The position numbers and the translations under genes were made by a program. The notes under the pieces are model-generated. The model searched no databases and was not told the DNA's origin. It was given only the letters and a program-made list of their open reading frames with translations. Below, one piece after another: positions 1 through 29,638 of a stretch of 29,638 nt of DNA (positions within the stretch are counted from its first letter, which is position 1; each line of letters begins with the position of its first letter). The stretch comes from a virus. The stretch is taken from the IMG/VR virus record IMGVR_UViG_3300025769_000578, positions 1 to 29,638 of that record, one strand, 5' to 3'.

Positions 1-531
1 GCTCAAGGCGCTACTGGAGCCGCTGGTGCTAACGGTACTACAGGCCCTCAAGGTGCTACAGGCCCTCAAGGTGCTACTGGTGCCGCTGGCGCTGCTGGTG
101 CTACGGGCGCTAACGGTACTACAGGCCCTCAAGGAGCCGCTGGTGCTACCGGTGCTGCTGGTGCTCAAGGTGCTACTGGTGCTCAAGGCGCTACTGGAGC
201 CGCTGGTGCTAACGGTACTACAGGCCCTCAAGGCGCTACTGGAGCCGCTGGTGCTAACGGTACTACAGGCCCTCAAGGTGCTACAGGCCCTCAAGGTGCT
301 ACAGGTGCCGCTGGCCCTCAAGGCGCTACTGGAGCCGCTGGTGCTAACGGTACTACAGGCCCTCAAGGTGCTACAGGCCCTCAAGGTGCTACAGGTGCTC
401 AGGGTGTGACTGGGGCTGGTACCGCTGGTGCTACAGGTGCTACCGGACCTGCTGGAGTTTCAGAAGTAGATGGGGGCTCTGCGTCGTCAACTTATGTAAC
501 TGCTCAAATAATTGATGGAGGGTCCGCATAA
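1..531 (+). CDS. Collagen-like tail fibre protein, C-terminal part (5' end outside window)
   Basis: Frame 1 is open from the first base to a TAA at 529-531. About 140 residues are uninterrupted Gly-X-Y triplets (typical units [19 protein letters not shown]), followed by a non-collagenous tail ending [11 protein letters not shown]. Such stretches form triple-helical shafts in phage fibres and bacterial surface proteins. Pro occurs almost only in the X position (Gly-Pro-Gln), Thr and Ala dominate, and Lys and Arg are absent, so stability would come from Thr/Gln packing or from modification. GC content is clearly higher than in the rest of the window, as expected from GGN/GCN codons. The stop overlaps the next start (TAATG at 529-533), so the following propeller gene is probably translationally coupled. 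The collagen reading is firm; the exact place in the virion is inferred from the neighbouring fibre genes. Confidence 0.85.
223..398 (+). repeat. Long direct repeats inside the collagen-like gene
   Basis: Bases 223-308 and 313-398 are identical over 86 nt at a 90-nt offset. Bases 1-53 are repeated exactly at 181-233. All offsets are multiples of nine, so loss or gain of a unit keeps the Gly-X-Y frame. The tract should be prone to expansion and contraction by slippage or recombination, and also to assembly collapse. Confidence 0.85.
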
Positions 532-1592
532 TGGCAACAATACGCTTTAGAAGAGATACTTCATCTAACTGGACATCAAGTAACCCTACTTTATACCTCG
601 GAGAACTTGGCGTAGAGACAGATACTTTAAAAATAAAAATGGGAGATGGTTCTACTGAATGGACATCTTTGGGGTATCTGTCTTGGAACGATCCTCCTTA
701 TCTAGCATCTACTTTCCAAGGTGAAGTTAGCGGATATACTTCTGGTGGTATACCAATCTTTAACACTATCGATAAGTTCCCTTTCTCATCTGATGCGAAT
801 GCTACTGATGTAGGTGATTTGACAGTATCAAAAAATGGTACAACAGGACAATCATCAGCAGATAATGGATATACTTCTGGTGGATATAATCCAGGTGCGA
901 GCGCTATAGTTAATGTAATTGATAAATTTCCATTCTCAGCTGATGCGAATGCTACTGATGTAGGTGATATAACAGTAGGAAGATACAAGTCAGCCGGTCA
1001 ATCGTCATCTGCTAGTGGGTATACTTCTGGTGGTTTTGGACCATCAGTCTCTAACGTCATTGATAAATTCTCTTTCTCTTCTGATGCTAATGCTACTGAT
1101 GTAGGTGATCTGACAGTAGCAAGATATTCTGTAGCAGGTCAATCATCAACCGATAGCGGATATGCTTCTGGCGGGCAAACACCATCAATCTCTAACGTCA
1201 TCGATAAGTTCCCTTTCTCATCTGATGCGAATGCTACTGATGTAGGAGATATAACAGTAGCACAAACTGCCGTAAACGGTCAATCATCAACTGATAATGG
1301 ATATACTTCTGGCGGTTCTAATCCTGGTTTATCGCCTTCCATTGCTAACGTTATAGACAAATTTTCATTCGCTTCTGATGCTAACGCTACTGACGTAGGA
1401 GATTTATCAGTAGCTAGATATTCTCCCGCAGGTTCACAATCATCAACTGTTAGTGGATATACTTCTGGGGGCAGAGAGCCAGCAACCTCTAACGTTATCG
1501 ATAAATTCCCATTCGCTTCTGATGCTAACGCTACTGACGTAGGAGATTTATCAGTAGCTAGACATACATCAGGAGAAGGGCAACAGGTATAA
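531..1592 (+). CDS. Kelch-like beta-propeller tail fibre/adhesin, paralogue 1
   Basis: 353 residues. Residues 1-60 match the short beta head-piece seen at the start of many phage fibres (Mtd_N-like): RRDTSSNWTSSNP, then GELGVETDT and KMGDGSTEW. From about residue 68 there are six ~47-residue repeats. Each has GYTSGG, a variable loop, NVIDKF, a DANATDVGDL block, then VAR and a small loop before GQSS. The order GG...D.F...L..AR...G is that of kelch/galactose-oxidase blades. The last repeat stops early at GQQV, just where the first GYTSGG would complete it, which implies a closed six-bladed ring. A likely receptor-binding tip, inferred. It is the most divergent of the five copies and is separated from the other four by three genes. 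The ATG overlaps the stop of the collagen-like gene. Confidence 0.8.
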   Translation: MATIRFRRDTSSNWTSSNPTLYLGELGVETDTLKIKMGDGSTEWTSLGYLSWNDPPYLASTFQGEVSGYTSGGIPIFNTIDKFPFSSDANATDVGDLTVSKNGTTGQSSADNGYTSGGYNPGASAIVNVIDKFPFSADANATDVGDITVGRYKSAGQSSSASGYTSGGFGPSVSNVIDKFSFSSDANATDVGDLTVARYSVAGQSSTDSGYASGGQTPSISNVIDKFPFSSDANATDVGDITVAQTAVNGQSSTDNGYTSGGSNPGLSPSIANVIDKFSFASDANATDVGDLSVARYSPAGSQSSTVSGYTSGGREPATSNVIDKFPFASDANATDVGDLSVARHTSGEGQQV

Positions 1593-1615
1593 TTTAAGTA
1601 AGAGGTTTAATTTTA

Positions 1616-2548
1616 ATGAGTGAAAATAAAGAAATTGCTATTTATGAGCAAATTAGAAAAGACTTAACAGTAGTAGATGGGTCGGAATACACTGTTCCAA
1701 TGGCAGCAGTTTTTGGAAAAGGAACCGTAGCAAAAGTTGAGAGTTTTGGCAATAAAACTTTAGCACAAAATACACAACTTGTAGATACTGCTATACAAAA
1801 TTCAAGAGAGTTACAAAATATTTGGAATCATAGTCACTCTCAATGGGATTGGAAACATATCAATCTCTCCTATCACAGTCCTTTAAAAAATATGCGACAA
1901 ATTGCTGCTGAAATAAACAGAAAAAAGAACGCATTGAATGAAGCAAAATGGAGACAAATTGAACAAGAAGTAAAAATCAGAAAAATAGAAGAAAAATTAG
2001 AGATTGGAGATTTAGATTACTGGAAGGAAGTAGACCTAAAAGTTAAACTCGCTAAGCTAAAAGAAGGCATGGCAGAAGGTGTAGTTTATATTGAAGGAGC
2101 TATGAAGGATATTTTAGCACTGAACGATCTTTATGAACAGTTAAAAAATAAAGCGTCAGAATTTTCTGAAAATGACTTTGAAAAAGAAGAATCAAAGAAC
2201 CATTTAAAAAGAAGTGTTGTTCAGTGTATACGAGATGTCAGACAGTCAGGCTCGATCACTAAAGGAGAGCAGGAGTACCTAGAACAGATTGGAGTAAATC
2301 CTGGAAAAATGCAAGTACTGATACGTCAGTATATTGTAAAAGAAGTAGAAGAGGACTCTTGGAGTACTAAAGGATTGCAAGATTTTGTATCTGAAATAGT
2401 AGATGAGCTAATTGATAATCAAAAAGTTGACATTCAAAGAATGGAAATGATGGGCTTTAACCCAGACTCAACTCCAGATTTTACTTATGATAAAAAAGTA
2501 GCATTATTAACAAAACAGGACGTGAGGGATGAACAGAGCACTGACTGA
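1616..2548 (+). CDS. Unknown coiled-coil protein in fibre locus
   Basis: 310 residues, not recognised as a named family. It is highly charged and mostly helical in appearance. Residues about 90-130 (KNMRQIAAEINRKKNALNEA onward) and 140-190 look like long amphipathic or coiled-coil helices. A His/Trp-rich patch, HSHSQWDWKH, lies at residues 72-81. There is no signal peptide or membrane segment. An AAGAGG ribosome site is 11 nt before the ATG. The 3' end overlaps the next gene (2OG oxygenase) by 20 nt, so the two are probably co-translated. Its place between fibre genes suggests a structural, chaperone or assembly role, but nothing in the sequence proves one. Confidence 0.75.
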   Translation: MSENKEIAIYEQIRKDLTVVDGSEYTVPMAAVFGKGTVAKVESFGNKTLAQNTQLVDTAIQNSRELQNIWNHSHSQWDWKHINLSYHSPLKNMRQIAAEINRKKNALNEAKWRQIEQEVKIRKIEEKLEIGDLDYWKEVDLKVKLAKLKEGMAEGVVYIEGAMKDILALNDLYEQLKNKASEFSENDFEKEESKNHLKRSVVQCIRDVRQSGSITKGEQEYLEQIGVNPGKMQVLIRQYIVKEVEEDSWSTKGLQDFVSEIVDELIDNQKVDIQRMEMMGFNPDSTPDFTYDKKVALLTKQDVRDEQSTD

Positions 2549-3722
2549 GGCCGGAGCAACATTAGAACAAAATAAATATATTTATTCTTCTGGAGTATTA
2601 CCAGTACAGATTTGTACTGATTTAAGCAATCATTTATTTAATCTACATAAAGAGGGAAAATTAACACAAGACGATCAATGTCCTTCTTCCTTTTCAATTT
2701 ACGGTGATCCGAAGTTTGAAATGGTTTTACAAGATTTAGCAGATAAATTATCCGCAACTTTAGGAAAAAAAGTTTTACCCACATACTGTTACGCAAGATT
2801 ATATCAGAAGGGAGAAATATTACATAAACATAAAGATAGACCGTCCTGCGAAATCAGCATTACTGTTACATTAGACCACGATAAAAGCTCTATAATTTGG
2901 CCCATAAAAATGGGTGAAGAAAAAAATATTTTTATAGAAAAAGGTGATGGAGTAATATATAAAGGATGTGAAATTGAACATTGGAGAGAGCCCTATAAAG
3001 GAGAATGGCAAACGCAAGTATTTTTTCATTTTGTAGATGCGGAAGGGCAATATAGAGAGTATGCTTTCGATAAAAGACAATCTTTAAGTTCAGTTACTCA
3101 AATTAAAAACACTACAAAAGCCTTAACAGGTTCTGGTTATTTTGCTAATCAGTGCGATGATTATCATCCTACTTTAGAAGTAAGTGATATACACTTCTCA
3201 GAGGAAGAATGTGATAAAATTATTAGCATAGCTAACAATAATTATTCTGAGAAAGCATCAGTAGGGGCAGATGAATACGGAACATACAGAAAAGAGGTAA
3301 GAGAAGTAAATAGTTACAGTATTCCGATTTCTTTAGAAAACGATTGGATTTTTAATCGCATAGTAACAGCAGTATCAAAAGAAAATGCTAATAAATTTAA
3401 ATTTAATTTATTAGGAATTATACATGGTCTAGAGCTTTTACACTACTCTTCTGAAACAAAATGTCATTATAACTGGCACGTAGATACTGGGCCTGGAAGT
3501 TCTACAAATAGAAAATTGTCCGTTTCAGTACAATTAAGTGATCCAAAAAACTATAAAGGAGGAGAACTTTTAGTTAATGATGGAAATATAAAAGTTGGCT
3601 CTTTTACTAGAGGTTCTATAAATATATTTCCAAGTTATTTACTACATACTGTAACAGAAGTTACGGAAGGAGATAGATGGGCTATAGTTATATGGATACA
3701 TGGCTCAGATAGATTTAAATAG
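2529..3722 (+). CDS. Tandem 2-oxoglutarate/Fe(II)-dependent oxygenase (two catalytic domains)
   Basis: 397 residues with two double-stranded beta-helix oxygenase domains. Domain 1 (about 20-175) has the HxD pair H101/D103 in LHKHKDRPSCE and the distal His H151 in EIEHWREP. Domain 2 (about 215-395) has H317/D319 in NWHVDTG, distal H373, and R383 ten residues later, the usual 2-oxoglutarate-binding Arg; RKLSVSVQLSDP and YKGGEL are typical of the prolyl-4-hydroxylase-like branch. Such enzymes hydroxylate a substrate using O2 and 2-oxoglutarate. Both Fe(II) triads appear intact. Marine phages often carry single-domain members, and their substrate is usually unknown. Here the gene sits between fibre genes, downstream of a collagen-like fibre, so prolyl or other fibre hydroxylation is an obvious but untested idea. 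It overlaps the previous gene by 20 nt. Confidence 0.88.
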   Translation: MNRALTEAGATLEQNKYIYSSGVLPVQICTDLSNHLFNLHKEGKLTQDDQCPSSFSIYGDPKFEMVLQDLADKLSATLGKKVLPTYCYARLYQKGEILHKHKDRPSCEISITVTLDHDKSSIIWPIKMGEEKNIFIEKGDGVIYKGCEIEHWREPYKGEWQTQVFFHFVDAEGQYREYAFDKRQSLSSVTQIKNTTKALTGSGYFANQCDDYHPTLEVSDIHFSEEECDKIISIANNNYSEKASVGADEYGTYRKEVREVNSYSIPISLENDWIFNRIVTAVSKENANKFKFNLLGIIHGLELLHYSSETKCHYNWHVDTGPGSSTNRKLSVSVQLSDPKNYKGGELLVNDGNIKVGSFTRGSINIFPSYLLHTVTEVTEGDRWAIVIWIHGSDRFK

Positions 3723-3726
3723 GAGA
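3720..3726 (+). promoter_or_regulatory. Stop codon fused to Shine-Dalgarno (TAGGAGA)
   Basis: The TAG stop of the oxygenase is the first part of the TAGGAGA ribosome-binding site for the ATG at 3732, so termination and re-initiation are directly coupled. Confidence 0.75.
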
Positions 3727-3731
3727 AATAA

Positions 3732-4061
3732 ATGCCTGTAATTGAATACAAGCTACATAAAATTGGAAAAAATGCTAAAGCTGTTCCAGTCTGGGTAGAG
3801 GATGGAGGATATTGGAAAAATTCTTCCGATAATACCTTATTAGGGTGGGTAGAGGCTGAGGCGGATAGAGACTATTATATTCCCGATACAGTTACAGAGC
3901 TTACTAAAAGTGATGTAACTACTAGATTATTAGCAATGCACTCTTCAAGTCCGTTTCTAGTTACGGCGGAAGATGGACAGTCTACAGAAGAGGCTATGAC
4001 AATCGAGCAAGTAACTAATATGGCGGAAGACTGGTACGATAGTTTTATATCAGGAAGATAG
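3732..4061 (+). CDS. Small conserved-looking fibre-locus protein, function unknown
   Basis: 109 residues, acidic and soluble, without a signal peptide or membrane segment. It begins MPVIEYKLHKIG and contains WVEDGGYWKNSSD and a stretch YYIPDTVTEL. The N-terminal half looks beta-rich; the end (EEAMTIEQVTNMAEDWYDSF) looks helical. No family is recognised. It has a good AGGAGA site and lies 9 nt after the oxygenase stop and 9 nt before the next propeller gene, so it is co-transcribed with both. A fibre-attached or assembly protein would fit the setting; this is inference from position only. Confidence 0.75.
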   Translation: MPVIEYKLHKIGKNAKAVPVWVEDGGYWKNSSDNTLLGWVEAEADRDYYIPDTVTELTKSDVTTRLLAMHSSSPFLVTAEDGQSTEEAMTIEQVTNMAEDWYDSFISGR

Positions 4062-4070
4062 GAAACACAA

Positions 4071-5114
4071 GTGGCTAATCAATTAAAAGCTAGAAGAGAT
4101 ACCGCAAGTAACTGGCAGTCTCAAAATACTGTATTAGGAGCCGGAGAGCTTGGAGGAGAAACTGATACTGGAAAAATTAAAATTGGGGACGGCTCAACTG
4201 CTTGGAACTCCTTACAATATGTAACTGAAGATCCTGCTACTCCTGTTTATTCATTCCAAGGTTCTACCAGTGGATATACTTCTGGTGGATTTGGACCAGG
4301 AAACTCAAACGTGATAGATAAATTCCCCTTCTCTTCAGACGGTAATGCTACTGACGTTGGGGACATGACAATAACAAGATATGACAGTGTTGGACAATCT
4401 TCTTCTGTTAGCGGATATACTTCTGGTGGAACAGCGCCCGGATACACAAACGTTATAGATAAATTCCCTTTCTCTACTGACGCTAATGCAACAGACGTTG
4501 GTGATTTAACAGATGCCAAACGCTTGGGAGCAGGTCAATCATCTGCAGATAATGGATATTATTCTGGCGGCGATGCCGATCCTGGACGTTTGAACGTCAT
4601 TGAAAAATTTCCATTTGCTTCAGACGCTAATGCCACTGACGTCGGGGATTTAACTGTAACAAGAGAGAAACCCACAGGTCAATCGTCATCTGATAATGGA
4701 TATACTTCTGGTGGAGCAACCCCAGGAACAACAAACGTCATTGACAAATTCCCGTTTTCTTCAGATGCGAATGCTACTGATGTAGGTGATTTGACAGTAG
4801 CAAGATATTATGCAGCAGGTCAATCATCGGCAGATAATGGATATACTTCTGGTGGAAGTGGAGTATCAATTTCTAACGTCATCGATAAATTCCCATTCTC
4901 GTCTGATGCGAATGCTAGTGATGTAGGTGATTTGACAGTAGCAAGATATGGTGCAGCAGGTCAATCATCTACTGCTAGTGGATATACTTCTGGTGGATAT
5001 GCACCACCAAACACAAACGTCATTGACAAATTCCCCTTCTCATCTGACGGTAATGCTACTGATGTAGGTGATATAACAGTAGCAAGAAGATTCGTAGCAG
5101 GTCAACAGGTATAG
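4071..5114 (+). CDS. Kelch-like beta-propeller tail fibre/adhesin, paralogue 2
   Basis: 347 residues with a GTG start preceded by AGGAA. The Mtd_N-like head-piece (ARRDTASNWQSQNTVLGAGE, then ETDTGKIKIGDGSTAW) is almost identical to that of paralogue 3. The linker PVYSFQGSTSGY is shared with paralogue 5. Six kelch-like blades follow; the loops after GYTSGG read FGPGNS, TAPGYT, DADPGRL, ATPGTT, SGVSIS and YAPPNT. Blade 5 has NASDVGD where nearly all others have NATDVGD. The end is GQQV, as in every paralogue, consistent with ring closure by the first strand. Likely a receptor-binding protein; the receptor cannot be read from sequence. Confidence 0.8.
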   Translation: MANQLKARRDTASNWQSQNTVLGAGELGGETDTGKIKIGDGSTAWNSLQYVTEDPATPVYSFQGSTSGYTSGGFGPGNSNVIDKFPFSSDGNATDVGDMTITRYDSVGQSSSVSGYTSGGTAPGYTNVIDKFPFSTDANATDVGDLTDAKRLGAGQSSADNGYYSGGDADPGRLNVIEKFPFASDANATDVGDLTVTREKPTGQSSSDNGYTSGGATPGTTNVIDKFPFSSDANATDVGDLTVARYYAAGQSSADNGYTSGGSGVSISNVIDKFPFSSDANASDVGDLTVARYGAAGQSSTASGYTSGGYAPPNTNVIDKFPFSSDGNATDVGDITVARRFVAGQQV

Positions 5115-5118
5115 GAGA
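5112..5118 (+). promoter_or_regulatory. Stop codon fused to Shine-Dalgarno (TAGGAGA)
   Basis: The TAG stop of paralogue 2 is embedded in the ribosome-binding site of paralogue 3 (ATG at 5124). Confidence 0.75.
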
Positions 5119-5123
5119 GACTT

Positions 5124-6197
5124 ATGGCTTATCAATTAAAAGCTAGAAGAGATACCGCAAGTAACTGGCAGTCTCAAAATACTGTATTAGGAGCCGGAGA
5201 GCTTGGAGTAGAAACTGATACTGGAAAAATTAAAGTTGGAGACGGCTCAACTGCTTGGAATTCCTTACAGTATGTAACTGAAGATCCTGCTACTCCTATT
5301 GGCACGCAAGCACAAGGAAGTAGCTATGGATATACTTCTGGGGGTTTTATACCACCAAACACAAACATCATCGACAAATTCCCATTCTCAGCTGATGCTA
5401 ATGCTACTGATGTAGGTGATTTGACAGTAGCAAGACAACGTATGGCAGGACAATCTTCATCTGTTAGTGGATATACTTCTGGTGGAACTCCAGGAGCAAT
5501 TAACGTCATTGACAAATTCCCATTTGCTTCTGATGGAAATGCTACTGACGTTGGTGATATAACAGAAGCAAGATATTCTACAGCAGGTCAATCGTCAACT
5601 GATAATGGTTATTCTTCTGGTGGTAGACCTTCAGGACCATCGAGTTCAAACATCATCGACAAATTCCCGTTCTCTTCAGACGCTAATGCCACTGACGTTG
5701 GTGATTTGACAGTAGCAAGACAAGAGATATCAGGTCAATCATCAACCACTAGTGGATATTCTTCTGGTGGGTTTTCAGTTACTTCTCCACCACTAAGAAT
5801 AACACATCGCAATATCATTGATAAATTCCCATTCTCATCTGACGCTAACGCCACGGATGTAGGAGATTTAGCAGTAACAAGATGGCAGACGGCAGGTCAA
5901 TCATCAACTGCTAGTGGATATACTTCTGGTGGTTATGCGCCATCGCTTACAAGTTCTACGAACATTATTGAAAAATTCCCATTTTCTTCCGATGGTAATG
6001 CTACGGATGTTGGCGATTTGACAGTAGCAAGATATGGTGCAGTAGGTCAATCATCAACTGCTAGCGGTTATACTTCTGGTGGAACACCAGGACCAATTAA
6101 CGTCATTGACAAATTCCCCTTCTCTTCCGATGCTAACGCCACTGATGTAGGTGATTTGACAGGAACAAGAGGATCGGCGGCAGGTCAACAGGTATAG
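5124..6197 (+). CDS. Kelch-like beta-propeller tail fibre/adhesin, paralogue 3
   Basis: 357 residues, the longest copy. The head-piece is nearly the same as in paralogue 2, with GVETD in place of GGETD, but the linker differs (ATPIGTQAQGSSYGY). Six blades follow; loop lengths range from five residues (TPGAI, TPGPI) to thirteen in blade 4 (FSVTSPPLRITHR), the longest and most basic loop in the family. The conserved core is unchanged around it, as expected if loop insertions are tolerated on one face of a propeller. The end is GQQV. The loops are presumably the ligand-contacting surface; this is inferred from the pattern of variation. Confidence 0.8.
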   Translation: MAYQLKARRDTASNWQSQNTVLGAGELGVETDTGKIKVGDGSTAWNSLQYVTEDPATPIGTQAQGSSYGYTSGGFIPPNTNIIDKFPFSADANATDVGDLTVARQRMAGQSSSVSGYTSGGTPGAINVIDKFPFASDGNATDVGDITEARYSTAGQSSTDNGYSSGGRPSGPSSSNIIDKFPFSSDANATDVGDLTVARQEISGQSSTTSGYSSGGFSVTSPPLRITHRNIIDKFPFSSDANATDVGDLAVTRWQTAGQSSTASGYTSGGYAPSLTSSTNIIEKFPFSSDGNATDVGDLTVARYGAVGQSSTASGYTSGGTPGPINVIDKFPFSSDANATDVGDLTGTRGSAAGQQV

Positions 6198-6201
6198 GAG
6201 A
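6195..6201 (+). promoter_or_regulatory. Stop codon fused to Shine-Dalgarno (TAGGAGA)
   Basis: The TAG stop of paralogue 3 is embedded in the ribosome-binding site of paralogue 4 (ATG at 6207). Confidence 0.75.
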
Positions 6202-6206
6202 GATTT

Positions 6207-7259
6207 ATGGCTATTCAAATTCGAAGAGACCCCGCGGCTAGATGGACTTCGGTTAACCCTGTACTTGCTAGTATGGAACTAGGTTGTGAGTCTGATACTG
6301 GAAAAGTAAAAGTAGGAGATGGCTCAAGTACTTGGACACAATTAGATTACGCTGCAACGACTGCTCCTCTTGCTGTTCCAGGTGTAACCCAAGGGAGTAC
6401 TTCTGGATACGCTTCTGGTGGAAACGATCCGAGTGGTGGGATAAATGTCATCGAGAAATTCTCATTCTCTTCAGATGGTAATGCTACTGATGTTGGTGAT
6501 TTGACAGTAGCAAAACTTGCTACAGCAGGTCAATCATCAACTGCTAGCGGATATTCTTCTGGTGGGTATGTTCCTACAGATCCTGTAGGTTTATCAAACG
6601 TCATTGATAAATTCCCATTCGCTACTGACGCTAATGCAACAGACGTTGGGGATTTGACAGGTATAAAATATCATTTGGCGGGTCAATCAGGAAGTTCTAG
6701 TGGATATACTTCTGGGGGATCCTCGCCAACAGGTGCGGTAAACGTTATAGAGAAATTCCCATTCGCTTCTGATGCTAATGCTACAGATGTAGGTGATTTG
6801 ACAGCAGTAAGATACTTTCTAGCAGGACAAAATTCAGCAGATAATGGATATTCTTCTGGCGGATATCCACCATACACAAACATCATCGATAAATTCCCAT
6901 TCTCTTCCGATGCTAATGCTACTGATGTAGGTAATCTGACAGTAGCAAGAGGATATGTAACAGGTCAATCCTCAGACGTTAGTGGATATACTTCTGGAGG
7001 ATATATGCCACCAACCACAAACGTCATCGATAAGTTTTCTTTCTCATCTGACGGTAATGCTACTGATGTTGGTGATTTGACAGTAGCAAAATATGGCGCA
7101 GCAGGTCAATCATCGACTGTTAGTGGATATTCTTCTGGAGGAGGAGCTCCGGGCGCATCAAACGTCATTGAAAAATTTCCATTCTCATCTGATGCTAATG
7201 CTACTGATGTAGGAGATTTAACACAGGTAAAATATTATGCAGCAGGTCAACAGGTATAG
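6207..7259 (+). CDS. Kelch-like beta-propeller tail fibre/adhesin, paralogue 4
   Basis: 350 residues. The head-piece is of a second type, RRDPAARWTSVNPVL, then GCESDTGKVKVGDGSSTW and LDYAATTAP, shared with paralogue 5 only. Six blades follow, with loops NDPSGGI, YVPTDPVGLS, SSPTGAV, YPPYT, YMPPTT and GAPGAS. Blade order and loop sequences match paralogue 5 blade by blade, so these two are the most recent duplicates. Blade 4 has DVGNL where the core is normally DVGDL. The end is GQQV. Expected to act as a fibre tip or adhesin like its paralogues. Confidence 0.8.
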   Translation: MAIQIRRDPAARWTSVNPVLASMELGCESDTGKVKVGDGSSTWTQLDYAATTAPLAVPGVTQGSTSGYASGGNDPSGGINVIEKFSFSSDGNATDVGDLTVAKLATAGQSSTASGYSSGGYVPTDPVGLSNVIDKFPFATDANATDVGDLTGIKYHLAGQSGSSSGYTSGGSSPTGAVNVIEKFPFASDANATDVGDLTAVRYFLAGQNSADNGYSSGGYPPYTNIIDKFPFSSDANATDVGNLTVARGYVTGQSSDVSGYTSGGYMPPTTNVIDKFSFSSDGNATDVGDLTVAKYGAAGQSSTVSGYSSGGGAPGASNVIEKFPFSSDANATDVGDLTQVKYYAAGQQV

Positions 7260-7263
7260 GAGA
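7257..7263 (+). promoter_or_regulatory. Stop codon fused to Shine-Dalgarno (TAGGAGA)
   Basis: The TAG stop of paralogue 4 is embedded in the ribosome-binding site of paralogue 5 (ATG at 7269). Confidence 0.75.
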
Positions 7264-7268
7264 TACTT

Positions 7269-8318
7269 ATGGTAACAAGAGTTATAATTAGAAGAGACCC
7301 GGCAGCTCAATGGACTTCTGATAACCCTGTACTTGGTAGTGGGGAACTAGGTTGTGAGTCTGATACTGGAAAAGTAAAAGTAGGAGATGGCTCAAGTACT
7401 TGGACAGGATTAGATTACGCTGCAACGACTGCTCCTGTTTATTCATTCCAAGGTTCTACCAGTGGATATGCTTCTGGTGGAAACGATCCGAGTGGTGGGA
7501 TAAACCCCATTGATAAATTCCCGTTCTCATCTGATGGTAATGCTACTGATGTAGGTGATTTGACAGCAGCAAAATTAGGAGTAGCAGGTCAATCATCAAC
7601 TGCTAGTGGCTATGTTTCTGGTGGGTATGAACCTACAGATCCTACAGGTTTAATAAACGTTATAGAGAAATTCCCTTTCTCTTCTGATGGTAATGCTACA
7701 GACGTTGGTGATTTGACAGGTCAAAAATATCATTTGACGGGTCAAACAGGAAGTTCTAGTGGATATACTTCTGGAGGATCCTCGCCAACAGGTGCGGTAA
7801 ACGTTATAGAGAAATTCCCATTCTCTACTGACGCTAATGCTACAGACGTTGGGGATTTGACAGTAGCAAGATACTTTGTAGCAGGTCAAAATTCAGCAGA
7901 TAATGGATATTCTTCTGGCGGATATCCACCATACACAAACGTCATTGATAAATTCCCATTCGCTACTGACGCTAATGCTACAGACGTTGGGGATTTGACA
8001 GTAGCAAGAGCATATGTAGCAGGTCAATCCTCAGACGTTAGTGGATATACTTCTGGAGGATATATACCACCAACCACAAACGTCATTGATAAATTCTCTT
8101 TCTCATCTGATGCGAATGCTACTGATGTAGGTGATTTATCAGTAACTAGATATGGTGTAACAGGTCAATCATCTACTGTTAGTGGATATTCTTCTGGAGG
8201 AGGAACAGGAACGCAAGTAAACGTAATTGACAAGTTCCCATTCTCATCTGACGGTAATGCTACTGATGTAGGTGATTTGACAGTAGCAAGATATTATGCA
8301 GCAGGACAACAGGTATAA
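7269..8318 (+). CDS. Kelch-like beta-propeller tail fibre/adhesin, paralogue 5
   Basis: 349 residues. It is a mosaic. The head-piece (RRDPAAQWTSDNPVL, then GCESDTGKVKVGDGSSTW) is like paralogue 4. The linker PVYSFQGSTSGY is identical at DNA level over 38 nt (7432-7469 and 4240-4277) to paralogue 2. The six blades again follow paralogue 4 (NDPSGGI, YEPTDPTGLI, SSPTGAV, YPPYT, YIPPTT) except the last (GTGTQV). This pattern points to gene conversion between copies. It ends GQQV with a TAA stop instead of the fused TAGGAGA, and no clear ribosome site leads into the sulfotransferase. Confidence 0.8.
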   Translation: MVTRVIIRRDPAAQWTSDNPVLGSGELGCESDTGKVKVGDGSSTWTGLDYAATTAPVYSFQGSTSGYASGGNDPSGGINPIDKFPFSSDGNATDVGDLTAAKLGVAGQSSTASGYVSGGYEPTDPTGLINVIEKFPFSSDGNATDVGDLTGQKYHLTGQTGSSSGYTSGGSSPTGAVNVIEKFPFSTDANATDVGDLTVARYFVAGQNSADNGYSSGGYPPYTNVIDKFPFATDANATDVGDLTVARAYVAGQSSDVSGYTSGGYIPPTTNVIDKFSFSSDANATDVGDLSVTRYGVTGQSSTVSGYSSGGGTGTQVNVIDKFPFSSDGNATDVGDLTVARYYAAGQQV

Positions 8319-8365
8319 ACTGATTCTCTTTAAAATTTAATATGTTATTTAATTATGGATTTATT

Positions 8366-9205
8366 ATGAAACAAATACATTTTTGCGGTGGACTTCCACG
8401 CTCAGGATCAACAGTATTAATGAATATACTTCAGCAAAACCCTAAAGTATTCACAACCACCACTGATCCCTTCCCAATGAACCTTCAACGATATTTTCTG
8501 CAAAGATTTCGCGTAACTGAATCATTCCAAGCCATGGACGCTGAACACGCGGATCGAGCAACTTATGGTATGGTAATGGGGGCAATCAATGGTTGGTACA
8601 GTGGATTAACAGACAAACCTGTTGTTATCTCTAAGACTCGTTATTGGAATCGAATTCATCATTTACTACCTGATTCGAAAAAACTAATCTTGATTCGAGA
8701 CTTGAGAGATGTTGTTGAAAGTTTTAACAAAATCAATTTAAAATTAAAAGCATTACATACCTACGAAACAGAAGGGACTTCGTTATATGCTGCTATGACT
8801 GAATCGCAAAAATTTGAATATCATTTCAATAGGGAAAATTCTTTAAGCGCGTCATTAAAAGAAGAAATACCAGCAGCAATGGAATTTTGGATGTACGAGG
8901 GCAAAAAAGACACAATTAAGTTTATTCGTTACGAAGACTTTCTTAAAAATCCTATAGATACAATTAGATCAATCTATGCTTTTCTTAATTTAAATTATTA
9001 CGAACACGACTTAGATAATATTTCACAATCAGAAATGTTTGAACATGATAATGCCTATTTTATGGAGAAAACCGATCATCGGACCAAACCCTCCTTTATT
9101 AAATGGCAACCACCAAAAAGGTTATTAAGCGATCGTATACATAATCGTATACTTGAAGAATATCAATGGTTTTATGAAGGATTTTATCCGGAGGAATTAA
9201 AATAA
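8366..9205 (+). CDS. Sulfotransferase (PAPS-dependent), end of fibre locus
   Basis: 279 residues from the ATG at 8366. An ATG at 8342 would add eight residues, but the strand-loop motif normally sits right at the start. The 5'-phosphosulfate loop is GGLPRSGST at residues 8-16, close to the form found in tyrosylprotein sulfotransferases. The 3'-phosphate-binding segment is LILIRDLRDVVESF with R111 and S119. The C-terminal part has IRYEDFLKNP, also typical. These enzymes move sulfate from PAPS to a hydroxyl group on a protein, sugar or lipid. No signal peptide or membrane helix is seen, so it acts in the cytoplasm. Phages carry such genes with unknown targets. Its position directly after Tyr/Ser/Thr-rich propeller genes makes fibre sulfation conceivable; host glycan or metabolite modification is equally possible. 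Confidence 0.88.
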   Translation: MKQIHFCGGLPRSGSTVLMNILQQNPKVFTTTTDPFPMNLQRYFLQRFRVTESFQAMDAEHADRATYGMVMGAINGWYSGLTDKPVVISKTRYWNRIHHLLPDSKKLILIRDLRDVVESFNKINLKLKALHTYETEGTSLYAAMTESQKFEYHFNRENSLSASLKEEIPAAMEFWMYEGKKDTIKFIRYEDFLKNPIDTIRSIYAFLNLNYYEHDLDNISQSEMFEHDNAYFMEKTDHRTKPSFIKWQPPKRLLSDRIHNRILEEYQWFYEGFYPEELK

Positions 9206-9246
9206 TGGAAATGGCAGCGCAACAACAATACACTGCGTTTAATTAA
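9205..9246 (+). CDS. Possible 13-residue leader or remnant peptide (MEMAAQQQYTAFN)
   Basis: An ATG overlaps the sulfotransferase stop (TAATG, 9203-9207), with GGAGG (9190-9194) at 10 nt spacing. The reading frame ends at TAA 9244-9246, right at the terminator. The GGAGG also encodes Pro-Glu-Glu of the sulfotransferase, so it may be accidental. It could be a micropeptide, a remnant of a lost gene, or nothing. Confidence 0.25.
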   Translation: MEMAAQQQYTAFN

Positions 9247-9270
9247 AAAAGGCCCTTTCGGGCCTTTTTT
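9245..9270. terminator. Bidirectional rho-independent terminator between convergent arms
   Basis: A6, then a perfect GGCCC-TTTC-GGGCC hairpin (9251-9264), then T6. It reads as a terminator on both strands and ends the rightward fibre operon and the leftward replication operon. The T-run overlaps the stop codon of nrdB (9269-9271). Confidence 0.93.
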
Positions 9271-10228
9271 ACTTAAATATGTCTTGCCAATTACCTGTGG
9301 TACTTGCGCGAGCATATTCAGTTGCTCTATTTTCAAAGAAGTTCGTGTGTTCCACACCGTTTAACATATAATCGAGCCAGGGCAATGGATTTTCGGTACT
9401 TCCAAAAATCTTTTTCATTCCCAGCCCCAGAAGTCTTCTGTCAGCAATATAACGAATATATAATTTTACTTCTTCAGGAGTAAGATCGGGTATTGTTGCG
9501 CCTTCAAAACACAAATCAATAAAAGCATCTTCAAGTTCAACCGTTCGCTCCGCCGCGCAGTAGATCTCATACTTTAGATCATCATTCCAAAGGTCGGGGT
9601 TTTCTGCGATGTAGCTTCGGAACAATTTACTCATGCCTTCTACATGCAGAGTTTCATCTCTTACTGACCATGTGATAATTTGTCCCATGCCTTTCATCAG
9701 ATTGTGCCGTGGAAAATTTAATAAAATTGCAAAAGAACTGAAAAGCTGCACGCCTTCCGTAAATCCACTATAGATTGCCATAGTCTTTGCAATATTCATC
9801 GGAGTATCCATTCCAAAATTAGAAAGATACTCATGCTTGTCCATCATTGCCTTGTGCTCAAAGAACTTTTGATACTCTTCATCACTAAATCCTAGTGTCT
9901 CTAGTAATAAAGAATATGCTTCCTGATGCACTGCCTCCATTGCGGCGAAGGCCGCAAGCATCATACGAACCTCAGGCTGCTTGAATGTAGGAAGGTAATG
10001 CTTAGCATACCCACAACATACATCTACATCTGCCTGAGTAAAAAATCGAAAAATAGAATTGATTAGATTTCTATTTTCCGGTGTTAGGTTGTTTCTATAA
10101 TCTTTTAAGTCGTCCGCTAAATTGACTTCATCTGGAAGCCAGTGCATATGTTGTTGAGTTTTATAAAACTCAAATGCCCACGGATAACTAAAAGGCTTAT
10201 AATATTCTCTTTCTTGTAATAAACTCAT
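9269..10228 (-). CDS. nrdB: Class I ribonucleotide reductase small (beta) subunit
   Basis: 319 residues, normal for a phage NrdB. It houses the di-iron/tyrosyl radical centre that NrdA uses to reduce ribonucleotides to deoxyribonucleotides. Expected metal ligands are visible: D67 (FTQADVDV), E98 and H101 in MEAVHQEAY, E158 (GFTEGV), E192 and H195 in VRDETLHVEG. The radical Tyr is Y105, four residues after H101, as in classical class Ia enzymes. The C-terminal tail (STTGNWQDIFK) would dock into NrdA. The start ATG has GGTGA upstream, which contains the stop of the small gene before it. Last gene of the minus-strand operon; the terminator abuts the stop. Confidence 0.96.
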   Translation of the reverse strand: MSLLQEREYYKPFSYPWAFEFYKTQQHMHWLPDEVNLADDLKDYRNNLTPENRNLINSIFRFFTQADVDVCCGYAKHYLPTFKQPEVRMMLAAFAAMEAVHQEAYSLLLETLGFSDEEYQKFFEHKAMMDKHEYLSNFGMDTPMNIAKTMAIYSGFTEGVQLFSSFAILLNFPRHNLMKGMGQIITWSVRDETLHVEGMSKLFRSYIAENPDLWNDDLKYEIYCAAERTVELEDAFIDLCFEGATIPDLTPEEVKLYIRYIADRRLLGLGMKKIFGSTENPLPWLDYMLNGVEHTNFFENRATEYARASTTGNWQDIFK

Positions 10229-10232
10229 ATTT

Positions 10233-10397
10233 TCACCAATTATGAACTATGTTCGCCATGATGAAAAAACAGGTAGTAAAATTAACAAGTACAATAGCAG
10301 TACGAAGTACTGCTACTATGTTATCATACTCTGCTGTTTTTTCGTCGCTAAAACTTCCGATTGTGTATTTCCAGATTGTCCAGGCTTTATCCTTCAC
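10233..10397 (-). CDS. Small membrane protein between nrdA and nrdB
   Basis: 54 residues from a GTG at 10397; an ATG at 10454 would extend it to 73 residues but overlap nrdA by 68 nt. The GTG overlaps the end of nrdA (GTGAAGGATAA) and has AAGGA about 10 nt upstream, so it is preferred. The N-terminal part is polar and aromatic (AWTIWKYTIGSFSDEKTAEY). The C-terminal half is one hydrophobic segment, VAVLRTAIVLVNFTTCFFIM, then ANIVHNW, suggesting a single membrane helix. Function is unknown; its place between the two reductase subunits suggests co-regulation with dNTP synthesis or use of the operon for timing. The coding case rests on fit to the gap, overlap and composition. Confidence 0.6.
   Translation of the reverse strand: MKDKAWTIWKYTIGSFSDEKTAEYDNIVAVLRTAIVLVNFTTCFFIMANIVHNW
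10295..10315 (-). repeat. Perfect 9-bp inverted repeat with 3-nt loop ahead of nrdB
   Basis: TAGCAGTAC-GAA-GTACTGCTA. In the minus-strand transcript it forms a tight hairpin with UUC loop, inside the codons for VAVLRTA of the small gene, about 70 nt before the nrdB start. No U-run follows, so it is not a standard terminator. It may stabilise the mRNA or modulate readthrough; the coding constraint alone could also explain it. Confidence 0.45.
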
Positions 10398-12156
10398 AAG
10401 CCAAGCATCCTTCTTCGTCCATACTTTGAAAAATAATTTGACGAAGAGCTTCATCTGATACTTTTTCTGCTCTTTTATATGCTTCGCTTCGAAGATAGTA
10501 TAGAGTTTTAACTCCTTTCTTCCAAGCCATCATATGAATAGCATGAAGTTCTTGTTTTGACACATTTGATGGAAAAAATAAGTTTAAAGACTGACTTTGA
10601 CAGATATCTTCTTGTCTATCAGCAGCCATTTCAATAACCCATCTCTGGTCTATTTCAACTGCCGTTTTAAAAACTTCTTTTGTCCAATCATCTAGAAAGT
10701 CTAACTGTTGTACTGAGCCATTGTTTGTAATAATACTTTTCCAGACTTCATCTGTATTCTTACCTAGGTCTTGTAAAATACTTTCGAGATATTCGTTTTT
10801 ATGTAAACTAGACCCACTTTTAGTTTTTTGAGTAAAAGCGTTAGCACGGTAAGGCTCAATAGAAGGAGAAGTATTACCACAGATAATACTACTACTGGCG
10901 TTAGGAGCAATAGCAAGCAAATGACTGTTGCGCACACCATAGCCTGTTCCATCAGGGCACTCTCCTCTTTCTTTAGCAAGTTGCTGAGTAGCACGAATAG
11001 CCTCCGATTTTATTCTTTTAAACATCTGCATGTTTTTGCCTTTTGCCATAGGGCTTTCAAAAGCAATATGGTGCCTTTGTAAATAAGCGTGAAATCCCAT
11101 TGCGCCCAGCCCAATACTTCTTTCTCTCATAGCACTAAATTTAGCTTTTTCTAGCTGATCGGGTGCATTTTCGATAAAGTACTCCAAAACATTATCCAGC
11201 ATACGTACTAAGTCAGGAATAAAATCTGGATTGTCCTTCCAGGAATCATACTCCTCCAAATTTACACTAGATAAACAACATACAGCAGTTCTTTGTTCAT
11301 CTGTAGGCAAAGTAATTTCTGAACATAAATTAGAGTGATGTACTTTTAGTCCTAATTTCTTTTGAAATTCTGGTAAAGCATCTTCTACAGTATCCTTAAA
11401 CATAATATAAGGCTCACCCGTCTCAACTCTGTTCTGAATTAATTTTACCCATAAAGTTTTAGCAGGAACAGTTTTTTCTACTTTTCCTGTATGTGGGTCA
11501 ATTAAGTCCCACGAATCATCAAATCCTTCAAATCTAGTAGCTTTTTCTATTAGCTCCATAAATTTATTGCTAATAAGAACAGCATGGTGAAGATTAACGG
11601 ACTTTCTATTAATATCTCCGCCCGTAGGTTTGCGAATATCCAAAAATTCTTCAATTTCTGGGTGAGAAATATCCAAATATGCTGCATAGCTACCTCTCCT
11701 TGTAACTCCTTGCGAAAATGCTAACATTTCTGCGTCTACAACCTTTAGAAATGGAATAACTCCTGTACTTTCTGAACCGTTTGATGTTTTTGACCCTACA
11801 CTTCTTACATTATTCCAACACCCTCCTATACCTCCTCCTACTGAAGATAAAAAAGCATTTTCTGTATAGTGTCCAGTAATTCCTTCCCTGCTATCCTCTA
11901 CATAATTTAAAAAACAACTAATTGGTAGTCCTCTTTTTGTTCCTCCATTAGACAAAACAGGGGTAGAGAACATAAACCATAATTTACTAGCATAGTCATA
12001 TAATCTTTGTGCGTGAGCATCGTTATCTGAAAATGCTTTGGCTGCCCTTGCAAAGGCGTCTTGAGGAGAGTTTTCTCCCTCAATTAAATATCTGTCTTGT
12101 AAAGTTTTAAAACTAAACTCGGATAGATAGTTATCTCTAGAATACGAAATTTCCAC
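10387..12156 (-). CDS. nrdA: Class I ribonucleotide reductase large (alpha) subunit
   Basis: 589 residues, GTG start with AAGGA upstream. It catalyses reduction of NDPs to dNDPs with NrdB. Visible residues: C81 (PISCFL) and C293 as the redox pair at the active site, the N276/C278/E280 triad in NLCSEI, the Tyr pair of the radical path in KTLYYLRS, and the C-terminal swinging-arm CLACEG with C584 and C587. The protein is much shorter than the bacterial ~760 residues because the N-terminal ATP-cone is absent; it starts almost directly at the ten-helix region. It should therefore lack overall dATP feedback inhibition, common in phage enzymes that must make excess dNTPs. It lies 9 nt after the exonuclease gene. 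Confidence 0.96.
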   Translation of the reverse strand: MEISYSRDNYLSEFSFKTLQDRYLIEGENSPQDAFARAAKAFSDNDAHAQRLYDYASKLWFMFSTPVLSNGGTKRGLPISCFLNYVEDSREGITGHYTENAFLSSVGGGIGGCWNNVRSVGSKTSNGSESTGVIPFLKVVDAEMLAFSQGVTRRGSYAAYLDISHPEIEEFLDIRKPTGGDINRKSVNLHHAVLISNKFMELIEKATRFEGFDDSWDLIDPHTGKVEKTVPAKTLWVKLIQNRVETGEPYIMFKDTVEDALPEFQKKLGLKVHHSNLCSEITLPTDEQRTAVCCLSSVNLEEYDSWKDNPDFIPDLVRMLDNVLEYFIENAPDQLEKAKFSAMRERSIGLGAMGFHAYLQRHHIAFESPMAKGKNMQMFKRIKSEAIRATQQLAKERGECPDGTGYGVRNSHLLAIAPNASSSIICGNTSPSIEPYRANAFTQKTKSGSSLHKNEYLESILQDLGKNTDEVWKSIITNNGSVQQLDFLDDWTKEVFKTAVEIDQRWVIEMAADRQEDICQSQSLNLFFPSNVSKQELHAIHMMAWKKGVKTLYYLRSEAYKRAEKVSDEALRQIIFQSMDEEGCLACEG

Positions 12157-12165
12157 AATTTATCC

Positions 12166-12996
12166 TTATAAAATACCAGCACATTTATAATTAATGTCTA
12201 AGATATTTTCTTCTCCTATAGCTTCTCTAGCATAGGTTGTTAAATCCATTATTTCAAAGTTTCTCAATAAAAGTTCTTTATTTTCATTCAAAGTTTGAAT
12301 ATGTTTATACTTACTATTTATGGGGCACGCGTCATAAATATCAAATACATTTCCAAATTCTTGTAATAAAGATACCGCTCTTTTTTCTCCAATCCCAGGT
12401 ATACCTGGAATATTGTCCCCCTTATCTCCTGTTAGACATTTTATAGTAATGTAGTCTTGTATAGAAAATTCATGGGTATCTTCCCAAGTATCAAAAGTAG
12501 ACTCTCTTCTATTTATGTAGGAAAATCTAGATACTTTTGGGCCTACTAGCAAATCCCAATCTCTGTCTGAACTAATCAACCACATATGCTCTACTTCTGC
12601 ATTTGTAGATAAATATCCAGCAATATCGTCTGCTTCTACTCCATCATACTGAAGTACTATATCGGTATTTCTAAATATGTCTAAAACTTTATTCATCTCG
12701 GTGAAGAATATTTCAAAAGCAAGTTTTTCTTCTTCACTTTGATTCTCGTATTTTAGTTTTCTGTCTAACTTATATTCTGGATATATACCTTTTCTATAAG
12801 TACTGCTTCCTTTATCACACGCAAGAATTATAGTGCCACAATTATACGAGCTTGCTAGCGAATTTACAGTTTTTATATAGTCTTCTGCGAACTCAACCCT
12901 ATTCTGGTGTTTCCATCTAAAACCTAAGTTTAGAGCATCAATAACAATAACTCTTTTTTTACTAGGCTTTTTTAAATCATTAAACTGTACTGCCAT
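12166..12996 (-). CDS. 5'-3' exonuclease / flap endonuclease (T4 RNase H / T5 exonuclease type)
   Basis: 276 residues. The FEN family motifs are in order: VIDALNL with D20, LACDKG with D61, TYRKGIYPEYKLDRK (the positively charged arch), EADDIAGYL with E121, D123, D124, SSDRDWDLL with D144 and D146, and the H3TH motif LTGDKGDNIPGIPGIGEKRA with D191 and D194. It would remove RNA primers and 5' flaps during lagging-strand synthesis, upstream of sealing by the ligase encoded in the same arm. GAGG precedes the ATG. The 5' end overlaps the resolvase-like gene by 17 nt. Confidence 0.93.
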   Translation of the reverse strand: MAVQFNDLKKPSKKRVIVIDALNLGFRWKHQNRVEFAEDYIKTVNSLASSYNCGTIILACDKGSSTYRKGIYPEYKLDRKLKYENQSEEEKLAFEIFFTEMNKVLDIFRNTDIVLQYDGVEADDIAGYLSTNAEVEHMWLISSDRDWDLLVGPKVSRFSYINRRESTFDTWEDTHEFSIQDYITIKCLTGDKGDNIPGIPGIGEKRAVSLLQEFGNVFDIYDACPINSKYKHIQTLNENKELLLRNFEIMDLTTYAREAIGEENILDINYKCAGIL

Positions 12997-13429
12997 TTAC
13001 AAACCTCGGATTTTCTAGACTTAACCATTCATCAGCCAACATAACATAGCATCTTAGATGAGATATATAAAAATACTTTTCTACTTTTTCAGGCTCATCC
13101 TTAGTAACTACAAAAATCTTAGATCTATTATATTTAAAAAATAAAACAGGTTTTTTCTCTGAAATTTTTGCTTGATTAACTGCTTGGGCCCACCATCTAG
13201 TAAACTCATTGGATTTATTAGTTATAATTTTATCATCAAAATGTGAGTTTTTATAAAATTTTACTTCTATACAGTAATTTAAGGACGTATCTGGAACAAA
13301 TAAATCCCCTTTCATAAATGGCAGGGCACCAGACATTGGCACTCTTTCGAAAGGTAGTCCCGTATGCTTTTTAAGTAATTCTTTTACTTGTTTTTCGCCT
13401 TCGGCACCTTTAGCTCTTGAATCAACCAT
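12980..13429 (-). CDS. PD-(D/E)XK nuclease, Holliday-junction-resolvase-like
   Basis: 149 residues. The N-terminal RAKGAEGEKQVKELL with E12, then KGDLFV with D42 and IEVKFYK with E55 and K57, give the E...D...ExK layout of archaeal-type Hjc/phage resolvases. This class cuts branched DNA; in phages it resolves replication and recombination junctions before packaging. The setting, next to gp46/47, exonuclease and ssDNA-binding protein, agrees. A general VRR-NUC-like repair nuclease is the alternative. Its start overlaps the 33-residue gene by 8 nt, and its end overlaps the exonuclease. Confidence 0.8.
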   Translation of the reverse strand: MVDSRAKGAEGEKQVKELLKKHTGLPFERVPMSGALPFMKGDLFVPDTSLNYCIEVKFYKNSHFDDKIITNKSNEFTRWWAQAVNQAKISEKKPVLFFKYNRSKIFVVTKDEPEKVEKYFYISHLRCYVMLADEWLSLENPRFVNGSTV

Positions 13430-13523
13430 TCTTCATGCCTTTATAATATGCAATATATTCTGGCCAACTGAAAAATCCTTTTCTGATATAACACCAAAAT
13501 AGTCCATCATATACACTATTCAT
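13422..13523 (-). CDS. Nested 33-residue protein, unknown
   Basis: ATG at 13523 to TGA at 13422. The product begins MNSVYDGLFWCYIRKGFF and ends YKGMKNG; it is aromatic-rich (Trp and Tyr) and basic. It fills an otherwise non-coding gap. The start overlaps the previous stop (ATGAATAG) and the stop overlaps the start of the resolvase-like gene, 8 nt at each side, the same overlap style as most genes of this arm. AAGGA lies 6 nt before the ATG. Both overlaps plus the ribosome site make it a likely real microprotein. It may also exist mainly to hand ribosomes on to the nuclease gene, which has only a weak site. Confidence 0.6.
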   Translation of the reverse strand: MNSVYDGLFWCYIRKGFFSWPEYIAYYKGMKNG

Positions 13524-13716
13524 TTAAATTCCTTACTACTTCTAGCTTTTCTTGATACTCAGCTATCTTTGAAACTTCTTCTTCTACCGCACTCATGATA
13601 TCAGAGTGGTCTCCAATACCTGCTGAATTTTGTAGGTAAACTTCTAAATTTAGTCTATGATAGCCTATTTTACCTAAAAAATAATTTTCTGCTGCTGACA
13701 GTATTTCATCTCTCAT
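13516..13716 (-). CDS. Small acidic helical protein, unknown
   Basis: 66 residues, beginning MRDEILSAAENYFLGKIGYH and ending with a helix rich in Glu (VEEEVSKIAEYQEKLEVV). No recognised domain; a short helical hairpin or coiled-coil protein fits. Its start overlaps the gp46 stop by 4 nt (ATGA) and its stop overlaps the 33-residue gene, so it is made with the recombination nuclease and may act with it. That link rests on position only. Confidence 0.7.
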   Translation of the reverse strand: MRDEILSAAENYFLGKIGYHRLNLEVYLQNSAGIGDHSDIMSAVEEEVSKIAEYQEKLEVVRNLNE

Positions 13717-15521
13717 TGTTCTAACCTGCTAATATTTTTTTCTTTGATTACTTCTATTTTATTTAGGAGAGGATGTGTCCACCCATGGGATACCATATAA
13801 GTATTTAAATCTTCCTCTTCTAATAAAACCTCTACTAATTTCTCTCTTCCTAGTTCATCAATTACATTAATAACTTCATCTAGAAATAAAACATTTAGTT
13901 TACTTTTAGATATGCTACTCATCAATTTACGAATGGAAAGAAGAGTCGCAGTGTTCACTCTAGCTAGCTCTCCACTACTTAAAGCTAAAATATCGACATC
14001 ATTTCCATTATCTGATAAAGACACATTTAATTTATCCTTTTCTACTACAAAAGATAGCCCAAATCTACCATCACTTAACTCAGATAAGTAAGAGTTTGTC
14101 AAATCTTCTAGTTCTTTTACTAGATTTTCTAGTTTATAAGCTAAAAGCCCATTTGTTGAAAATGCTCGTTTCAAAATATCTAAATTAGACAAAAGCTTCT
14201 CTTCTTTGTTAAGAGCTGTTTGAGCTTCTTGTAGATCATTTTTTAACTTTTCCGCTTGTTCTAGTACTAACTTAATTCTAGTATTATTTTCTTTTCTTTT
14301 ATCGTTTTCTGCTTGCACTTCTAAAATTTGCAAGGTTACTTTATTTATTTTTTCTTTAATAGAGTCTATTTCTGTCTGTAAAACATTTCCATCTAGATAT
14401 TCAGAAGAAATGCTGCTATCGTATAAAGATAGCAGCTCTTGAAATTCTTTATATTTTTTATTCTTTTTTTCAATGGAGGTGTTTGTTTCTTTAATATGGC
14501 TTATTTCGGCCTTTAGGTTTTTTATTTCCTGATCCGCTTCCTCGCATTGGTTTTTTCTTCGGTTTATTAGATCCTGTATTGTGATGGGCTTTATTTCTTG
14601 TTTGCATGTTGGGCATTTTCCTCCTAACTGCTCTAGTTCTAGCAGTTCTTTAGCGTTTTGATCTTTTATACGCTGGTTGTTGCCTAGGTTTAACATAAGA
14701 TCGTCGTATGATCTTACTCCTTTCTCTTCCTCTTTAGTTTTTGCGAAGTCAGAGGGTTTAATAGCACTTAATAAGTCTTTATAAGTGTTATTTTTTGATA
14801 TTTTTTTATTTTTTTCCGAAATATTTTGAAAGTCTACAGATAAAGAACGTAATCTTTCTTCGTCTTCTTCCGAGATTTTTGGAAGATTTAACATAGGCTG
14901 TGGGGTAGTATCGTCAAGTTTATTTCGATCTAACCATTTTTCCGTACTTTCAACAGCGCTTTTTAATTTTATAACATTATTAGATATATTCTTAGCCGCT
15001 TCTTTAAATATTTCATAATATTTCTCGTATTCGTCTATACCAAAAAGATCTGTTAGAAATTTCTTTCTATTAGCATCTGTAGCTGTTAAAAATTGTAAAC
15101 TAGCGCCGGTGTTCTGGTATACTAACTGAGAAAACGTCTTAAAATCTAGTTTTAATACTTCCTCAAGAGTCTTATAAGTATTTGTAGCTGTGTGGCTAGA
15201 AATATCCTCACTGTTTTTTATTAGTTTTACTTTTATAGTTCCTCTACTTCGACGAACTTCTATTTTGTAATTATCATTATCCACAGAAAAATCTAGAGAG
15301 ATATTATAACCTTTGTTAAACTCTCTATTTTGTATATCTGCTTTTTTGATATTTTTAGAGTTCTTATTAAAAAGAACTTCTTCGAGTATTAGCGGTATAG
15401 AAGATTTTCCCGCCCCATTTTTGCCTATTAGCTGAGTTAGGGTACTATCGCTTAAATCTAATTTATTTCCGCTGCCGTAACTAAAGCAATTATCCCATTG
15501 CAAAGTTTTTAGAGTAATCAT
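13713..15521 (-). CDS. 46: Recombination nuclease ATPase subunit, SbcC/Rad50-like (gp46)
   Basis: 602 residues. Walker A GKNGAGKSS at 33-41; long coiled-coil arms about 170-300 and 310-440, with the zinc-hook CPTC (C303, C306) at the tip; ABC signature LSSGELARVNTA near 515; Walker B VLFLDEVINVID near 545. It pairs with gp47 to resect DNA ends for recombination-dependent replication, as in T4. Size is close to T4 gp46 and smaller than bacterial SbcC because the arms are short. The 5' end overlaps gp47 by 32 nt, which favours equal production of the two subunits. Confidence 0.94.
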   Translation of the reverse strand: MITLKTLQWDNCFSYGSGNKLDLSDSTLTQLIGKNGAGKSSIPLILEEVLFNKNSKNIKKADIQNREFNKGYNISLDFSVDNDNYKIEVRRSRGTIKVKLIKNSEDISSHTATNTYKTLEEVLKLDFKTFSQLVYQNTGASLQFLTATDANRKKFLTDLFGIDEYEKYYEIFKEAAKNISNNVIKLKSAVESTEKWLDRNKLDDTTPQPMLNLPKISEEDEERLRSLSVDFQNISEKNKKISKNNTYKDLLSAIKPSDFAKTKEEEKGVRSYDDLMLNLGNNQRIKDQNAKELLELEQLGGKCPTCKQEIKPITIQDLINRRKNQCEEADQEIKNLKAEISHIKETNTSIEKKNKKYKEFQELLSLYDSSISSEYLDGNVLQTEIDSIKEKINKVTLQILEVQAENDKRKENNTRIKLVLEQAEKLKNDLQEAQTALNKEEKLLSNLDILKRAFSTNGLLAYKLENLVKELEDLTNSYLSELSDGRFGLSFVVEKDKLNVSLSDNGNDVDILALSSGELARVNTATLLSIRKLMSSISKSKLNVLFLDEVINVIDELGREKLVEVLLEEEDLNTYMVSHGWTHPLLNKIEVIKEKNISRLEQ

Positions 15522-16446
15522 GAAATGTACCTAATATATCTTTTACATTATCTGACTCTAGTTCTAGAATATAAGTTAGATATTCTACTAACTCATCTTC
15601 CATGCTCATATCTTTTTCAAGAATTAATACGGCTTCTGTTTTTCTCTTTATCAACTTTTTGTCTAAAAGTTCTGAATTTGCTACTAGAGAAAGGTCTGCT
15701 ATATCACCTTCAAGCTCATAGATCGTATGGTGGTAGTCAGTTTGCACCATATCTTCTTCTGAGGAGACTAATTTTCTTATTAACTGAGGAAGTTGAAACT
15801 TTTCCCAAGTCCAACTATTTTCCTCTGTATCTATTAATAGATAGCCCGTTTCTACTTCCGTTCTATGAAAAGAGGTAGTCATAGGACTTCCTGGGTATAC
15901 CAAGTTTAACTGAGTATTTTTATGACTATGTAAATCGCCAGCAAATACTACAGGAAATGGCTCGAATCTTTTAAGATCAATTTCTGGTGTAACATGAGGT
16001 GGGATGGCTCCTCGCACATGGGTAAACAACGGTCTTCTTGAATTAAAATCAGTAATATGCCAGTTACCGTGTACCTCACAGTACGGGAGCACCCCAAAAT
16101 GATCTTCATTGTGAATAGAGTCGATTATTTCAATGTGTCTATTCACCTCCTTGCTTGCTTTTTTCAGTTGTGTTAGAAAAGTTTTATGTTTTTTAGTGGC
16201 TTCATGGTTTCCGTCGTAAATCAAAGTACGAACAGCCGTGCCAGAGATAAATTCAAAGAATAACTCTAACTCACCCATTGAAGGGATTCTATCAAATAGA
16301 TCCCCTCCAATGATATGAAGATCAACATCTTTTTCGATTTCGTGTACATCTGAAAAGAACTTTAAATATCGCTCACGAGCCCACTGCTCAGGAACATTTT
16401 TTTGCCCTAATTTTATATGCCAGTCGGCTGTGAACAATATTTTCAT
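15490..16446 (-). CDS. 47: Recombination nuclease subunit, SbcD/Mre11-like (gp47)
   Basis: 318 residues. Metallophosphoesterase motifs: FTADWH with D8 and H10, IGGDLFD with D49, YDGNHE with N80 and H81, LFTHVRG, and FAGDLHSH. These bind two metal ions for end-processing nuclease activity in complex with gp46. The C-terminal 80 residues (charged, helical) would contact gp46. The start overlaps the stop of the ssDNA-binding protein by 1 nt (TAATG). Confidence 0.94.
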   Translation of the reverse strand: MKILFTADWHIKLGQKNVPEQWARERYLKFFSDVHEIEKDVDLHIIGGDLFDRIPSMGELELFFEFISGTAVRTLIYDGNHEATKKHKTFLTQLKKASKEVNRHIEIIDSIHNEDHFGVLPYCEVHGNWHITDFNSRRPLFTHVRGAIPPHVTPEIDLKRFEPFPVVFAGDLHSHKNTQLNLVYPGSPMTTSFHRTEVETGYLLIDTEENSWTWEKFQLPQLIRKLVSSEEDMVQTDYHHTIYELEGDIADLSLVANSELLDKKLIKRKTEAVLILEKDMSMEDELVEYLTYILELESDNVKDILGTFHDYSKNFAMG

Positions 16447-17078
16447 TAGTAAGGCAGATCCTCAGCGTCTAGTTCTTCTGAAACTTCGGCAGGAACTCCT
16501 CCTGCGTCAGCTACTCCTTCCAAAAAAGTTTTCTGCTGTTCTGCAGACGGACGAGGAAGAATTTCATCCATAGATCGAAGATCAGCAATTAATGCTTGTT
16601 CGGCAGTGTCTAATGCTCGAGGCTTACATTTTAGAGCTTGAAGCTGGTAATCTACATTGTATACATTAGGACCAGTTTTAACTCGTCGAAAGTGTACATC
16701 CCACCCAGTATCTGGGTCTGTAGGATCTCCTAAGTCATCAGCAGCTAATTTGATTTGCTCCATCAGTTTCTTTTTAAGATTTAAAATTTTTATTTCGCCA
16801 TCATGAATACACTGAATAGCGTATGCCCAACCGCATCGCTTTTCTGGGTGGTATTTTTTCACCCAATCCGTTTCTGCATTATCAAATGTTTCCGTTTCTC
16901 TATTAAAAGCAAGACATTCCATAGGAATCTGCTTTTTGTTCTCACCTTCTACCCAATAAACATATCGAGGTAAAATGTCTCCTACCAGGCGAATTTTGTT
17001 GTCGCCATCAGTGTATGCGTACTGCTTCAGACTTGATTTCTGTGCAGAACCTTTTGATTCAGTAAATTTCAATCCCAT
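16446..17078 (-). CDS. Single-stranded DNA-binding protein (gp32-like)
   Basis: 210 residues. The central part has an OB-fold-like pattern with LVGDILPRYVYWVEG, a Cys/His cluster (MECLAFN, YHPEKRCGWAYAIQCIHD) that could bind Zn as in gp32, then NLKKKLMEQI and GWDVHFRRVKTGPNVYNV. The C-terminus is acidic and ends EELDAEDLPY, the usual protein-docking tail of SSBs. It would coat the single strands made by the helicase and by gp46/47 and recruit partners. The start overlaps the preceding stop by 1 nt with GGAG upstream. The call rests on pattern and context, not on a strict motif. Confidence 0.8.
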   Translation of the reverse strand: MGLKFTESKGSAQKSSLKQYAYTDGDNKIRLVGDILPRYVYWVEGENKKQIPMECLAFNRETETFDNAETDWVKKYHPEKRCGWAYAIQCIHDGEIKILNLKKKLMEQIKLAADDLGDPTDPDTGWDVHFRRVKTGPNVYNVDYQLQALKCKPRALDTAEQALIADLRSMDEILPRPSAEQQKTFLEGVADAGGVPAEVSEELDAEDLPY

Positions 17079-17464
17079 TAATTTTCTCCTATTGCGTCTT
17101 CAAACAGAAAAAATACTTTACTATCTTTAACTGTCAGAAGTCTATTGCCTGTTATTTTCTTGTCTAAAATGTACAAGTCAAGAGAAGTATCTTTCGATAT
17201 TCTATAGTTATTATAGTTTCTCATGCTTGCTATTCTTACATACTCTACCCATTCAGAAACTGAATACTGAGAAAAGTAGTAAAATATCTTTTCAGGATGA
17301 ATAAGAAAAGAAGAACCAGAGTAGTCTTTTCCATATACAGAGTAGAGTATATCTTTTCTGTTTTTAGGTATAGAATTAAAAGTAAGAAGATGCAGGATTG
17401 CAAAAAACTTCTTTGCTTTTCTATCTGATTCTTTTATAATCTTATTCCAGTCGAAAAGTATCAT
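17078..17464 (-). CDS. Unknown protein in replication operon, possibly leaderless
   Basis: 128 residues, beginning MILFDWNKIIKES, with many aromatics and SVSEWVEYVRIASMRNYNNY in the middle. No family is recognised. In T4 the gene for the helicase loader and a late transcription factor lie beside gp32, but nothing here proves a match. The ATG has no ribosome site and sits 2 nt after the -10 box of a strong promoter, so its mRNA from that promoter would be leaderless or start inside the codon. No alternative in-frame start exists nearby. It is co-transcribed with the ssDNA-binding protein. Confidence 0.7.
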   Translation of the reverse strand: MILFDWNKIIKESDRKAKKFFAILHLLTFNSIPKNRKDILYSVYGKDYSGSSFLIHPEKIFYYFSQYSVSEWVEYVRIASMRNYNNYRISKDTSLDLYILDKKITGNRLLTVKDSKVFFLFEDAIGEN

Positions 17465-17466
17465 AT

Positions 17467-17495
17467 ATTATATCAAAACTTTTTAAAATTGTCAA
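17467..17495 (-). promoter_or_regulatory. Consensus sigma-70 promoter upstream of SSB-gp47-gp46 block
   Basis: On the minus strand: TTGACA (17495-17490), 17-nt spacer, TATAAT (17472-17467), both perfect. The A/T-rich AAAAATAGTTC lies directly upstream. The TGA stop of the UvsW-like gene (17494-17492) is inside the -35 box. The expected start point is near 17460, just past the ATG of the following gene. Confidence 0.88.
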
Positions 17496-18790
17496 GAACT
17501 ATTTTTACTCATGTTCAGTATTTTATAGCCTTGTTTCAAGTAGTATCCCTTTCTATTATTAGCCTGTTTTCTAGCAGTATTTCCTTTTAGGTTAATATCT
17601 ATAATTACAGGGTCTTTCTTATTTTCATTTATTCTTATAACCCTGCCTATTAACTGCGTTAACAAAGGTTCGTTATTTACTGGTGTTCCAAGTATTAAAC
17701 AGCTAAGTTGGTCTATTGAAACCCCTTCTGAAAATATAGATTGAGTTCCAAATAAAATCTTTTTATCTTCTCTAATTTGTTCCATTAGAGAAATTCGTTC
17801 ATCTTGAGGGGTCTGACCCGTTATCAAAACTCCTACGTCACCAGTTAGCTCGCAACATTTTCTAAGCAATTCTACTCTATCCGCTACAACTAGAACTTTA
17901 TGCCCTTTAGCGGCGTATACACTTGCAAGTAAAGACAGAAAGTGTTGATACTCCTCATTATAAGCAAGGTGATTAACCTTCTTTGCCCAAGGTATATTCA
18001 TACCATCTAAAAACCGTATCTCAGAGTCAAAGATATGTATTTTAGGAGTCATATAATTCTCTTTTGGAGGAAAATAGACTGTAGGGCTGAAATAATCTCG
18101 GAATACTACATGCTTCCCGTCTTTTCTTTCAATAGTTCCAGATAAGCCAATTTTATAACGAGCCTTTGACTTATCAATAATGTTTTTAAAAGTAGGGCTT
18201 GATACGTGGTGCATTTCATCTAGAATAATAGTACCGAATTCATTGATTATGTCTGGTACTCTCCTTGTGAGAGTTTGTACATTACCTATGACGATTGGTG
18301 CATCTGTATCAAACTTACCACTACCAATTATACCAGGACTAATTCCAAAAACTTTTTCTACCTCTTTTTCCCACTGATTTCTTAGAGCTACAGTATGTAC
18401 TACTACCAAGGTCTTCTGTTTTAACTTTGAAGCAATTGCAAGCCCTGTGAAAGTCTTTCCCCAGCTTACCCAAGCATTGATAATACAATTATCATCTATA
18501 GCGTCATAAATCTTCTGTTGGCTTTCTCTTAATGAGAATTTAAATTCTGGAAATTCTACTGGAATCGACAGCCTTTTATCTACTACTTCGTACCCTTCTG
18601 GTATTAGATCTATTCTTCCGCAAGGAATACTTACCATTTTGCTACGAATCCTCCCCATATTTTTTATAACCGTAGGAGGGTCAGTAGGATTATAAGAAGG
18701 TATAGCATAAGTTAATTCTTTGTCTAGCAAAGAAACCTGAGTATCGTTTTCCAATGATAGGTAGATTCTGTCTGATATAACTGCTTTCAT
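17492..18790 (-). CDS. uvsW: SF2 DNA helicase, UvsW-like
   Basis: 432 residues. SF2 motifs: motif I around AWVSWGKTF (K112, T113), motif Ia VVVHTVALRNQW, motif II DEMHH at 191-195, motif III GLSGT, motif V FSEGVSI, motif VI QLIGRVIRI. Layout and size fit UvsW/RAD25-like helicases that unwind branched DNA and R-loops and shift origin-dependent replication to recombination-dependent replication. The usual TGSGKT is VSWGKT here; the Lys and Thr are kept. An N-terminal 85-residue accessory domain precedes the core. The start overlaps the previous gene by 4 nt (ATGA). Confidence 0.9.
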   Translation of the reverse strand: MKAVISDRIYLSLENDTQVSLLDKELTYAIPSYNPTDPPTVIKNMGRIRSKMVSIPCGRIDLIPEGYEVVDKRLSIPVEFPEFKFSLRESQQKIYDAIDDNCIINAWVSWGKTFTGLAIASKLKQKTLVVVHTVALRNQWEKEVEKVFGISPGIIGSGKFDTDAPIVIGNVQTLTRRVPDIINEFGTIILDEMHHVSSPTFKNIIDKSKARYKIGLSGTIERKDGKHVVFRDYFSPTVYFPPKENYMTPKIHIFDSEIRFLDGMNIPWAKKVNHLAYNEEYQHFLSLLASVYAAKGHKVLVVADRVELLRKCCELTGDVGVLITGQTPQDERISLMEQIREDKKILFGTQSIFSEGVSIDQLSCLILGTPVNNEPLLTQLIGRVIRINENKKDPVIIDINLKGNTARKQANNRKGYYLKQGYKILNMSKNSS

Positions 18791-19302
18791 ATTTTTCTTT
18801 TTGTGTCTTTTTTACGTTCTTCACTGAACTCATAAAGAATCCAGGGGTGATTTCCATTGTATAGTATACCTGCCCAGGTCATGTATGCCAATGGTGGACG
18901 AAGCACTGGAAAAGGAGAATTTATTCCTTTTATCCATACTAAACAAGTTACACCCCTGTCTTCCACTTTTAGTATTTTATGGTATCTTAAAGATACTAAA
19001 AGGCTTTTTTGATATTCAAATACAGTACCTTCTGAATCTATATATCTCTTTGCTGTGGATTTAAGCATAGAGGGAATATCATGTACAGCCTTATTTAAGA
19101 CAGCTTTGTTAGGATAAGAAGACCGAAGTCTTCTTACTCCTAACTTATCGCTTTTTATATTCTTATCGTCTAGACATAGACCATCTAGAAACACAATTCC
19201 ATCTTTCTCTTCGATAAGAGCCTCCTTTGGGAGAATAAATAATGGAAATTTCGCATTAAATATTTGTGTACTCTTTCTCAAATTTACCAAAGCTGTAATC
19301 AT
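18787..19302 (-). CDS. Unknown protein between polymerase and UvsW-like helicase
   Basis: 171 residues from the ATG at 19302. AGGAG directly abuts that ATG; a TTG at 19290 has the same AGGAG at 11 nt and is a good alternative, giving a start MVNLRKSTQIF. The C-terminal half is rich in fixed-looking aromatic and Pro/Gly positions (SEGTVFEYQKSLLVSLRYHK, then PFPVLRPPLAYMTWAGILY, then PWILYEFSEERKKD), which suggests a real folded domain. No family is recognised and no catalytic motif is clear. It overlaps the polymerase by 47 nt (35 with the TTG). A replication accessory role is suggested only by position. Confidence 0.7.
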   Translation of the reverse strand: MITALVNLRKSTQIFNAKFPLFILPKEALIEEKDGIVFLDGLCLDDKNIKSDKLGVRRLRSSYPNKAVLNKAVHDIPSMLKSTAKRYIDSEGTVFEYQKSLLVSLRYHKILKVEDRGVTCLVWIKGINSPFPVLRPPLAYMTWAGILYNGNHPWILYEFSEERKKDTKRKI

Positions 19303-21532
19303 CTCCTATTTCGAAGTCGCAGCCGATAGGAGCGCCTTCGATATGACAGCCTACTCTAGGCTTTTGAACATATGTTTTTAGCAACCCACAGTACATTTCT
19401 ACTTCATCTTCTGGCACTTCTGCCAAAATAGAATCGTGTACTAGGGCGAAAATTCTACTCTTCATATCTGCATTTAGAATAAAATTGTGCATATCAATAG
19501 CACCTAATAAGTTAATATCACTAGCTGCGGACTGTACCAAAAAATTAATTCCAGATCTAACTTCATGGCTTGCTACTCCTTTGTCTGAAGAAAAGACGTT
19601 AGGGAGTCTTCTCTTTCTGCCAAATACTGAATATACGTGTCCAATTTTACTTATTTCCTGCTGTTTTGACTCTAACCAGTCTCTTAATTTTGAGAACTGG
19701 TTAAAATAATCATCAATTACTTCCTGAGCCTCTGATTTTGAAAAGTATTTTCCAGAGTCTTTAGTTACTTGAGCACTAATTTTAGCGGCTCCCGCACCAT
19801 ACATGATACCAAAGGTAACTGCTTTCGCAGCCTGTCTTTTAACACCATACAACTCTGCAACTTCTTCTACTTCACAAGGTAATTTAAAAACTACTTTTGC
19901 GATAGTAGAATGAAAGTTTCCTCCAGATCTAAATACGTCTTGCAGTTTTTTATCTTTCGCAAGAACAGCAGCTACATAAACTTCCGCAGTGGTTAAGTCC
20001 ATTGCAACTATTTTATGTCCTGGAGCTGCTTTAATACAGCCTTTTACCGCAGGGTTATCCCGCGGAAGTTGCTGCATGTTGAGCTTACCTGAGCTACTAA
20101 GTCTGCCACTAGTAGTGCCATGTAAGCTAAAGTTAGTTCTTAATCTGCTATCTCTATCGAGTTGGGGTATAATCTTATCAAGATAAGTATTTTTTATTTT
20201 ACCTTTTTGTCGAATGCTGAGAATATGAGCAGGTATATTATGCTCTTCTGCTAAGGTTGCCAATACTTCTGCGTCTGTCGAATGTGCTCCAGTTCCTGTC
20301 TTTTTTCCAGTAGGTTTTAGACCTATAAAGTCAAATAACAATTTTCTAAGCTGTAGAGTACTATTTGGATTGAACTCTTTTTCTTGAAATTGTTCAAACT
20401 TTTTAACTTCCTCATAGGAATATAAACCTTTAGTCGCCTCTTCGATATCACTGCTCATAATTTCTTGAGCTAGCAAAAGTCTTTGTCTATCAAACGGAAC
20501 TCCGTTTTCTTGTACATCTTTCAAAAACCTCATAGCAGGAATTAATAGTTGCTTATATACCCTACGAATTTGTGGGTCTTTATCTAGCTCCTGCTTAAAG
20601 ATATCATAAAGTAGAAACGTTACTGCCGCATCAATGGCTGCGTAAACTTGAATAATATCAAAAGGAATCATATCAAAACTGAAATTTCCCTTTAAAATAC
20701 CATTCTTTCTACAGTAATTATCAATAAAGTCATACATTGGTTTCTCATAGTCACCGTACTTAGTATGACGAATAGCAAGCTGCTTAAGACCATGATTACC
20801 AGGATTTTCATCTAACATATAATGCATGAGCATGGTATCTTCAATGTTTGGAAACTCAAACTTGAAGTGGTACTCCAGCATTGCTAAGTCAAACTTTGCA
20901 TTATGCATAATTACATTTTTCTTAGTAAAAAGTTCTTGTAATTTTTCTGTGACCCTCTCATCTACATAGTCTGTATCAATATAGACTCCTGTATCTGGTT
21001 CACACGATAAACTTATACCAAGAATATATCCATCTCTCGGATATAAAGCTGTAGTTTCTGTGTCTACAGCCACATAAGGATAAGGGGCTTCAATGGCTTT
21101 ACATACCCACTCGTAGGCTTGATCAGAGTCTTGTATCCCATAGAACAGAGTTTCATCAATTTTTTCTACAGTTAAATCTCTAGAAATGTATCCTTTTAGT
21201 TTTTGAATTGAGTCTTCCCACATTGGGCGTGCCTCAGGCTTAAAAGACATCATAGCAGGACTAATGATAGGAATAAACTTATCATTTATTAGCCTTCCTG
21301 TATGTTCTGTTATAGCTCGTTCTTTAGTAAAATATTCGAGTGCCTCTCCCCCCACTAAAATAACATAGTCATATAAATCAATATTAATATCAATATCAAC
21401 ATCTCTTCGTAAAACTTTTTTCTTGCCTGGATCTGAACATAAGTGAAAGCGTTCAAAATCAAAGTCATTTTCAAAATGTTTCACGAAGTCTATTTTACTA
21501 GGTGCTTTTTCAATAAGTGCAACATTAGCCAT
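19256..21532 (-). CDS. polA: DNA polymerase, family A (3'-5' exonuclease + polymerase)
   Basis: 758 residues. Residues 1-120 look like a decayed uracil-DNA-glycosylase-like domain (VALIEKAPSK near the start, VILVGGEALEYF, IPIISPAMMSFKPEARPMWE), without catalytic residues. The 3'-5' exonuclease follows: VAVDTETTAL with D157 and E159, then MHNAKFDLAML. Polymerase motifs: A, VAMDLTTAEVYVAAVL; B, RQAAKAVTFGIMYG; C, LVHDSILAEV, where HDS replaces the common HDE. In motif B the residue equivalent to E. coli 762 is Phe. This is the replicative polymerase, working with the primase and helicase just upstream. GGGGA precedes the ATG; the start overlaps the primase by 8 nt. Confidence 0.95.
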   Translation of the reverse strand: MANVALIEKAPSKIDFVKHFENDFDFERFHLCSDPGKKKVLRRDVDIDINIDLYDYVILVGGEALEYFTKERAITEHTGRLINDKFIPIISPAMMSFKPEARPMWEDSIQKLKGYISRDLTVEKIDETLFYGIQDSDQAYEWVCKAIEAPYPYVAVDTETTALYPRDGYILGISLSCEPDTGVYIDTDYVDERVTEKLQELFTKKNVIMHNAKFDLAMLEYHFKFEFPNIEDTMLMHYMLDENPGNHGLKQLAIRHTKYGDYEKPMYDFIDNYCRKNGILKGNFSFDMIPFDIIQVYAAIDAAVTFLLYDIFKQELDKDPQIRRVYKQLLIPAMRFLKDVQENGVPFDRQRLLLAQEIMSSDIEEATKGLYSYEEVKKFEQFQEKEFNPNSTLQLRKLLFDFIGLKPTGKKTGTGAHSTDAEVLATLAEEHNIPAHILSIRQKGKIKNTYLDKIIPQLDRDSRLRTNFSLHGTTSGRLSSSGKLNMQQLPRDNPAVKGCIKAAPGHKIVAMDLTTAEVYVAAVLAKDKKLQDVFRSGGNFHSTIAKVVFKLPCEVEEVAELYGVKRQAAKAVTFGIMYGAGAAKISAQVTKDSGKYFSKSEAQEVIDDYFNQFSKLRDWLESKQQEISKIGHVYSVFGRKRRLPNVFSSDKGVASHEVRSGINFLVQSAASDINLLGAIDMHNFILNADMKSRIFALVHDSILAEVPEDEVEMYCGLLKTYVQKPRVGCHIEGAPIGCDFEIGDDYSFGKFEKEYTNI

Positions 21533-22361
21533 ATAAATAGTCCCCTAACTTTATTACTCTTTCCTCAGATAAATCAGCTGGATCTGAATTTTTATCAATA
21601 GGAATCTTTTCTACTCTTAAATTAATTTTTTCACCAAGGTCCGCTACTTTTTGAGTGGCCTTTTCTCCTGCTTCATCCCCGTCAAAAAAAGTATAGACTG
21701 AATTTACATTCATTACTTTTAACAGAGACATTTTATAAATATCTATATTGTTTGTTCCAAAAATACACACTACGTTGGGCAGTCCTTTGTCTATCAAATT
21801 TAGACAATCAAATATACCTTCTACTAAAATTACACTACCTTGAACCAACTCTACATCACCAGGAAATAAAGGGAGTTTTACTCCACCTGGATGAACTTTG
21901 TATTTTGGAATAATTGTATTATCCGTAGCTCTTCCCACAAAGGCTCGGATCTTGCCAGTAATATCATAAATCGGAAACACTATTCTACTTGCGTACTCCG
22001 GTTCTATACTAGTAAACGCTCTATATCTAGCTAAGGTACTCGCAGATATTCCTCTATACGTTCCTACAAATGGTGTATAGTTCTTCGGCATCTTCAAACC
22101 GATGTTATCTGCTCGAATACCCATAATTTTATCTTGTATTCTCTTTCTTTTTAAGTCTTTTGCGTTTATAGCTTCATCAAAGAATTTAAATATATTTCCT
22201 TTAAATCCACAACTAAAACAGTTCATAATTCCACTAATCTTATTTACTCGAAGAGAGGGATTACGATCTTCATGCTCAGGATTTAAACAACGTATTAAGT
22301 AGTCCTGTCCTGATGTTTGAAAGGGTATTTTTCTTTTATTTAAAAGTTCTACTACTTCCAT
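21525..22361 (-). CDS. DNA primase, DnaG-like (zinc finger + TOPRIM)
   Basis: 278 residues. The zinc-binding domain has C25, H30, C48 and C51 (LIRCLNPEHEDRNPS and MNCFSCGFKGN). The TOPRIM core has ILVEGIFDCL with E181 and FFDGDEAG with D227 and D229. It is much shorter than bacterial DnaG (~580) because the helicase-binding C-terminal domain is missing; this compact form is usual in phages. It makes RNA primers for the lagging strand. The start overlaps the helicase stop (TAATG), so the two are coupled. Confidence 0.92.
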   Translation of the reverse strand: MEVVELLNKRKIPFQTSGQDYLIRCLNPEHEDRNPSLRVNKISGIMNCFSCGFKGNIFKFFDEAINAKDLKRKRIQDKIMGIRADNIGLKMPKNYTPFVGTYRGISASTLARYRAFTSIEPEYASRIVFPIYDITGKIRAFVGRATDNTIIPKYKVHPGGVKLPLFPGDVELVQGSVILVEGIFDCLNLIDKGLPNVVCIFGTNNIDIYKMSLLKVMNVNSVYTFFDGDEAGEKATQKVADLGEKINLRVEKIPIDKNSDPADLSEERVIKLGDYLYG

Positions 22362-23698
22362 TATTCATCTCCCTCCAAAGCTTCTGCAAGTCTTGCTTTT
22401 TCTTTTGGATTGAGAGAAGGAGTAGGTCCGATTTTTAGCGTGCGCCAGTCCATTTCACTTGTGAAATCAGACATCGGACCATTCCTCATTTTTTTACACT
22501 CAAATGTAATACAGTTATCCTCTTGATCCCATGTTTCAAGAGAAAACGCAGAGTCTGCTGCATCAAGAATGCCTTTTGCGAAGCGCGCTTCGCCGGTTGC
22601 ATCAGTCTGGTATGGAGAGAAAATTAATATCTCATGTTCCTGGGCATACTGCTTTAGAGCCTTACTAACCTCTATCTGCTCTGTCCAGTCATATTGTCCA
22701 TTTCTACTAGGCATATGAGATCTCTTAACCTGGTTTAGATAGTCTACAATAACTACAGATATTTCCTGTGTTGCAATTCTATGTTCAATTTCTGACTTAA
22801 TCTTGGCAAGAGTAAGTGCTGGATCATAAACTATGTCTAATTGCAGATTCTTTTTCAACGGTAATTTAGTTACTTCCTTCTGAAAGTCTACAAAATTATT
22901 ATGTTTTAAGAAACTATTGAAAGCGTCTTGTGAATCTTCAAATCTTCCTGCTTGAAACTTTGCTAGAATTTGAAGCTCACTCTTAGAAATCATTCTAGAG
23001 TTTAAACGCTCAAGAGGAATCTCTGTAGCTATGGAAACCATACGTCTGAATACTTGTTCTTTTGTCATTTCTATACTGAAGTACAAAGAGCTATGTCCTT
23101 GCATGTATTGATTAACAGCAATATTACTACAAGTGAAAGACTTACCAGACCCTCTTCTACCGCCTAATAGTACTAGATCTTGTTTAGCAAATCTCAAGCC
23201 AGTATCATATTCAGAGTTTAAACCTAAATTTATGTAGTTCTTTAGCTCTTCTTCTGTTTGGAAAAGCTCTATCTTCTGCATACTAACAGAATCTACATCT
23301 AGCTCTACATTGTCTCTAACTTTTATAATTATATTTTCTAAGGCTTCGATATTCTCTTCCGCTCTAGACATTGCTACTGATCTGTCAAGATATGAGTCAA
23401 TTTCTGTTAGAACCATATCTTGAGTGTACTCATTTTTTAAGTATTCAAGCAGAAGATGAGCTTCAGAATCTACCTCTGTAGACTCTAAGGCCGCAAGTTT
23501 CTCTTTTACTTCTCTACTGGGTACACTAAGTTTTAGATCATCAAAGGAGGGAAGAGCGTTCTCTAAATCAAAGTGCTTAGAGATAGCCCTGAAAATTGAA
23601 TGAAATTCTTTAGGTAAATATTCAAGCCGTAAATTGCCCCAGGTTTCTATATCCTGTTCTCTAATAATTGTACTTATAAGAGCAGTGGCAATATTCAT
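22361..23698 (-). CDS. dnaB: Replicative DNA helicase, DnaB/gp41-like
   Basis: 445 residues. The N-terminal domain (about 1-145) is helical; the RecA-like domain has Walker A GGRRGSGKSFT (K186), the YFSIEMTKEQVFRRM segment typical of DnaB helicases, and Walker B VVIVDYLNQV. An unusual C-terminal tail rich in charge (NPKEKARLAEALEGDE) may bind SSB or primase. It forms a hexamer that unwinds DNA at the fork. No good ribosome site precedes the ATG. A five-codon frame (MLTVI) ends exactly at this ATG, with its TGA overlapping. The gene follows a hairpin terminator, so its expression may depend on readthrough. Confidence 0.94.
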   Translation of the reverse strand: MNIATALISTIIREQDIETWGNLRLEYLPKEFHSIFRAISKHFDLENALPSFDDLKLSVPSREVKEKLAALESTEVDSEAHLLLEYLKNEYTQDMVLTEIDSYLDRSVAMSRAEENIEALENIIIKVRDNVELDVDSVSMQKIELFQTEEELKNYINLGLNSEYDTGLRFAKQDLVLLGGRRGSGKSFTCSNIAVNQYMQGHSSLYFSIEMTKEQVFRRMVSIATEIPLERLNSRMISKSELQILAKFQAGRFEDSQDAFNSFLKHNNFVDFQKEVTKLPLKKNLQLDIVYDPALTLAKIKSEIEHRIATQEISVVIVDYLNQVKRSHMPSRNGQYDWTEQIEVSKALKQYAQEHEILIFSPYQTDATGEARFAKGILDAADSAFSLETWDQEDNCITFECKKMRNGPMSDFTSEMDWRTLKIGPTPSLNPKEKARLAEALEGDE

Positions 23699-23722
23699 AT
23701 AACTGTAAGCATTTTTTAGGCG

Positions 23723-23756
23723 TAAATAAAGGTGGGATGCAGAAGCACCCCACCTT
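23723..23756 (-). terminator. Terminator/attenuator between HTH protein and helicase genes
   Basis: In the minus-strand RNA: AAGGUGGGGUGC-UUCU-GCAUCCCACCUU (23756 to 23729), then UUUAUUU. The 12-bp stem is complete only with a G-U pair on the minus-strand RNA; on the plus strand that position is an A-C mismatch. This favours leftward function. It probably cuts transcription after the multi-HTH gene while letting part of it pass into the replication genes. Confidence 0.85.
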
Positions 23757-23775
23757 CAAAGTTAAGAAGAAACTA

Positions 23776-24489
23776 TTAGTTAGCTGCTTCTTTTTTGCTG
23801 GGGTAGTCTGCAGCTTGCAGACCTCGACGCGTAAGCATAGTCTTAACGCCTCGTACAGTCTTCCCAATCTCTTCGGCGATTTCGTCCACAGTCATTTCGC
23901 TTAGGTCCCCAAGATCTTCCAGAGGATCTGTAACAGACCCTTTCATATCACGCTGGGGAGGAATAGCTTCGATCTGCTTCGAACGAAGCAAAGATAAAGC
24001 CTTACCACGAATAGAGTTCACAGGTCGACCAAGAGCCTCTGCAATTTCTTCTACAAAAGCGCCGTCAGCAACCATACTCAAGAAGGTAGACTCTTCTTCA
24101 TCAGAATATGTTTTAGTGCTAGCAGGCTTTTCAGTCTTCTTAACATGGTCTGTGAGTTCCATGCTAAGAACTTTACCTTGAATTGATTTTGCTGAATATT
24201 TACCGCCAGCAAAAGCATCCGCAATTTCAGCATAGGTATACTGCCCAGAGTTAGACTCTACAAACTCACGAAGAGTGTCTTCCTCTGCTTCGCTAAAAGC
24301 ACGAGAAGAGCCCGTGGCTGCGGATTCTACTTCATAACCCATTTTACGAAGTTTAGACGATACAGAACGAGTGCTAGTATCAAGATTTGCCGCTGCTTCC
24401 GCAATAGTAGATTGCGAGACAGGGCTTTCGTCACCGACAAAAGTAGTGAGCGAGTCGGTACGCTCATCAGTCCACTTAGGTACTGCCAT
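23776..24489 (-). CDS. Multi-helix-turn-helix DNA-binding protein (four repeated units)
   Basis: 237 residues built from four degenerate HTH or SANT-like units: about 4-58 (WTDERTDSLTTFV ... RSVSSKLRKMGY), 64-118 (FSEAEEDTLREFV ... KSIQGKVLSMEL), 126-178 (YSDEEESTFLSMV ... NSIRGKALSLLR), and a shorter fourth (MTVDEIAEEIGKTVRGVKTM). Each unit ends in a recognition-helix-like SIxxKxxxM/L segment. It probably binds DNA, as a regulator or an abundant genome-coating protein. Local GC content and codon choice are higher and more regular than in its neighbours, and a strong GGAG site and a terminator directly behind it suggest high expression. A single unit of similar type occurs in the protein at 27699-28139. 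Confidence 0.7.
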   Translation of the reverse strand: MAVPKWTDERTDSLTTFVGDESPVSQSTIAEAAANLDTSTRSVSSKLRKMGYEVESAATGSSRAFSEAEEDTLREFVESNSGQYTYAEIADAFAGGKYSAKSIQGKVLSMELTDHVKKTEKPASTKTYSDEEESTFLSMVADGAFVEEIAEALGRPVNSIRGKALSLLRSKQIEAIPPQRDMKGSVTDPLEDLGDLSEMTVDEIAEEIGKTVRGVKTMLTRRGLQAADYPSKKEAAN

Positions 24490-24490
24490 A

Positions 24491-25237
24491 TTAAATCTCC
24501 AATAATTCTTTAATATCAGATATGATAATTATTCCCATTGCCTCAGCTTTTTTTGTTTTTGCGGAAGCAATATTACTTTCATTAACTAGATATTTAGTAT
24601 CTCTAGTAATGGATGTTTTTACTACGTAGCCTTTTTGTTGTAAAACTCCTTTTGCAATTTCTTTTGTTTTAAAAGAAAACAGTTTTCCAGTTATAACAAC
24701 AACGGGACCAGAAGTTATTTCTTCTTGTGTAGTCTTCCACTCAAAGGGAAGATTTTTGTACTTATACGCATATTCAGTATTAAACCAATGCATAAAGTTA
24801 AGTATCGTTTTTGCTCCTAGACCGGCTTCTAAAAGTTTTTGCTCTGTTACTTCTGTAATATTACTTATTTGAGAGCACAATTTCTCGGAAGCTGTTTTTC
24901 CAAATAAAGGAATAGAAAACGAACCTAAAAGGTTACTAAGACCCGCACTTTTGCTTTTCTCGATCTGATCCAATAATTTATCGGCTAGTGTAACACTATT
25001 CAGCTTACTTACTACATAGTCTCTATCTAATTCGTAAATATCTGATATATCGGATAGTTCCAGCGATGCAATAGTGGCAGGCCCTAGACCTTTAATTTTT
25101 AGTGAAGAAGCAAAATGAGAAATAATTTTGCGACTTTTATCCGCACAATCACTGTTTCTACAGTACAGAAGATCATTTACCCATACAAGCTCAGAGTTAC
25201 ACCCTGGACAATGTGTAGGCGGCAAAATTTCTTTCAA
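24491..25237 (-). CDS. ligA: NAD-dependent DNA ligase, C-terminal part (Zn finger, HhH, BRCT), separate gene
   Basis: 248 residues from a TTG at 25237. A longer frame reaches back to 25294, but it would translate the promoter itself; the TTG has GGGGAAGAAG upstream and lies about 22 nt after the expected transcription start. Domains: four-Cys zinc finger (C10, C13, C26, C31), helix-hairpin-helix repeats (about 45-165, including LKIKGLGPATIASL and LLGSFSIPLFGKTAS), and a C-terminal BRCT domain (about 178-248, VVVITGKLFSFKTKE). These are exactly the parts missing from the gene at 25298-26251. The two halves should assemble into one DNA ligase that seals nicks. The stop is 1 nt before the next ATG. 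Confidence 0.88.
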   Translation of the reverse strand: MKEILPPTHCPGCNSELVWVNDLLYCRNSDCADKSRKIISHFASSLKIKGLGPATIASLELSDISDIYELDRDYVVSKLNSVTLADKLLDQIEKSKSAGLSNLLGSFSIPLFGKTASEKLCSQISNITEVTEQKLLEAGLGAKTILNFMHWFNTEYAYKYKNLPFEWKTTQEEITSGPVVVITGKLFSFKTKEIAKGVLQQKGYVVKTSITRDTKYLVNESNIASAKTKKAEAMGIIIISDIKELLEI

Positions 25238-25265
25238 GTTACTTCTTCCCCAAAAATGAATATAT

Positions 25266-25294
25266 ATTATACATAAATCAACAAAAGATGTCAA
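25266..25294 (-). promoter_or_regulatory. Perfect sigma-70 promoter between the two ligase genes
   Basis: Minus strand: TTGACA (25294-25289), 17-nt spacer, TATAAT (25271-25266), both perfect. It starts 3 nt after the stop of the N-terminal ligase gene. Expected start point is near 25259. Confidence 0.92.
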
Positions 25295-25297
25295 GAA

Positions 25298-26251
25298 TTA
25301 TTTTTCTATACGTCTTGTAATTCTAGGTATAATATCGCCAGATCTTATTACTTCTACTTTACAGCCTATTTCCAAGTTTAAAGATCTGATATACTCTATA
25401 TTATGTAAAGTAGCTTTTGTTATTCTAGCTCCGTCTATTTCTATAGGATCTAATATCCCCACGGGGGATACTACTCCACTTTTTCCAGTCTGCCAGATAA
25501 CATTTATAAGAGTTGTTACTTTGCCTTCTTTTCTAGTTTTTAAGGCAAAAGAACCTCTTGGATGATGAGATGTCCATCCTTGTTTTTCATAGTCTTGATT
25601 ATTATCAATTCTGAACACAATTCCATCTCTAGGAAACTGCTCATATTTATCTGCCGTGGAAACGGAGAACCCGTTTTCAGCAAAAAATATCATGTCTTCT
25701 GAGAAAGAAGTTGTTATATATGGATAACACCCATGTACAATAAAGGACAGATCACGAGAGAGAAACTCATCTATGCTTTTAAGATTTAGGGAACCAGCAG
25801 CATAGTTTCTAGAGTTTGGTATTGACTTGGGAGAAACTATCTCTCCCGTGATCTGTATAGGTTGACTACTAAAAGATATTCTTTTAGGAACTAAGTTTTT
25901 AGCAAGGAACTTATCGGTAACATCAATACCATATTTTCCGTCACCCCTAGTCAGCACTTGTACTAAGTATCCGTTACTATAAGTAACGGCAACAGACGCA
26001 CCGTCTAGTTTTGGACTTGCAACTATTTTTCCTTTATAGGAAGATAAAGGATTTTGCCCTTGATCTTCATAGTGTTTTTGCAAACTGTATAAAGGATGTG
26101 TGTGCTTAACTTTTCCGTTACTATTATCAAGTTGATAACCTACTTCTTTCCAACTAGCCTGCTCTGCGAGAGCATCAAACTCTTCATCAGACATAATCGG
26201 GGAGCCTTCATAATAGTGTCTGGCTGCTTTTTGTAGTAGTTTAATCAACAA
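25298..26251 (-). CDS. ligA: NAD-dependent DNA ligase, N-terminal part (adenylation + OB fold), separate gene
   Basis: 317 residues with a TTG start and AAGGA upstream. A shortened Ia (NAD-binding) region is present: YYEGSPIMSDEEFDAL and HTHPLYSLQKHY. The adenylation domain has the nucleophile K81 in SPKLDGAS, followed by LTRGDGKYGIDVT, QITGEIV, SRNYAAGSL and FALKTRKE. The OB fold runs from about 250 to the end (VIWQTGKSGVVSPVG ... SGDIIPRI), and the protein stops where a complete LigA would continue into its zinc finger. It can probably self-adenylate, but it needs the partner gene for full DNA clamping. The two genes lie in the same reading frame, divided by one TAA and about 60 nt. Confidence 0.9.
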   Translation of the reverse strand: MLIKLLQKAARHYYEGSPIMSDEEFDALAEQASWKEVGYQLDNSNGKVKHTHPLYSLQKHYEDQGQNPLSSYKGKIVASPKLDGASVAVTYSNGYLVQVLTRGDGKYGIDVTDKFLAKNLVPKRISFSSQPIQITGEIVSPKSIPNSRNYAAGSLNLKSIDEFLSRDLSFIVHGCYPYITTSFSEDMIFFAENGFSVSTADKYEQFPRDGIVFRIDNNQDYEKQGWTSHHPRGSFALKTRKEGKVTTLINVIWQTGKSGVVSPVGILDPIEIDGARITKATLHNIEYIRSLNLEIGCKVEVIRSGDIIPRITRRIEK

Positions 26252-26287
26252 AAATAAATTCCTTAGTTATAATTAAATTCAGAAAGT

Positions 26288-26316
26288 ATTATCTCAGAAT
26301 TTAAACAAGAAGTCAA
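26288..26316 (-). promoter_or_regulatory. Sigma-70 promoter upstream of ligase N-terminal gene
   Basis: Minus strand: TTGACT (26316-26311), 17-nt spacer, GATAAT (26293-26288), with AAAAATATTTC directly upstream. Expected start point is near 26281, about 30 nt before the TTG start at 26251. Confidence 0.85.
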
Positions 26317-26329
26317 GAAATATTTTTAA

Positions 26330-26629
26330 CTATGATTGATACAGTTCTTCAAACATATCGCTAAAATATTCCATAATCTTACTTCTGCTTTCTGCTAGAG
26401 ATAAAATCTCTACTAAGCCAGTAAATAGCTCGTAAGAATTAGCTAAATCTAAAGGTACGGAAATCCCTTTAGAAGAAGGCAAACTATCTCCATCAAAATT
26501 TAAATAGTATTCTCTAAGATGTAAGTATTCTTTTCCATTAAATGTATTAATAGTAAGTTTCACTTGTCTACCATCTTCGTACTCATGTACTATTCTGCTG
26601 TATTGTTCAATAGACTCTTTTTCATACAT
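26330..26629 (-). CDS. PC4-like (transcriptional coactivator p15) ssDNA-binding domain protein
   Basis: 99 residues. The core RQVKLTINTFNGKEYLHLRE, then YYLNFDGDSLPSSKGISVPL, has the PC4/SUB1 pattern: basic strand, G-K-x-Y-hydrophobic-x-h-R-E, a short loop, and PS/TxKGISh. The C-terminal helix (LFTGLVEILSLAESRSK) would form the dimer. PC4-fold proteins bind ssDNA or melted duplex and act in transcription or replication; in phages such proteins may serve as regulators or accessory SSBs. It overlaps the upstream gene by 8 nt, and a promoter follows the stop. Confidence 0.7.
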   Translation of the reverse strand: MYEKESIEQYSRIVHEYEDGRQVKLTINTFNGKEYLHLREYYLNFDGDSLPSSKGISVPLDLANSYELFTGLVEILSLAESRSKIMEYFSDMFEELYQS

Positions 26630-26900
26630 TATTTGCTCCTCCGTTCTTTAGAATGGAGGACAGAGGGACTATACTTGTAATACTGTCTGGTTTTAACAGG
26701 CGGTATGAGTCAGTGTCCCAACAAAAAAGAAGAATATTCTCAGAGGTTTCTTTGGCTCTGTTCTTCTTTTCTTGAATGTATGGAGTAGTAAAATCTAAAG
26801 TACATACATTATATTTGAGCTTATTTGAGTTAGTACTCCTATAGGTAATTATGGCGTCGCCACACCTTTCTATAAGCTCTTTAGCTTCTATTTTATTCAT
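26622..26900 (-). CDS. Small SH3-like beta-barrel protein, unknown
   Basis: 92 residues from the ATG at 26900; a TTG at 26912 would add four residues but lies in the loop of a hairpin. The pattern AIITYRSTNSNKLKYNVCTL, then ILLFCWDTDSYRLLKPDSIT, is beta-rich and recalls small SH3-like phage proteins that take Arg/Lys-rich strands; this is a tentative fold reading. Function unknown. Overlaps the PC4-like gene by 8 nt. The start codon is directly against the stem of the hairpin at 26901-26929. Confidence 0.65.
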   Translation of the reverse strand: MNKIEAKELIERCGDAIITYRSTNSNKLKYNVCTLDFTTPYIQEKKNRAKETSENILLFCWDTDSYRLLKPDSITSIVPLSSILKNGGANNV

Positions 26901-26929
26901 GCGGATTTCCAACTAATTAAAAAATCCGC
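26901..26929 (-). promoter_or_regulatory. Hairpin abutting a start codon
   Basis: Minus-strand RNA: GCGGAUUU (26929-26922), 13-nt loop, AAAUCCGC (26908-26901), then AUG immediately. The only purine-rich stretch that could act as ribosome site (GGAAA) lies in the loop and right stem. No U-run follows. It may control translation of the SH3-like gene, or stabilise the 3' end of the upstream gene. Confidence 0.5.
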
Positions 26930-26940
26930 AACTCACTTAG

Positions 26941-27696
26941 TTACTTTTTTGGGGGGTCTAACTCTATTGCATGATATATCGGTGTTTTTTCCGGCATTTC
27001 TTGATAGAGTCTTTTGTTCAGGTCTTCAATAGATACATAGTCCAAGTATGTATTTATCTTAGAGTCTGGACTCATGGAATAAATTTTTATTCCTAAAGGT
27101 TTACACATTAGATGAAACTTATATAGATATGTACTTAACTGATTATATAAATCAGTGTTCCACTGCCTTTGTTTATCAGACAGCTTCATATCATCAAAGT
27201 AATCTCCGTTTTGTAAACTAAAATCGCACCCTACTAGATATATTTCTCTGTGTCCCATCCACATTATAATATTCAGCATGGTTGCAAAAGAGTTTTGGTG
27301 CCAGACAAATTTTCCTTCTTCTGTAAGATCGGAAAAAATATCATAAACTCCCTCTGCTTTTTTAAGGGTTGCGTAATACATATTATGAAGCTTAAATAGC
27401 TTAACTCCATTATATGTTCTATTTTGATAGCCTCCTCGTAGTATTTTTATAAAGGGCTCAAAGAAGAGATCTCTATTGTAACAATGAGGATCATCCATAC
27501 CAACCCAAACATCTGGCTTAATTTTAGGGTAAACATTGTTCAGCCCAAAAATTACCTTTTTAGGCCCAGGAAGTAGTGAAGAATCTATTTTGTTAAAGGA
27601 CGGGCCACCACAGACAAGTATAGCTACAGAAGAGCTATACAGTCTGTGAAAACTAGAGGAGTGCCAAGCTCCTCTATTGAAGTAAAGCAGGGACAT
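26941..27696 (-). CDS. MptE-like / DUF115-type Rossmann-fold protein
   Basis: 251 residues. AILVCGGPSFNKID (about 25-38) with FGLNNVYPKIKPDVWVGMDD resembles the start of MptE-like and CST-type sialyltransferase-like proteins, where a Gly/Pro/Ser loop binds a nucleotide-linked donor. NSFATMLNIIMWMGHREIYL and VGCDFSL follow, also typical of this group. It may transfer a pyrophosphate or sugar group; the substrate cannot be told. In phages such genes may act in glycan or nucleotide modification. The start is 2 nt after the stop of the HTH gene with no clear ribosome site, so coupling is likely. Its 3' end has a C6A6G run just before the stop. Confidence 0.65.
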   Translation of the reverse strand: MSLLYFNRGAWHSSSFHRLYSSSVAILVCGGPSFNKIDSSLLPGPKKVIFGLNNVYPKIKPDVWVGMDDPHCYNRDLFFEPFIKILRGGYQNRTYNGVKLFKLHNMYYATLKKAEGVYDIFSDLTEEGKFVWHQNSFATMLNIIMWMGHREIYLVGCDFSLQNGDYFDDMKLSDKQRQWNTDLYNQLSTYLYKFHLMCKPLGIKIYSMSPDSKINTYLDYVSIEDLNKRLYQEMPEKTPIYHAIELDPPKK

Positions 27697-27698
27697 TA

Positions 27699-28139
27699 TT
27701 AGCCATTAATAGAAGTAATGACTGAAGTAAAATATGCCGCAGCTTTACCAGTAAGTTTGCTTACTACTGCGTCATCTACTTCTTGCCCAGCATCTACGAG
27801 TGCCTTTTCCAAGGCTTCGATGGCTGCTGCTTTTGATACTCGACTAGAGCTTGAACTAGAAGAAGAGCTTGACGCCCCTGGGGTCTTCTTAACATATACT
27901 CCAGCTTTGGTTAAAATCATACGAACACCGTTCGGGCTCTCTTCTACTTCATCTGCGATTTGTTTAACAATCTCCATTGAAGTTTCGGGAGTTGGGTTTT
28001 CGCTTTCATACATCTCAATTACTTGGGCTTTCTTATCTTCATCCCACGCCATTCTACTGTTTCTCCGTTTTGGTTTTCCATAATATCCTGGGCAAGTACC
28101 CAGTTTGTCAAGTTGTTGTCTATAAAATCGGTCGCCCAC
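27699..28139 (-). CDS. HTH protein with ten-serine linker
   Basis: 146 residues with a GTG start and AAAGGA upstream. Three parts: a basic N-terminus with CPGYYGKPKRRNSR; a helix-turn-helix-like unit (about 30-88, AWDEDKKAQVIEMY ... VKQIADEVEESPNGVRMILT) similar to the units of the multi-HTH protein at 23776-24489; and, after a run of ten Ser (about 91-100), a helical C-terminal domain (AAIEALEKALVDAGQEVDD). The Ser run uses mixed TCN and AGY codons, so it is not a slippage product. Probably a DNA-binding regulator or nucleoid-type protein. First gene after its own promoter. Confidence 0.65.
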   Translation of the reverse strand: MGDRFYRQQLDKLGTCPGYYGKPKRRNSRMAWDEDKKAQVIEMYESENPTPETSMEIVKQIADEVEESPNGVRMILTKAGVYVKKTPGASSSSSSSSSSRVSKAAAIEALEKALVDAGQEVDDAVVSKLTGKAAAYFTSVITSING

Positions 28140-28165
28140 TGGTTTCCTTTAATTTATAAAAACAT

Positions 28166-28194
28166 ATTATGATATAATTTAACAAAAAAGTCAA
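28166..28194 (-). promoter_or_regulatory. Sigma-70 promoter upstream of poly-Ser HTH gene
   Basis: Minus strand: TTGACT (28194-28189), 17-nt spacer, CATAAT (28171-28166), with AAAAATATTTC directly upstream. The TGA stop of the methyltransferase (28193-28191) is inside the -35 box. Expected start point is near 28159, about 20 nt before the GTG. Confidence 0.85.
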
Positions 28195-28973
28195 GAAATA
28201 TTTTTCGTTTTCTTGTTAATATACGCTTGAATTATCTCACCTTGAGTAACTGTAGGAGCTAGAGCTGTGTCAAAGGCACAACTCAAATCAAGGTTTTCAA
28301 ATATTTCTATAGCACTTTCATTTAGTATTTGAATAAATACATATTGAGTGATAGGAGTTGCGTCTTCTGGGAAGACTACCTCTCCTACGGATTTGTATCC
28401 GGTTCTACGTATAGCAATGTCGGCTTTATTTAAGTCAAATGACTTTCCTTGCGCTACAATATTAAAGTCAGGATGAGAAGAGGGCAATACTACTTTTTTT
28501 CTTTTGTAATCTCGTCGTTCCCATACTTGCCACACTGTTCTTATTTTCTCGGCTCCTCCTATAAAAATCCCGACATCAAGCAGCTCTTCATCTAATAGAT
28601 GAAAGTATTCATTTAATTGGTTTACGATGTACGCTTTTCTAAACGAGCGAGGAATAATAAAAGCAATTTTGTAACAATATTTAGCACAAGCATTAAAGAA
28701 CTCAATTGCTCCTTGGGCACGATATCCAAAAGGTGGATTACCAACTGCAATTATTTTTTTATCTGTAGGTAGTTTCACTGTAAGAAAATCTTGCTGAATT
28801 ACCCCAGGACACTTAGGTTCGAGATCATACCCAAGCTTATTAGCTGGCATAATATTATAGAAACTTCCTGACCCTGCCGAAGGCTCTAGCCATATATCAG
28901 GGCTCTCTTCTTGCAGAGTAGAAAGTAGTCTAGAAGCTACTTCGGGATTAGTATAAAATTGGTCTAAACTCAT
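28191..28973 (-). CDS. DNA N6-adenine-type methyltransferase
   Basis: 260 residues. It starts with DQFYTNPEVA, the usual motif X of adenine methyltransferases. Motif I is EPSAGSGSF at 30-38 (SAM binding); motif IV is GNPPFG (N79-F82), the catalytic N/D-PP-Y/F. The order X-I-IV places the target-recognition region at the C-terminal end (about 150-260). It would methylate adenine in a specific sequence; the target is not readable. Its start overlaps the stop of the nuclease gene by 4 nt (ATGA), so the pair resembles a type II restriction-modification unit. Confidence 0.87.
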   Translation of the reverse strand: MSLDQFYTNPEVASRLLSTLQEESPDIWLEPSAGSGSFYNIMPANKLGYDLEPKCPGVIQQDFLTVKLPTDKKIIAVGNPPFGYRAQGAIEFFNACAKYCYKIAFIIPRSFRKAYIVNQLNEYFHLLDEELLDVGIFIGGAEKIRTVWQVWERRDYKRKKVVLPSSHPDFNIVAQGKSFDLNKADIAIRRTGYKSVGEVVFPEDATPITQYVFIQILNESAIEIFENLDLSCAFDTALAPTVTQGEIIQAYINKKTKNIS

Positions 28974-29524
28974 GCGTATACATTCTTTTGAGTGTACATA
29001 GGTCGAGCATAATATGCCCAGCCCTTTCGGTTATTTGATAGATTTTCAAGTCTTTTATTGTGTTTTCTCACAACCTCAGTACATTCCATATGACACTCTA
29101 ATAATATCTCTCTCACTTCTGGATCCATAAGCTGATACCCTGAAAATATTTTAAACCCTACTGACGGGTCTGACAGTACATATGTAAAATCGTTGTTGAT
29201 GAGGTGAGTGTTAAACTGATAACCACTAGCAGTCTTAGACGCTTTAACTTCAATAAAGAATACTTCCTCTTCGGTTACAGCAATAAAGTCGGGGGAATTT
29301 TGACTGCCTAGAGGCTGAGCGTAGAAGGTGTTGGGCTCCAACTGAAACTCTCCGTCTCGAACTGCTTTTACTAATTCAGTTTTATTTCTATAGCCTGAAT
29401 CTTTAATCAGAGAAGCAATATCTAATTGTTTTAGTCCGTCAGCTCTAAGAGCTTCGCCTACTGCATTCTCTGCTATTTTTCCTGTACCAATATAACTACT
29501 TGCTTCTAGAAGTTCAATCCACAT
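28970..29524 (-). CDS. Putative type II restriction endonuclease (PD-(D/E)XK)
   Basis: 184 residues. The catalytic core is QPLGSQNSPDFIAV with P78-D79 and FFIEVKASK with E92 and K94: PD, twelve residues, then ExK. GSQ-x-x-PDF-h-V followed by IEVKxS is a common form in type II restriction enzymes. The N-terminal 60 residues are helical and could bind DNA. No other domain is seen. Together with the overlapping methyltransferase downstream it forms a restriction-modification-like cassette; possible roles are attack on rival phages or on host DNA. A non-restriction repair nuclease remains possible. The ATG has only a weak site (GAGA). Confidence 0.7.
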   Translation of the reverse strand: MWIELLEASSYIGTGKIAENAVGEALRADGLKQLDIASLIKDSGYRNKTELVKAVRDGEFQLEPNTFYAQPLGSQNSPDFIAVTEEEVFFIEVKASKTASGYQFNTHLINNDFTYVLSDPSVGFKIFSGYQLMDPEVREILLECHMECTEVVRKHNKRLENLSNNRKGWAYYARPMYTQKNVYA

Positions 29525-29548
29525 AAATTTTTCTCAAGAAATATTTTT

Positions 29549-29638
29549 TTATTGTTTAACAATTTCCAGTTCTTCTACCGCATTAGCTACATTTGGAAAA
29601 TGTTCTTTGATAACAGCCCATGCAAGACTTGCAACATC
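29549..29638 (-). CDS. Unknown protein, C-terminal 29 residues (5' part outside window)
   Basis: An open frame enters from the right edge (DVASLAWAVIKEHFPNV ...) and ends at TAA 29551-29549. It looks helical and soluble. Too little is present for a name. Confidence 0.55.
   Translation of the reverse strand, partial: DVASLAWAVIKEHFPNVANAVEELEIVKQ

Follow-up and report, generated by a model that had tools for sequence, protein, structure and literature searches.

Sulfotransferase and fused 2OG oxygenase genes in a phage operon of kelch-like fibres suggest an adhesin-modification cassette

Tandem 2OG-type domains are known from Tpa1 and OGFOD1, the uS12 prolyl hydroxylases, in which only one domain is catalytic. 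Pseudomonas putida prolyl-4-hydroxylase (P4H), PHD2/EGLN and PiuC-type enzymes have the HxD...H motif and an Arg for 2OG. Among sulfotransferases, the protein-tyrosine enzymes TPST1 and TPST2 carry an EETR motif, the Glu of which (Glu99) is the proposed catalytic residue. EGLN3-like phage 2OG oxygenases are common in marine phages according to a Phold survey (PMC12774648), whose main text mentions neither sulfotransferases nor ferrochelatase. In aquatic viromes, sulfotransferase and 2OG oxygenase genes of phages turn up repeatedly, and they are often interpreted as auxiliary metabolic genes; several surveys class both as metabolic (PMC8290583, PMC10829341, PMC12285232). Proteins of the phrog_2954 and phrog_3531 families of cyanophages and pelagiphages are labelled 'ferrochelatase', and such genes have been treated as ferrochelatases, i.e., heme genes, each adjoining a 2OG oxygenase gene (PMC9599517, PMC11561400).

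Gene layout of the locus

The genes described here occupy the left third of the window, that is, of the whole 29,638-base stretch analysed, which is an IMG/VR virus record. Every gene from the left edge to position 9205 is on the + strand, and NrdB, which comes next, lies on the - strand. The sulfotransferase gene closes the operon, as the earlier note had it. The remainder of the window is mostly a replication block. The PolA encoded there is nearest (44% identity) to that of Proteus phages, which we take to be T5-like. A scan for promoters and terminators gave nothing above chance. The earlier note is borne out in the main; two conserved genes, U1 (1616-2548) and U2 (3732-4061), had been overlooked. 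The features of the locus are as follows.

1..531, + strand: collagen-like tail fibre gene, 3' part, cut at the window edge (PF01391, E 8e-23; Gly-Pro-Gln)
531..1592, + strand: kelch-like fibre 1 (Mtd_N, E 1e-13; alignment of five paralogues)
1616..2548, + strand: U1, 310 aa, predicted helical, marker gene of the module (ten relatives, 50-78% identity)
2529..3722, + strand: OG, fused two-domain 2OG-Fe(II) oxygenase, 397 aa
2541..3074, + strand: OG N-domain, residues about 5-182, triad H101, D103, H151 (phrog_2954, E 7e-49)
3159..3719, + strand: OG C-domain, residues about 211-397, triad H317, D319, H373 and R383 (PF13640, E 7e-16)
3732..4061, + strand: U2, 109 aa, conserved (seven relatives, 33-57% identity)
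4071..5114, + strand: kelch-like fibre 2 (Mtd_N, paralogue alignment)
5124..6197, + strand: kelch-like fibre 3 (Mtd_N, paralogue alignment)
6207..7259, + strand: kelch-like fibre 4 (Mtd_N, paralogue alignment)
7269..8318, + strand: kelch-like fibre 5, directly 5' of ST (Mtd_N, paralogue alignment; neighbour order kept in relatives)
8366..9205, + strand: ST, PAPS-type sulfotransferase (PF13469, Sulfotransfer_3, E 7e-18 for the ORF 8342-9205; start taken from relatives)
8390-8413 and 8696-8725, + strand: PAPS loops of ST (GLPRSGST and RDLRDVVESF, respectively)

Each of the five kelch-like fibres, one starting at 531 and four lying between OG and ST, carries an Mtd_N domain and about six repeats. 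The repeat deduced from the aligned paralogues is about 48 aa long and reads GYxSGG...NVIDKFPF...NATDVGDLT. When the kelch repeats of phages with and without ST were compared (with only four clusters in the latter group), no clear acceptor site was found in them. N-glycosylation sequons (N-x-S/T) counted per blade were dropped as a candidate feature, the values being 1.4x for kelch-like and 1.4x for RCC1 propellers against 1.5x for U1. In the collagen-like fibre Pro occupies the X position of Gly-Pro-Gln, as had been pointed out before. The oxygenase was described as lying among fibre genes downstream of this fibre; it does, but kelch-like fibre 1 and U1 intervene.

The end of U1 overlaps the start of OG by 20 nt. 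The U1 product, for which 169 relatives were found, is predicted to be all-helical (pLDDT 69), has no fold match at E 0.001 and gives only weak matches to phrog_1409. A protein in a similar position in Synechococcus phage S-SKS1 also matches phrog_1409; since the U1 profile fails to match it, no homology to U1 is claimed for this protein. No convincing family match was obtained for U2.

The fused oxygenase and the phrog_2954 family

OG carries two double-stranded beta-helix domains with an HxD...H triad in each. Both triads, H101-x-D103...H151 and H317-x-D319...H373, the latter together with R383, are invariant among ten fused proteins, and the AlphaFold model (mean pLDDT 82) has the double-stranded beta-helix fold in both domains, which bears out the initial description of a two-domain Fe(II)/2OG oxygenase with both metal sites intact. 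In wider sets H101, D103 and H151 stay invariant in 37 N-domain sequences, as do both His and R383 in 35 C-domain sequences, where D319 is at least 90% conserved.

The C-domain is unambiguously a 2OG-Fe(II) oxygenase, of the superfamily to which the EGLN3-like phage enzymes also belong. Its profile matches PiuC-type and P4H structures in the PDB, and the predicted structure of residues 212-397 aligns with P. putida P4H, PHD2/EGLN and PiuC-type enzymes at Z 19.6, 18.6 and 16.7, respectively, with the HxD...H motif and the Arg for 2OG in common. Identity to these proteins is 14-20%, and unlike them OG has a second catalytic-looking domain in front. The top Foldseek match of the whole chain is Tpa1/OGFOD1, which has the same tandem arrangement and is matched across both domains (E 2e-10). 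However, identity is about 10%, the whole chains superpose poorly and, in contrast to the single catalytic domain of Tpa1/OGFOD1, both triads of OG are intact.

The predicted structure of the N-domain (residues 5-182) resembles SnoN, PHD2 and P3H1 at Z 15.6-17.3, and direct comparison of the N- and C-domain profiles is no more than suggestive of a relationship (probability 57%). There is no invariant basic residue at position +10 from the distal His; R153 and K157 are candidates for contacting 2OG. As the 2OG-binding residue rests on such candidates, the activity of the N-domain is less certain than its fold.

No Pfam family covers the N-domain, which falls in the 'ferrochelatase' family phrog_2954. 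All 37 N-domain proteins match phrog_2954, and none of them matches the Pfam ferrochelatase family (PF00762) at E 0.1. A ferrochelatase function of the N-domain was rejected on this ground, together with the 2OG-type triad and the predicted fold of prolyl hydroxylases. Phages further removed often encode the two domains in separate neighbouring genes; in Synechococcus phage S-SSM5 these are annotated as '2OG-Fe(II) oxygenase' and 'ferrochelatase'. By these criteria, phrog_2954 looks like a 2OG oxygenase family, its present label seems wrong, and the simpler reading is that both adjacent genes code for 2OG oxygenases. Such pairing would account for the 'ferrochelatase' genes adjoining a 2OG gene. 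Claims about pelagiphage gene content (PMC9599517, PMC11561400) rest on this label.

The sulfotransferase and its neighbourhood across phages

The starts of its relatives place the ST initiation codon at the ATG at 8366 and not at 8342. Residues P11, R12, G14, S15 and T16 of the 5'-phosphosulfate loop (PRSGST) and R111, D112, R114, D115 and S119 of the 3'-phosphate motif (RDxRD...S) are invariant in the relatives. The initial view of ST as TPST-like holds in that TPST1 and TPST2 are the first PDB matches of the ST profile (E 4e-6), are its nearest solved relatives by sequence and have aligned PAPS loops. It does not extend to the active site: the EETR motif is replaced, being aligned to TTTD in ST, and the likeness is one of overall sequence similarity. 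On sequence grounds, ST is a PAPS sulfotransferase of the group containing the TPSTs and is not classed as a TPST. A genome scan with a degenerate pattern, a weak negative, revealed no cellular relative.

The genes for ST, OG, U1, U2 and kelch-like fibres are repeatedly found together on IMG/VR contigs. The loci were dereplicated by shared 60-mers, and the clusters counted below are only partly independent in phylogenetic terms; baselines were drawn from the remaining genes of these loci, and many contigs are fragments. Propellers were called with custom profile HMMs and regular expressions, with Pfam spot checks. In an initial set of 35 ST clusters, a beta-propeller gene is located directly 5' of ST in 27 of 33 cases (24/285 for other genes), and a 2OG oxygenase gene directly 3' in 26 of 33 (6/273 for other genes); Pfam confirms the 2OG oxygenase assignment in the examples tested.

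A wider scan yielded 94 dereplicated ST clusters, 90 of them with an upstream gene. This gene codes for a beta-propeller in 34 clusters, a BspA-type LRR protein in 21, gp46 in six and other products, including some other fibres, in 29. Propeller and LRR genes are strongly enriched in this position compared to the other genes of the same loci (34/838; Fisher 5e-41). Pfam confirms five examples of the BspA-type LRR calls, with LRR_5 reaching E 2e-182. The adhesin families linked to ST thus comprise kelch-like, RCC1-like (PF00415, E 1e-119), DUF5122 propeller (E 4e-90) and LRR_5 proteins, and the adhesin of L010 was assigned, by eye and regular expression, as a propeller with YVTN-like repeats. 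Among named phage genomes, a propeller directly precedes ST in S-SRM01 and AG-345-E08 (RCC1) and in S-SKS1 and AG-345-O18 (kelch-like), while no propeller stands directly before ST in S-SCSM1 and AG-345-E15. In clusters L138 and L140 ST likewise follows gp46 or other replication genes. A stricter formulation, with every distant ST behind a beta-propeller, was dropped in view of the LRR adhesins, gp46 and unresolved genes of the widest set.

The link between adhesin genes and ST is general, while the coupling of ST to a 2OG gene is confined to the clade of the window: in 24 of the 30 loci of this clade ST is followed by a 2OG oxygenase gene, often with overlapping start and stop, against 3 of 60 in distant clades. 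The 46 clusters that contain both fused OG and U1 have the two genes on a single strand without exception, and in 30 of these clusters they are no more than 60 bp apart. Nineteen records were searched over their full length. OG and kelch-like fibres accompany U1 in all 12 that carry it; the other seven lack any full-length match to fused OG, one of them having kelch-like fibres alone. Five of the 12 U1 records contain OG, U1 and kelch-like fibres but no ST. T4-type major capsid protein Gp23 was found in 9 of 12 long records tested.

ST appears, from sequence comparison, to have moved between unrelated phages with similar fibres. The window and its sister phage L013 share 84% identity in PolA and 89% in NrdB but only 68% in ST. 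With L003, a 155-kb Gp23-bearing record lacking the PolA of the window, the identity of the window ST reaches 88%. U1 and OG track the sister phage instead (78% and 69% identity).

Possible targets of the enzymes

The locus is probably an adhesin-modification cassette, i.e., the enzymes encoded in the kelch-like adhesin operon most likely modify those adhesins. This reading is built on what the sequences and models show: the identity of the genes, metal and PAPS motifs that are intact, the predicted folds, and a linkage to adhesin genes that is conserved. A gene order kept in many unrelated phages lends good support to the view of the earlier note that the enzymes are functionally part of the adhesin locus. 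Several kelch-like beta-propeller adhesins and their modifying enzymes would be produced from one operon, and the adhesins would be modified in the cytoplasm of the host, either ahead of virion assembly or while it proceeds. OG probably hydroxylates fibre residues, and U1, perhaps also U2, may serve as a partner or chaperone presenting the fibres to it. ST probably moves sulfate from host PAPS onto adhesin hydroxyls or onto an attached sugar, which would alter the charge, stability or receptor binding of the adhesin. The two enzymes are separable: a fixed succession of hydroxylation and sulfation is not required, since each enzyme occurs without the other.

The sugar option can be taken further: the adhesins may be glycosylated, with the attached sugar, not an amino acid, decorated by ST and perhaps by the oxygenases. 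This seems unlikely but has some footing in the neighbourhoods. RCC1-type ST loci contain either a TPR protein with a glycosyltransferase-like C-terminus (assigned by eye) or a nucleotide-sugar epimerase (L154, L156, L157, L346, L096 and L192 are the sugar-related ones), and glycosyltransferase-like and methyltransferase genes adjoin ST in L116 and L127. However, no glycosyltransferase gene is found beside ST in the window, which is cut on the left, or in many kelch-like loci, and the nearest solved relatives of ST act on protein tyrosine.

Somewhat less probable still is that adhesin loci are accessory-gene hot spots, where the enzymes, placed as cargo, target host metabolites or the host surface. 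Fibre loci are indeed variable, ST seems mobile between phage types, and the surveys cited at the outset (PMC8290583, PMC10829341, PMC12285232) class both enzymes as metabolic. Yet cargo would not be expected to keep the fixed order of adhesin, ST and an often overlapping 2OG gene seen in the clade of the window, nor would the adhesin-ST order be expected to recur with unrelated adhesin families. Adhesin modification is favoured over cargo because of this fixed order, the overlaps, the unrelated adhesin families and the exchange between phage types.

The earlier note had suggested that the enzymes may modify the fibres one after the other, and had asked for co-occurrence with collagen-like or kelch-like genes. 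Applied to the collagen-like fibre, hydroxylation would create the hydroxyl which is then sulfated. Kelch-like fibres are indeed present in all 12 long fused-OG records, but collagen-like genes are present in only 5 of these 12 and in 2 of 7 long ST records (that is, not found in seven and five, respectively); around ST, U1 and OG seeds they occur in 5/31, 5/39 and 6/43 clusters. Collagen as a general substrate is therefore rejected, although it is possible in the window. Successive action fares a little better, as ST and a 2OG oxygenase are coupled in the 24 of 30 loci of the window's clade mentioned above, where it is possible; it is not required elsewhere, given the five OG records without ST and the 3 of 60 distant loci. 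The N-domain fold also resembles, among others, that of collagen prolyl 3-hydroxylase P3H1 (Z 15.6), which targets X-position Pro. With each enzyme found without the other, we regard sequential action on collagen as very unlikely.

Modification of phage DNA or nucleotides is the least credible target and hardly to be expected: the N-domain profile has weak PDB matches to TET-like dioxygenases (E 0.04), one ST clade sits behind gp46, and phage sulfotransferases have been cited in nucleotide modification (PMC10829341), but the best structural matches of both OG domains are mostly prolyl hydroxylases and the enzyme genes stand among fibres, away from the replication block.

Overall, the adhesin-modification reading suggests that aquatic phages chemically modify their own host-gripping proteins. 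More tentatively, sulfation, accompanied by hydroxylation in the clade of the window, may be a general modification of receptor-binding adhesins across unrelated phages and folds, with the enzymes filed as metabolic or, in the case of one domain, as ferrochelatase. A search of the open-access literature turned up no previous description of the order adhesin, ST and 2OG gene. That the enzyme genes keep their place behind adhesin genes suggests that the virion is their target, and Synechococcus phages S-SRM01 and S-SKS1 are among the isolates in which this can be tested. If it is true, host range and adsorption would be partly set by modifications which lie outside sequence-based adhesin prediction.

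Repeated genes and a possible further sulfation target

Several repeats are near-identical between kelch-like fibres 4 and 5 (window 6207-8318), the last two fibres before the sulfotransferase gene, which points to a recent duplication or to gene conversion. The conserved 109-aa protein U2 (window 3732-4061) contains an acidic tyrosine stretch, EADRDYYIPD, conserved in part, and could through it be a candidate sulfation target itself. The conserved helical protein U1 is encoded by a tandem pair of copies in a single phage (L103:9986-11923), with 61% and 51% identity to the window protein.

Settings of related sulfotransferase loci

Distant phage sulfotransferases (loci within L365-L413) are directly preceded by BspA-type LRR_5 tail-fibre-like genes, for example:
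L367:1002-2402, BspA-type LRR_5 gene, then sulfotransferase
L395:4191-5957, BspA-type LRR_5 gene, then sulfotransferase

One sulfotransferase clade, remote from adhesins, follows a gp46-like gene (L095 (S-SCSM1), L381, L382, L394, L401, L408 and L416), and its substrate may not be that of the other sulfotransferases.

RCC1-type adhesin loci (L154, L156, L157, L346 and L096) encode several 2OG oxygenases as well as TPR-repeat proteins whose C-terminus resembles a glycosyltransferase, and some of these loci add a nucleotide-sugar epimerase, so adhesin glycosylation is possible there. In L113:10859-11988 the sulfotransferase and the two-domain oxygenase are separated by two more 2OG oxygenases, each of a single domain (PF13759 and PF13640), bringing some loci to at least three.

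Other window genes and the "ferrochelatase" label

The NAD-dependent DNA ligase seems to be split across two neighbouring ORFs (window 24491-26251), one corresponding to the adenylation part and the other to the zinc finger/BRCT part; the T5 enzyme is likewise split in two adjacent ORFs. The only match of a 251-aa ORF (window 26941-27696) is a weak one (E 0.02), to phage proteins of a sialyltransferase-like family.

The families phrog_2954 and phrog_3531 carry the label "ferrochelatase", on which ecological claims in the literature are based, but their proteins resemble 2OG-Fe(II) oxygenases; this concerns the oxygenase N-domain (window 2541-3074) and an alignment of 37 proteins.
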